Source: a virus. From it: a stretch of DNA of 46,508 nucleotides. The notes under the pieces were generated by a model. That model searched no databases. It saw only the letters and a program-made list of their open reading frames with translations, and had not been told where the DNA came from. Location of the stretch: positions 1-46,508 of the IMG/VR virus record IMGVR_UViG_3300031227_000088; one strand, given 5' to 3'. The translations under genes were made by a program, and so were the position numbers. Shown here in pieces: positions 1 to 46,508 of the stretch (the first letter of the stretch is position 1; every line of letters starts with the position of its first letter).

Positions 1-1033
1 CTATGGCACGATAACCTATGGTGGTACAGTTGTAGCCTCAAGAGTAAGTGCCTCACCTGATGCGGATATTACATCTTATTTGGGCAATGCGGCAGTTGGG
101 TACAATGGTGTAAATAGTGATGGGGCAACTTTTGCACATTATGACCATAATTCAAATCTTGCGTTTGCATTAAGACAACAAGCATCGGGTCAAACTGCTT
201 TAAATTGTCCATCAGGTCAAGAAATATATCTTACTCAAGATGGTGCAGAAAAACTAAAAATAGGAATAACTGGCGAACTATCAGGAGACCCATTCTCAGA
301 CCAAATGGCATACACATCCTCAGGTAAACTCCTAGAAGAAATGACCACACCTATATGCCTCTATAACTGGACAACTCCTGCAACAACAGAGTTAGACCAG
401 ACAATCAATACTCATAGCCTTACATATCAAGGTACAATGACTACAGCCGACCAGATACATAAAGGGTTCGTATGGGCGTTAGACTTTGATGCAGGGGATG
501 ATTATTTATCTACACCAGATGCGGCAGACCTTTCATTTGTTGATGAGGTTGTAACATGGTTTGGGTGGATAGAGGTTGTTGATGCAATAAGTTATCAAAC
601 AATTATGTGTAAATGGAACCTTACAGGAATAGATAGAGAATGGTTGATTCATATAACTGATACTGAAGTATTGCAAATACAATTCTATGATGACACTAAT
701 AATAAACTAAGTTATAGAACAGCTGATGCACCATTAGCAGTAGGTTGGCATTTCGTAGCACTAACACATGACGGTACATTTGGTGCGGCAATATGTAATG
801 GAACAAAGATGTATGTGGATGGAGTTCTTGTAGCCTCAACAGCAACAAATGATGGCTCGTTCAACAAGATGGTTGCAGGTGCAGCTACTATGCTTATTGG
901 TGCTTATGATAATGGCTCTCCTACTAATTTCTGGCAAGGCGACATGGGTCAAATAGGAATAGACCAATCAGAATGGGATGCAGCAACAGTCTGGCGTGTT
1001 TTTACGAAGACAAGAGGGGACTATAATTTATAA
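1..1033 (+). CDS. Tail fibre, C-terminal part with LamG-like lectin domain (partial at window edge)
   Basis: The frame is open from base 2 and ends at TAA 1031-1033. It continues in frame from the open ORF ending at 46508, so this is probably the last ~343 residues of a ~719-aa fibre. From about base 480 onward it reads like a concanavalin A/LamG jelly-roll: a segment containing FDAGDDYLSTPD, a central WHFVALTHDG block, then MYVDGVLVAST and LIGAYDNG, the usual order of such domains in phage fibres and adhesins. The role inferred is carbohydrate binding at the host surface. A TTG at 80 could act as a start but has no convincing ribosome-binding site, so I do not treat it as the real start. A strong AAGGAGG for the next gene follows the stop. 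Confidence 0.75.
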   Translation, partial: YGTITYGGTVVASRVSASPDADITSYLGNAAVGYNGVNSDGATFAHYDHNSNLAFALRQQASGQTALNCPSGQEIYLTQDGAEKLKIGITGELSGDPFSDQMAYTSSGKLLEEMTTPICLYNWTTPATTELDQTINTHSLTYQGTMTTADQIHKGFVWALDFDAGDDYLSTPDAADLSFVDEVVTWFGWIEVVDAISYQTIMCKWNLTGIDREWLIHITDTEVLQIQFYDDTNNKLSYRTADAPLAVGWHFVALTHDGTFGAAICNGTKMYVDGVLVASTATNDGSFNKMVAGAATMLIGAYDNGSPTNFWQGDMGQIGIDQSEWDAATVWRVFTKTRGDYNL

Positions 1034-1043
1034 AGGAGGTAGT

Positions 1044-1367
1044 ATGAAGAAGTATGTATGGTTAGTATTATTATTACCGTTGGTATTAGTTCTTTTTAAA
1101 GGTTGTACTGCGATGACACCTATAGAGAAAGCTGAAGGAGATGTATATTTCTATTATCAGGGTACAGATGCAAACTGTCAGGATATGGCTTTAACATTAT
1201 CAAGCAGATTACAGGCTGATAACATACCTCACTTTATATGTTTAGGCGATAGATTAGGTGAGAGACACATGTGGATAGAGGATTTAGATGGTAAGATATA
1301 CGACCCTTCATTCAGTAATACAGATGCCTCTAAGTATGTAATAGATAAACGTGAAAGAGTGCTATGA
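1044..1367 (+). CDS. Membrane-anchored transglutaminase-like cysteine protein
   Basis: The start is ATG 1044, seven bases after an AAGGAGG; upstream in-frame starts lie inside the fibre end. Residues 1-20 are a lysine-led hydrophobic segment ending in G-Cys21, which could be a poor lipobox or simply a membrane anchor. The rest (~85 aa) resembles the transglutaminase/BTLCP cysteine-peptidase core: Cys45 in ANCQDMALTL, His75 in RHMWIE and Asp87 in KIYDPSF give a Cys-His-Asp order and spacing typical of small family members. The stop overlaps the next ATG (ATGA at 1364). Its place between fibre and holin-like genes suggests envelope action, in lysis or entry, but the substrate is unknown. Catalytic assignment is by motif only. 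Confidence 0.55.
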   Translation: MKKYVWLVLLLPLVLVLFKGCTAMTPIEKAEGDVYFYYQGTDANCQDMALTLSSRLQADNIPHFICLGDRLGERHMWIEDLDGKIYDPSFSNTDASKYVIDKRERVL

Positions 1368-2245
1368 AATATGTCTTTGACTATGACAGCATCAAACAAT
1401 GGATAAAAGCTAAAGGAGATTCTCTTGGCAATGCTTTTACTAAAATCACAGACGGTGCTGAGTTCGCTTTAGTAACAACATCAAGCAACCTACAGGTATC
1501 TATATCAGAAGATACCGTAGGTGTAGCAACGAGTGCAAAGCAATTACCTGATGGTCACAGCGTAGTTCTCTCAGCAGGTGCTGTTACAGTAGGTAAAGTA
1601 TACGTCACCGATGGAGTAGATGATGTTGATGTTGTAGAAGCCACAGACGATAGTACCAATTTACATAGTTCAAATGGCATAGTAGCTAATTCTATAGCGA
1701 ACTTCCGTATAAGCAGTACGAAAATTAAACCTGCACGAATGGATGCGTCAACACACTCTATTCAAACATTATCTTATGAGCATCACGAAATACACGCAGG
1801 TTCATCTTATTTCCATAAAGAAGCGTATGATGTTGCAAAGAATGCAACTATAGACCATTTAATAGTAACACCAGCTTCAAGTGCTTTCGCACACATGGTA
1901 ATAAGTGTAGAGAACACAACCTCGTTAGTTGATGTATATCTTTATAAAGATACGATTACGACTGATGATGGGGCTGTAGATGATATTCATAACAGGAATC
2001 AAAATTATCCTGATGCTAACACAACAGAGATATATACAACACCAACAACATCTGCTGTAGGCACAATGCTATGGTCTGTAGCATTAGGTGCTGGCAAGAA
2101 TTTACCTGGTGGTAGTGTACGAGATAGTGAAGAACTTGTATTGGAACAAAACAACAAGTATCTATTAAGGATAACCGAACCCAATGTAGCACCAACAACG
2201 GTTAATATAGCATTTGATTTTTACGAGCATACGGACAAGGATTAA
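1364..2245 (+). CDS. Putative virion/tail beta-structured protein
   Basis: This 293-aa protein overlaps the stop of the preceding gene by four bases. It is rich in Thr, Ser, Val and Asp without hydrophobic helices. The middle contains LSYEHHEIHAGSSYF (about residue 138) followed by TIDHLIVTP, a pattern I associate with small beta-sandwich proteins near tail genes of environmental phages. The N-terminal ~90 residues look like a separate strand-rich domain. A role as a tail appendage or receptor-binding accessory is inferred from position after the fibre. No enzyme motif is visible. Confidence 0.5.
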   Translation: MKYVFDYDSIKQWIKAKGDSLGNAFTKITDGAEFALVTTSSNLQVSISEDTVGVATSAKQLPDGHSVVLSAGAVTVGKVYVTDGVDDVDVVEATDDSTNLHSSNGIVANSIANFRISSTKIKPARMDASTHSIQTLSYEHHEIHAGSSYFHKEAYDVAKNATIDHLIVTPASSAFAHMVISVENTTSLVDVYLYKDTITTDDGAVDDIHNRNQNYPDANTTEIYTTPTTSAVGTMLWSVALGAGKNLPGGSVRDSEELVLEQNNKYLLRITEPNVAPTTVNIAFDFYEHTDKD

Positions 2246-2247
2246 CC

Positions 2248-2496
2248 ATGACAGACACCAACAGCAGATTAGCGAGAGTTGAAACAAAAATAGATAGTTG
2301 GATAGATCACACAGAAATGTACCGAAAGAAGAAAGACGAATGCAACGAGCGTATCTTCCAAAAGTTAGACAAGCTTCAATGCGGAGAACATCACGCGAAT
2401 ATAAAACATCTGATGACATGGATGAGAATACTGGTACTGGTGATAATATGCGGTGGACTAGCAACGATTGCTTTACGGCTCCTTGTAACAAGTTAG
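2248..2496 (+). CDS. XhlA-like hemolysin/holin-associated membrane protein
   Basis: This 82-aa protein starts two bases after the previous stop. It begins with SRLARVETKID, a short amphipathic coiled-coil region, and ends with one strong transmembrane helix (residues ~59-80, MRILVLVIICGGLATIALRL). That layout, an N-terminal coil with an Arg-Val-Glu-Thr-Lys motif and a C-terminal membrane helix, matches the XhlA family that cooperates with holins in lysis cassettes. A holin-like gene follows closely. Assignment is by architecture, not alignment. Confidence 0.55.
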   Translation: MTDTNSRLARVETKIDSWIDHTEMYRKKKDECNERIFQKLDKLQCGEHHANIKHLMTWMRILVLVIICGGLATIALRLLVTS

Positions 2497-2525
2497 AGAG
2501 ACCAGATAACATACAAGGTGTAGAT

Positions 2526-2681
2526 ATGAATGATATAAAAGAGTATGCAAATGTACTAAGGAAATCAAACGATAGGTGGTTAATAGATGATACGGATGAT
2601 GATATTAAATCTCTTGGCACATATGAGTACATGGCTTTATCAGCAATACATTTCACCAACAATAAACACGACAGACGCTAA
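2526..2681 (+). CDS. Small protein of unknown function (51 aa)
   Basis: ATG 2526 has AAGGTG seven to twelve bases upstream. The frame is open further left, but that part overlaps the XhlA-like gene in another phase and reads as a shadow. The product (starts MNDIKEYANV, ends NNKHDRR) is charged, with an acidic DDTDDDIKS stretch, and has no membrane segment. It lies between two lysis-type membrane genes. Function not recognised. Confidence 0.4.
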   Translation: MNDIKEYANVLRKSNDRWLIDDTDDDIKSLGTYEYMALSAIHFTNNKHDRR

Positions 2682-2696
2682 CCAAAGGAGGCAGTG

Positions 2697-2885
2697 ATGG
2701 GAATAGTGCAATGGGCAACAGATAATTGGGTACTTATTCTGCAAATATATGCAGGGATAGTAACCATAGCATCAATCATTGTTAAGTTAACCCCTACAAC
2801 CAAGGATGACGCTATACTATCAAAGATTACAGGGTTCATTGGTAAATGGATTGCATTAAATAAGGGGACAAAAAAAAACCCTTAA
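2697..2885 (+). CDS. Holin-like membrane protein
   Basis: ATG 2697 sits about seven bases after AAGGAGG (2684-2690); GTG 2694 is too close to it. The 62-aa protein has one membrane helix at residues ~10-30 (WVLILQIYAGIVTIASIIV) followed by LTPTTKDDAILSK, the T-P-T-x-K-D-D motif frequent in small phage holins, and a basic tail ending GTKKNP. It probably forms the inner-membrane lesion in lysis, possibly with the XhlA-like product upstream. A dedicated endolysin is not evident beside it. Confidence 0.6.
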   Translation: MGIVQWATDNWVLILQIYAGIVTIASIIVKLTPTTKDDAILSKITGFIGKWIALNKGTKKNP

Positions 2886-2981
2886 ATCCAAGATTAACCT
2901 TTCAGGGACGCTTACTACTCATTTTCTTTAAACAGAAGTGGGCGGTAAGGTTCCTAGGAAGGTACCTAAGAAAGAAACTAA

Positions 2982-3080
2982 ATGAATACATTGTTAAGCA
3001 TACTGAGTAAATTAACATTCAAGGTTAAGAAGGTACGTACAAAGCTAACTTATTACATAGGCTTAAAGTTTAAATGGTAG
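2982..3080 (+). CDS. Basic micro-protein (32 aa), unknown
   Basis: A short ORF with ATG 2982 encodes a Lys/Thr/Leu-rich peptide (MNTLLSILSKLTFKVKKVRT...). It overlaps the next small ORF by seven bases, and the GAAAG upstream is only a weak ribosome-binding site. The packed arrangement supports translation, but the call is tentative. Confidence 0.3.
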   Translation: MNTLLSILSKLTFKVKKVRTKLTYYIGLKFKW

Positions 3081-3226
3081 TTTTAGGGCTGTACGGACTA
3101 ATGCAGAAACACAACATCACTCGCACACAACTGGTAGACATCTTGAGATTGAGGCGTGAGTTGAAGAAATATCGTTACGAAGCATTCAAACATGAATATC
3201 ATACTAAAGGTATTAAGCAATTTTAG
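3074..3226 (+). CDS. Small basic protein (50 aa), unknown
   Basis: ATG 3074 lies in the end of the 32-aa ORF and the frame closes at TAG 3224-3226. The product has a central helical basic stretch (DILRLRRELKKYRYEAFKHE) and no cysteines or membrane helix. Its position just before the tail adaptor suggests a late-operon accessory peptide. Function not recognised. Confidence 0.35.
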   Translation: MVVLGLYGLMQKHNITRTQLVDILRLRRELKKYRYEAFKHEYHTKGIKQF

Positions 3227-3242
3227 ATAGGAAGGTGAGGAA

Positions 3243-3332
3243 ATGATCTATAAGAACGATTCATCTAAAAGAGCCTCTTTATTGAACGCTAAGAACAAGG
3301 AAAAGCGTAAAGAGAAATTGGAGGTAGCATGA
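3243..3332 (+). CDS. Lysine-rich micro-protein (29 aa) upstream of adaptor
   Basis: ATG 3243 has a good AAGGTGAGG just upstream and the ORF ends TGA 3330-3332, overlapping the adaptor ATG at 3329 (ATGA). The strong site and coupling suggest it is translated and may help deliver ribosomes to the adaptor gene. The peptide is mostly Lys, Arg, Asn and Glu. Confidence 0.4.
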   Translation: MIYKNDSSKRASLLNAKNKEKRKEKLEVA

Positions 3333-4216
3333 GCACAATTTATACTGCGACAAGTCTAGTAGAGCGGATCAGCAAGATTATTTCGGGCGACTACATCACA
3401 GCAGCTATGGAAGCTCGTATCTGGTTATTCATGGTAGATATATTTAACCAAATAACTGATAGAGATTATAACTACCAAAAGGTAACAAGTTCAATGAGTG
3501 TAGGTTCTTCAGTACAAACGATTGATTTACCTGCTGACTTCCTGCGTCCCATAACAGTATATACCCTGAGTTCACCAGGTGGTTCAAGAATAGAAGTAGA
3601 TAGATTAAGTGATGGTCAATGGTCTTATAGAACATCTACATCTAACACAGCACAATATCCCTCCCAGTACAGGATATACGGCATAGATACCGACAATAAT
3701 AAACAATTAGAGATAACACCTATGTTTAGTTCTGCGGCGACCTTATACATAGATTACTATAAGATACCTGATGAACCTTATGAATATAAAGCTGGCACAG
3801 GTGTAGCGACTTTAGATTCTCCAAATGTAACAGGAACATCAACACAATGGTCTGATTTTGTATCAGCTAAAGATTACTTCAGAATAGACAGCGTAGGTAA
3901 ATGGTATGAGATTTCATCTATAACAACAGATTCAAACATGGTTGTATCAACATATTTAACCGCTACTAAAACAGATGTAGCATACACGATCTCAAACAGA
4001 ATCCCTTTAAGCAATCAAGGTATATTGGCTTTAGTATATGGAGTAGCATCACAGATGTTAAACATAAACGGTGAAAAAGAAATGGCTGCATCATATTGGC
4101 AGTTACACTTAGATGCTATGGCTAGATACAAAGGTTCAGAAGTAAAGACCACAGAAACAGCGTATAACGCATACTCAAGAACGTATTATAACCATCATGA
4201 CTATAGTGACTATTAG
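3329..4216 (+). CDS. Head-tail adaptor / tail tubular protein A-like
   Basis: This 295-aa protein resembles the gp4/gp11-type adaptors that bind the portal in short-tailed phages. An N-terminal helical region (LVERISKIISGDY, then AARIWLF...DIFNQITDRDYNYQK) is followed by a beta region with FLRPITVYTL and a late helical stretch (AASYWQLHLDAMARYKGS) typical of these proteins. The next genes carry nozzle-type sequences, giving the usual adaptor-nozzle order. AAATTGGAGG precedes the ATG. Function inferred from length, secondary pattern and context. Confidence 0.6.
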   Translation: MSTIYTATSLVERISKIISGDYITAAMEARIWLFMVDIFNQITDRDYNYQKVTSSMSVGSSVQTIDLPADFLRPITVYTLSSPGGSRIEVDRLSDGQWSYRTSTSNTAQYPSQYRIYGIDTDNNKQLEITPMFSSAATLYIDYYKIPDEPYEYKAGTGVATLDSPNVTGTSTQWSDFVSAKDYFRIDSVGKWYEISSITTDSNMVVSTYLTATKTDVAYTISNRIPLSNQGILALVYGVASQMLNINGEKEMAASYWQLHLDAMARYKGSEVKTTETAYNAYSRTYYNHHDYSDY

Positions 4217-4218
4217 AC

Positions 4219-5280
4219 ATGCAAAAGATATTCTTAAAAGCATTTAAAGGTTTAAGAACAAAGAATCCATTATCCCTTGAGGGTGATGAATCTCCTTTAT
4301 GTAATGATATACAGTTGACACCTAAAGGTGCGTTAGGTTCTCCAAACGGTTCTACGAAGTGGAATAATGATTCTTTAGGATATATAAACGGATTTTTTGA
4401 TTACCATCCAAAACGAGGTGGACAGTATATAGCTAGTTTCTATTCAGATAGTGGTGCAGGGTACGGTTTTCCGCCTGCGTTACCTTCTGGTACAGGTTCA
4501 GAAACACCTGATGGTAGCGGTGTATTTACAAGTGATACACCAAGTTCTCCAGCTGCACCTATAGTTAAAGTATATACAGCATATTTAACTACGACTAATG
4601 ATTATGTATGGGATAGGGCAGGGCTTAATCTTCAATATGGAAATTCAATGTCATCTGTTTTAGCTGATTTAGGTACTGTATATGTCATAACAGTTAAAGA
4701 CCAATTTGGTGCGACTGCAACAGGATATAATACAGTAAGTGCCGCTACGCGAATACGAGTTACTTATAATACTGGATATTGGAGTATTAATAATTACAGA
4801 GATGTAACCATTACAAATGGAGTTGGTTCAGCATTGCTTAGTTATTATGGTAGCGACTATATTAACGAAGATCCTCTTAGCACTCCAAATAATGATGTAT
4901 TACAAATGAATATACAAGATGTTGGTAGCACAATGACAGCGACTTTAAGTTCTTTGCCAACTTTATATGTTTATGGGGTTGTATCATTGCCTGCTTCAAG
5001 TCCTACAGCAAGTTGGTCTGGCGGTACAGCAGAGTTGAAGTATATGAATTTATCATCAAGCGTTCAAACTTGTACCGAAGCAGTACAAGCATCAACGACT
5101 ACATGGGGCAGAATTACAGGTGGCATACATTCTTACCAAGATAATTATTCAGATGTTTTATCAGCTGGCGTCGGAACACCACAAAAAGGACAATGTAATA
5201 ATTTAACAGAATATACAATTCGTGTTAGAGATATTAATGGAGCAACTACAACTCAAAATGTTACTGGACCAGCACCATAG
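4219..5280 (+). CDS. Nozzle N-terminal paralogue fused to Ig-like region
   Basis: The first ~75 residues (KIFLKAFKGL, SPLCND, GALGSPNGSTKW, GFFDYHPKRGGQYI) closely match the start of the next gene (5290), the beginning of tail-nozzle/stabilisation proteins. Instead of the nozzle body, this copy has a Gly/Ser/Pro-rich linker (residues ~77-112) and ~240 residues of strand-rich sequence with Ig-like flavour (VYVITVKDQFGATATGY; EYTIRVRDINGATT). It ends at TAG 5278-5280. It may be a duplication product that now serves as a tail decoration, or a remnant. No catalytic motif is seen. Confidence 0.5.
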   Translation: MQKIFLKAFKGLRTKNPLSLEGDESPLCNDIQLTPKGALGSPNGSTKWNNDSLGYINGFFDYHPKRGGQYIASFYSDSGAGYGFPPALPSGTGSETPDGSGVFTSDTPSSPAAPIVKVYTAYLTTTNDYVWDRAGLNLQYGNSMSSVLADLGTVYVITVKDQFGATATGYNTVSAATRIRVTYNTGYWSINNYRDVTITNGVGSALLSYYGSDYINEDPLSTPNNDVLQMNIQDVGSTMTATLSSLPTLYVYGVVSLPASSPTASWSGGTAELKYMNLSSSVQTCTEAVQASTTTWGRITGGIHSYQDNYSDVLSAGVGTPQKGQCNNLTEYTIRVRDINGATTTQNVTGPAP

Positions 5281-5289
5281 AGGAACATA

Positions 5290-5556
5290 ATGCCTAAACA
5301 AAAGATATTTATTAAGTCTTTTAACGGATTGCATTATGATATTGACCCTTTTGATATTGGAAATATTGACTCACCTCTTTTGAATGATTGTTATGCAGAC
5401 CCTGTAGATGGTTTGAGTTCACCTAATGGGTCAACTAAATTTGAGAATCTGGCAAAAGCAGATACGATATATGGACTTTTTGACTATACTTCACGTAGAG
5501 GACATTATATAATTATATCAATAGGAGATGGCAGTATAGAATCTACTGCTTTATAA
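5290..5556 (+). CDS. Tail nozzle protein, N-terminal piece (gene split by HNH insertion)
   Basis: These 88 residues (KIFIKSFNGL, SPLLND, LSSPNGSTKF, GLFDYTSRRGHYII) read as the N-terminus of a nozzle/stabilisation protein and then stop at TAA 5554-5556. The missing body appears to be the ORF from ~6305 to 8473, on the far side of an HNH gene that begins four bases after this stop. The last residues (GDGSIESTAL) probably come from the junction. Either two polypeptides assemble together or the protein is inactivated. AGAGGAAC before the ATG is a fair ribosome-binding site. Confidence 0.6.
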   Translation: MPKQKIFIKSFNGLHYDIDPFDIGNIDSPLLNDCYADPVDGLSSPNGSTKFENLAKADTIYGLFDYTSRRGHYIIISIGDGSIESTAL

Positions 5557-5559
5557 GAT

Positions 5560-6294
5560 ATGAATAAAAAAATATATAGATGTATAGAATGTGGAAAAGA
5601 ATTAGGATGTCATAAAGCTAAAAGATGCTTTACCTGTTCACATAAAAAACAAGGAGAAGATCAAAAAGGGGAGAACAATTCACGTTGGAATGGTGGGCTT
5701 CCAAATTGTAGTATATGTGGCAAGAAATTAGGGAGCTATAAAGCCTCATTGTGTAGGCAATGCTCTGGTAAGCAAAAAAGAGGAGTTAAGAGACCAGACT
5801 CCGTTAGAGAAAAAATGAGTAAAGCAAAGAGAACAGATAAGTACCCAGATAGTATAGACGGAAAGATACTTACTAGGAAAGAATATGATTTATTACGCAA
5901 TAATACCCCTAGGATGAAGCTGAGGGGAAGAATCAAACGATCACTTAGGTATAAATTAAAACAAAGAACTATGAATAAAAACGGATTACCTACATTTGAA
6001 ACACTATCGTTTACGGTGAATGAGTTAGAAAAACATTTAGAATCATTATTCACTAAAGGAATGAATTGGGATGTATTCTTTGAAGGTAAAATACATATAG
6101 ATCATATTGTGCCAGATTCATTTTTTGACTATGAAAGCATAGAAGATGATGGATTTAAGCAGTCTTGGGCTTTAAGTAATCTAAAACCTATGTGGGCTAA
6201 AGATAATTTATCAAAGAGTGATAGAATTGTTATATGCGGAGTATTAACAAATCAGCGAGCAAGAAATACTAAACAAATATTATTAGCAATATAA
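5560..6294 (+). CDS. HNH homing endonuclease inserted in nozzle gene
   Basis: This 244-aa protein has two N-terminal zinc knuckles (CIECGKELGCHKAKRCFTC and CSICGKKLGSYKASLCRQC), a basic linker, and a C-terminal HNH core: HIDHIVPDSFF, then W-ALSNLKPMWAKDN, about residues 177-220. It starts directly after the nozzle N-terminal piece and ends five bases before the nozzle body region, so it interrupts one gene. There is no room on either side for a group I intron core, so it looks like an intron-less homing endonuclease. Such insertions splitting a virion or enzyme gene are known in phages. Confidence 0.75.
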   Translation: MNKKIYRCIECGKELGCHKAKRCFTCSHKKQGEDQKGENNSRWNGGLPNCSICGKKLGSYKASLCRQCSGKQKRGVKRPDSVREKMSKAKRTDKYPDSIDGKILTRKEYDLLRNNTPRMKLRGRIKRSLRYKLKQRTMNKNGLPTFETLSFTVNELEKHLESLFTKGMNWDVFFEGKIHIDHIVPDSFFDYESIEDDGFKQSWALSNLKPMWAKDNLSKSDRIVICGVLTNQRARNTKQILLAI

Positions 6295-6304
6295 GGAGGT
6301 CGTT

Positions 6305-8473
6305 ATTTCTACAGTCATTAGCGGTTTACCATCAAGCGTTCGCCCCACATTTTGTGTAGTGCAGGGAACTCTATATATATTCCCAAGTTCAGATAAACGT
6401 ATTATATCTTATGATGGCGTAACACAAACAAATGCAGGGTTATTAGCACCTACTAATTCAGAACTTGTATTAACATCTACTGGGGCTGGAACAATAACGC
6501 TAACTACTGGTTGGAAATATAATTATGCTTGGTACAATTCCACAAAAGGGATAACTTCAGACCCTTATCCTCTTGCTGGAATAACTACAACAAGTGCGTT
6601 AGGCTCTATAACCTCTATATTGGTATCATCGTTTCCAGCTACATCCTCTGACTCACAGGTTACAGGAATAAGAATCTATCGCACTAATGACGGTGGTTCT
6701 ACATTCTATTATAATGGACAAATAGATTTAGGTGTAACCTCATACTTAGATACAGTAGTTGATGATAGTTTGGGAGATGAAGTCTCTACTAGGAATAATA
6801 CAATGCCAGCGTGTAAGTACGCAGTTTCCGCAAAAAGAAGAATATACGCAGCAGGGCAAGATGTTTATTCCGAAGGAACAGTAACCGTTTCAAGCGGTAG
6901 TATGACAGTCACAGGAACCTCTACTGTCTGGCAAGATGGTTTAAGAACACGATACTTTCAAGTAGATGATAGTTCAAGGTTATACCAAATAGATACAGTA
7001 ACCACAGGTACATCAGTACAACTAACTCAAGCGTATGGTGAAGCACAAGAGATTGGTGCATCATATTCAATGTATGGTGAAGATAATAGAGTGTTCTTCT
7101 CAGAGATAGACTCATCAGATACAGCTTTACCTGAGAGTTGCTACTTAGGATTGGATTATGGAGACTTTGTTGACTTACCGATAGACGGAGATAAAATCAC
7201 AGGTCTGGGTGTAGCAAGGGCATATACTATCCTTATCTTTAAAAACAAGAAGGTAGTAGCTCTTGCAGGTACTTCAAAAGCCGACTTCAATTTGTTCACA
7301 GTAAATGACAATGAAGGTTGTGTATCACATTGGACAATAGCGAATGACCATGATGGATTATGTTACTTCTTTTCTGGTAGTTCAGTTATACGAACAGATG
7401 GTTCTAACTTTGATGATATATCTAAGAATAAAATAGATAAGTATCTATATGAGTATATTGACCCTACATATAATGTTCTGTCTCATGCACAATACTATGA
7501 TAAGAGAAGATGGTATATGCTGTGGGTCACGACAAAGGGAAACACATCACCTAATATATGTTTAATATATGATCTAACATTAGGCGAATGGTATCAACAG
7601 GAGATTAACGCAGTATGTTCTGCAGTCGTATTAAATGAAACAACCAATGAGAATGAGATATGGATTGGAAGTTCAAGTGGAATTATTGAAAAATTAGATC
7701 AGGACGATACATTTAATAGGTCGGTCACAAGTGGGACTACAAGAGGTACGGTTACAACTGCTACAGCCACGACATTAGTTGACACAACTACTTCTTCATT
7801 CTTTACCTCAGCATCAGGGTTAAAGGGTTGTTATGTAACTCTAACAGGTGGCACAGGCGTAGGACAACGTAGGTTAATATCATCTTCTACAGGATCGCAA
7901 CTCACAGTATCTACAGACTGGGTTGTTACGCCTATAGGAACTGATACAACTTATGCTATAGGGGCGTTTGACGCATATTGGTATAGCCGCAAGATAGACT
8001 TAAATTCACCTGATTTTAAAAGGTTCTATGAGTTTCTAATTACATTCCTCAACCAAAAAGAATCCACAAAATTACGTGTGTCCTTTTTTGTAGATTTAGT
8101 TGACGATTCTGGGGTAGTGGCTGTAACAAACGGTTCTCCTACTGTTACTGGTACGGATACTTTATTTACTTCAGAAGATGAAGGTAAATCTATTCTAATT
8201 ACAGGATTCGCAGAGGAGTATATAATATCTAAAGTGACATCTCAAACATCTATTACCTTGAATAAAACTTATCAAGGAACAACTGGCACAGGTTTGAAAT
8301 ATATAATGGAAACATTCTTCACTAATATAGATTGTAATGTAGGGTATGATGCTCTCGTAGATATGAGTTGTAGGGCAAGATATTGCCAATTCAGAATTGG
8401 TATGAGAGATAGCGATCGTAAATTTTTAATCTATAATTTGGCTTATTGGGCAGACGGAGAGAGAATAGTATGA
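6305..8473 (+). CDS. Tail nozzle/stabilisation protein, body (C-terminal piece)
   Basis: The reading frame is open from 6287 and runs ~720 residues of beta-rich sequence with repeated propeller-like segments (LYIFPSSDKRIISYDG, VYSEGTVTV, ICLIYDLTLGEWYQQ, ETFFTNIDCNVGYDALV), as in T7 gp12/P22 gp10-type nozzle proteins. There is no ATG near the front. AAGGAGGT at 6293-6300 is ideally spaced for ATT 6305; the first classical start is GTG 6359 without a ribosome-binding site. I place the start at 6305 tentatively. It follows the HNH gene that separates it from its N-terminal 88 residues. It forms the tail tip for DNA ejection. Confidence 0.6.
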   Translation: MSTVISGLPSSVRPTFCVVQGTLYIFPSSDKRIISYDGVTQTNAGLLAPTNSELVLTSTGAGTITLTTGWKYNYAWYNSTKGITSDPYPLAGITTTSALGSITSILVSSFPATSSDSQVTGIRIYRTNDGGSTFYYNGQIDLGVTSYLDTVVDDSLGDEVSTRNNTMPACKYAVSAKRRIYAAGQDVYSEGTVTVSSGSMTVTGTSTVWQDGLRTRYFQVDDSSRLYQIDTVTTGTSVQLTQAYGEAQEIGASYSMYGEDNRVFFSEIDSSDTALPESCYLGLDYGDFVDLPIDGDKITGLGVARAYTILIFKNKKVVALAGTSKADFNLFTVNDNEGCVSHWTIANDHDGLCYFFSGSSVIRTDGSNFDDISKNKIDKYLYEYIDPTYNVLSHAQYYDKRRWYMLWVTTKGNTSPNICLIYDLTLGEWYQQEINAVCSAVVLNETTNENEIWIGSSSGIIEKLDQDDTFNRSVTSGTTRGTVTTATATTLVDTTTSSFFTSASGLKGCYVTLTGGTGVGQRRLISSSTGSQLTVSTDWVVTPIGTDTTYAIGAFDAYWYSRKIDLNSPDFKRFYEFLITFLNQKESTKLRVSFFVDLVDDSGVVAVTNGSPTVTGTDTLFTSEDEGKSILITGFAEEYIISKVTSQTSITLNKTYQGTTGTGLKYIMETFFTNIDCNVGYDALVDMSCRARYCQFRIGMRDSDRKFLIYNLAYWADGERIV

Positions 8474-8481
8474 TAGAATAA

Positions 8482-8549
8482 AGGCTTGGCGAGGGTTGCA
8501 AACCTTTAAAAGCTCGGAGTGCCTGTTTCATAACGGGCAAGTCAAGCCT
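8482..8549 (+). ncRNA. Compact three-way-junction RNA before HNH gene
   Basis: A 68-nt element folds by eye into a closing helix of nine pairs (8482-8490 with 8541-8549, one G-U), a small second arm (8491-8493 with 8513-8515, enclosing 8494-8497 with 8501-8504), and a third hairpin of seven pairs (8521-8527 with 8532-8538, loop TCAT). It begins eight bases after the nozzle stop and ends ahead of the HNH ribosome-binding site at 8559. It is not a tRNA, as no T-arm abuts the acceptor stem. It could be a regulatory leader, processing signal or part of the HNH mobile unit. Confidence 0.45.
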
Positions 8550-8569
8550 AAAACTAACAGGAGGGTAAA

Positions 8570-9103
8570 ATGGAAAAACGTGGTAATGCTTTTGTAGATA
8601 GAGCAGGAAAGAGATTCGGTATGTTAGCTGTACTAAAAACAGTTGGTAAGAATAAATCAAATGCGTATATTTGGGAATGCTTATGTGACTGTGGAAACCA
8701 TATAAATGTTAGTACAGGTAATTTGCAAAGTGGTAATACGAAAAGTTGTGGTTGCACAAGGCAAGAAAATTTATTGAAGGCTATCACAAAACATGGTCAT
8801 GCTATGAATAATAAAACATATACTACATGGCAATCAATAAAAGCCAGAACCACTAACCCTAAAATAAAATGTTTTAAATACTACGGTGGGCGTGGAATTA
8901 CAATGTGTGAAGATTGGAAAAGTTCTTTTGAGAATTTCTTACGAGACATGGGTGATAAACCAGAAGGATTGACCTTGGATAGAATAGATAATTACAAAGG
9001 TTACGAAAAGTCTAATTGTCGTTGGGCTACGTACAAGGAGCAAGCTAATAATAGAAGATGGAATCAAGACAGAGGTCTTGGTGCATTAAAGAAGGTCGCA
9101 TAA
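8570..9103 (+). CDS. HNH/AP2-type homing endonuclease (YGGRGI family)
   Basis: This 177-aa protein has an N-terminal GKRFGMLAVLK segment and a zinc-like CLCDCGNH...SCGC module (residues ~38-62), followed by YYGGRGITMCEDWKSSFENF, GLTLDRIDN-KGYEKSNCRWAT and a basic end. This pattern is common in phage HNH-like homing proteins. It is homologous along its length to the gene at 32481, and its N-terminus matches the fragment at 34545. AACAGGAGGG precedes the ATG. It shares one base with the next gene (TAATG). The unit of RNA element plus HNH gene looks inserted between two virion genes. Confidence 0.7.
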   Translation: MEKRGNAFVDRAGKRFGMLAVLKTVGKNKSNAYIWECLCDCGNHINVSTGNLQSGNTKSCGCTRQENLLKAITKHGHAMNNKTYTTWQSIKARTTNPKIKCFKYYGGRGITMCEDWKSSFENFLRDMGDKPEGLTLDRIDNYKGYEKSNCRWATYKEQANNRRWNQDRGLGALKKVA

Positions 9104-9468
9104 TGGCAATTCCACCAAAAAAATGGCAGAGATTTTCTGATAGTGTGCTTGATTCGCACTTAGAAGCCCTATTTAATTATCTGGGCAATATAAATACAAG
9201 CAGTAGTTCTGGCACAGGAGAGAATGGTAAGACATATACGAAAGAAACATACTTAGCAAGTGGCTTTATCACAAGAGAAGAAATATTTACTACAAGCAGT
9301 AGGACAACTAAATTGGGGCAGTTTGACTATGCTTACGACAGTTCAAATTATGTTACAAAAATTACAGAGAAAGTCTACAATTTAGGTAGACAAGTTGCAA
9401 CAAATACATATAGATATGCGTATCTTGGTGGCGGAAAACTTGATACAATTACTAAGAGTGTCGTTTAA
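9103..9468 (+). CDS. Putative virion protein (121 aa)
   Basis: ATG 9103 overlaps the HNH stop in TAATG; GGTCGCATA upstream gives a weak site. The N-terminus (PPKKWQRFSDSVLDSHLEAL) is helical and the rest is a Thr/Tyr-rich strand region (FDYAYDSSNYVTKITEK, NTYRYAYLGGGKLDTITKS). It lies between the nozzle and internal virion proteins and is probably a small tail or collar component. I know no family for it. Confidence 0.45.
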   Translation: MAIPPKKWQRFSDSVLDSHLEALFNYLGNINTSSSSGTGENGKTYTKETYLASGFITREEIFTTSSRTTKLGQFDYAYDSSNYVTKITEKVYNLGRQVATNTYRYAYLGGGKLDTITKSVV

Positions 9469-9477
9469 GGAGATACT

Positions 9478-10080
9478 ATGTTCGTAATATCACAGTTACA
9501 AAAAGTTATATCAGGGGCAATAAAGAAAACGGAACAATCTATAAAGATATGGGCAAACACATCTAAAACTGATGCTGGTACAGACTACGTTCCAACCGTC
9601 AACTCCGATGGACAATGGTTAGTTGAAACAATTTCAAGTGGTGGTGCAGCAGGTACTGATCTTGTGAGAGTAGGCGGTGTAACATATCAGCTCGGTAGTT
9701 CTACAGCTACAAGTGCAATGAGCGTAGTCCTAGCCACGGATGCACGCATTAAAGGAATGGATAAGACCACAGTTATAAATAGCGAAACCATAAATCCTTC
9801 AAGTTCTTTTACAACTTCAGCAGTAACAATAGAGAGTCAAAGGATATTTTCAATAGAGTATGATATGGCAACAAGTTCACACGTATCATTAGCATTTACA
9901 TGTAGTAACAATGGGACGAACTTTTATGTCTCTGAAGGATACGGAAACATAGGTTCTTATACAGCCGCAGGTATATCAGAGTTTACATTACCAGCGTGTA
10001 TGAGTTTTAAAGTAGTAGCAACAAACATAGATGCTAGTGATTTAGTATTAAACGGTTTTATTGCAAGCGACAGAACATGA
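9478..10080 (+). CDS. Putative virion beta-sandwich protein (200 aa)
   Basis: A strand-rich protein with AAGGAGAT upstream of the ATG. The central part (DLVRVGGVTYQLGSS, VVLATDARIK) is typical of tail-linked phage proteins. The C-terminal ~85 residues (SIEYDMATSSHVSLAFTCSNNGTNFYV, then FKVVATNIDASDL) resemble in layout the 120-aa protein at 45010, suggesting a shared small beta domain. No enzymatic motif. Location implies a tail or capsid accessory role. Confidence 0.45.
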   Translation: MFVISQLQKVISGAIKKTEQSIKIWANTSKTDAGTDYVPTVNSDGQWLVETISSGGAAGTDLVRVGGVTYQLGSSTATSAMSVVLATDARIKGMDKTTVINSETINPSSSFTTSAVTIESQRIFSIEYDMATSSHVSLAFTCSNNGTNFYVSEGYGNIGSYTAAGISEFTLPACMSFKVVATNIDASDLVLNGFIASDRT

Positions 10081-10089
10081 GGAGGTTTT

Positions 10090-10899
10090 ATGGCTAAAAG
10101 TAAGAGTTACAGCGGATGGAATACGTATGATTCCAAATCGCAGCAACCAGTACAAAGTGGAGGATATAGTGGGAAATGGAACCCTGGTGGCAGTCAAAGT
10201 GTAATGACAGGACGTGGATATAATCCGTTTGGATTGAAAACAGGTAGTGCACCATCAGGTAGATTATCAGCACAATCAACAAGAACTTCTCCACAAAGAA
10301 GTAGTTTTGGCGGTGGAGGTGGATACGGTGGCTCTACGTATGATGATAGTCAGGATTTAAACAACTATCTAGCAATCGCAGGATTCCAGCAACGTCAAAA
10401 CACAGCTACAAGAGATATGGCTTTAGGGCAATTTGGTGGGGCATCTGCATTATCAGGTAGGGCACAGGTTGACCCTTATAATGAAGGCATGATAGGGTTA
10501 ATGAAGGGTGAACAAAAAGATGTACTCTCAGGGCAAAAGAACGCCCAGTTACGTAAGCTACAAGACATCTCAGCACGTAGAGGTGGGGCTGTAGGATATG
10601 GTATGGAGAACGAATTACAAGCAAGATACCAAAAGAACTTAGGTGATGCAATGCGATCAACAAGGATTCAAGCAATAGATAAGAACCGTAGAGCATTAGA
10701 AGCGGCACTTGCAGCAGAATCTAATTTGGCATCACAGAAAGCATCTGTAGTAAGCAGGCATCCTGTTGCAGTTGATTTACCACAATTCAATCAACCATCA
10801 CAACAAATGCAAGGTGCGACTACACAGAGATTTGCAAATGGTACATCAAGTAGGAATAGCGGTGGTGGAAGTGGAATAGGAATAAGGAGGGGTTGGTAA
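10090..10899 (+). CDS. Putative internal virion (ejection) protein
   Basis: This 269-aa protein has a Gly/Ser/Gln/Tyr-rich N-terminal third, then a helical Ala/Gln/Lys/Arg-rich segment (ARRGGAVGYGMENELQARYQ; RALEAALAAESNLASQKASV), then a Gly/Ser tail ending RRGW. It precedes another helical protein and a giant polyvalent protein, a trio matching the three ejection proteins of short-tailed phages (T7 gp14-15-16 or P22 gp7-20-16 by order). The stop overlaps the next ATG. Function is inferred from composition and order. Confidence 0.5.
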   Translation: MAKSKSYSGWNTYDSKSQQPVQSGGYSGKWNPGGSQSVMTGRGYNPFGLKTGSAPSGRLSAQSTRTSPQRSSFGGGGGYGGSTYDDSQDLNNYLAIAGFQQRQNTATRDMALGQFGGASALSGRAQVDPYNEGMIGLMKGEQKDVLSGQKNAQLRKLQDISARRGGAVGYGMENELQARYQKNLGDAMRSTRIQAIDKNRRALEAALAAESNLASQKASVVSRHPVAVDLPQFNQPSQQMQGATTQRFANGTSSRNSGGGSGIGIRRGW

Positions 10900-11330
10900 T
10901 GGCAGATATAGCACAAATGCTCATGACAGCAATTAAACAGAAACAAGCAGTAGGTATGAAGAACGCAGCTATGATGAATCAAGCATCTCAGGCATCAGCA
11001 CGTAATAGAACTGCTCGTGGTATAGCCTCTGAGAGGAATGCTTCGGCAAGAGATATAGCTAAAGGTAGAACAGAACAAGCGTATGGTATAGAAGAAATGA
11101 GAGGTACAAGAGCAAGAGATATAGCGGCACAAGGAATAAAATCTCAAGATGCTTTAACTAAATATAGAGAAACAGAGAATATGAAAAGGTCTAAGTATAA
11201 ACAATCTCAACAGAATGAACGGTCAAGATTAAGTAATATAGCAGCAATGGAAAGATCAAAATTATCAGGTAGCAAAAAGGCAGGCTTGTGGGATACAATC
11301 ACGAATCCAGAAGATGAATTTAATGAATAA
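10899..11330 (+). CDS. Putative internal virion (ejection) protein, Ala/Arg-rich helix
   Basis: ATG 10899 (TAATG overlap) follows AAGGAGGGG; a TTG six bases upstream is in frame but less likely. The 143-aa product is almost entirely helical, Ala/Arg/Met/Gln-rich, with degenerate repeats (TARGIASERNASARDIAKG, GTRARDIAAQGIKSQDAL). It ends in an acidic ITNPEDEFNE. Long amphipathic helices fit proteins that extend through the envelope during ejection. Its size and position before the 2344-aa protein support that role; there is no direct motif. Confidence 0.5.
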   Translation: MADIAQMLMTAIKQKQAVGMKNAAMMNQASQASARNRTARGIASERNASARDIAKGRTEQAYGIEEMRGTRARDIAAQGIKSQDALTKYRETENMKRSKYKQSQQNERSRLSNIAAMERSKLSGSKKAGLWDTITNPEDEFNE

Positions 11331-11341
11331 GAGGTACATAA

Positions 11342-14300
11342 ATGGCAAGAGAATTTGATCCGACACCAATGCGTTCCTTTAATCCTGAACCAATTAGAGG
11401 TAAAACTTTAATACCAGCCGAGGATGATTATCCTGTAGGTATGCGAAGGCAGACGAAATATGGATATGTTGACCCTAATCCTCAAGGTACACCGAAATCC
11501 TATATAGATAATGCTTTAGACAATCTAAGAGGACAAGCAAGTAGAGCATACGAATCATTACCGCAACAGTTCCAAAATATAGGTGGAAACATAGTAGAGA
11601 ACACAAATATGTTTAGAGAGAGTTATATGGATGCGTTCCAGAAGTCATTAGGACAACAAGAAATGTTAAGACCTTTCTCAGAAACACAATCTACGACAGA
11701 ACCTCAAGGTGATGCGTATACAGATTACTTAGGTAGACAACAGAGAACACAGAGACCTTTAGTTGAAGAACCTTTTACTTATGACTATGCACAACCTCAA
11801 GAATTAACCTATGATCCTGCATCTACAAGAGAAACATTAGAAGAAATAGACGCAAAAGGTAAAGCAAATAAATACGCAGCAAGAGATTATAAAAGAGAAG
11901 TATCGGGTAGAACAGGACAAGCAACACCTGCTGAACTTGGTACAGAAGAAGCACCTGTTTTATCAAATGAAAAATTATCAGCATTAAAGTATGGTAAAGA
12001 TGTTACTAAAGCATTGGGTAGAGGTGCTTTAGAGATACCTAAAGCTATATATGGTACAGCAGAAATAGCAGCCGAAGAACTTAAACGAGGTAGAATACCT
12101 TTTGTTCCTACACCGTCATCTTTATTTGTTGATCCTTATTACGAGAAACATAGTGGTGGTGGAGTAGCTACACCTGGTATATCGCAGTTTGGTGAGTATG
12201 CTAAAGTAGCAAAAGAAGAATACACACGACTTCAAGGTACAGATACATTAAAACCTACAGATCAGTACACTAAAATAATGAAAGGGTGGGCACACCCTCT
12301 TGCTAAATCAGTCCTATTAGCAGCAGAATCTACTCCTTTAATGGCTACAGCAGCTATAACAACAGCATTAACTGGTATGCCTACATTAGGTGCGGCAACA
12401 TTTGCACCTGCTATTTTAACTGGTGCTTATGAAGATGCAAAAGCAAATGGATTAACTCATTCTCAAGCAATGAATCACGCTTTAGCAGATACCGCAGTTA
12501 CTACTTGGTTGGAAACAATACCTCTTAAAGGTTTCTTAAAGGGCGGTAAGATGCCACGTAGAGTAGTAAGAGGTATGCTACAGGAAGGTTTAATAGAAGA
12601 AGGTTCTCAGGCACTATCTGAGAATACATTAAGAATGATTCAATGGGACACACCTAAAAACTTTGAAGATGCAATGAAGAAGTTATCTAATGGATTAATG
12701 GAAAGTATAGCGGCTGGTACTCTAATGGGTGGTGGTATGGCTACTATATTTACTGACGAGGTTATAAATAGATTAAAGAAAAAAGGTAAGCTAAACGATC
12801 AAGCCGTTATTGAGTTACAGACAATGCTACAAGGTGCTTATGATAATGTAACTATGGCGGCTAAACAACAGATACTAAGGAATGAAGTAAACAAGGTAAT
12901 GAGCAACAAAGAAATGATGAATAAGATTGTTGCTGATAATGAAAAGGCACAGGAACAAAGGTTTATTAATGACCCTGTAAATACCGCTACAGAAGAAGCA
13001 GAGCAACGAGGTGTATCACCGCAACAAGTGTTTATGGAAAAAGGATTAAAGCAACAGCAAGATGGCTCTGTAGATGTTGCGTTTACACCAGAAGATATTA
13101 ATGAGATACAAGCTGAAGCCAATAGATTGCCAGATAAAATAAAAGTATCTCCTAAAGAAGCTAAAGCATTAGAGCCTATAATAGAGGAGAAGTTGTTAGA
13201 CATATCAGAAGGACAACCTGTTGAAGAAGCTGTAGAGGAGATCAATACAGTAAACCGTCTTTCTAACGAGGTTATTAAAGGAAACATCACAAAAGAACAA
13301 GCTATTGAACAGGCGGAGAATCCTGAGTTGAACCAATTAAATGAGATGGCAAAAGGTTCTAAGACCTTTGATGAATTTAAAAAGAAATTGTTTGCATTGA
13401 ATGAACGAAATCCTGTGTTAGTTGGTGAGATGTTAGACGCAACAGGACAATCTGATTCACCTACAAGGTTCAGAGAGATATATGAGAACGCTAATAAGGT
13501 AGTAGAAGCCGAGCAACCTCTTAAATCCGTAGGTGCAGCAAGTTCATTAGAATCCTCAGAATCCCAAACCCTACCTGATATGCCTGAGAAGATCACAGTT
13601 AAAGATGAAGCAGGTAACAAGAGAGTTATAGAACCTAAAGAGGGTGAGGAGTTTTCTATTACACCGTTCCAAGCGGCTAATGGTAAAGTTAAATATGAAC
13701 TCCATGACGGAGAAGATTATATAGTTTCAAAGAACACAGCACAGAATTTAGCTAACCAATACGGAGTACAAGTCATACCAGAAGGACAATTCAAAACTCC
13801 AGAGGGTGTTAGTGAGGTTGTTAAAGAAGATAAAACAAATTTAAGAGATAAGCTATATGAAGATGCTGACGCTGGTAGAATTACCATAGAACAAAGAAAT
13901 GTAGGTATAGACAAATTAGATGTTCCAAATAAAACCAAATACTCACAATACAACCTCGCAGGAGACAAGAAGAATTACAAAGAGATATTGATAACTGCTC
14001 CTGCCAATGAAAAGTTAATCTCTGAACGCAAAGCATTGGCATCTATTGACAGAGAAAGACCACTAACTCCTACTGAACAAGCACGATATGATGAACTAAG
14101 AAAGAAAACAGAAGTTAGTTCTGGTGGTGCTTTCAAATCCTCACACTTTGAAGAACCAAATATCTTAGCACATCTACGCATGAATGAACGTACAGCTAAT
14201 GGAAAGAAAGTATCTTTCATAGAGGAAGCACAGAGTGATTGGGCTAAAGCTGGTAGAGAGAAAGGGTTTGATACTAAACCAGAGTTTCCAAATGAATTAG

Positions 14301-17300
14301 ATATAATTAAAGATGCAAGTGATAAATCTGCACCATATCGTATAGTTTATAAAGATAGTAAACTTGGAGTTCCTGGGGCAGGTAGATATACCTCAAAAGA
14401 ACAAGCATTAGAAGAATGGTCTAACTGGCCGTCATCAAAAGGCAAAGAAGGCGTACCATTCAACAAGAACCTAAAGAACTGGCAAGAACTCTCTCTCAAA
14501 CGTGCTGTAAGAGAAGCAGTAGAGAATAACTCTGAATATCTTTCATGGACTACAGGACAACAGCAGGCAGATAGATATGATTTGAGTAAGCAGGTGGATA
14601 GTATACGTTACACGAAACTTGATAATGGAAAATATGATATTCAAGCACTAAAAGGTGAAGATTCATTAATATTAAAAACCAACTTATCTGTAGAAGAAGT
14701 AGAGGGATTAATAGGTAAAACACCAGCAGAAAAAATTGTATCCAGCGACAGAAAAAATGGAATATTAAAAGGACAAGACCTCAAAATAGGCGGTGAGTGG
14801 GCTGTAAACCTATACGACAAACAGATACCGAATATATTAAAGAAACTTACTGGTGGGGAGATAGTTAAGATACCTATATTTGAAGGAGAAGATGTAAAAG
14901 ATTACACCCAACAAGCCCTAAAGATAACACCACAGATACGAGAGGCAGTATTAGGCAAGAAAGAGAAACCAGTAGGTGCAGATGCTAATAAGAAAGCTAC
15001 ACCGCTTGAAACAGAAGCAAAGAAGTATAAGAGTGCAGAGGAGTTTGTTGAGGCACAACCTATTATGTATCATCAAAGTCAATCAAAAGAACCTATAATT
15101 GAATTTAAACAAAAAAATGAAAAAGGTTATAAGAAAGCATATTACTCTCAAGCAGAAGAAGGAATATATTTTTCTCCAAATAAAGAATTAGTGCAATCAA
15201 AATATGGAAAACAAGGAGGGCAATTAGTAGAAGTTGTTTTGCAACCGAAGAAAAAACTTGATTTAGGAGACAAAGATGCAATGTATTTTGATGGTACAAA
15301 AGTTAATTCTGGAGAAATAACAGTTGAGAATTTTAAAAGACAGCAACGTGGAGAAAAAGAATTACCAGAACCAGATATTGAATTATCAACAATAACAAAA
15401 AAAGCTAAGAACTGGTTACTTAAACAAGGATACGATAGTGTAGAAGGAATGAAGGGTGAAATGTGGTCTGCACCTGAGACAGTTGTTTTAGATTCATCTA
15501 TTATTAAAACCAAAGCCCAACTAACCGCTATCTGGAATAAGGCGAATAAGCAGGGCGAGGCAGGTTTCGTATCAACCGAACCAATAACCACAGAACAATT
15601 AGTAGACGCTATCCGTAGAGCCAAGACAGATATTAAAACTGCACTACCTCAATTACAGAAACTTGGTGAGAAGGTATACTCAGAAGGTAAGACTAAATTC
15701 AATGACTTCAGAGATACAATGAAATCTAAACTTGGTGATATGTGGAACAGGTTTAAGAGTAGGATCGCTAAGATATATCAAGGTGTTAAAAAGGCATATA
15801 AGAAATCAAAGATAAGTGGTCAAGGTGGGTTTGTGGCATTTGGTAAGGCAGATGTAAACCAACCACGATTAGATGAGTTGAAACAAAAGATGAGAGAGTT
15901 TGAGGCACGATATGTTGAACAGCAACACAGAGTAGATAAGCTGAATCTCAATGAAGAAGAACAGGCAATCATAAAAGATATGCAAAAGGTTCTTGGTTTA
16001 GATCAACGTAAGGTACAGACCTTTGAAGAAATACAGATGCTTGCTAATGACTTAGGTACTGACCCATATAATCTTTTAAAATCAGGATATAAGAATAGAA
16101 TATCAGCAGAAGAAGTTGTTGCTCTTAGAGATTTAATTTCTACCAATCAGAAGTTCGTAACAGAGAACTCTCCAAGATTAAATACATTGGCTAACTTAAA
16201 AGATACTCAAGCGTTAAGAGTTCTTGAGAACAAAATAACACAAGCTGAATCACAGATAAATAGTGCATTAGCTAAACTAATCAAAGGTGGTACTGAAGCA
16301 GGTAGAACCATAGCAGCATATAGATTAATGGCAAGAAACAGTCTTGAACCTGCGTTTTGGTATTCAAGAGCATTGAGAATAATGAATGAAGGCAAAGGAA
16401 AGGTGCGAGGACTTACACCTGAGATGATGACGGCTATTAATGAGTTGATAGAAAAGAAAGATGTTAATGGTTTAGCTGAGTTTGTATCGTTATTAAGAGA
16501 TTCTGCATTGTCTGAGAAGGCTGTTTCATTATGGAAGGCAGGACTTCTTACCTCTCCCACAACACACATGGCGAATATATTTGGTAATACAGGTATGGCA
16601 CTTATGGAATCATTAAAAGATATACCTGCAACAGGTATAGATAAGCTCATATCTCTTTATACAAAACAACGTACTGTAACGGTTAGCTCAAAGGCGATAG
16701 CTGCAAAAGTTAAAGCATTTAAGAGTGGTTGGACAAAAGGATATAGCTATTTTAAAACAGGTGTATATCCTGTAGATATTATGCAGAAGTGGGATGCTAA
16801 ACAAACCAATTTTGACAACAAACTATTACAAGGATATGTAGATGCTATATATAGATCGTTAGGTGCAGAAGATATATTGTTCAGAGAATTAGCTATGCAA
16901 GAATCGTTTGTGCAACAGGCTATCTTACAGGCTAAGAACGAGAAGTTAAAAGGTGAAGATTATAAAGAACGAGTAAAAGATTTACTGGAAATACCAAACA
17001 ATGAAATGGTTTTACAAGCAATAGAAGAAGCAGAGTACGCTACATATCAATCGTCTAATATGATGGCAACAGGATGGAGTAAATTAAAGCAATCCGCACG
17101 GACAAATGTTGATAAAAGAACAGGAGAACTAACTGCTGGAGGACAGGCACTTGCTACCGCATTAGAAGTAATGGCTCCTTTTGTAAGAACACCGTCTAAT
17201 ATTGTAATGAGAACAATAGATTATTCTCCAGTATCTGTAATAAATTCTCTCTATCAAATATATAAAGGTGTAGGAGAAATAAGATCAGATGGTAAGTTAA

Positions 17301-18376
17301 GTGCATATAGGCAGAAAAGAATAGCTGAGACCATAGGCAGAGGACTTACAGGAACAGCTATACCTATAGGGTTAGGTACCTTATTAGCCTCCGCAGGATT
17401 AGCAGTAGGATCCCCACCAGAGGATAAGAAAGAACGTGATATGTGGTATGCTGAAGGAAAGAAAAGGAACTCTATTAAGATAGGTAATTATTGGATTTCT
17501 CTTGATAGGTTTGAACCATTTGGACTTCTCATGGGTGTAGGTGCAGACTTAAATAAGGCATATAAAGAAGATGAATTAGATGAGGCATGGAACATTATAG
17601 GTAAAACATTAAAGAATATAACTGAGTTGCCGCTTCTTAGAGGTGTACTGGGTGGATTAAAAGCCGTAACAACACCAGAGCGTAGTTTTGAAAGGTTCTT
17701 TATACAAGCAGGTGTATCTCTTGTACCCTCTGCAATAGGTAGATTGGCGAAGATAACCGATCCACAAATGAAAACAATATCATATAAAGGGTGGTCAGGA
17801 CTAAAAGAAAAGTTCTTTGATAGAATACCTTTTATGCGAAAAGGATTACCTCAGAGATATGATGTGTTAGGCAGACCTGTAACAGCGGCAAGTGGTAAGT
17901 GGGCTATAATAGACCCTACACGGTTCACTAAAGCAACATCAAGTCCTGTTATAAATGAGGCACGTAGATTAGGTACAGCCTTTGGTGTGCCTTCAAAGAA
18001 ACTATATGGAATAGATTTAACAAGTAAAGAATATGCAGGATACACAAAGTTTACAGGTAAAACAATAGATGAGAATTTATCTAAACTCATAAGCGATCCT
18101 AAATATAAAAGCATGAACGATATAGATAAAGCAAATATGTTTGATAAAGTGGTAAGTAAAGTACACCGAGAAGTAAACAAAGTATCATTTGCGATTGTTA
18201 TGGGCAAAAGATATGGTGTATCTAAAGAACACTACCAGACTTTATATGATAACAGAGCAGCAATAAAAGATGATAAGTTCCAAAAGAAATCCATTAAAGA
18301 ACAAAGCGAATTGGTTAAGAGGAAATTGCAATCAATAAATCAAGACCAAAAGGAACTTCAGTCACAGTTTAAATAG
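11342..18376 (+). CDS. Giant polyvalent virion protein with ADP-ribosyltransferase-like domain
   Basis: This 2344-aa protein ends the late block. Visible parts, by approximate residue: 1-230 charged and disordered; 315-480 hydrophobic, Ala-rich helices (TAAITTALTGMPTLGAATFAP; EEGSQALSENTLRMIQ); 500-850 charged helices; 925-970 a polyvalent-protein module (GGAFKSSHFEEP-NILAHLRMNER, FIEEAQSDW); 1050-1170 its partner (WTTGQQQADRYD, LYDKQIPNILKKL); 1240-1385 an ADP-ribosyltransferase-like fold (MYHQS, EGIYFSPN, KQGYDSVEGM, VVLDSSIIK); 1650-2344 a C-terminal region (AGLLTSPTTHMANIFGNTG, membrane-prone stretch ~2000-2025). This is the build of large polyvalent proteins injected with phage DNA to modify the host early. 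It sits where podoviral ejection proteins lie. A terminator follows its stop. Confidence 0.65.
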   Translation: MAREFDPTPMRSFNPEPIRGKTLIPAEDDYPVGMRRQTKYGYVDPNPQGTPKSYIDNALDNLRGQASRAYESLPQQFQNIGGNIVENTNMFRESYMDAFQKSLGQQEMLRPFSETQSTTEPQGDAYTDYLGRQQRTQRPLVEEPFTYDYAQPQELTYDPASTRETLEEIDAKGKANKYAARDYKREVSGRTGQATPAELGTEEAPVLSNEKLSALKYGKDVTKALGRGALEIPKAIYGTAEIAAEELKRGRIPFVPTPSSLFVDPYYEKHSGGGVATPGISQFGEYAKVAKEEYTRLQGTDTLKPTDQYTKIMKGWAHPLAKSVLLAAESTPLMATAAITTALTGMPTLGAATFAPAILTGAYEDAKANGLTHSQAMNHALADTAVTTWLETIPLKGFLKGGKMPRRVVRGMLQEGLIEEGSQALSENTLRMIQWDTPKNFEDAMKKLSNGLMESIAAGTLMGGGMATIFTDEVINRLKKKGKLNDQAVIELQTMLQGAYDNVTMAAKQQILRNEVNKVMSNKEMMNKIVADNEKAQEQRFINDPVNTATEEAEQRGVSPQQVFMEKGLKQQQDGSVDVAFTPEDINEIQAEANRLPDKIKVSPKEAKALEPIIEEKLLDISEGQPVEEAVEEINTVNRLSNEVIKGNITKEQAIEQAENPELNQLNEMAKGSKTFDEFKKKLFALNERNPVLVGEMLDATGQSDSPTRFREIYENANKVVEAEQPLKSVGAASSLESSESQTLPDMPEKITVKDEAGNKRVIEPKEGEEFSITPFQAANGKVKYELHDGEDYIVSKNTAQNLANQYGVQVIPEGQFKTPEGVSEVVKEDKTNLRDKLYEDADAGRITIEQRNVGIDKLDVPNKTKYSQYNLAGDKKNYKEILITAPANEKLISERKALASIDRERPLTPTEQARYDELRKKTEVSSGGAFKSSHFEEPNILAHLRMNERTANGKKVSFIEEAQSDWAKAGREKGFDTKPEFPNELDIIKDASDKSAPYRIVYKDSKLGVPGAGRYTSKEQALEEWSNWPSSKGKEGVPFNKNLKNWQELSLKRAVREAVENNSEYLSWTTGQQQADRYDLSKQVDSIRYTKLDNGKYDIQALKGEDSLILKTNLSVEEVEGLIGKTPAEKIVSSDRKNGILKGQDLKIGGEWAVNLYDKQIPNILKKLTGGEIVKIPIFEGEDVKDYTQQALKITPQIREAVLGKKEKPVGADANKKATPLETEAKKYKSAEEFVEAQPIMYHQSQSKEPIIEFKQKNEKGYKKAYYSQAEEGIYFSPNKELVQSKYGKQGGQLVEVVLQPKKKLDLGDKDAMYFDGTKVNSGEITVENFKRQQRGEKELPEPDIELSTITKKAKNWLLKQGYDSVEGMKGEMWSAPETVVLDSSIIKTKAQLTAIWNKANKQGEAGFVSTEPITTEQLVDAIRRAKTDIKTALPQLQKLGEKVYSEGKTKFNDFRDTMKSKLGDMWNRFKSRIAKIYQGVKKAYKKSKISGQGGFVAFGKADVNQPRLDELKQKMREFEARYVEQQHRVDKLNLNEEEQAIIKDMQKVLGLDQRKVQTFEEIQMLANDLGTDPYNLLKSGYKNRISAEEVVALRDLISTNQKFVTENSPRLNTLANLKDTQALRVLENKITQAESQINSALAKLIKGGTEAGRTIAAYRLMARNSLEPAFWYSRALRIMNEGKGKVRGLTPEMMTAINELIEKKDVNGLAEFVSLLRDSALSEKAVSLWKAGLLTSPTTHMANIFGNTGMALMESLKDIPATGIDKLISLYTKQRTVTVSSKAIAAKVKAFKSGWTKGYSYFKTGVYPVDIMQKWDAKQTNFDNKLLQGYVDAIYRSLGAEDILFRELAMQESFVQQAILQAKNEKLKGEDYKERVKDLLEIPNNEMVLQAIEEAEYATYQSSNMMATGWSKLKQSARTNVDKRTGELTAGGQALATALEVMAPFVRTPSNIVMRTIDYSPVSVINSLYQIYKGVGEIRSDGKLSAYRQKRIAETIGRGLTGTAIPIGLGTLLASAGLAVGSPPEDKKERDMWYAEGKKRNSIKIGNYWISLDRFEPFGLLMGVGADLNKAYKEDELDEAWNIIGKTLKNITELPLLRGVLGGLKAVTTPERSFERFFIQAGVSLVPSAIGRLAKITDPQMKTISYKGWSGLKEKFFDRIPFMRKGLPQRYDVLGRPVTAASGKWAIIDPTRFTKATSSPVINEARRLGTAFGVPSKKLYGIDLTSKEYAGYTKFTGKTIDENLSKLISDPKYKSMNDIDKANMFDKVVSKVHREVNKVSFAIVMGKRYGVSKEHYQTLYDNRAAIKDDKFQKKSIKEQSELVKRKLQSINQDQKELQSQFK

Positions 18377-18390
18377 AACTATTCCACACA

Positions 18391-18427
18391 GAGAGAGAAG
18401 CGTAAAAAACTTTTCTCTCTTTTTTTA
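18391..18427 (+). terminator. Rho-independent terminator after late operon
   Basis: GAGAGAGAAG (18391-18400) pairs with CTTTTCTCTC (18410-18419) in ten pairs including one G-U. The loop is nine bases and a seven-T run follows (18420-18426). It lies 15 bases after the stop of the giant polyvalent gene and should end late transcription arriving from the left. Confidence 0.8.
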
Positions 18428-18702
18428 TTAACCTACGCCAGCCCACTTGTTTTTGTTTTAAATACAAGGGGCTACTAAGGGGTGATGTAATCCCCCTATA
18501 CCCCCTCAAGAAAAGTCAATAAGTAAAGCTCAACCCCCCACCCCCATTCTCGGGGGCTGTTTCCTTGCGGAAACCGTCTTTCTTTTTTTTGTAAAGAAAA
18601 AGAAAAGCTCTACAAGATATGGTATTATACACAGAAAAAAGGGTGTTTGTCAAGTGTTTTTTGTTGGATAATTTATTGTTATATAATTATAATAATATTA
18701 TG
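18428..18702. other. Non-coding late/early boundary: hairpins, C-tracts and AT-rich stretch
   Basis: No convincing gene lies between 18377 and 18760. The left part holds a bulged hairpin (18441-18450 with 18464-18472) and a GGGG/CCCC pair around 18479-18496. Four runs of five or six C (18492-18496, 18501-18505, 18534-18539, 18541-18545) mean G-tracts on the minus strand that could form a quadruplex. The right part (18640-18730) is almost pure A/T with ATA/AAT repeats. Such a structured-plus-AT-rich segment at the late/early boundary could be a replication origin, but no iterons are visible. Confidence 0.4.
18559..18590 (+). terminator. Second putative Rho-independent terminator
   Basis: GTTTCC (18559-18564) pairs exactly with GGAAAC (18569-18574) around a TTGC loop. 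CGTCTTTCTTTTTTTT follows. A CCCCC/GGGGG hairpin (18541-18545 with 18552-18556) sits just upstream and may strengthen it. Confidence 0.6.
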
Positions 18703-18731
18703 TTGACAAAATAATAATAATATAATAATAT
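18703..18731 (+). promoter_or_regulatory. Early promoter, sigma70-like
   Basis: TTGACA at 18703-18708, a 17-base A/T spacer and TAATAT at 18726-18731 precede the first early gene (ATG 18761) by about 30 bases. This is the best promoter in the boundary region. A weaker TTGTTG (18661) with TATAAT (18682) lies upstream. It probably drives the tightly packed early genes to the right. Confidence 0.65.
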
Positions 18732-18760
18732 TAGTTTTGACAGTTAGAAAGGAGGTAAAT

Positions 18761-18961
18761 ATGGTCACAAAGAGAATGTTGGTTAATGAAGAAATTGCTG
18801 TTTTATTAAGCGAGATGACATTTGGAGAGATAGGAGTTGAGATAGGAGTAACAGAGTCAACAGTTAGAGACTGGTATAAAGGCACAAGAAAAGTTCATTA
18901 CTTAGTTGGACAAAAACTAAAATCAATGGCAAAAAAAGTAAAAGCAAAGCAAGGAGCATAA
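18761..18961 (+). CDS. Small helix-turn-helix regulator
   Basis: ATG 18761 follows AAGGAGGT at the proper distance; an upstream in-frame TTG at 18737 lies within the promoter region. The 66-aa protein has a clear HTH: FGEIGVEIGVTESTVRDWYKGTR (residues ~24-46), with a basic tail (KSMAKKVKAKQ). As the first gene after the early promoter it is a likely transcription regulator of the phage program. The related resolvase/Xre-like HTH forms cannot be separated by eye. Confidence 0.65.
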   Translation: MVTKRMLVNEEIAVLLSEMTFGEIGVEIGVTESTVRDWYKGTRKVHYLVGQKLKSMAKKVKAKQGA

Positions 18962-18962
18962 C

Positions 18963-19250
18963 ATGATGATAGACAAAGCTCGTAAAGACATACGCACATT
19001 ACTAACAGAGAAAGTATCTGAGTTTGATGGACAGTATGACTTAGAGACTGTGCTTGCTGAAACTGATCGGTTAGATGACTTCATGGCAGAATACAATGAG
19101 GCAAATGAGTGTTTTGAAAGAGCATCTAGAATCGGTTTTGTTAAAGAAGTTGAAGAAGATAGTATTAGTTTATGCGAAGAAGAAATGGATCTTATTGAGA
19201 AGGAAGCGATAATAGAATTTGCGAAGGATTTATTGAAAGGAGATAAATAA
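18963..19250 (+). CDS. Acidic early protein, unknown (95 aa)
   Basis: The gene starts two bases after the HTH gene. The product is highly acidic and helical (DLETVLAETDRLDDFMAEYN; EVEEDSISLCEEEMDLIEKE). Its last residues (LLKGDK) are the in-frame reading of AAAGGAGATAAA, the ribosome-binding site for the next gene, whose ATG overlaps the stop. No family recognised. Confidence 0.55.
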   Translation: MMIDKARKDIRTLLTEKVSEFDGQYDLETVLAETDRLDDFMAEYNEANECFERASRIGFVKEVEEDSISLCEEEMDLIEKEAIIEFAKDLLKGDK

Positions 19251-19450
19251 TGTGGGGATGCGATCATAAGTGGAAGCAAATAATGAAGACCTGTAGTCCG
19301 CCTAGTAGGATTACTAGTGGATGTACTTTGACGGATAAGATGGCAGAAAAAATCTTATTTGGTTTTGTTGTAATACTTTGGGAGTGTACGGAATGTAAAG
19401 AAATACGTAAAGAAGAAATGTTAGGTAAAGAAGTGAAAGGAGATGAATAG
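19250..19450 (+). CDS. Small Cys/His protein, zinc-binding-like (66 aa)
   Basis: This protein starts WGCDHKWK and has CSPP in the middle and WECTECKEIRKEE near the end. The C-x-H plus C-x-x-C set suggests a small zinc ribbon like those found in many phage early regions. It overlaps the genes on both sides by one base. Function unknown. Confidence 0.5.
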   Translation: MWGCDHKWKQIMKTCSPPSRITSGCTLTDKMAEKILFGFVVILWECTECKEIRKEEMLGKEVKGDE

Positions 19451-19665
19451 TGAATAAAATAACAGGTAACAAAAAAATAGATAACTTAATTGATGATGAA
19501 ATTGCAAAAGCTATGATGCCGTTATCATCTCTTTTTTATTTTGATAATATATACGAACAAGTATGTGGCATGGAAGGGCTCAGGGCGGTCATTCAAGAAC
19601 TTGTCAAGAATGTTTCACAAGAGATATTATTTGAATATTATAAAGGAGATGATAGTGGACAATAG
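19450..19665 (+). CDS. Small early protein, unknown (71 aa)
   Basis: GTG start at 19450 shares its G with the previous stop and has AAAGGAGATG just upstream. The product is helical and mixed (IDNLIDDEIAKAMMPLSSLF; GLRAVIQELVKNVSQEILFE). The end (YYKGDDSGQ) overlaps the next gene's ribosome-binding site and first codons. Not recognised. Confidence 0.5.
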   Translation: MNKITGNKKIDNLIDDEIAKAMMPLSSLFYFDNIYEQVCGMEGLRAVIQELVKNVSQEILFEYYKGDDSGQ

Positions 19666-19891
19666 TAGTATTCTTTATAAACATTATTGGATAGATAAAA
19701 CCTGCGAAGATTGTATTTATAATATTGATAATAAATGCAGGAAGCATCCGCCAATACATAAATATATGCTTTTTAGTGGCTATCCAATAATAAGTGAGAT
19801 TAGTGATAAGGAACTAATATTAAGTGGTGGAAAAACTCACAAATATTTATATCAAGATGCTTGTAGTTTTTATGAGAAAGGAGACAAATAA
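19655..19891 (+). CDS. Small cysteine-rich zinc-binding-like protein (78 aa)
   Basis: I chose GTG 19655 because AAAGGAGAT lies directly upstream; the longer in-frame extension covers the previous gene. The protein has CEDCIYNIDNKCRKHPP near the N-terminus and DACSFYEKGDK at the end, the four-cysteine pattern C-x2-C-x7-C...C common in small phage zinc proteins. Function unknown. Confidence 0.5.
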   Translation: MDNSSILYKHYWIDKTCEDCIYNIDNKCRKHPPIHKYMLFSGYPIISEISDKELILSGGKTHKYLYQDACSFYEKGDK

Positions 19892-20034
19892 TGGAACATG
19901 ATTTCGTAACCGCCTATCAACGCCTAAACATAGCAACAAAAGAAGATAAAAAGATAAAAGAATTGAAACGATTTATAGCATTACAATGGTTTTTAATTAT
20001 GACACTACTAACTTTAATCTTTATGAATATATAG
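19891..20034 (+). CDS. Small C-terminal-anchored membrane protein (47 aa)
   Basis: ATG 19891 overlaps the previous stop (TAATG) and follows AAAGGAGACAA. The first ~28 residues are charged and helical (ATKEDKKIKELKRF) and the last ~18 form one membrane helix (WFLIMTLLTLIFMNI). This tail-anchored layout resembles small phage inner-membrane peptides. Function unknown. Confidence 0.5.
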   Translation: MEHDFVTAYQRLNIATKEDKKIKELKRFIALQWFLIMTLLTLIFMNI

Positions 20035-20041
20035 GAATAAT

Positions 20042-20239
20042 ATGGATGCCATAAAGTTTATAACCAAATACTTAAAGGATCATAAACCTGATAACTGGTA
20101 CGCTAAATTGTATGCAGAGGATATGTTGTTTAATGCAAAGTGTGATGATTTGCAGGAAAAGATCAAAGAGATGGATAGGATATTTGAGAAACGGAAAGGA
20201 GAGTTGAATGAAAATTCTAATAGGCATAGCAATTGGTAG
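20042..20239 (+). CDS. Small early protein, unknown (65 aa)
   Basis: ATG 20042 follows TAGGAATA. The product is helical and charged (AIKFITKYLKDHKP; LQEKIKEMDRIFEKRKGE). Its last ten codons overlap the next membrane peptide, whose ribosome-binding site encodes RKGEL. Not recognised. Confidence 0.45.
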   Translation: MDAIKFITKYLKDHKPDNWYAKLYAEDMLFNAKCDDLQEKIKEMDRIFEKRKGELNENSNRHSNW

Positions 20240-20309
20240 CGGTATAGTTATTCTGATAGTTGTTGGGATTATAATGTTTGTAAGGAAAATATTTGGAAGT
20301 CAACCGTGA
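20208..20309 (+). CDS. Membrane micro-protein (33 aa)
   Basis: ATG 20208 lies inside the previous gene, with GGAAAGGAG seven bases upstream; nearly the same leader recurs before 20688. The peptide is one hydrophobic helix (ILIGIAIGSGIVILIVVGII) followed by FVRKIFGSQP. It is too short for a classifiable family. Confidence 0.45.
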   Translation: MKILIGIAIGSGIVILIVVGIIMFVRKIFGSQP

Positions 20310-20330
20310 AGTAAACCTAAGGGAGAAGTA

Positions 20331-20516
20331 ATGGGTAACCTTAATATAGATGTAACAGTAGAACATATAGCTAAAATAATATATGAGTCAATATATGAGG
20401 AAAGATGGTGTGATGTAATGCACGGAATAGAAGGTAACTTATTCAGAACGGCAGCAAGAAATGTTTTAGAGAATTTAAAGGAATTAAATATGTTAAACAT
20501 ACAGGAGGGTGAGTGA
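20331..20516 (+). CDS. Small early protein, unknown (61 aa)
   Basis: AAGGGAGAAGTA precedes ATG 20331. The product is helical (VTVEHIAKIIYESIYEE; LFRTAARNVLENLKELNML) and ends LNIQEGE, the translation of the CAGGAGGGTGAG ribosome-binding site of the next gene. The helical segments recall the AIYKAMRGE-type ends of proteins at 28837 and 30537. Unknown function. Confidence 0.5.
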   Translation: MGNLNIDVTVEHIAKIIYESIYEERWCDVMHGIEGNLFRTAARNVLENLKELNMLNIQEGE

Positions 20517-20659
20517 AGAAGTGTAATATATATTTTATTGCAGGAATGACTTGTATTATAAGTGGTGGACTTATGCAACTTTTTATTCATGAAAGTTCTT
20601 TATGGTCGGCAGGAATAATTTTATATGTTATTGCATTGGCAGAAAAACAAGGAGCATAA
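20513..20659 (+). CDS. Small two-helix membrane protein (48 aa)
   Basis: GTG 20513 overlaps the previous TGA (GTGA) and has CAGGAGGG five to ten bases upstream. The peptide has two hydrophobic helices (IYFIAGMTCIISGGLMQLF and WSAGIILYVIALA) around a short polar turn, a hairpin membrane topology. Function unknown. Confidence 0.45.
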   Translation: MKKCNIYFIAGMTCIISGGLMQLFIHESSLWSAGIILYVIALAEKQGA

Positions 20660-20687
20660 CAAACAATGAAACGGAAAGGAGAGTTGA

Positions 20688-20894
20688 ATGAATCTAACAC
20701 GAGTGGCAGAAGAAGCATTAAGAGATGACGGCTTTTTAGATGAAGTGTTGTTAAAGAAGTTAATCATTGATTGGGCAACATCTAAAATCCCAGAGAAAGC
20801 ACCAGATAGTTTCTGTGGTGATTCAGTAGATGCAAAGAATGAGGGATTCAATCTGTGTAGAGAGAAGTTTAAAGAGAATCTGAAAGGAGAATAA
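20688..20894 (+). CDS. Small early protein, paralogue of the gene at 26672 (68 aa)
   Basis: GGAAAGGAGAG precedes the ATG. The central segment KKLIIDWATSKIPEKAPDS and the final NLCREKFKENLKGE match the layout of the protein at 26672 (QQIIQWAVSKAPEKMDSGSS ... YKANLQEGE). The two define a phage-internal family of short acidic proteins of unknown role. The stop is one base before the exonuclease gene. Confidence 0.5.
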   Translation: MNLTRVAEEALRDDGFLDEVLLKKLIIDWATSKIPEKAPDSFCGDSVDAKNEGFNLCREKFKENLKGE

Positions 20895-20895
20895 C

Positions 20896-21747
20896 ATGGA
20901 AGGAATTGAGATAAAACAAATTAGTTGGTATGACGATCGCTTTTACCGTATGGACTATCTTGATGAACACGGTGTAGAGATACGAGACTATTTTCCTTCT
21001 GTTACAACCAAGCTAAGTGCATTAGCTAAACCATTCCTACTACAATGGTACGGTGACATAGGTACTCGTGAAGCTAAAGCAAAGATGAATGAAGCTGGTG
21101 AAAAGGGTACTAGGGTACACTATGCGTGGAATACATACATAAATGGTGGGGCAGTAGTATATAACCCCAGAAAGTACGCTCTACATACCCCTGAGGAGCT
21201 AAAAGAGGTAACTGAGTATTACAATGGCAACGTATATTTCCTTGAAAACCAAGAAGAAATGTATGATATGCACAAATTACAGAGATTTAATGAGATTGTT
21301 AAGCCAGATCACAGAGATTCAGAGATGATAGTATATGATATTGAGAACCGTGATGCTGGTACATTAGATAATCTTATGTATATTGACGAGGGTGACTACG
21401 AAATTAATGGTAAGAAACCGATACATATAGATGAAGGGCTATATATTGGGGATCTTAAAACGGGAGGAGATGCAAGTGTTGGAAAATCTGCATGCATGCA
21501 AATTGCTTGTTACACATATTGTGTAGAGGCAATGGGGTTAGGTGAGGTAAAAGGTGGTTTAATCTTACACACAGGCTCTAAAAACAGGTCAGGTATAGAA
21601 GGGTTCGGTGTAACTCTTTTAGATCGTGCAAGGTTGGATGAGGAGTATCAGGATTACCGTGACATATCAAGAGTGTGGCAACGTAACTTCGGCACGTTAA
21701 AGCCGAAAATATTACAAGTACCTAATATTATAACGATAGGAGAATAA
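20896..21747 (+). CDS. RecB-like PD-(D/E)XK exonuclease
   Basis: This 283-aa protein has the RecB/Cas4-type nuclease motifs in order: GTRVHYAWN (about residue 74, His), AGTLDNLMY (~155, Asp), GDLKTGG (~186, D-x-K) and the motif IV helix MQIACYTYC (~201). The full set suggests activity. In phage replication regions such enzymes process double-strand ends for recombination with a partner; none was identified here apart from the SSB-like protein at 22457. A good ribosome-binding site (AAAGGAGAATA) precedes the ATG. Confidence 0.75.
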   Translation: MEGIEIKQISWYDDRFYRMDYLDEHGVEIRDYFPSVTTKLSALAKPFLLQWYGDIGTREAKAKMNEAGEKGTRVHYAWNTYINGGAVVYNPRKYALHTPEELKEVTEYYNGNVYFLENQEEMYDMHKLQRFNEIVKPDHRDSEMIVYDIENRDAGTLDNLMYIDEGDYEINGKKPIHIDEGLYIGDLKTGGDASVGKSACMQIACYTYCVEAMGLGEVKGGLILHTGSKNRSGIEGFGVTLLDRARLDEEYQDYRDISRVWQRNFGTLKPKILQVPNIITIGE

Positions 21748-21748
21748 G

Positions 21749-22123
21749 ATGAATACAGAATTAAAAGAATTAGTTGTTAATGGAGTTACTTATATTGCCG
21801 AAGGCTCTCAAAGAGAACAAGCGAAAGAGTTGGATGGTATGATATATTGTATTGTTCGCACATATTCAGCGGGGGTATTTGCAGGATATGTTGAAAGCAG
21901 AACAGGCAGAGAAGTCGTAATGCGTAAAGCGAGAAGGATATTTTATTGGGATGGTGCGTCATCTCTTTCTCAACTTGCTGTTGATGGAACTTGTAAACCA
22001 GAAAACTGTAAGTTTCCATGCGAGGTAGATAGGGTTGAACTGTTGGAAGTAATTGAAATACTTGACTGCACACAAAAAGCTAAACAAAGTATTGAGGGGG
22101 TAAAGATATGGGAACAAAAGTAA
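21749..22123 (+). CDS. DUF6948-like phage protein
   Basis: This 124-aa protein carries YCIVRTYSAGVFAGYVESR, VVMRKARRIFYWDGASSLSQL and ELLEVIEILDCTQKAKQSI, matching my recollection of the DUF6948 family found widely in phages. Its role is unknown; the compact strand-rich fold could be a small regulator or inhibitor. It starts one base after the exonuclease stop, and its last 16 bases overlap the Gly-X repeat gene. Confidence 0.6.
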   Translation: MNTELKELVVNGVTYIAEGSQREQAKELDGMIYCIVRTYSAGVFAGYVESRTGREVVMRKARRIFYWDGASSLSQLAVDGTCKPENCKFPCEVDRVELLEVIEILDCTQKAKQSIEGVKIWEQK

Positions 22124-22407
22124 AGAACTATGGCGATGGCTATGGCTATGGCTCTGGCTATGGCGATGGCTCTGGCTCTGGCGATGGCGATGGCTATGGC
22201 GATGGCGATGGCTCTGGCTCTGGCGATGGCGATGGCTATGGCGATGGCTATGGCTATGGCTCTGGCTATGGCTCTGGCTCTGGCTATGGCGATGGCTATG
22301 GCGATGGCTATGGCTATGGCTCTGGCTATGGCTATGGCTCTGGCTATGGCGATGGCGATGGCTATGGCGATGGCTCTGGCTCTGGCTATGGCGATGGCTA
22401 TGGCTAA
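22108..22407 (+). CDS. Gly-X dipeptide repeat protein (X = Tyr, Asp, Ser)
   Basis: ATG 22108 follows GAGGGGGTAAAG. After seven residues (MGTKVKN) the whole protein is 46 dipeptides X-Gly with X = Tyr (19), Asp (15) or Ser (12), then TAA. It has no hydrophobic core, charge is all acidic, and Tyr is regularly spaced, so it should be disordered and sticky, like low-complexity proteins built from G/S-Y-G/S motifs that condense into droplets or gels. Every Gly is GGC, every Tyr TAT, Asp GAT and Ser TCT. It lies between the DUF6948-like and SSB-like genes. Function unknown; tract length probably varies by slippage. Confidence 0.55.
   Translation: MGTKVKNYGDGYGYGSGYGDGSGSGDGDGYGDGDGSGSGDGDGYGDGYGYGSGYGSGSGYGDGYGDGYGYGSGYGYGSGYGDGDGYGDGSGSGYGDGYG
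22129..22404 (+). repeat. Hexanucleotide-type microsatellite, 46 units
   Basis: The DNA is built of 6-base units, one of TAT, GAT or TCT followed by GGC. Larger duplications show slippage or unequal exchange: units 7-13 and 14-20 are the same seven-unit string (D S S D D Y D), and the string Y D Y Y S Y occurs at units 1-6, 19-24 and 29-34. A ten-base direct repeat, AAAGTATTGA, flanks the block at 22086-22095 and 22410-22419. Confidence 0.85.
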
Positions 22408-22456
22408 ATAAAGTATTGAAGTTTTATTAACCAAATAAACCCAAAAGGAGAATAAG

Positions 22457-22888
22457 ATGGAAATGACATTCAGCAAGAACGTAGGTAAGAACACGTACAC
22501 ATTCACAGTAGATGGCAAGAATATGTTTGAATTGTTACAGGCGAGTCAGCATTTTGGTTTTCAGGATGTATATAAATGCGGATTATGTGAATCAGATTTA
22601 CTGTACCTCAGATCGTACTTAACCAAAGATGACGGATATGAATACGTGAAAGTACATTGTGGTAAATGTAAAGCAACACTCACGTTTGGTAAGGCGAAAA
22701 AGGATGGTGCTTTTTTCTTACGGAAGAATGATAATAATTCGTATGCGTGGAAAGAGAATGAGCAGAAGGGTGAAGCTAAGAAAGAGGTTAAGAAGGCGGA
22801 ACTGCAAGACTTAGCACCCTGTGCAGTGCTTACACCACCCAATTTTCCTGAAGATGAACGTGATCCTGACGGAGATATGCCGTTTTAA
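22457..22888 (+). CDS. SSB-like protein with zinc ribbon and acidic tip
   Basis: This 143-aa protein has an N-terminal strand region (FSKNVGKNTYTFTVDGKNMFE), a zinc ribbon (CGLCESDLLYL ... CGKCKATLTF, residues ~35-75), aromatic and basic residues after it (FFLRKNDNNSYAWKE), a charged linker, and an acidic C-terminus ending DPDGDMPF. Such an acidic tip with a final Pro-Phe is the signature used by single-strand DNA-binding proteins to recruit partners. It lies before the replication genes. I infer single-strand DNA binding; the fold itself cannot be confirmed by eye. Confidence 0.5.
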   Translation: MEMTFSKNVGKNTYTFTVDGKNMFELLQASQHFGFQDVYKCGLCESDLLYLRSYLTKDDGYEYVKVHCGKCKATLTFGKAKKDGAFFLRKNDNNSYAWKENEQKGEAKKEVKKAELQDLAPCAVLTPPNFPEDERDPDGDMPF

Positions 22889-22900
22889 TTAAAATAAATG

Positions 22901-22928
22901 TGTACAAATAAACAGAACATAATATAAT
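22901..22928 (+). promoter_or_regulatory. Putative promoter before replication genes
   Basis: TGTACA (22901-22906), a 16-base spacer and a perfect TATAAT (22923-22928) lie in the 120-base gap between the SSB-like gene and the replication cluster. The -35 box matches only four of six consensus bases. Confidence 0.45.
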
Positions 22929-22977
22929 GGTTATATGAAAAATCAATCTCAGAATATAAAAAAGATAATAGGAAAAG

Positions 22978-23097
22978 ATGAATCCGAAAACTAAATCAAA
23001 TACCAGAGGTGTACCTGTGTGTGGTTTTAACTTGCCAAAAGCCTGTTATCTTTCCACGTCTGAGCATGGGTACATCTCTTTTTCTTTGTGGGGTTAG
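22978..23097 (+). CDS. Small ORF upstream of replication initiator-like gene (39 aa)
   Basis: ATG 22978 follows AGGAAAAG. The peptide (starts MNPKTKSNTRGVPVCGFNL, ends FSLWG) is unrelated to families I know. Its stop lies one base before GTG 23099 of the next gene, which itself has a weak ribosome-binding site, so this ORF may serve translational coupling. Tentative. Confidence 0.3.
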   Translation: MNPKTKSNTRGVPVCGFNLPKACYLSTSEHGYISFSLWG

Positions 23098-23098
23098 T

Positions 23099-23863
23099 GT
23101 GGCTAAAATACAAGATGTTGAACTGCGTGATGGGTTTGTAATATTGTGGAGAAAACTTTTAGACTCTGCAATTTTTTCAGATTCATACGCATTTCACATT
23201 GCCACACATTTAATAATGGAAGCAAACCACAAGACAAAAAAGATACTTTTTAATGGTAAGCAGTTAGAGGTATTACGTGGAAGCTGTATAACTGGGAGAT
23301 ATTCTATCTCAAAAAAGACAGGCATAAATCCAAGTAAAGTATATAGAGTTATGAAGTTATTAAAAAACATCAGTTTTTTGGACATCAAAACGAACAACAA
23401 ATTCTCTATCGTAACTATTTTAAACTACGGCTTTTACCAAAACCCTAAAAACTATTATGAACAGCAGGATGAACAACAACTGAACAACAAGCGAACAACA
23501 ACTGAACAACAACTGAACACAAACAAGAATGTAAAGAATGTAAAGAATGCTAATAAGATAAAGAGTATGTGTATTAGTTCTATCTTCAACTACTTCAGGA
23601 CTAGTACAGATAAGTCTAAAAGTTATAATTTGAGTGATAAACGGTGTGCGATGATTAGGGGCAGGTTGAAAGACTATCCAGTTGGGGACTTGAAAAAAGC
23701 AATAGATGCTTTCGCAGTAGATGACTGGAAAGAGAGAAAAAACAATTTCGGGTTAGAATACTGCATGGGTAGTATTGAAAGAACCGATAAGTGGATTTCA
23801 AGATTTGTTGAACCTAAAATAATGCCTAAGATGAATACAGGAGACTTTGCATGGAAGGGATAA
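23099..23863 (+). CDS. Winged-helix replication initiator-like protein
   Basis: I take GTG 23099 as start; the frame extends to 23009 but that part lacks a good site. From the GTG the protein opens AKIQDVELRDGFVILWRKL and has a winged-helix segment (GSCITGRYSISKKTGINPSK, VYRVMKLLKNISFLDIKTNN, KFSIVTILNYGFYQN), typical of phage replication proteins of the DnaD/helix-turn-helix type. A Gln/Asn/Thr-rich linker (bases ~23456-23530) follows, then a helical C-terminal domain. It precedes primase and helicase, so it probably binds the origin or loads the helicase. Confidence 0.55.
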   Translation: MAKIQDVELRDGFVILWRKLLDSAIFSDSYAFHIATHLIMEANHKTKKILFNGKQLEVLRGSCITGRYSISKKTGINPSKVYRVMKLLKNISFLDIKTNNKFSIVTILNYGFYQNPKNYYEQQDEQQLNNKRTTTEQQLNTNKNVKNVKNANKIKSMCISSIFNYFRTSTDKSKSYNLSDKRCAMIRGRLKDYPVGDLKKAIDAFAVDDWKERKNNFGLEYCMGSIERTDKWISRFVEPKIMPKMNTGDFAWKG

Positions 23864-24708
23864 ATAATTTTTACGCAATGGATGATACAGGGCAACGTAG
23901 TGGTGTATTCAAAATAGAGAAGAATGAGGCAAAAGGATACAACGATAAGAATTATGGTATATTCTGGACATTTAATTCATTTAAAGACGGTGTACGTAGA
24001 AAAGAAAATCTTGATAGGGTAAACGCATGGGCTATAGACATAGATGACGGCACAAAAGAAGATCAACTCAAAGCTATTGAGAAATCTCCTCTTGCACCGT
24101 CAATGTTAGTAGAGACAAAGCGTGGGTATCAGGTGTATTGGTTTGCAAAAGACGGAACTATGGAGAATTATGAGGCGATAGTATTATCAAGATTAGTACC
24201 ACATTTCAATGCTGACAAAAAAGCAAGGGATGTATGTAGAATACTCAGGTTTCCAAACTACTATCATTGTAAAGACCCGAACGATAAGTTTTTAGTAAAG
24301 GGACATTATGCAAAATTCTGGTTACAGTATTCAGAAAAAGAGATGTTGTCGTTCTTTAAGCCGAAAATAGAGAAACGCAAAGAGGTTACATTCCAACAGC
24401 AGAAAGTAGAAGGCGATAGTTTTTGGCATAAGGTGGGAAGTATTCAAGCAGAATATGGTTTGAGCAAACTATCGGGGTCATCCAATGTCAGTTTTGAGAA
24501 CTTTGACTTCAGATCACACAGTAATGGTGTTAAACAAATATGCGTAAATGAAAAACCTACATCAAACTGGATAGACAAAGACGGCATGATAGGTAGTTAT
24601 GAGCGAGGTGGACCAACGATAGCTAACTGGTTGAATTGGTATCATAACGATTGGAGAAAAGTAGCAGAAATATGCAAAGAAACATTCAAGCAAGAACTGG
24701 GGGCATGA
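23851..24708 (+). CDS. Archaeo-eukaryotic-type (AEP/Prim-Pol) primase
   Basis: This 285-aa protein overlaps the previous gene by 13 bases. AWAIDIDDGT at ~residue 58-67 supplies the paired acidic residues of AEP motif I. SMLVETKRGYQVYWF (~88-102) fits the strand and turn before motif II, and VCRILRFPNYYHCKDP (~128-143) is the R-x-L-R-x-P block seen in phage and plasmid AEP enzymes. A C-terminal helical part ends ICKETFKQELGA. The helicase follows directly. It should prime DNA synthesis. No phage DNA polymerase was found. Confidence 0.65.
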   Translation: MEGINNFYAMDDTGQRSGVFKIEKNEAKGYNDKNYGIFWTFNSFKDGVRRKENLDRVNAWAIDIDDGTKEDQLKAIEKSPLAPSMLVETKRGYQVYWFAKDGTMENYEAIVLSRLVPHFNADKKARDVCRILRFPNYYHCKDPNDKFLVKGHYAKFWLQYSEKEMLSFFKPKIEKRKEVTFQQQKVEGDSFWHKVGSIQAEYGLSKLSGSSNVSFENFDFRSHSNGVKQICVNEKPTSNWIDKDGMIGSYERGGPTIANWLNWYHNDWRKVAEICKETFKQELGA

Positions 24709-25719
24709 GTGGAGAATAGAGAGCAGTTAGAAACAGTATTAAGTGACATGGAAACACAAAGGAAAAACACTAAACCCATAGGCACATACGGTATTAAGTT
24801 TTTAGATGATTACTTATCGGGGATATTGCCAAATGATTTTATCATGATAGGTGCAGAGTCAGGAGTTGGAAAGTCTGAACTCGCTTATGAGTTAGCGTTT
24901 AGAAATTCAGAGAGGTTGAGAGTACATCTATTTGCGTTAGAGTGTGATATGTATGAGCCGTACAACAGAATGAAATATAAAATAGTTGCAAGAGAGTTCT
25001 TTAAAGATTCAGAAAGAAATTATCAAGAAATGAATTTGAGAAACTATCAGTTAAACCTAATAGACGTAGATAAGTATATTCCGATAGCAGAAAAAGAGAT
25101 ACTGGATAAGTATTCAAAACTACATATTCATTACAGGGAACACCAATTTGCAATAGGTGATCTCATTAGAAAGATGGGTGAGATAAAAGATGAGTGTGAC
25201 ATGATAGTGCTAGACCATATAGACTATTTTGACCTTGATAGTAGTGGGAGCGAAGTGTTGCAGATGACAGAGATTATGAAACAGTTACGTAGTATAAATT
25301 TAATATATCAGATACCAGTAGTCTTTGTATCTCATTTACGCAAAAAATCAAATAGAAAACAGTTAATACCAGATGAAGATGACTATATTGGTAGTTCATC
25401 TAAAGTTAAGCAGAGTAAAACAGTTATTACATTAGCAAAAGATAAAGATGATGAGAATTATGCAGACGGTATCTACGGAACTCTTTGTCATATAGCAAAG
25501 GGAGGTAGGATTTCTCCAAAGAGCAATTTAGTTGGAAAAATATGGTTCAATATAAAAACAGGTTGTTATGGAGATAAATATGAATTGTATAGAATAAAGA
25601 ATTATGGAGAAACATTAGAACAACTAAGCAATCCAACGCTGTTTCCAAAATGGGCTGAAGGAGCAACAAAACCAGAACCAGAGGAAAAATATAAGGAGTT
25701 ATTTGGTGAGAAACAATAG
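24709..25719 (+). CDS. DnaB-type replicative helicase (RecA fold)
   Basis: GTG 24709 shares no base with but directly abuts the primase stop. At 336 aa it lacks the DnaB N-terminal domain and has only the RecA-like core. Walker A is GAESGVGKSEL (~residue 49), then LFALECDMYEP (~77), Walker B MIVLDHIDYFDL (~165), and VVFVSHLRKKSN (~204) with the Q/GSS loop IGSSSKVKQSKTVITLAKD. This matches DnaB/gp4-like and RepA-like helicases. It should unwind the replication fork with the neighbouring primase. Confidence 0.75.
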   Translation: MENREQLETVLSDMETQRKNTKPIGTYGIKFLDDYLSGILPNDFIMIGAESGVGKSELAYELAFRNSERLRVHLFALECDMYEPYNRMKYKIVAREFFKDSERNYQEMNLRNYQLNLIDVDKYIPIAEKEILDKYSKLHIHYREHQFAIGDLIRKMGEIKDECDMIVLDHIDYFDLDSSGSEVLQMTEIMKQLRSINLIYQIPVVFVSHLRKKSNRKQLIPDEDDYIGSSSKVKQSKTVITLAKDKDDENYADGIYGTLCHIAKGGRISPKSNLVGKIWFNIKTGCYGDKYELYRIKNYGETLEQLSNPTLFPKWAEGATKPEPEEKYKELFGEKQ

Positions 25720-26218
25720 CAAGTGTTGTGGTGCGGAATTAATAAGTGAAATGACACCCCACTCTGTTCACTACGGTAGATATATTTGTAGTAATTGTGG
25801 ATCATTTCAAGGCAACATTCCAAGCCCCAAAAATGAGAATAAGCGAAAGAAAGTATCAAGATATTCTCTTGAAGAAATATCTGAGTTTTATAGTCATGAA
25901 GAAATATTTTGTTTCTTTTGCGGAAGAAATAAAAAAGAGTTAGGAGTTAGTCTGGTATTTGAACGAGAGCATATAGTTGAAATACAGGAGGGCGGAAAAG
26001 ATGAGTTAAGGAATTTATTTATATATTGCACATCTTGTCATGCAGTAAAAACAGCGTTTAGGAGAGTCGTAATAGGTGGTAGAGAGAAAGACAATATTGG
26101 ACTTATTGATCCATATATTGCGTATGAAAACATAAAGGAGAAACTAAGCTATACACAAATAGAACCAGAGAAATATGGTGAGTTATTAAGAATAATATCG
26201 GAGGGACTTGAATTATGA
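25706..26218 (+). CDS. HNH endonuclease with N-terminal zinc ribbon
   Basis: I chose GTG 25706, with AAGGAG upstream; TTG 25703 is also possible. The 170-aa protein has an N-terminal ribbon (CCGAEL ... YICSNCGSFQG) and an HNH core: CFFCGRNKKELG, FEREHIVEIQEGG, LRNLFIYCTSCHAVKTA (residues ~67-120). It overlaps the helicase end and is followed by the NinG-like gene, so it looks like a resident recombination or processing nuclease, though homing is not excluded. Confidence 0.6.
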   Translation: MRNNSKCCGAELISEMTPHSVHYGRYICSNCGSFQGNIPSPKNENKRKKVSRYSLEEISEFYSHEEIFCFFCGRNKKELGVSLVFEREHIVEIQEGGKDELRNLFIYCTSCHAVKTAFRRVVIGGREKDNIGLIDPYIAYENIKEKLSYTQIEPEKYGELLRIISEGLEL

Positions 26219-26688
26219 AACGCACACCACTAAAGCGATCAACAAAACCAATCAAAAAGAAAAGCCCAGCAAAGATACCAACGCTCCGTAGGAAAGCAGA
26301 GAAGTTATGGCAACAGGCGTTTAAAGCATTACATCCTGATGAAACTTGTATGCTGTGCAACAAAAAGTATTACGAGGTAGTGCATCACTTTATTTCTCAA
26401 AGCAGTAGTGCAAACCTAAAGTTTGATTTCACTAACGGCATACCACTCTGTACTGACTGCCATTGTAGATTACATCTTGGAGAGACAGGGTACGAGAGTA
26501 CGAGAATAGCTAAACAGAAAAGCGGTACATGGTGGGATTACATTGAGGAAGCAAAGAGAACAAAGATTACTATGCGTAAAAGTGATTTCTTAGAGACCAT
26601 TGAGAGACTTGAACGGATCATAAAGAACTGTGCAGATGTAAAAATAATAGGAAAATACATAGAGGTGAAAGATGAAAAAACTAGATGA
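26215..26688 (+). CDS. NinG/Rap-like HNH recombination endonuclease
   Basis: This 157-aa protein opens with a very basic arm (KRTPLKRSTKPIKKKSPAK) as in NinG-type proteins, then CMLCNKKYYEVVHHFISQ and GIPLCTDCHCRLH, the treble-clef HNH with paired cysteines. NinG/Rap proteins resolve branched recombination intermediates, which would suit a phage carrying a RecB-like nuclease. The ATG overlaps the previous stop (ATGA). Homology level not measured. Confidence 0.6.
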   Translation: MKRTPLKRSTKPIKKKSPAKIPTLRRKAEKLWQQAFKALHPDETCMLCNKKYYEVVHHFISQSSSANLKFDFTNGIPLCTDCHCRLHLGETGYESTRIAKQKSGTWWDYIEEAKRTKITMRKSDFLETIERLERIIKNCADVKIIGKYIEVKDEKTR

Positions 26689-26887
26689 GATATTAACAAT
26701 AAATTATTCGGAGAAAGATAAATATTTTTTAACTTACGATGAATGGAAACAACAAATCATCCAATGGGCTGTGAGTAAAGCACCTGAGAAAATGGATAGT
26801 GGTAGTTCTGTTCCTTGTGATTGGTATGAGGATGGTCACAACAAATCTACAGAGCAATACAAAGCAAACCTACAGGAGGGTGAGTGA
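26672..26887 (+). CDS. Small protein, paralogue of the gene at 20688 (71 aa)
   Basis: It overlaps the NinG-like gene by 17 bases. WKQQIIQWAVSKAPEKMDSGS matches the 20688 product. The C-terminus KANLQEGE is the translation of the strong CAGGAGGGTGAG site of the next gene and begins a 25-base junction repeated three times in the genome. Unknown function. Confidence 0.5.
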   Translation: MKKLDEILTINYSEKDKYFLTYDEWKQQIIQWAVSKAPEKMDSGSSVPCDWYEDGHNKSTEQYKANLQEGE

Positions 26888-27135
26888 TGGTTAGTAAGAT
26901 TGTTTTAATGAAAGATATAGTAGTAGAAAATGGTAAGACCATAGAACAAAATAATCTTGAGGAACCAAGAAAATTTAAAGTAGGAGATGAAGTTATTTTT
27001 CAGTTAGAAACTACGATTACTGAAGTGGGGAGAGACTGTGATGGAACAGTTTTGTATGGGGCTGATATGATAGGAAATTGTTGGGGAGAGGATTGTTTTC
27101 AATATCCTAAAGCAAACCTACAGGAGGGTGAGTGA
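26887..27135 (+). CDS. KIV-family small protein, copy 1 (82 aa)
   Basis: ATG 26887 shares its A with the previous stop. The sequence (KIVLMKDIVVENGKTIEQNN, PRKFKVGDEVIFQLETTITE, DCDGTVLYGADMIGNCWGED) is repeated with few changes in the N-terminal part of the gene at 30537. KVGDEVIFQ and the following strands look like a small SH3/KOW-like barrel. It ends NLQEGE. Function unknown. Confidence 0.5.
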   Translation: MVSKIVLMKDIVVENGKTIEQNNLEEPRKFKVGDEVIFQLETTITEVGRDCDGTVLYGADMIGNCWGEDCFQYPKANLQEGE

Positions 27136-27413
27136 TGGCTAAATATAGAAAGAAACCAGTAGTGATTGAGGCGTTTAAATGGTGTGGAGATAATACTCAA
27201 AGCGAAGACCCATTATGGATAGTAGAAGCGATAAAAAAGAATGATGTATGGTTTACTAATGAAGGGAGTATATTTTGTCAAATGAAAATAACAACACTAG
27301 AAGGAGAAATGACCGCTGAGTTAGGAGATTATATTATCAAGGGTATTAAAGGTGAGATATATCCATGTAAGCCAGATATATTTGAGGCATCGTATGAGAA
27401 AGTAGACGAATGA
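27135..27413 (+). CDS. Conserved phage protein, KYRKKPVVIEAF family
   Basis: The 92-aa product begins AKYRKKPVVIEAFKW and ends LGDYIIKGIKGEIYPCKPD-IFEASYEKVDE. I recognise this two-part signature as a small protein found very widely in phages of many hosts; its function is not established. Its ATG 27135 lies in the second copy of the 25-base junction repeat. The stop overlaps the next membrane gene (ATGA). Confidence 0.65.
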   Translation: MAKYRKKPVVIEAFKWCGDNTQSEDPLWIVEAIKKNDVWFTNEGSIFCQMKITTLEGEMTAELGDYIIKGIKGEIYPCKPDIFEASYEKVDE

Positions 27414-27538
27414 CACTATTCTGGTGGGAGATGATAACTCTAGCAGTAGCATTAGCAGTCTGGGCTTGTATCCTTGCAGTAGGATTGTTTATTATGATAC
27501 CTGTAGGTGATGTTGTGTTTAATTATTGGTTTAGATAA
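27410..27538 (+). CDS. Single-helix membrane protein, copy 1 (42 aa)
   Basis: ATG 27410 overlaps the previous stop. The product starts MTLFWWEM, has a hydrophobic helix (TLAVALAVWACILAVGLFIM) and ends VVFNYWFR before TAA 27536-27538. A paralogue with the same start and end lies at 28481, where the stop has become CAA and the gene runs into its neighbour. Function unknown; holin-like or toxic membrane activity cannot be told. Confidence 0.5.
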   Translation: MTLFWWEMITLAVALAVWACILAVGLFIMIPVGDVVFNYWFR

Positions 27539-27547
27539 GGAGGGGAC

Positions 27548-27961
27548 ATGGATACAACGAAAGAGTATATCTTGTTAAAGCAATGCAGTAAATGCCTAAT
27601 AGTAAAACATCTTTATGATTTTTCTAAAGACACCGCTTCTAAATCTTGGAAAAGGTCTTATTGCAAGAGATGTCAAAGTCTATACAACATCTCACATCCT
27701 CATAAAAATGACTCAGTAAAACGAAAAGAATACGACAAGAAACATCAAGTTAAAGAAGAGTATAAGGTGAAGCATAGAGAGGATGCTAAGAAGCATCGTA
27801 AAAAGTATCCTCACAAAATAAAAGCACGTTTTGCAGGTCAAGTGCTTCCAAAACAACTTTGCGAAGTGTGTGGTGAAAAAGCTGAGGCTTACCATGATGA
27901 TTACTCTAATCCACATATCGTTAGATGGCTTTGCGAATACCATCATGAAAGGGTGAGATAA
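27548..27961 (+). CDS. Zinc-finger protein, two Cys-pair modules (137 aa)
   Basis: GGAGGGG precedes the ATG. The N-terminal module is CSKCLIVKHLYDFSKD...YCKRCQSLYN, a short zinc ribbon common in phage HNH-associated proteins. A Lys/His-rich middle follows, then CEVCGEKAEAYHDDYSNPH, VRWLCEYHHERVR, a C-x2-C with paired His like a treble clef. It could bind DNA, or be a relic or minimal HNH nuclease. Its first nine codons resemble those of the next gene (MDTxKxYIL). Confidence 0.5.
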   Translation: MDTTKEYILLKQCSKCLIVKHLYDFSKDTASKSWKRSYCKRCQSLYNISHPHKNDSVKRKEYDKKHQVKEEYKVKHREDAKKHRKKYPHKIKARFAGQVLPKQLCEVCGEKAEAYHDDYSNPHIVRWLCEYHHERVR

Positions 27962-27962
27962 T

Positions 27963-28484
27963 ATGGATACAGGAAAAGACTACATTTTACAATGTGAGAA
28001 GGCAGGGGAGATACAAGCACTGTGGCTTAATGGAAGACATAAAATTGGTGACTATTATTGTTTAGGTAAAGAGATAGTACTTAATTGTGACATTTATGAC
28101 GAGTCAGGTTATCCTAAAAATGAAACCATTGGCGTAGACAAGCAAAATTATTCAATTGGAAAAGGCATTAAGCCTATCTGGCTACCACGACAAGACCAGT
28201 TGCAGGATATGTTGAGGTCAATATACCAAGAGAAACACCGAAACACATTAGCATACATACGGCATGGCGAAGGATTTATCAATGCTGTGATAGTGGAAGA
28301 GTTTGACTGCTATGTATATCCAAGGTATGAAGAGATACACCCAAGCATAACAAGAAGAGCCTACGCGGAATACAAAAAGTATATCTGGAGTTTCGCCTCA
28401 ATGGAACAACTCTGGTTAGCATTTGTGCTTAGAGAGAAGTATTCAAAGAAATGGAATGGAAAGGAATGGAAGGAGACCAAATGA
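27963..28484 (+). CDS. Conserved phage protein with WLPRQDQLQDML motif (173 aa)
   Basis: The protein opens DTGKDYILQCEKAGEIQALW and contains IWLPRQDQLQDMLRSIY, a block I associate with uncharacterised proteins recurring in many phage early regions. The remainder is mixed helix, ending YSKKWNGKEWKETK. No catalytic motif is apparent. The ATG is two bases after the previous stop, and the gene overlaps the next ATG by four bases. Confidence 0.5.
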   Translation: MDTGKDYILQCEKAGEIQALWLNGRHKIGDYYCLGKEIVLNCDIYDESGYPKNETIGVDKQNYSIGKGIKPIWLPRQDQLQDMLRSIYQEKHRNTLAYIRHGEGFINAVIVEEFDCYVYPRYEEIHPSITRRAYAEYKKYIWSFASMEQLWLAFVLREKYSKKWNGKEWKETK

Positions 28485-28840
28485 CACTATTCTGGTGGGA
28501 GATGACAACCATAGCAATAACATTATTAGTCTGTATTGTCATCCTTGTGGTGGAAGTTTTTATTAGAGTACCGTTAATAACTGTTGTGTTTAATTATTTG
28601 TTTAGACAAGGAGGGGATATGAAGAAGATAAAGTATAGAATAATTAAAAAAAGAACACACGAACATTATGAAATACAAATTAGAAAATGTTTTGTGTGGA
28701 AGACTTTTGAACCACAAAATGAATATACATGGAAAGACATAGGTGATTATTATCTTAAAGAAGAAAGTTGTCACGAAGTGATGAAAAAGTTATTTGGAAA
28801 ACAGATTGCTTTCATAACACAAGAATGGGAGATTGTATGA
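28481..28840 (+). CDS. Membrane helix fused to a small soluble domain (stop-loss fusion, 119 aa)
   Basis: ATG 28481 (ATGA overlap) opens MTLFWWEM like the 42-aa gene at 27410. The hydrophobic helix (AITLLVCIVILVVEVFI) and VVFNYLFR follow, but the expected TAA is CAA (28607-28609). Translation then runs through QGGD, the old ribosome-binding site, into what was the next gene (MKKIKYRIIKKR..., from ATG 28619). That ATG still has its AAGGAGGGG, so the soluble 73-aa part may also be made alone. Functions unknown. Confidence 0.55.
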   Translation: MTLFWWEMTTIAITLLVCIVILVVEVFIRVPLITVVFNYLFRQGGDMKKIKYRIIKKRTHEHYEIQIRKCFVWKTFEPQNEYTWKDIGDYYLKEESCHEVMKKLFGKQIAFITQEWEIV

Positions 28841-29085
28841 CCCAAATGAAAACACATAAATGCCCCACTTGTGGAACTGAATGTAAAGTCGTTGGTATAG
28901 GAGATTTCAACAATAAAGATGAAGTATGCACACAGCACTATGAACCTGTGGTGTTGAGTGAATTAGATATAAAGAATATTATATGTGATGAAGATGAAAA
29001 ACAAGCAAAGATAAACAAAAGTTCTGCATCCATAGAGCAAATAGCTACGGCTATTTATAAAGCAATGAGAGGTGAGAATGGATAA
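28837..29085 (+). CDS. Small zinc-ribbon protein, paralogue of the 30537 C-terminal half (82 aa)
   Basis: I chose ATG 28837 (GTATGA overlap); a longer in-frame reading covers the fusion gene. KTHKCPTCGTECKVV gives a CxxC pair, and TQHYEPVVLSELDIKNI and IYKAMRGENG match the C-terminal half of the gene at 30537. The CPTC and HYEPVVLSE modules recur in phages but their role is unknown. Confidence 0.5.
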   Translation: MTQMKTHKCPTCGTECKVVGIGDFNNKDEVCTQHYEPVVLSELDIKNIICDEDEKQAKINKSSASIEQIATAIYKAMRGENG

Positions 29086-29317
29086 ACCAGAGAAAAGGAA
29101 ATCAAAGGACTTACTTCCGTACGATATGCGATATGAAAAAGGATTCAACAAAGGATGTGAGGTTGCAATGGCATGGCACAACTCTGTGATAGAGAAGTTG
29201 GCTGATAATATTGATAAAAAAGTAAAAAAAGAATTTGAAGATTATGGAATAGATGGCTATTTTCACCACATGATTGGAAAGAATTTAGCACAGCACATAC
29301 GAAAGGAACTAAAATGA
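29078..29317 (+). CDS. AMAWH-type small protein, copy 1 (79 aa)
   Basis: ATG 29078 lies just before the previous stop. KGFNKGCEVAMAWHNSVIEKLAD and the end NLAQHIRKELK match the product at 30995 (DAVMAWHKSEIEKLAD ... FIAQHIRKEL). Both follow a zinc-ribbon gene of the same family, forming a duplicated two-gene unit. Mostly helical; function unknown. Confidence 0.5.
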   Translation: MDKPEKRKSKDLLPYDMRYEKGFNKGCEVAMAWHNSVIEKLADNIDKKVKKEFEDYGIDGYFHHMIGKNLAQHIRKELK

Positions 29318-29472
29318 ATATAGATAAGATAAAGCAACAAGCAATACAAGAAATTAAAGAAGAAGATTTTTGGAAGGAGGTAAAGAAATACAAACAGAAG
29401 TTAAGAGAAAAGAAGTCTATATGGAGTAAAATATTCCCATATAAAATACTAATAATAAGAAAGGAAGGTTGA
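29314..29472 (+). CDS. Lysine-rich helical small protein (52 aa)
   Basis: ATG 29314 overlaps the previous stop (ATGA). The product is a charged helix (KQQAIQEIKEEDFWKEVKKY) with a hydrophobic/basic end (WSKIFPYKILIIRKEG). No known family. The end encodes the AAGGAAGG site of the next gene. Confidence 0.4.
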   Translation: MNIDKIKQQAIQEIKEEDFWKEVKKYKQKLREKKSIWSKIFPYKILIIRKEG

Positions 29473-29473
29473 A

Positions 29474-29653
29474 ATGGGTTTAGATATTAAAAAGGTCAAA
29501 GAAGAGGCGCAGAAAGAACATTTACAAGAACGAGAAGAAGTAGCGAAAGAAAGAATTAAGTATAAACTTCAAGAACTTGATACTGCTAAAAAGGTTGTCA
29601 AAAACATAGAGAGAGAAATTGAGGACTTGGAAGATGAGCTTTCCCAGGATTAG
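29474..29653 (+). CDS. Coiled-coil small protein (59 aa)
   Basis: AAGGAAGG precedes ATG 29474. The whole product is a Lys/Glu coiled coil with leucine/valine heptads (EEVAKERIKYKLQELDTAKK, VVKNIEREIEDLEDELSQD). It overlaps the next gene by 20 bases. A scaffolding or dimerising peptide is likely; function unknown. Confidence 0.45.
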   Translation: MGLDIKKVKEEAQKEHLQEREEVAKERIKYKLQELDTAKKVVKNIEREIEDLEDELSQD

Positions 29654-30257
29654 TTCACCGATAACTAAAGTATATTGGGCGGGGTGGGAAAGCGATACAC
29701 TCCGCTTACAAAAAGCAGGTTGGGAATTGTCTGCCGAACAAGATATTTACAGACAATCTATACGAATGGCATTTAGAAATACAGGTTATAATATATACGG
29801 TATAAGTAATCCTATCTCACGGGAAGAGTGTCTTGATATGAAAAGTATGTTTATTAATGGACACCCTCGTTCAGATTTAGTATTTAATTACTTTCCACCC
29901 TTAACAATAAACTATATGGCTTCTCGTATGCACGTAGAGTTAAGAGAACATTCTATGGAGTTTATGCCTATTGACGCTACTCCAGCCTTTGAGACAAGAG
30001 AAGTTAAATCTATAGAAGATTTTCAGATATTCAGACCTATTGGGAATCCTAAAGAGTTGATAGTTACTCCTGATAGTGTTCCTGAATTACTAGAGTTGAT
30101 AATGAAGAAGCAAGACCCAAAGCAGTTTGAGATAAGAGAGAAGAAGCGAAAAGAATGGCGTAAGTTTACAAGAGAAATAAATCAAGCAGAATCTATAAGT
30201 GTAGAAGAAAGAATTGACCCAGCAAGTAGTATCGTAGCACAATTAATTACAATATAA
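29634..30257 (+). CDS. Unknown phage protein, 207 aa
   Basis: I chose ATG 29634, which overlaps the coiled-coil gene; a GTG/ATG further left lies well inside it. The protein starts SFPRISSPITKVYWAGWESD, has conserved-looking aromatic turns (GWELSAEQDIYRQSIRMAF, MFINGHPRSDLVFNYFPP), and ends in a charged helix (REKKRKEWRKFTREI) plus ASSIVAQLITI. No catalytic or membrane motif is apparent. Compact alpha/beta fold possible. Not recognised. Confidence 0.5.
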   Translation: MSFPRISSPITKVYWAGWESDTLRLQKAGWELSAEQDIYRQSIRMAFRNTGYNIYGISNPISREECLDMKSMFINGHPRSDLVFNYFPPLTINYMASRMHVELREHSMEFMPIDATPAFETREVKSIEDFQIFRPIGNPKELIVTPDSVPELLELIMKKQDPKQFEIREKKRKEWRKFTREINQAESISVEERIDPASSIVAQLITI

Positions 30258-30266
30258 GGAGGAGTG

Positions 30267-30512
30267 ATGATTAAGCTTGGTAAAAAAGTAAAAGATATTG
30301 TAACAGGTTTTGAAGGTATTGCAGTCTCAAGAGTTGAATATCTAAATGGTTGTGTTCAGTATGGTATTAAACCTAAGGCTAAAAAAGGCTGTATTGTATT
30401 AGAGGATGCTACATATATAGATGCACAGCAATTAGAAGTTATTGGTAAAGGTGTTACCGTAGAGACAAGAAGTACTGGAGCCGACTTTATGCCAGATGCA
30501 CCAACACATTAA
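30267..30512 (+). CDS. Small KOW/SH3-like phage protein (81 aa)
   Basis: ATG 30267 follows TAAGGAGGAGTG; the in-frame GTG at 30264 is too close to the site. KLGKKVKDIVTGFEGIAVSR and GCVQYGIKPKAK, IDAQQLEVIGKG are typical of small uncharacterised phage proteins whose 'VKD.VTGF.GIA' strand begins an SH3-like barrel. Likely binds a nucleic acid or a host protein, but unproven. Confidence 0.5.
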   Translation: MIKLGKKVKDIVTGFEGIAVSRVEYLNGCVQYGIKPKAKKGCIVLEDATYIDAQQLEVIGKGVTVETRSTGADFMPDAPTH

Positions 30513-30536
30513 ACCAAACCTACAGGAGGGTGAGTG

Positions 30537-30998
30537 ATGGGTAAGATTGTTTCTGTGTTTAAAGATATAGTAGAAAAAAACGGCAAGACTATTGAACAAA
30601 ATAATCTTGAGAAACCAAGAAAGTTTAAAGTAGGAGATGAGGTTATTTTTCAGATAGAGACTACGATTAATGAAGTTGGAATAGATTGTGACGGAACGGT
30701 ATTGTATGATGCAGAGACAATAGGTGATTGTTGGGGTGAGGATTATTTTAAGTTCCCATCTTCTCCCAAATCTAACCTAGAGAAGGAAATGATGAAAACA
30801 CATAACTGCCCTACTTGTAATTCACCAGTAAAAATCGTAGGTAAAACTACAATGCACTATGAACCTGTGGTGTTGAGTGAGGATGAAATATACGACATTC
30901 TTGATAGATATACTTCTAAGCCTACTTACGAGAGTGGTAGTACAGATCTATATAAAGCATCTTCTGTCATACACAAAGCAATGAGAGGTGAGAAGTGA
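30537..30998 (+). CDS. KIV-family domain fused to zinc-ribbon domain (153 aa)
   Basis: ATG 30537 lies in the third copy of the 25-base junction repeat. Residues 1-80 repeat the KIV-family protein at 26887 (KDIVEKNGKTIEQNN, KFKVGDEVIFQIETTI, GDCWGED). A short linker (PSSPKSNLEKE) then leads into a second half (MKTHNCPTCNSPVKIV, MHYEPVVLSEDEIYD, IHKAMRGEK) homologous to the separate gene at 28837. Two proteins encoded apart upstream are thus one here. The fusion suggests they work together. Function unknown. Confidence 0.55.
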   Translation: MGKIVSVFKDIVEKNGKTIEQNNLEKPRKFKVGDEVIFQIETTINEVGIDCDGTVLYDAETIGDCWGEDYFKFPSSPKSNLEKEMMKTHNCPTCNSPVKIVGKTTMHYEPVVLSEDEIYDILDRYTSKPTYESGSTDLYKASSVIHKAMRGEK

Positions 30999-31225
30999 AT
31001 AAGAAGCCAGAGAAGAAAGAGTTTAATGCAAATGAGAATGCAATTCAAACAGGGTTAAGAATGACACACAACGAAGCCTATGATGCTGTAATGGCATGGC
31101 ACAAGTCAGAGATAGAGAAGTTGGCTGATGAAGGCTCATTAAGTAAAGCATTTTATGAGGCAGTTTTTGGTAGACCATTTGCATTAGCACAGTTTATAGC
31201 ACAGCACATACGAAAGGAACTATAG
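30995..31225 (+). CDS. AMAWH-type small protein, copy 2 (76 aa)
   Basis: It overlaps the previous gene's stop (ORF start GTG 30995). DAVMAWHKSEIEKLAD and FIAQHIRKEL match the protein at 29078. Other parts differ, so the copies have diverged. The stop (TAG 31223-31225) is also the first base pair region of a strong stem-loop RNA. Function unknown. Confidence 0.5.
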   Translation: MNKKPEKKEFNANENAIQTGLRMTHNEAYDAVMAWHKSEIEKLADEGSLSKAFYEAVFGRPFALAQFIAQHIRKEL

Positions 31226-31300
31226 CCTCCAAGAGCATCGTGTAGGTGCTTGGGTAAAGAGTTTCCAATGCTCTTTATTCCTCTCTAAAACTTGGAGGCT
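31224..31300 (+). ncRNA. Three-way-junction RNA after the AMAWH-type gene
   Basis: A perfect ten-pair closing helix joins AGCCTCCAAG (31224-31233) to CTTGGAGGCT (31291-31300). Inside are a short arm AGCA/TGCT (31234-31237 with 31247-31250) and a longer hairpin (31252-31261 with 31271-31280, seven Watson-Crick pairs plus weaker ends, nine-base loop). An alternative pairing, AGCAT (31234-31238) with ATGCT (31268-31272), competes with both. There is no T-run, so it is not a simple terminator. It lies before a 31-aa membrane gene. Unknown RNA, possibly a leader or processing element. Confidence 0.5.
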
Positions 31301-31318
31301 TTAAATAAAGGAGAAATA

Positions 31319-31414
31319 ATGGATGACATATTAAAGTTTATGGTAATTATATGGCTGATAGCATCAAGTGTATTCTGTGTTTCGTTTACCGTGAAAGTGA
31401 TAGGGAGTTTATAA
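31319..31414 (+). CDS. Membrane micro-protein (31 aa)
   Basis: AAGGAGAAATA precedes ATG 31319. The peptide is a single hydrophobic helix (DDILKFMVIIWLIASSVFC, then VSFTVKVIGSL). It is one base from the next start. Placed directly after the structured RNA, it could be under its control. Function unknown. Confidence 0.45.
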   Translation: MDDILKFMVIIWLIASSVFCVSFTVKVIGSL

Positions 31415-31415
31415 A

Positions 31416-31568
31416 ATGAGTAAATACGACGAAGTGCGATCAGTAAGAGAAGTTAAGTGTAAAAGAAAATGTACTCAATGTTCAAAAGAATTTGACGGAT
31501 ACCGTTCACAGTACATGTGTAAGAGATGTTCGGAGACAAAAAACTCCACAAGAGGTTTCTTTGCGTAA
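31416..31568 (+). CDS. Zinc-ribbon micro-protein (50 aa)
   Basis: ATG 31416 lies one base after the previous stop. CKRKCTQCSKEFDGYRSQYM followed by CKRCSE gives a C-x2-C...C-x2-C ribbon typical of small phage zinc proteins. It overlaps the next gene by eight bases in another frame. Function unknown. Confidence 0.45.
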   Translation: MSKYDEVRSVREVKCKRKCTQCSKEFDGYRSQYMCKRCSETKNSTRGFFA

Positions 31569-31734
31569 ATTTGATAAGGAACTTCACAGGGTAATACACA
31601 AGGATGAGTTTCCATTCTTTCCTCACGTATATAAAGTGGTATACAAAAGAATTAAAGTAATATTAGATTTACTTGAAGGACACAACATAGATGTTGATAA
31701 GAAGATAAACAAAATACGGAAAGGAGAATTGTGA
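31561..31734 (+). CDS. Small early protein, unknown (57 aa)
   Basis: I chose TTG 31561, preceded by AGAGG; the longer in-frame reading overlaps the zinc-ribbon gene entirely. The product is helical and basic (FDKELHRVIHKDEFPFFPHV; YKRIKVILDLLEGHNIDVDK) and ends IRKGEL, encoding the GGAAAGGAG of the next gene. Not recognised. Confidence 0.45.
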   Translation: MRKFDKELHRVIHKDEFPFFPHVYKVVYKRIKVILDLLEGHNIDVDKKINKIRKGEL

Positions 31735-31991
31735 AAGAGATACTAAAGCAATTTGGAAAGGCAACTGTAAGAGGCGTTCATTCGGTATACGATGACCAAT
31801 ATCACGAGGACTTACTGACCGAAGCACAAGTTCTAATAACAGATAAGTTTATGCGTAAGATAATGAAAATGTATAAGAAGTTTGACAGTCGTTACCTAAT
31901 CGCAATGGATATAACCGCCAAGCTACAAGAGGAGATGGATGATGATACCAGACGAGATGGAAACTCAAGCCCAGATGGTAAAAGCAACTAA
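31731..31991 (+). CDS. Small early protein, unknown (86 aa)
   Basis: GTG 31731 overlaps the previous TGA (GTGA) with GGAAAGGAG upstream. Helical sequence (HEDLLTEAQVLITDKFMRKI; MKMYKKFDSRYLIAMDITAK), then an acidic/Ser-rich tail (MDDDTRRDGNSSPDGKSN) that overlaps the following membrane gene. Not recognised. Confidence 0.45.
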   Translation: MKEILKQFGKATVRGVHSVYDDQYHEDLLTEAQVLITDKFMRKIMKMYKKFDSRYLIAMDITAKLQEEMDDDTRRDGNSSPDGKSN

Positions 31992-32112
31992 GTGGGAAAC
32001 ATTCTTTATGTTGTTAGTAATACCAATAGGTTTAGTGTTCGTGATTTTAATAACACCATTTTATTTGATACGTGGTTTAATCATGTGGATGAGAGGGAGA
32101 AGTGTATGGTGA
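31939..32112 (+). CDS. Membrane protein overlapping two genes (57 aa)
   Basis: ATG 31939 lies inside the previous gene (53-base overlap), with GAGGAGATGG upstream. The protein has a ~20-residue polar N-terminus then a hydrophobic segment (FFMLLVIPIGLVFVILI, TPFYLIRGLIMW) and a basic end (MRGRSVW). It ends at 32112, seven bases into the next ORF. Too short for a known family; a possible second lysis or superinfection membrane peptide. Confidence 0.45.
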   Translation: MMIPDEMETQAQMVKATKWETFFMLLVIPIGLVFVILITPFYLIRGLIMWMRGRSVW

Positions 32113-32477
32113 TAGATACCTCAAATTTAAGTTTAGAACAAATTGGCAATGAAAGAGATCAAACAATACGTGATGGAATAAAGGCAAAAAACGAAAGAAG
32201 TACTGTACGTTCAGCCAAACATGAGGTAGAATATAAGATAATAGAATTGAATAAACAGCGATTAGATTTAGAGATAGCAAAAGAGCAAAGCGAAATTCCA
32301 CAAGAGACAAAAGACCTCAGAATTAAGATCAAGATGAAAGATTTAGAGATAATAGAGTATCGGCTAGAGGTTAAGAGGTTGAACATAATAATATCAAAAG
32401 CAAACAATGTTGTTGATACAAACAAAGATGCAGTAGATGTCTACAAGAATGAATACTTTGGAAGGAAGGATTTCTAG
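32106..32477 (+). CDS. Coiled-coil protein, unknown (123 aa)
   Basis: I chose ATG 32106 (overlaps the membrane gene stop, GAGGGAGAAG upstream) over the start at 31992, which lies fully within the membrane gene. The product is helical and charged (NERDQTIRDGIKAKNER, EVEYKIIELNKQRLDLEIAK, KMKDLEIIEYRLEVKRLNI), a long coiled coil. Function unknown. Confidence 0.45.
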   Translation: MVIDTSNLSLEQIGNERDQTIRDGIKAKNERSTVRSAKHEVEYKIIELNKQRLDLEIAKEQSEIPQETKDLRIKIKMKDLEIIEYRLEVKRLNIIISKANNVVDTNKDAVDVYKNEYFGRKDF

Positions 32478-32480
32478 CCC

Positions 32481-33098
32481 ATGAAAAAGAAATATTATTG
32501 TACTAAGTGCGGAAATGAAAAAACATCTCATCATGTAGGCATGTGTAAACCATGTGGTGATGTGGCTGGTCGTGAGAAAGAAAGCAAAAGGTTATGGCAA
32601 GATTTAACGGAAAAAGTATTTGGTAGACTTACAGTTGTTAAATTCTCCAAGAGAAATAAACGAAATTGTAAAATATGGGAATGTTTGTGTGAATGTGGCA
32701 ACATAAGTTATGTTAGGCAAGAGAGACTAATTAATGGGGTTACAGTTAGTTGTGGATGCTTAAGGAGAGAGAGACAGAGTACGTATTCTCATGGGATGAC
32801 AAGAACACATTTTTATTCTGCATGGAGCGATGCTCATACTCGTTGTTATAATCCAAAGTGTAAGAATTATCATAATTATGGTGGGCGTGGAATAAGCATA
32901 GATTCTCGCTGGTTGCGTAACTTTGAGAATTTTAAAGAAGATATGTATGAGTCATATTTGATTCATGTGGAGATACATGGTAAAAAGAATACCACGATAG
33001 AACGAAATGACAATAATGGAAACTATAGTCGTGAGAATTGTTCATGGGCTACAAGACAAATGCAGGCTAAAAACACAAGAAGAACAAGGAGGCAGTAG
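32481..33098 (+). CDS. HNH/AP2-type homing endonuclease (YGGRGI family)
   Basis: This 205-aa homologue of the gene at 8570 adds an N-terminal zinc ribbon (YYCTKCGNEKTSHHVGMCKPC). It then shares VFGRLTVVKF, WECLCECGN...SCGC, HGMTRTHFYSAW, YNYGGRGI-like NYHNYGGRGISIDSRW, IERNDNNGNYSRENCSWAT. It starts three bases after a stop and its last base overlaps the following GTG. It probably inserted between early genes. No structured RNA precedes this copy. Confidence 0.7.
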   Translation: MKKKYYCTKCGNEKTSHHVGMCKPCGDVAGREKESKRLWQDLTEKVFGRLTVVKFSKRNKRNCKIWECLCECGNISYVRQERLINGVTVSCGCLRRERQSTYSHGMTRTHFYSAWSDAHTRCYNPKCKNYHNYGGRGISIDSRWLRNFENFKEDMYESYLIHVEIHGKKNTTIERNDNNGNYSRENCSWATRQMQAKNTRRTRRQ

Positions 33099-34537
33099 TG
33101 CATAATTTGTGGCAGGTAGTTTTTATAGTGTTGTTTGGGTATTTATTAGGTGCGAGAGCATTGAAAAATAATGGCTCGGTCTCTGATGATAAAGCAACAT
33201 TAGATAAAAAGTTTGATAAGCCAAAAAGTAAACTGATGGAGCTGTTCCACATTATTAGAGGTAATAAATATTACCCAGAGCAGGGGAGACTCCCGCTATT
33301 CATTACTGAAACTATGCACATACTAAATGCGGTACTGGTTTACTTTGCGTTTGGGGCATCAACAATATCATTTATGGCTGCAATTATGTTCATGGCTAAC
33401 CCTTTTGGATCACAAATATTTATTTGGAAAAGCGGAAAACCATACAGCACCGCAATGATAGGAGTATTATTAATGTTCATCTGTCCGTGGGCAGGTGGAT
33501 TATTTTGGTGTTTTTCGCTCTGGGGTAGTGCAGGTGCGATCTTTAGTTGGATACCATTTGTATTATTATATCCGTGGTGGTGGTTGTTAAGTTTCATACC
33601 ATTAGGTTTCTTTGCTATAAGGCATGTATCAAACGAGTGGAGTTCGCATAAATATTTATTCAAAAAAGAAGTAATTAAGATAAGACCACGCAAACTAATT
33701 ACAGCAGTAAAGACATTTGGATATTACTTCAGACAAGGAATTATGCCGTGTCATCTTGGATGGGATACAAATTTTCTTTTGGGATGGGGGCATCGCAAGG
33801 ATTTAACAAAGAAAGCATTCAGTCTAAACATAGAGTTCTGGTGGGGCATAGTAGTATTAGCGATAGTAGGTACAGGAATAGTATATTACTGGGGTGGAAT
33901 GGTATCATTTTGTTTAATTTGGTGGTTCTCAAACATTATGATCTGGACTGTAACTGGTGCAGGTAGAGCAGTAGAACGATACCACTACATAGCATCAGCA
34001 GGATTAATGATGGCGATAGCAACATTCTTGTCTCTGATTAGTCCTATAGCATTCTGGGCTGGTACGACATTCTTAATAGGTTGTTATGCTATGAAGTTAT
34101 ATGTTTATACACAACAGTATGCAACACAATGGTGGCAGCTACAATTTTTGTGCATTGAACAGCCTACATGTACCTCTGGTTGGATAAGAATAGGATGCGA
34201 CGCAATTAAGATGAAAAATCTTCAGATGGGACTATCATACTTGAAAGAGGCAGAGAGAGTGAATGGAGGACTAGATTTCGTGATTGCATATAATCTCAGT
34301 AATTGCTTTTTAGCGATAGGCGATTTAGTGCAAGCAAAGGTACACTTTGAGATTTCTAAGAGTATGAAGGACGAGAGAACAGACGCAGATTACAGTTCAC
34401 AGATAAAGTTCTTTGAGGAACTATACGCTAAAGCTGAGAAGGATATGAAAGAAAATGGTGTGGCGGATATTGCTAACTTGCAGTTGTTGACGATTAATGT
34501 GTTCCTTGCTATGCTAGTTTTAACTTATACTATTTAG
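33098..34537 (+). CDS. TMTC/GT-C-like polytopic membrane protein with C-terminal TPRs
   Basis: This 479-aa protein has about ten hydrophobic helices and a C-terminal TPR-like region (CDAIKMKNLQMGLSYLKEAE, LSNCFLAIGDLVQAKVHFEI). Its motifs follow the order of TMTC-type GT-C glycosyltransferases: an acidic pair in the first loop (SVSDDKATLDK, ~30), HILNAVLVYF (~72), FMANPFGSQIFIWKSGKPYS (~95), ERYHYIASAGL (~293), then TPRs. In that family the first-loop acids are catalytic and a lipid-linked sugar is the donor. A phage version could glycosylate host surface or phage proteins. It is the last early gene before the terminase region. GTG start 33098 follows AAGGAGG. Homology is by motif order only. 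Confidence 0.5.
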   Translation: MHNLWQVVFIVLFGYLLGARALKNNGSVSDDKATLDKKFDKPKSKLMELFHIIRGNKYYPEQGRLPLFITETMHILNAVLVYFAFGASTISFMAAIMFMANPFGSQIFIWKSGKPYSTAMIGVLLMFICPWAGGLFWCFSLWGSAGAIFSWIPFVLLYPWWWLLSFIPLGFFAIRHVSNEWSSHKYLFKKEVIKIRPRKLITAVKTFGYYFRQGIMPCHLGWDTNFLLGWGHRKDLTKKAFSLNIEFWWGIVVLAIVGTGIVYYWGGMVSFCLIWWFSNIMIWTVTGAGRAVERYHYIASAGLMMAIATFLSLISPIAFWAGTTFLIGCYAMKLYVYTQQYATQWWQLQFLCIEQPTCTSGWIRIGCDAIKMKNLQMGLSYLKEAERVNGGLDFVIAYNLSNCFLAIGDLVQAKVHFEISKSMKDERTDADYSSQIKFFEELYAKAEKDMKENGVADIANLQLLTINVFLAMLVLTYTI

Positions 34538-34544
34538 GAGATTT

Positions 34545-34830
34545 ATGAGAGTAAATTTATCGGGACAAAAGTTTAATAAGATAACCGTAGTATCGTATTC
34601 ACATACAAACAAGCATCAAAAGGCAGTTCCGTGCCTACATTTTAAAGAAGTATGGAAAAAAACATGCGGACACCTATTTTAGATGGCTTAACTGCAAGAA
34701 AGTACAATACTGTAAATGCACAATGCCGTGGGCATCTATTATGATAGACAAACCTCTTGAGGTAGAGATCATGGATGAACATTGCCAGAGGTGTAAGAAG
34801 AAGATATGGGGGTTGTTTGAAGATGAGTAA
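34545..34830 (+). pseudogene. Remnant: HNH N-terminus plus a start-less cysteine gene
   Basis: From ATG 34545 (AGGAG upstream) a 45-aa ORF reads MRVNLSGQKFNKITVVSYSH, then stops at 34682. That opening resembles the GKRFGMLAVLK start of the YGGRGI HNH family, whose remainder is missing. In another frame, open 34591-34830 with no ATG until 34723, lies a cysteine-rich end (CKKVQYCKC ... HCQRCKKKIWGLFEDE). The simplest reading is an HNH fragment that displaced the start of a small zinc protein. A short ORF from ATG 34723 or 34741 might still be made. Confidence 0.4.
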
Positions 34831-34847
34831 AATAAATTATTATTTAC

Positions 34848-34875
34848 TTGACTTTTAGCTGTAATCTGATATACT
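34848..34875 (+). promoter_or_regulatory. Promoter driving the HNH-terminase region
   Basis: TTGACT (34848-34853), a 16-base spacer and TATACT (34870-34875) should start transcription near 34882, at the foot of a long RNA helix. The bases 34865-34885 nearly repeat those at 38757-38776 before the portal gene, so the two are probably a phage promoter family for late expression. Confidence 0.65.
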
Positions 34876-34882
34876 CTTTGAC

Positions 34883-35028
34883 AATAGGGGGCTTGATTGC
34901 TAACTGCGAGACAGGTACATACCTTCGGGAAACCTTCGGGAACGGTTAGGAATATTGCAAACAGTCGGGCTGATTTCTCATCTTAGGATGATACAGACGA
35001 AACACTTTAAGCGTAACAGCTCCCTATT
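34883..35028 (+). ncRNA. Structured leader RNA before HNH gene (about 146 nt)
   Basis: AATAGGGGGC (34883-34892) pairs with GCTCCCTATT (35019-35028) in ten pairs, one G-U, enclosing 126 bases. Inside, CTAAC (34900-34904) can pair with GTTAG (34945-34949), CCTTCGGG occurs twice as UUCG-type hairpins (34922-34929 and 34933-34940), and TCATC/GATGA (about 34978-34991) closes a TTAG loop. It begins at the predicted transcription start and ends 20 bases before the HNH ATG. I could not match it to HEARO, group I intron, tmRNA, T-box or other classes I know. Possible riboswitch-like leader or autonomous RNA. Confidence 0.5.
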
Positions 35029-35048
35029 ATAATCTATAAAGGCTAATA

Positions 35049-35606
35049 ATGAAATTGTGTATTCAATGCAATGAAGAATTATCTCACAGACCACCGAGTA
35101 GAAGAAGTAAATTTTGCTCGCATAAATGTTATTGGGACTCTCTCCGTGGAAGCAAACAATCTGAAGAACATAAGAAGAAACATAGTGATATAAAAAAAGA
35201 ATACTTCAAGAACAACATACATTGGTGTAGTGGTAAAAGTCTTACGGATGAACACAAAGATAATATTAGTAATGCTTTGAAAGGCAAAAGATCAGGGGAG
35301 AAGCATCCAAGTTGGAATGGCGGCAGATATATACATAGTAGTGGATACATAATGAAATACTCACCTACTCACCCTAACAGATCAAAACGCAATGGGGTAT
35401 TAGAGCAACGATTAGTAATGGAAGAAAAGATAGGTAGATATCTCTCAGAAGATGAGAGTGTCCATCATATCAATGAGAATAGAGAAGATAATAGAATATC
35501 TAATTTGATGCTATTCAAGACTAGAGGACAACACACAAAGTTTCATCACTTAAAGAGAAAATGCTTACAAGAATCACAAAGACACTTGAATATGGCGGTA
35601 GCGTAA
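35049..35606 (+). CDS. HNH homing endonuclease with NUMOD3-like repeats
   Basis: This 185-aa protein has an N-terminal zinc knuckle (CIQCNEELSHRPPSRRSKFC-SHKC), NUMOD3-like DNA-binding segments (SEEHKKKHSDIKKEYF; LTDEHKDNISNALKGKRSG), SWNGGRYIHSSGYI and an HNH core (RLVMEEKIGRYL...SVHHINENREDNRISNLML). It is the first gene of the packaging block. Its 3' end overlaps the next ORF by 46 bases, typical of an HNH gene placed beside terminase. AAAGGCTAATA before the ATG is a weak site. Confidence 0.7.
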   Translation: MKLCIQCNEELSHRPPSRRSKFCSHKCYWDSLRGSKQSEEHKKKHSDIKKEYFKNNIHWCSGKSLTDEHKDNISNALKGKRSGEKHPSWNGGRYIHSSGYIMKYSPTHPNRSKRNGVLEQRLVMEEKIGRYLSEDESVHHINENREDNRISNLMLFKTRGQHTKFHHLKRKCLQESQRHLNMAVA

Positions 35607-35896
35607 TACCAACAACTTATAGAAAGATAAGTGCAATGACTAAGTGGAGTGGAAAACATACTAGATCATTTGAAGCCTTAATAGGTGCATCATTTGATTA
35701 TGCCAACAAGGTTATGACTGATAAGAGGTATAATGAGTCAGATAGATTGCGTATTGCAGGTATAGTAATCAATAAAGCAATGCCTAATAAGAACGAAACA
35801 GATATAAAGATGCAAGCAGATATAAAATTAGATTTAGCAAAAATGAGAACAGAAGCCAACAAACTATTGAAAGATCATCTATCTGCCAATGAATGA
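35561..35896 (+). CDS. Putative terminase small subunit
   Basis: This 111-aa protein directly precedes the large terminase with an eight-base overlap. After a short N-terminus it is helical (SFEALIGASFDYANKVMTDK, RLRIAGIVINKAMPN, LAKMRTEANKLLKDHLS). Small terminases are very diverse, so the call rests on size and order. The start is uncertain: ATG 35561 lies in the HNH gene and ATG 35636 is an alternative. Confidence 0.45.
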   Translation: MLTRITKTLEYGGSVIPTTYRKISAMTKWSGKHTRSFEALIGASFDYANKVMTDKRYNESDRLRIAGIVINKAMPNKNETDIKMQADIKLDLAKMRTEANKLLKDHLSANE

Positions 35897-37208
35897 ACTA
35901 ACAGATTTTATATATCTATATATGTCTGAACATCTACCAATACCAACTCCTACGTTTCACTTTGAGTTGCATGAGTTAATCCCCAATAAGCGTGTAGCAG
36001 TAGCAGCCCCAAGAAGTTTTGCAAAGAGTTTCACTTACTCATTCTTCTATCCTCTTTTTGCCGCTTTAACAAGAGAGAATCAAAACATATTACTTATCTC
36101 CGCTACTGCCACGTTAGCTGAGTCATGGCTTAGAAGAATTAAGATAGAATTAGAGGAGAATGATAAGCTATTGACTATGTATGGCACTCAGAAGTCAAGC
36201 AAATGGACTGAATCATGGATATGTTTAGCGAATGGTAATCAGATAAGAGCCGCAGGTGCAGGGTGTCAGATACGTGGATTTCGTTACACTATAATTATCT
36301 GTGATGATTTGGACACGGATGAAGGTGTAAGGAATGAAGATCAGAGAGAGAAACTAAACAGTTGGTTCTGGGCGAGTTTAGTTAATACCCTTGAACCTAC
36401 AAATCAATTGATAATCATAGGTACAATCTTACATCCATTTTCATTCCTATCAGAGCTTATGAAGGGTAAAGAAGGATGGATTACTCGTAAATACAAAGCC
36501 ATACAGGATGATAATAGCCTCTTGTGGAAGCAGAAATGGTCAAGAGAAGCCTTAGATGTGCGTAAACAAGAAATTGGCTCTATAGCGTTTGCAAGTGAGT
36601 TCTTAAACACACCAATACTAGAGGGTATGTCATACTTCAGGGCAGAGGATATACTCACACACGATGATGATATACCATTTGGTACAGACTATATCACGGT
36701 AGATTTAGCTATATCAGAGAAGGAAAGTGCTGATTTTACTGTTGTAATGGTAGCAAGAAGGACACAGAACAACTCAATATATGTTAGAGACTATGTTAAA
36801 AAGCGTATGAATCCACGTGAAACAATAGATACTATCCTCAAAGTAGCCAAAGATTATGATCCTGTGTGCATAGGAATAGAGAGTGTAGCGTACCAGAAGG
36901 CACTTATATATATGTTAGAAGAAGAAATGAGACGCACAGATAGGTTTTGGCGAGTAGAGGAGATCAAACCAGATAGAGACAAACAGCGTAGAATAGGTAT
37001 GTTAGTGCCATACTTTGAGAACCACAGGATATTTGTACATAAGGATATGAAAGATTTGATAGAGGAATTGACTTGTTTCCCTGCTGTGAAGCATGATGAC
37101 TTGAGTGATGCGTTAGCTATGCAGTTGGTTATAAGTAGGATGTATGGTGCAACAGAAGCGGTAGAAGAACTGGACTTGTACAACGGAGAGGCTGTAAGTG
37201 GATATTGA
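35889..37208 (+). CDS. terL: Terminase large subunit
   Basis: At 439 aa it has all parts of a TerL packaging motor. Walker A-like AVAAPRSFAKSFTYS is at ~residue 37-50, the coupling SATATLAESW at ~72, Walker B IIICDDLDTDEG at ~135, and a motif III-like QLIIIGTILH at ~172. The RNase H-like nuclease has TVDLAIS (~270, Asp), CIGIESVAYQ (~326, Glu) and KHDDLSDALA (~400, Asp). It should cut concatemers and pump DNA through the portal encoded at 38851. This is one of the clearest assignments. Confidence 0.9.
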   Translation: MNELTDFIYLYMSEHLPIPTPTFHFELHELIPNKRVAVAAPRSFAKSFTYSFFYPLFAALTRENQNILLISATATLAESWLRRIKIELEENDKLLTMYGTQKSSKWTESWICLANGNQIRAAGAGCQIRGFRYTIIICDDLDTDEGVRNEDQREKLNSWFWASLVNTLEPTNQLIIIGTILHPFSFLSELMKGKEGWITRKYKAIQDDNSLLWKQKWSREALDVRKQEIGSIAFASEFLNTPILEGMSYFRAEDILTHDDDIPFGTDYITVDLAISEKESADFTVVMVARRTQNNSIYVRDYVKKRMNPRETIDTILKVAKDYDPVCIGIESVAYQKALIYMLEEEMRRTDRFWRVEEIKPDRDKQRRIGMLVPYFENHRIFVHKDMKDLIEELTCFPAVKHDDLSDALAMQLVISRMYGATEAVEELDLYNGEAVSGY

Positions 37209-37281
37209 TACTCACCTACTGAGAGATGTAGACTTACATAGCATTAGAGTAGTATAAGATAGAGATAGGTAGAGGAGAGAT

Positions 37282-37953
37282 ATGGATACTTTTTCTTACT
37301 GGGACTGGACTGAAGAAGCATACGGAGACATAGAACCTGATTACCACAATGAACCAGAGAGAATAGAGTTCATCATAAGCCGTATACCGAACAAGAACCA
37401 TAACATCTTAGAGATAGGATGTTGCACAGGTGTATTAGCGGAGGCTTGTAAGAAGGGTGGCAACAGGGTTTATGCAGTAGATATGTCAAAGAAAGCATTG
37501 GAAAAAGCCAAGAAGAAGGGTATTATGACTACTCATGGTGACTTTATGGACATTAAGTTCAAGAGAAAGTTTGATGTTATTATCGCTGGGGAGGTTCTTG
37601 AACATTGCTTCATGACCAGAGCCTTCTTGAATAAGATAAACAGTTTATTAAAGCATAATGGGAAGTTAATTCTGTCATCTCCGAACGTCGCAGCCCTCGG
37701 TAGAAGGCTTATGCTCCTGTGTGGGATTAATCCAATGCTAGAATACACAGAAGATAAGGGACAGGCTGGGCATATTCGTTACACAACGAGAGGCAATATG
37801 ATAGGATTAATAAAAGATAGTGGATTTAATGTACTAGAAGCCAAATCAGATGTTGTAAATTTCAATGCAAGTGGTACAATAAGGTCTACTACGTTGGCTA
37901 ACTGGTTTCCAACGTTAGGTAGATCAATCTTAATATATGCGGAGAAAAAGTAA
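37282..37953 (+). CDS. Class I SAM-dependent methyltransferase
   Basis: This 223-aa protein shows the Rossmann methyltransferase motifs: HNILEIGCCTGVLAEAC (motif I, ~residue 37), NRVYAVDMSKKALEKA (motif II, ~57), FDVIIAGEVLEHC (motif IV, ~89) and NSLLKHNGKLILSSP (~113). It resembles UbiG/UbiE-like small-molecule or sugar methyltransferases more than DNA methylases, since no DPPY or PCQ motif is present. Lying between terminase and portal it is a cargo gene. GAGGAGAGAT precedes the ATG. Substrate unknown. Confidence 0.7.
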   Translation: MDTFSYWDWTEEAYGDIEPDYHNEPERIEFIISRIPNKNHNILEIGCCTGVLAEACKKGGNRVYAVDMSKKALEKAKKKGIMTTHGDFMDIKFKRKFDVIIAGEVLEHCFMTRAFLNKINSLLKHNGKLILSSPNVAALGRRLMLLCGINPMLEYTEDKGQAGHIRYTTRGNMIGLIKDSGFNVLEAKSDVVNFNASGTIRSTTLANWFPTLGRSILIYAEKK

Positions 37954-37955
37954 TA

Positions 37956-38648
37956 TTATGTTGGTTTAATTAAGTCTACAAGATTACCTGTTTCGTGCAT
38001 TACCACAACTTTTTGTATTGGCACATTATATTTATCTGATATTTCCTTCATAGTCATACCGTATATTTTCCTAAACTTACTTCTATGAGGAGTGTCTTTG
38101 TGCATATCTCCATGACATTTACGACATAAGAGTATTAGGTTATCTAATTCGTGATTGATTTTAGTTCCATCTTTATGATGTGTATATATACCTTTATCGC
38201 ATCCACAAACTTCACACTTGCCTTGTGTTTGTTGTAACTTGATTAGTCTATTCTTTTTCATTTGATAGTGATTAGGGTAATCAGATGCTCCGTTTTTCCA
38301 TTTACTATTTCTCTCTCTTGAATGATTCCAATTCTTTGGAGCATTTAGTGGTATATTGTTTTTGATTCTTTCTTGATGAAACCCACAAAACTCACCTCTC
38401 TTAGATGTATTATTGCAATTCTCTAAAATACATTTATCGTATACACCATCTGGGTGTCCTGATCTTTTAAATTTAAGAAAGTGGTTTCTGCAAAAGTTAT
38501 TTCTATATATACTTTTATTGCAATCATCCATACTGCATATACCCTTCCAGAAAGCTGTTCCTTGTAATACAGCTTTAGAGTAGTGTTTTTTGCATAACCC
38601 TTTCGTACCGCTTTTCTCATTACACCCAACTATTTTACATTTTTTCAT
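37956..38648 (-). CDS. HNH endonuclease, the only minus-strand gene
   Basis: This 230-aa protein has a string of short Cys/His zinc modules (KKCKIVGCNEKSGTKGLCKK; CSMDDCNKSIYRNNFCRNH; CILENCNNTSKRGEFCGFH), then the HNH core (GKCEVCGCDKGIYTHHKDGT, LDNLILLCRKCHGDMHKD, ~residues 140-180) and a C-terminal helix-turn-helix (GMTMKEISDKYNVPIQKV). It lies tail-to-tail with the methyltransferase. It has its own promoter and a TAAGGAGG site (complement of 38653-38660). The opposite orientation marks it as a mobile insert between methyltransferase and portal. Confidence 0.75.
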   Translation of the reverse strand: MKKCKIVGCNEKSGTKGLCKKHYSKAVLQGTAFWKGICSMDDCNKSIYRNNFCRNHFLKFKRSGHPDGVYDKCILENCNNTSKRGEFCGFHQERIKNNIPLNAPKNWNHSRERNSKWKNGASDYPNHYQMKKNRLIKLQQTQGKCEVCGCDKGIYTHHKDGTKINHELDNLILLCRKCHGDMHKDTPHRSKFRKIYGMTMKEISDKYNVPIQKVVVMHETGNLVDLIKPT

Positions 38649-38672
38649 ATTGCCTCCTTATGACATAGTACC

Positions 38673-38700
38673 ATAGTAAACTATAACACAAAAATGTCAA
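38673..38700 (-). promoter_or_regulatory. Promoter of the minus-strand HNH gene
   Basis: On the minus strand TTGACA (complement of 38695-38700), a 16-base spacer and TACTAT (complement of 38673-38678) lead toward the HNH ATG at 38648. The -10 box is weak. Confidence 0.5.
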
Positions 38701-38738
38701 ATAGATAGAGAGAAAACATTGCATCCTATACTGTATGT

Positions 38739-38767
38739 TTGACAAGAAGCTTTTTTTCTGATAGACT
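38739..38767 (+). promoter_or_regulatory. Promoter of portal/capsid operon
   Basis: TTGACA (38739-38744), a 17-base spacer and TAGACT (38762-38767) precede the portal by about 85 bases. The stretch 38757-38776 is nearly identical to 34865-34885 around the other late promoter (one substitution, one missing base). Confidence 0.65.
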
Positions 38768-38773
38768 CTTTAC

Positions 38774-38850
38774 AATTCAAGAGGCAGATGTGCCTCTAAT
38801 CTTTACGTTGACGTAGCTATGCTACAGAATTAAAACCTAGCGAGGCACAT
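38774..38850 (+). promoter_or_regulatory. Portal mRNA leader with alternative RBS-sequestering hairpins
   Basis: The leader from the predicted start (~38774) to TTG 38851 has a seven-pair hairpin AGAGGCA/TGCCTCT (38780-38786 with 38791-38797). TGTGCCTC (38789-38796) is also an exact eight-base complement of GAGGCACA (38842-38849), which holds the portal ribosome-binding site. The two pairings cannot coexist. A GTAGC/GCTAC hairpin (38813-38817 with 38821-38825) sits between. The layout is that of a translational switch, though no ligand or factor is known. Confidence 0.5.
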
Positions 38851-40827
38851 TTGAACAAGAATAATCGTGAAGAAACAACACCACTTAACACCACTCCAGC
38901 CCCAAATGAATCAGAATCACTTAAAGACTTTGAATTAGATGATACTAAGATCATTCTTAAAGTCATCAGAGACTACGAGAACGACAAAGAAGCACGTAAA
39001 GATTGGAACATCAACAGAGAACTTATCTATGAGAGATATAGACAGAGACCTGTACGTAAAGTACCATTTGACGGTGCATCAAACATAGTAGTCCCAACAC
39101 TTCAATCAAACATAGATAGTCTATTACCTCGTGTCAACTCAGCATTCCTCGGTAAGAAACCACCTGTAGCTATTACAGGCACGGAAGAAAACGATAAAGA
39201 TCAAGCCAATATAGTTGAGAAGTTCTTCAACAAATCAATATTAGAGATGGGCTACGAGGATATGATTAATGATATGAACGCCTCTACAGCCCTGTATGGT
39301 ACAGCATTCATCAAGGATATGCTTGAAGATGAGAAGATAATGGTTAAGACCATAGACGGTAACGACATATTCCTACCCTTTAACGCTACCTGTGACCTTA
39401 ACGATATGGCACATGTCATACATCGTTGGTACAGAGACAGATGGTGGTGTTCACAAAGATACGATATACCTTTAGAGAAGTTCGGTAAATACGAGAAGAT
39501 ACCAGAGGGCATACAAGAGATTAAAGACGATATGGAAGGTAGAATCAATGTAGATGAGGACTTTGACCAACCTGTAGAATGTATTGAGTGGTACGGTAGA
39601 TGGATAATTAAGGGTGAAATGAAGGACGTAGTATTCGTTGTAGCATATAAAGAGCGTATATTACTAGCTAAATGGTTCTTAAATGAGGTTGTACCGTATG
39701 CAGATGATAAGAGAAGGCTACCAATTAACAGAGTACACTTCAAGAAAGTATCAGGATGTGCCTATGGAGTTGGATTAGGAGAAGATTTAAGTGGTATGCA
39801 CGATTGGACAAACTCAGTAGTAAACGCAATCCTAGATGGTAACTACTGGTCAATCATACCGTGGGGTATCAAGAGAGAAGGATCAAAACTTAATGTATCA
39901 GACATAAAAGTAAAGTTCGGTATGATGCTTAATGTACCCGATATGGGTGACATAGACTTCAAGAACATGCCTAATAACACAGCACCAATGGTACAGATGC
40001 TACCTTACATACAAGCCGCTACAGAGAGAGTTGCATCAATATCAGATTATGGTATGGGTAGAGAATCAAGTGTAGCAGGTTCAAGTGCTACTGCGACTGG
40101 TACCAAAGCGGTCATCTCAGAAATGATGGTTCGGTTAGATGGTTACATAAACAAGGCTTCTAAAGACCTTAAGTATACACTTGAAAATCTTTATTACTGG
40201 CAAATGGCAAGGATAGATGAGTACGAAATACAAAGAACATTGGGAACAGTAGACTCACGAGACATTGATCTCCTAATGGAGAATGCAGAAGAAAAGTTAA
40301 AGTATGACTTAAACATAAACGTCAATAGTGGTTATCACTCAAGAGATTCAGAGAGACAGACAAACTTAGAAGTATATCAGATGACACAAACCAACCCTCA
40401 GTTAGCAAGTAATCCTAAGTTCTCTAATGCTGTAACGAAAGATTTGTTAGACGGAATAGGTAAGGAAAGATTGTCTGATGAATTGGATGGGGAAGGCAAA
40501 GAAGCAACTGAGCAATACAGAGAAATAGGACTAATGTTGCAAGGAAGTTATGAGATACCATTAGAAAATGATAACCACACCGAGCATAGAAGGGTTATAG
40601 CCCAGTATAAGTCAAGCGGAGCATACGAAGGTACGAATGATGCTTCAAGACAAATGATAGAACAACACGACCAACAGCATGCTGAAATGCTTGACCAGTT
40701 AAAGATGCAGGTACTTGAAATGAATTTAATGGGAGGACAAGCCCCAGACGCACTACCACAAGAAGGTCAACCACAAGGTATGCCACAGATGCCACAGCAA
40801 CCCTTAGAAACAGCAGAGGGCATGTGA
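38851..40827 (+). CDS. Portal protein
   Basis: This 658-aa protein is the size of P22-type portals. It has a helical N-terminal region (IILKVIRDYENDKEARKDWN, INRELIYERYRQRPV), VPFDGASNIVVPTLQSNID and SLLPRVNSAFLGKKPPV, which I recognise from podoviral portals. A mid-region follows with GYEDMINDMNASTALYGTAF, later a helix-rich region (RVASISDYGMG, DGYINKASKDLKYTLENLYY), and a Gln/Met/Pro-rich C-terminal tail. It starts at TTG 38851 with GAGG eight bases upstream. It forms the packaging ring that TerL docks on. Confidence 0.8.
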   Translation: MNKNNREETTPLNTTPAPNESESLKDFELDDTKIILKVIRDYENDKEARKDWNINRELIYERYRQRPVRKVPFDGASNIVVPTLQSNIDSLLPRVNSAFLGKKPPVAITGTEENDKDQANIVEKFFNKSILEMGYEDMINDMNASTALYGTAFIKDMLEDEKIMVKTIDGNDIFLPFNATCDLNDMAHVIHRWYRDRWWCSQRYDIPLEKFGKYEKIPEGIQEIKDDMEGRINVDEDFDQPVECIEWYGRWIIKGEMKDVVFVVAYKERILLAKWFLNEVVPYADDKRRLPINRVHFKKVSGCAYGVGLGEDLSGMHDWTNSVVNAILDGNYWSIIPWGIKREGSKLNVSDIKVKFGMMLNVPDMGDIDFKNMPNNTAPMVQMLPYIQAATERVASISDYGMGRESSVAGSSATATGTKAVISEMMVRLDGYINKASKDLKYTLENLYYWQMARIDEYEIQRTLGTVDSRDIDLLMENAEEKLKYDLNINVNSGYHSRDSERQTNLEVYQMTQTNPQLASNPKFSNAVTKDLLDGIGKERLSDELDGEGKEATEQYREIGLMLQGSYEIPLENDNHTEHRRVIAQYKSSGAYEGTNDASRQMIEQHDQQHAEMLDQLKMQVLEMNLMGGQAPDALPQEGQPQGMPQMPQQPLETAEGM

Positions 40828-41045
40828 GAAATTACTCAGCAGGTGAGAAGAACCAATTAGAAGAAGCATTAACAGGAACATTCTGGAAACTAGTTAAAGA
40901 GAACTTACAAGAAGAACTACAGAACACATCAGAGAAACAACTTGAGTTAGCATCTGATGATGTTGTAGGTATAACGAAACACAAAGCCAGACGTGAGGCT
41001 ATCAGAGAACTTATAGATATGCCTTACATAATGGCACAAAAGTAG
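40824..41045 (+). CDS. Small helical protein after portal (73 aa)
   Basis: GTG 40824 overlaps the portal stop (ATGTGA). The protein is helical and acidic (EKNQLEEALTGTFWKLVKEN; KARREAIRELIDMPYIMAQK). Small proteins in this position occur in phages with scaffold-dependent assembly, but no function is known. A 38-base gap follows before the scaffold gene. Confidence 0.5.
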   Translation: MRNYSAGEKNQLEEALTGTFWKLVKENLQEELQNTSEKQLELASDDVVGITKHKARREAIRELIDMPYIMAQK

Positions 41046-41083
41046 TACAACTCGTCCAAGTGACGTAAAACGAAAGGATAGTA

Positions 41084-41896
41084 ATGCGAGAAGACACTAG
41101 CGTAAAAATTGAGCTTACTGAGCCCACAGACGAATCGCTACCGTCTACACCGTCTCCAGAGGACGTAAAAGAACCTGAGTTGGTAAAAGAACCTGAGTTG
41201 GTAGAAGAACCTGAGTTGGTAGAAGAACCTCAAACCTTAGCTGATGGTACGTCAGAAGAAAAGACAGTACCGTATAAAGAGTTGAAGAAAACTAAGGAGA
41301 AGTTTCAAGTAGAGAAGGAACGAGCGGAAGAAGCTGAAGAACGTGCAAGAGAGTTAGAGATAAGGTTAGAGGAGAGAGACAAGGTTAAGTCTCAGCCACA
41401 GGAAAAGGCACCCACCTTAAAAGAACTTGAAGCTGCACGGAAGCATTGGCGAGATGAGGGAGAGTTTGATAAGGCAGATGAAATAGCCGATAAGATATAT
41501 GATCTTAAACTCAATGAAAGAGTAAGCATGGTTGCTGCTGATATAGAAGACAGATATAAAGCAGAATCAAGCAATCCTGATCTTAGAGATCGTGAATCCG
41601 AGTTATATCAGGAGACAACGAAGGTCTTTAATGAGATGGGTAACCTTACTCGTAGCCAAGCAGCAGAGATAGCGTATGCTCGTTTAACTAAATCAGGTAA
41701 GTTAAAACCTACGAAGAAGGAGAAATATGTACCGAATGGTCAGTTAGGTTCTGGTACATCAAGTTCTGCTTCAACAAGTGCAGGTGAGTTAGATGAAACA
41801 GACTTAGCCTTATGTGCTGAAACTGGTTGTAACCCTGAGAGTTATAAAAAACAAAAACTTGAATCTGTAAAGAGAGGTCATTATGCCAAAAGGTAA
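41084..41896 (+). CDS. Capsid scaffolding protein
   Basis: This 270-aa, highly charged protein has an acidic Pro-rich N-terminus with an EPELV(K/E) repeat (residues ~30-50), a long coiled coil (KKTKEKFQVEKERAEEAEER, ARELEIRLEERDKVKS), a helical middle (LEAARKHWRDEGEFDKADEI) and a basic C-terminus (ESYKKQKLESVKRGHYAKR). Scaffolding proteins have just such acidic/coiled-coil bodies and basic C-terminal capsid-binding ends. It lies between portal and capsid genes. No protease motif. Confidence 0.7.
   Translation: MREDTSVKIELTEPTDESLPSTPSPEDVKEPELVKEPELVEEPELVEEPQTLADGTSEEKTVPYKELKKTKEKFQVEKERAEEAEERARELEIRLEERDKVKSQPQEKAPTLKELEAARKHWRDEGEFDKADEIADKIYDLKLNERVSMVAADIEDRYKAESSNPDLRDRESELYQETTKVFNEMGNLTRSQAAEIAYARLTKSGKLKPTKKEKYVPNGQLGSGTSSSASTSAGELDETDLALCAETGCNPESYKKQKLESVKRGHYAKR
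41171..41230 (+). repeat. 18-base tandem repeat in scaffold gene
   Basis: Three near-identical 18-base units (41171-41188, 41189-41206, 41207-41224) and six bases of a fourth encode EPELV followed by K or E plus E. The units differ at single bases only, which indicates recent slippage. The copy number would change the length of the disordered scaffold N-terminus. Confidence 0.8.
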
Positions 41897-42359
41897 ACGA
41901 AACATTCCAGAAACAACTACTGAGCCTACAAGTGAGGTTTCAAGAGTAGATGCGTCAACAGACTCATCAAGAGTAGAAGTAATACGTGAAGCACATGATC
42001 CTAAGTTTGTAGCAGGATTACCAGGCAAGAGAGACAAGTACAAGATGGCTGAAGCTCGTGCTAAAGACATGAGGGAAGGCGATGTACCAGCTTGGGCAAT
42101 AGCTAAAAGCGGTGGAGTTGAAAGTGCAGACTCGTATAAAGAGCAGTATGGTTGCACACCTGCTCACGATAAAGATGGCAAAGAGATCCGCTATAACGAG
42201 TTAATATTAACAGCTTGTCCTAGAAGCGAATATGAAGCCAAGATTGCAGAAGAACGTAGGCAATCAGGTGGAAAGTTAGCACAGAATGAACGTGATGCTG
42301 AAAAGGAAGGTTTGTTTGACGCTCGTGATAGAGGGAATAACAAAAAGTATTTTACGTAA
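41883..42359 (+). CDS. Putative capsid-region protein (158 aa)
   Basis: ATG 41883 overlaps the scaffold end by 14 bases. A Thr/Ser/Glu-rich start (IPETTTEPTSEVSRVDASTD) leads into charged helices (LPGKRDKYKMAEARAKDMRE, PRSEYEAKIAEERRQSGGKL) and a basic end (RGNNKKYFT). No family recognised. Between scaffold and capsid it could be a minor capsid or assembly factor. Confidence 0.5.
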   Translation: MPKGKRNIPETTTEPTSEVSRVDASTDSSRVEVIREAHDPKFVAGLPGKRDKYKMAEARAKDMREGDVPAWAIAKSGGVESADSYKEQYGCTPAHDKDGKEIRYNELILTACPRSEYEAKIAEERRQSGGKLAQNERDAEKEGLFDARDRGNNKKYFT

Positions 42360-42370
42360 GGAGATAAACG

Positions 42371-42820
42371 ATGGCTAACGAAGCTACGAGATATGGTTTC
42401 AAACCACTCAGCCCTCACCAAGTAACGAACTCCTATAAGTATTCGGGTGCTATTATAACCGAAGGTGATATGGTTGATTTAACTGCATCAGCAGGTTATG
42501 TTGCATTAGCAGCTACTACTTCTGGTTCGTATTGTGGTGTTGCAGCACAAACAGTTGCAGCGGCAGCAAGTGGAGATATATTGATTTATGATGACCCTAA
42601 TACAAAGTTTGTTGGAGTTGTAGCAGATACATTGGCACAAACAAACATTGGTATTGCCTATGATTTAACAGGTACTACAGGTGCACAGCAAATAACGACT
42701 ACGACTACAGAAGCTACGATACAGGTTCTAGAATTATATTCGGGTGAAGCATTTAGTTCGTATGCGAAAGTTGTATGTCGCATAAATAAACATAACTTTG
42801 GTGGAGACCAAACAGCGTAA
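42371..42820 (+). CDS. Capsid decoration/cement-like protein (149 aa)
   Basis: TAAGGAGATAA precedes the ATG. The protein is Ala/Thr/Gly/Val-rich and strand-forming (ITEGDMVDLTASAGYVALAA, YCGVAAQTVAAAASGDILIY, TQTNIGIAYDLTGTTG), the usual look of small beta-barrel decoration proteins encoded just before the major capsid gene. No motif proves this; order and composition support it. Confidence 0.6.
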   Translation: MANEATRYGFKPLSPHQVTNSYKYSGAIITEGDMVDLTASAGYVALAATTSGSYCGVAAQTVAAAASGDILIYDDPNTKFVGVVADTLAQTNIGIAYDLTGTTGAQQITTTTTEATIQVLELYSGEAFSSYAKVVCRINKHNFGGDQTA

Positions 42821-42832
42821 AGGAGGATAATC

Positions 42833-43762
42833 ATGGCTATGCTGACTACTGGTTTTAATGATCTCCTTAAGCTGGATAACTTAATGAGAGCGTTCGTATC
42901 TGACAAGTTTAATGATATGGTCAGAGAGAATGAGTATCAAAAGATAGTAAATATTGTTAGTTCTAAAAGAAAAGCAGAGGACACTACGACCATTTCAGAT
43001 TTACCGAAGTTCACACGTAAAGCTGAAGGAAATAATGTTCCGTATGTTGATTTAACTCAGGGCTACGATAAGAGAATAACGAATTACACATGGAGTCAAG
43101 GACTCGCTATTACACCTGAGATGTTATTGTTTGACCAATACGGTCAGATCAAAAAGGGTGCAAAGAGAATGTCTACTTCTGGTGCTCTTACCAAAGAGTA
43201 CATTGTAGCTAATATGCTTAACTATGCAACATCTACGACTGATGCCGATGGGTATTCAACCGCAGGTGGAGATGCGTTAGCACTATTATCTACAGCACAC
43301 ACTAACCTTGATGGTACAACCTATTCTAACAAGCTATCTTCTTGGACAGCTTTATCTTATACTTCACTTCAAGATGTAATTGATTTGATTGAAGCAAGTG
43401 TAACAGATAACTCTAATCCGATTGGGTTAAAGGTTAAGAATCTAATTGTACCTCGTAAGTTGAGAGCGAAATCTCTTGAACTTACACAGTCTCCTTATAG
43501 ACCTGATAATGCAGAGAATGCAATCAATGTTTATAAGACAGCTGGTGGTTGGATGTTGACACCTTGTGTAAATCATTTCATAACTTCACAAACCAACTGG
43601 TATGTGCAGGCAAATGAACATGATCTTACATTGCAGGTAGCAAAAGAGTTCAGTCTTGAAAGAGATACCGATCCATGGAATCGCAATATTCTTTACATTG
43701 CGAGCTTGATTTGTGGGGCAGGATTCAATTCTCCAAGAGGCATGGCAGGATCAAGTTCATAA
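42833..43762 (+). CDS. Major capsid protein (HK97 fold)
   Basis: This 309-aa protein is preceded by AAAGGAGGATAATC, one of the strongest sites in the window, fitting high expression. A helical N-terminus (NDLLKLDNLMRAFVSDKFND) is followed by an E-loop-like region (FTRKAEGNNVPYVDLTQGYD), a spine-helix stretch, and a strand-rich P/A-domain part (VKNLIVPRKLRAKSLELTQS, TAGGWMLTPCVNHFITSQTN). It resembles Mu gpT-like major head proteins. The gene order scaffold-decoration-capsid supports the call. Confidence 0.75.
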   Translation: MAMLTTGFNDLLKLDNLMRAFVSDKFNDMVRENEYQKIVNIVSSKRKAEDTTTISDLPKFTRKAEGNNVPYVDLTQGYDKRITNYTWSQGLAITPEMLLFDQYGQIKKGAKRMSTSGALTKEYIVANMLNYATSTTDADGYSTAGGDALALLSTAHTNLDGTTYSNKLSSWTALSYTSLQDVIDLIEASVTDNSNPIGLKVKNLIVPRKLRAKSLELTQSPYRPDNAENAINVYKTAGGWMLTPCVNHFITSQTNWYVQANEHDLTLQVAKEFSLERDTDPWNRNILYIASLICGAGFNSPRGMAGSSS

Positions 43763-43770
43763 ATAACAAC

Positions 43771-43852
43771 GGAGAGGCGGTATTCTGAGGCTTAGCCGAG
43801 GAGCCGCCGCTCTACTACTCAGTAGGCAGTAACTGCAGGGCGGACACTACTG
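43771..43852 (+). ncRNA. Structured intercistronic RNA after capsid gene
   Basis: GAG-A-GGCGG (43772-43780) pairs with CCGCC-G-CTC (43804-43812), eight pairs around one mismatch. Then CTACT (43812-43816) can pair with AGTAG (43821-43825), or CAGTAG (43820-43825) with CTACTG (43847-43852), enclosing GCAG/CTGC (43826-43829 with 43833-43836). It lies between the capsid stop and the next gene's AAAGGAG. It may stabilise or insulate the abundant capsid mRNA. Confidence 0.45.
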
Positions 43853-43864
43853 AAAGGAGATAAA

Positions 43865-44773
43865 ATGAGTACAGACTATCCAGGCGGATTTGCTGGCGGT
43901 TTAACCGTGAGTGGAGTTCCAATTAATATTATGAAAAGTGGTGAAGTATTCTTTGTAGACAGCGAAAGTGCAATTAGTTCAGATGGTAATAACGGTACGT
44001 TTGACAGACCATTTGCAACATTGGATTATGCTTCAACGAAGTGTACTGATGATGCAGGAGATATAATTGTATGTAAAGCTGGTCATGCTGAATCAATCGC
44101 AAGTGCTACAGCATGTAATTTGGCAACAAGAGGAGTTAATGTAATTGGTTTAGGTGTTGGAGACAACAGACCTACGTTTACTTCTACTACAGCTACAGCA
44201 GCTAAAGTATCAGTTGATGCAGCTAATGTATCTATAAAGAACATAAAGTTTGTATGTGGAATAGACGAACAGGTAGTAATGCTTGATGTTAATGCAACGA
44301 CAGTTTTAGACGGCTGTGAAGTTGAAGGAAGTGCATCAGCACAACCTGTAACAATGATTGATATTGGTGGAACAACTGGTTCAAGTAGCGGTACAGTTGT
44401 TAGAGGATGTACGATCAAATCAGTTACAGCAGGTGCATCATACGGAGTATATGTTACTTCGGTACAAGACGGTGTTGTTATTGAAGATAATGTTGTATTA
44501 GGTAACTTTACATCTTCTCCTATTGGGGCAGCTGTACTTATCCCTACAAACATTCTTGTTAGAGGTAATAATGTATCTAATGCTAATGCAGCTGGTACAT
44601 GTATTACATTGACATCTTCAACAGGTACAATAACAAATAATACTTGTTATAGTCCTAGTGTAGCATACGCAGCAACAATCACAGGTATCGGACTCAGTTA
44701 CTCTGAGAATTATGCATCAAGCTCTCTTGCAGTAACAGCCGTAGTTATACAAAACGGAGCAGCGGGATTATAA
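43865..44773 (+). CDS. Beta-helix virion protein (pectate-lyase-like fold)
   Basis: This 302-aa protein has repeated short strands spaced like a right-handed beta-helix: FFVDSESAISSDGNNGTFDR-PFATLDYA, then VNVIGLGVGDNRPTF, VSVDAANVSIKNIKFVC, TTVLDGCEVEGS, GTVVRGCTIKSV, GVVIEDNVVLGN, NILVRGNNVSNAN, GTITNNTCYS. The first segment (DG..GT..RPF.TLDYA) is typical of parallel beta-helix phage proteins. No catalytic pair is obvious, so it may be structural, for example a head fibre. A terminator follows. Confidence 0.65.
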   Translation: MSTDYPGGFAGGLTVSGVPINIMKSGEVFFVDSESAISSDGNNGTFDRPFATLDYASTKCTDDAGDIIVCKAGHAESIASATACNLATRGVNVIGLGVGDNRPTFTSTTATAAKVSVDAANVSIKNIKFVCGIDEQVVMLDVNATTVLDGCEVEGSASAQPVTMIDIGGTTGSSSGTVVRGCTIKSVTAGASYGVYVTSVQDGVVIEDNVVLGNFTSSPIGAAVLIPTNILVRGNNVSNANAAGTCITLTSSTGTITNNTCYSPSVAYAATITGIGLSYSENYASSSLAVTAVVIQNGAAGL

Positions 44774-44778
44774 GAGAT

Positions 44779-44805
44779 AGGGGCTTAACCGCCCCTTTTT
44801 CTTTT
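44779..44805 (+). terminator. Rho-independent terminator after beta-helix gene
   Basis: AGGGGC (44779-44784) pairs with GCCCCT (44791-44796) around TTAACC. TTTTCTTTT follows. It starts six bases after the stop and should end or attenuate capsid-operon transcription. Confidence 0.75.
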
Positions 44806-44810
44806 AGGCT

Positions 44811-44972
44811 ATGAGTACATACAGAACAGAGTTTCAAAAGTATTATAAGAAGTATTGCGAACGGTGTGGATCAAGATTCCATTACCGTGAGTTACAACGT
44901 GACCCTACAGGGTTTATAGTATGCAGAAAATGTTGGTTAGACAAACCACGAAAGATAAAGCGTTTATTATAA
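44811..44972 (+). CDS. Zinc-ribbon protein (53 aa)
   Basis: ATG 44811 lies just after the terminator T-run and the ribosome-binding site is poor. The product has CERCGSRFHYRELQRDP and IVCRKCWLDKPRK, a C-x2-C...C-x2-C ribbon with basic ends. Small ribbons of this type occur beside virion genes in many phages. Function unknown. Confidence 0.5.
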   Translation: MSTYRTEFQKYYKKYCERCGSRFHYRELQRDPTGFIVCRKCWLDKPRKIKRLL

Positions 44973-45009
44973 TAGAAATTAAACACAAAGTTTAATTTAG
45001 GAGGATAGT

Positions 45010-45372
45010 ATGAGTATAGGAATTAGAGGTGGATACGAAGGACTTATATCAAGTTCTGTTGCCTTGTCAAGTAGTGGTGGCTCTACAACATCAGATGCTA
45101 TCAATATTGATTACACATTAGGCAACTTTTCATTACAGACTGAAACATCAGATGCAAACTTTGATGTAGCATATACAGCATCAATAGACGGAATAACATA
45201 TTATACACCAGTTGGCGGTAGTGCAGGAGTTATTCTATCAAGTCAACTAACGAATTGTATTATATCTATGGATATTATTCCAGCTAAGAGCATCAAGATC
45301 GTAACAACGAACAACAATGTAGGATCAAACTTAACAATTACCAAACAGACGATATTCTTTAACGAAAAATAG
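45010..45372 (+). CDS. Putative virion beta-sandwich protein (120 aa)
   Basis: TTTAGGAGGATAGT precedes the ATG. The product is strand-rich (ISSSVALSSSGGSTTSDAIN, NFDVAYTASIDGITYYTPVG, KSIKIVTTNNNVGSNLTI) and resembles in layout the C-terminal half of the protein at 9478. It is the first gene of the fibre cluster. Probably a fibre-associated or collar protein. Confidence 0.5.
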   Translation: MSIGIRGGYEGLISSSVALSSSGGSTTSDAINIDYTLGNFSLQTETSDANFDVAYTASIDGITYYTPVGGSAGVILSSQLTNCIISMDIIPAKSIKIVTTNNNVGSNLTITKQTIFFNEK

Positions 45373-45381
45373 GGGGAGTAG

Positions 45382-46508
45382 ATGAGACGTTCTTTAAAAG
45401 CATTATTATGTGCATTGGTATTTGGGGTTAGTGTTACAGGCACAGCAATGGCATGGAGTTCATTTGATGACCTTGCACTTGCTTTAAAGAACCTCAAATA
45501 TGATATTATACCTCAGAGTGCAAGTACATTAGATTTAGGTAGTTCAGCAAAACCTTTTGCTAATATGTATGTAGATACAGTTGTTGCAGGAAGTGTAACA
45601 TTTAGTGGAGATGTTGTTATAAGTAAAGCCATAGGACTATTAGACTTCTCTGGTGCAACATCAGGAACAATATCCTCTACAGGTAGTGGAACAGTATCTA
45701 TAGCAGACAGCGTAGATATTGTTGAGAGTAATATAACCTATGTGCCAGTAGCAGATAGTACAGCACTTCAAACTGCTTGCACAGCCGCTACAGCTAACGA
45801 CACTTTGATATTAGGCTCTGGTACTTATACGTTATCAACAAATGATTTGACACCTGGGAAAGCACTTACGATTAGAGGTCAAGGTGAAGATAGTACAAAG
45901 ATAACATTTACTACAGGACAATTCATCTATTCAGCCTCAGACATAAAACTTGAGAACCTTACCATAGATAACACGGCTAATACTGAAGCAACATATTACA
46001 TGGTAGATTGTGCTACAGACGCTCTTACAGGTCTTGACATGACGAATGTTAAATTAAACTTATCTCATGGTACAGGAACGGTGCAAGTGGCTTGTTTTAA
46101 TACTACATTTCCGATTGCTGGTGCATGGAATCATGTAAATGTAACCACAGTATCTACAAGTGCAGCGGCGTTTGGCGTACGGTCATACTATAATGGAACA
46201 TCTGGAACACTAACAATAAAGGATTCATCTTTTAGTGCTACATCAACCGCAGGGTCTAAAGAGGCTTCTGGTTTTTATCATAGACTTGCAGCTGGAACTG
46301 GAACACTTACTGTTGAAGCGACTAATACCTCATTTTTTGGTGATGGAACAGCTAATGTAGAAGCGGGATATAACTTAGCTACTGGCTCAGTATATGAAGT
46401 TCTGACAGCAACGAACTGTAAGTTTAATGGAAGTACAGTAGACGTACATGTTTCTGCTAATTCAGTAGCAACTCTATATGATTGCACCCTAGTCAACAAC
46501 ACAACCTA
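45382..46508 (+). CDS. Tail fibre, N-terminal part with signal peptide (continues at base 1)
   Basis: AGGGGGAGTAG precedes ATG 45382. The first ~24 residues (MRRSLKALLCALVFG, then VSVTGTAMA) form a textbook Sec signal peptide with an A-M-A cleavage site, unusual for a phage fibre. Next come SASTLDLGSSAKPFANMYVD and VDTVVAGSVTFSGDVV, motifs seen in phage fibre shafts, then a parallel beta-helix (CTAATANDTLILGSGTYTLS, ALTIRGQGEDSTKI, DIKLENLTIDNTA). The frame is open at 46508 and joins in phase to base 2, giving a LamG-ended protein of about 719 aa. Confidence 0.7.
   Translation, partial: MRRSLKALLCALVFGVSVTGTAMAWSSFDDLALALKNLKYDIIPQSASTLDLGSSAKPFANMYVDTVVAGSVTFSGDVVISKAIGLLDFSGATSGTISSTGSGTVSIADSVDIVESNITYVPVADSTALQTACTAATANDTLILGSGTYTLSTNDLTPGKALTIRGQGEDSTKITFTTGQFIYSASDIKLENLTIDNTANTEATYYMVDCATDALTGLDMTNVKLNLSHGTGTVQVACFNTTFPIAGAWNHVNVTTVSTSAAAFGVRSYYNGTSGTLTIKDSSFSATSTAGSKEASGFYHRLAAGTGTLTVEATNTSFFGDGTANVEAGYNLATGSVYEVLTATNCKFNGSTVDVHVSANSVATLYDCTLVNNTT

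Follow-up and report, generated by a model that had tools for sequence, protein, structure and literature searches.

The window (the whole stretch of DNA analysed, 46.5 kb) is a virus record with an SU10-type portal (Pfam PF23899, SU10_portal), an SU10-type adaptor and a block of short-tail genes. The nozzle locus adjoins the adaptor gene within this SU10-like module, which could be recognised by its Pfam matches to SU10_adaptor and SU10_portal. The features of the locus are collected in Table 1.

Table 1. Features at and around the nozzle locus of the window.
Feature	Position	Strand	Description
Head-tail adaptor (SU10-type)	3329..4216	+	Pfam PF24175 SU10_adaptor, E 2.8e-7, above cut-off; 5' of the nozzle block
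ig353	4219..5280	+	353 aa; second nozzle N-terminal domain of ~75 aa, followed by ~280 aa
N88	5290..5556	+	88 aa; predicted N-terminal nozzle chain (N-part of platform, first propeller strands); ends at TAA
HNH1	5560..6294	+	244 aa; HNH endonuclease
Shine-Dalgarno AAGGAGGT	6293..6300	+	overlaps the HNH1 stop codon; 4 nt before ATT 6305
nozC	6305..8473	+	C-terminal nozzle chain (remaining propeller, inserted domains and C-terminal portion); start at ATT predicted
Structured three-way RNA element	8482..8552	+	fold z-score -2.7
HNH2	8570..9103	+	HNH endonuclease, phrog_374 1.6e-61; free-standing, directly 3' of the nozzle gene

The product of nozC is the propeller of a podophage tail nozzle. It matches PHROG 3287 (2e-10 over 337 aa; several tail families match too), and is aligned by hhalign with nozzle ('stabilization') proteins of other podoviruses (97%). 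Scanning for the motif GD-x-ITGL[AG]V provided a broad set of viral nozzle proteins, from which an iterative nozzle profile was built. With this HMM nozC scores 1.8e-22, in agreement with the proposal of an earlier note on this DNA that the ORF from about position 6305 encodes the rest of a nozzle. The other ORFs of the window gave no meaningful score with the same HMM, and an intact nozzle gene, looked for in this way elsewhere in the window, was not found. The AlphaFold model of nozC is poor (pLDDT 50), its top Foldseek match still being the SU10 nozzle (3e-9). Because of this poor quality, only the model of an intact relative, L108 (pLDDT 79, pTM 0.84), was used for structure; it matches the nozzles of Pa223, VP1, GP4, P22 gp10, SU10, Sf6 and T7 gp12. 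As a separate observation, residues 188-266 of nozC share a domain with residues 153-228 of the adaptor (31% identity, 1e-5), which is also present at residues 603-667 of nozC. This inserted domain is akin to domains of many Pseudomonas phage tail fibre proteins.

The nozC frame contains no ATG, GTG or TTG before GTG 6359 and is open upstream only to 6287, with a TAG at 6284. The near-perfect ribosome site AAGGAGGT at the 3' end of HNH1 is one of four copies in the window and among the best ribosome sites found there; its AAGGAGG core lies 5 nt before ATT 6305 (4 nt when AAGGAGGT is counted). Nine of the 12 copies of AAGGAGG in the window are located 2-8 nt before an ATG, GTG or TTG. GTG 6359, the next ordinary start, lacks such a ribosome site, and starting there would remove part of the region of the propeller strands. 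The sequence context thus suggests that nozC probably starts at ATT 6305, by putative AUU initiation; ATT is a rare and usually weak start codon. The AAG GAG GT at the end of HNH1 can also be chance coding, and another copy of AAGGAGGT, at 29374, lies within an ORF, where it is read as K-E-V.

Upstream of HNH1, residues 7-81 of N88 score 14.3 bits with a nozzle N-terminal HMM that was built in this analysis from fetched loci, of which 31 non-redundant sequences of intact relatives were kept. The N-terminal part of ig353 scores 12.4 bits with this HMM, while 4000 shuffled sequences reached at most 7.3 bits and no unrelated ORF of the window scored higher. Hence the claim that the 88-aa ORF carries a nozzle N-terminus stands, albeit with a modest profile similarity (E 0.001-0.008). 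A first profile made from 7-13 distant sequences gave no signal with N88; since only the larger nozzle set recognised it, the assignment of N88 as a nozzle N-terminal domain is to be regarded as good but not overwhelming. N88 is 45% identical to the start of ig353 over 74 aa (E 6e-15), with a dN of 0.61 and a saturated dS of 3.2 between the two domains. Saturation at the third codon positions, together with a dN far lower than dS, indicates that the duplication is old and that both copies were constrained. No match to Pfam or PHROG was found for ig353, and its remainder of about 280 aa is, by eye, probably Ig-like. The homology of ig353 to the nozzle stops short of a hairpin strand (SIES) that is kept in N88. 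This second nozzle N-terminal domain, directly upstream of N88, was absent from the earlier note.

The three genes are closely packed, with three bases (GAT) between the N88 stop codon and the HNH1 ATG, and ten bases between the HNH1 stop codon and ATT 6305, so the earlier description of an HNH gene filling the gap between the two nozzle ORFs holds. The homology of N88 ends at position 82 of the profile, and the joined frame resumes about seven positions later. On the L108 model this gap corresponds to a loop of residues 89-93, with strand 85-88 before it and strand 94-98 after it, which places the break in the turn of the propeller's first beta-hairpin. As MAFFT misaligned the start of nozC with full-length relatives, these were trimmed at the loop before alignment. 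The distance between conserved anchors on both sides of the loop is 33-52 aa in relatives, and 39 aa in those of nearest architecture (L060, L091, L085 and L115). In the window it would be 35-37 aa if the TAL of N88 and the (VV)I of nozC are both kept. These lengths suggest that the hairpin turn is variable in length, and that little or nothing has been lost at the break. Whereas the nozzle is a single chain in 58 relatives, that of this virus is encoded in two frames parted by HNH1; the N-terminal platform part is present, but on a separate ORF (N88, and likewise ig353).

HNH1 carries zinc-ribbon motifs at its N-terminus, a repeat resembling NUMOD3 (GVKRPDSVREKMSKAK, by eye) and an HNH motif, IHIDHIVP...NLKPMWAKDN, that, also by eye, looks intact. 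Its profile matches are weak (phrog_28061, 6.5e-7; Pfam HNH_4, 0.014, below the cut-off). Relatives of HNH1 occur in 113 phage records (best 2e-23); in the three records examined they stand alone close to terminase or early genes, and none lies inside a nozzle gene. A third HNH gene of the window (37956-38648, minus strand) is located between a methyltransferase and the portal gene, and shows a weak likeness to IscB (NF040563, 3e-4). Between the nozzle end and HNH2 lies the stable three-way RNA element, with three of 200 shuffled sequences folding equally well; it has no match in Rfam or to tRNAs, and could be a leader controlling HNH2 translation. In L060, which has an intact nozzle gene, HNH/NUMOD3-type genes (4448-5065, 5752-6534 and 8582-9262) flank the adaptor and the nozzle. 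The nozzle locus of L060 looks like an endonuclease hot spot, and the presence of endonuclease genes on either side of the nozzle fits the "HEG islands" described in PMC10448857.

Several devices that could restore a continuous nozzle chain were considered. An intein is excluded by the TAA codon after N88 and by the different frame of nozC. A cryptic self-splicing intron holding HNH1, such that the nozzle would be made from spliced RNA, has a precedent in ICP1, whose tape measure and terminase genes are interrupted by endonuclease genes and are spliced (PMC10448857). In the window, a join at a TCTAC shared by both sides (5542/6308, 766 bp apart) would give an open frame, although the resulting hairpin of 30 aa is shorter than in every relative measured, and a 5-mer common to both sides is to be expected by chance. 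The two ends of HNH1 also share a TATAAG repeat (5552 and 6290), at which a join is not in frame. At most about 45 nt separate the end of the nozzle homology from the start of HNH1, with only the ten bases after HNH1 in addition, so that a group I or group II core would have to sit inside the HNH1 frame. Rfam searches found no intron in the window, and no intron family up to an E-value of 5 in the region 5200-6700; this catalytic-core search supports the earlier assertion that no self-splicing intron is involved. Furthermore, RNA folding at the two boundaries is ordinary (z -0.35 and -0.23), being no better than that of shuffled sequences, and nozC has a strong ribosome site of its own, a feature that would be superfluous in a spliced exon. 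We therefore consider splicing to be quite unlikely here.

In T4, bypassing in gene 60 is linked to the mobA insertion, which could suggest that ribosomes skip the insert in the window as well and make one chain. Known bypasses span about 50 nt, whereas here some 750 nt, including a translated gene, would have to be skipped; moreover, the boundaries are devoid of unusual RNA structure. For these reasons bypassing of this type is extremely improbable. The mobA insertion itself is described in PMC2988022.

It may also be asked whether the genome has a working nozzle at all, as the locus is known from a single metagenomic record for which no close relatives were found, and could represent a nozzle pseudogene or an assembly chimera. 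This seems quite unlikely, since the nozC frame stays open for 722 codons, with no frameshift, and has a correctly spaced ribosome site, while the GC content and third-position GC content of N88, HNH1 and nozC match those of the neighbouring genes. The ORF at the right end of the record (45382-46508) runs in frame into the left end (1-1033), giving 719 codons without a stop, with no terminal repeat left on the record. Such a frame running across the ends is what is seen in a complete circular contig, and the record is probably one. In this probably complete genome the profile search found no other nozzle gene.

All 58 nozzle ORFs with a recognisable N-terminus have the N-terminal domain and the propeller in one frame, and a separate N-terminal ORF was not found in any locus of this set; the number of independent one-chain cases is smaller than 58, because many belong to one clade. 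The earlier note had called for a search for the uninterrupted allele in relatives; distant relatives (about 16-21% identity) are uninterrupted, and no close relative was found. Pattern searches of viral contigs with nozC, capsid, terminase and both N-termini, and of genome contigs with nozC, gave no close relative, a pattern built on the motif that the N-termini share produced nothing beyond chance matches, and tblastn of nozC and portal against phages gave no match. In one record (L014, MW202785.1, 15766-17179) the annotated nozzle gene is shorter than it should be, since the open frame extends upstream and includes the N-terminal domain.

Outside this set, two podoviruses were found to have the nozzle on two ORFs without an HNH gene: MW202796.1 (35362-36276 and 36423-38042) and EBPR podovirus 1 (JF412294.1; gp30/gp29, 1075-3676). 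Neither record is annotated as having a split nozzle, nor did the earlier note mention them. In both, the first ORF comprises the N-terminus and an added domain (Gly-rich or other) and the next ORF comprises the propeller; in MW202796.1 a DUF6171-like zinc-finger ORF lies between the two. They resemble the window in having nozzle N-terminus and propeller on separate ORFs behind the adaptor region, but differ from it in a break that is located one hairpin further on, in the extra domain of the N-terminal chain and in the absence of an HNH gene. With an identity of about 30% the two are relatives and may represent one event; sequencing error may also lie behind them. They nevertheless hint that the border of platform and propeller tolerates a break.

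The N-terminal nozzle ORF of MW202796.1, and probably that of EBPR podovirus 1, lies directly behind the adaptor gene, which is the position of ig353 in the window. Together with the evidence that the nozzle domain of ig353 is real (its identity to N88 and its HMM score), this raises the question whether nozC takes its N-terminal domain from ig353, N88 being a redundant remnant beside HNH1. We consider this rather unlikely. N88 and nozC fit end to end whereas ig353 and nozC do not, since the homology of ig353 ends before the SIES strand; in addition, N88 is intact and scores slightly better than ig353, and N88, HNH1 and nozC are contiguous. The N-terminal domain of ig353 could also partner nozC. 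In a more speculative scenario, to which we give a low probability, the nozzle would be composite, the N-part of its platform being supplied by separate small chains, N88 and ig353 (with its decoration domain), that compete for or share docking sites on the adaptor, next to an AUU-started propeller chain with its ribosome site on the endonuclease gene.

The explanation that we favour, and consider fairly probable, is that a free-standing, homing-type HNH gene has split the nozzle gene and that the phage makes a two-chain nozzle. The endonuclease gene would have inserted at the hairpin-turn codons of an SU10-like podovirus nozzle, without an intron or intein. The message would then be read as three cistrons: N88 ending at TAA, HNH1 with its ATG probably reached by reinitiation (TAAgatATG, with a weak Shine-Dalgarno sequence), and nozC started at ATT 6305 from AAGGAGGT at the 3' end of HNH1. 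N88 would constitute the N-terminal half of the platform and the first propeller strands, and nozC the remaining propeller and the C-terminal half of the platform; the two would associate on the adaptor into a two-chain nozzle subunit, present in six copies per virion; the sandwich and blade sheets would hold the two chains together. Both ends of the SU10 nozzle chain contribute to the platform, which docks on the adaptor, and the chain passes into the propeller at blade 1 (PMC9509320); N88 and nozC would therefore share interfaces. By analogy with Aeh1 NrdA and phage 25 gp43, which function as two chains (PMC2988022), we infer that they can reassemble into a working nozzle. The earlier statement that the nozzle was split by the HNH gene stands insofar as two nozzle halves flank HNH1. 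As no uninterrupted allele of this virus or of a close relative was found, we only infer that the insertion caused the split, and the existence elsewhere of two-ORF nozzles without an HNH gene means that HNH1 could have entered a gene that was already split.

The closest known system is nrdA/mobE of phage Aeh1, described as an active two-chain enzyme (Friedrich 2007, as cited in PMC2988022). It shares with the window a free-standing HNH endonuclease gene in an essential gene, the absence of an intron, and two separate coding regions; it differs in being an enzyme with demonstrated two-chain function, whereas the window encodes a hexameric tail channel whose function as two chains is predicted. 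A homing endonuclease gene also adjoins a split phage gene in T4 gene 39/60 (mobA) and in phage 25 gene 43 (a seg gene); the latter likewise yields an active two-chain enzyme, and in that case it is undecided whether an older gap preceded the endonuclease (PMC2988022). These are replication proteins (topoisomerase and DNA polymerase, respectively), whereas the window concerns virion structure. ICP1 is similar to the window in having endonuclease genes in or beside interrupted virion-assembly genes, but its transcripts are spliced, as shown by RNA-seq and RT-PCR (PMC10448857), while in the window no intron is detectable. The nozzles of SU10 (gp17), P22 (gp10) and T7 (gp12) (PDB 7z4f, 8eap and 7boy) belong to the same fold family and occupy the same place in the tail, but consist of a single chain, in contrast to the two frames of the window.

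Literature searches brought up no relevant case of a homing endonuclease splitting a nozzle or another tail protein. Splitting of genes by homing endonucleases without an intron is of a known kind, with the nozzle as a new target in the literature searched; what sets this locus apart is this target, together with the ribosome site at the end of the endonuclease gene. To our knowledge, the intron-less splits by homing endonucleases known so far all concern enzymes. The nozzle forms a hexameric, pressure-bearing channel, which has to attach to the adaptor and allow the passage of DNA. If the two-chain nozzle works, selfish genes can break a structural gene of the virion without a splicing device, and the locus would show at which point the chain of a podophage tail protein can be broken. 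In that case, expression of the downstream half may also be maintained by a ribosome site that the endonuclease gene provides. Finally, the two-ORF nozzles of two other podoviruses suggest that the border between platform and propeller is a recurrent break point.
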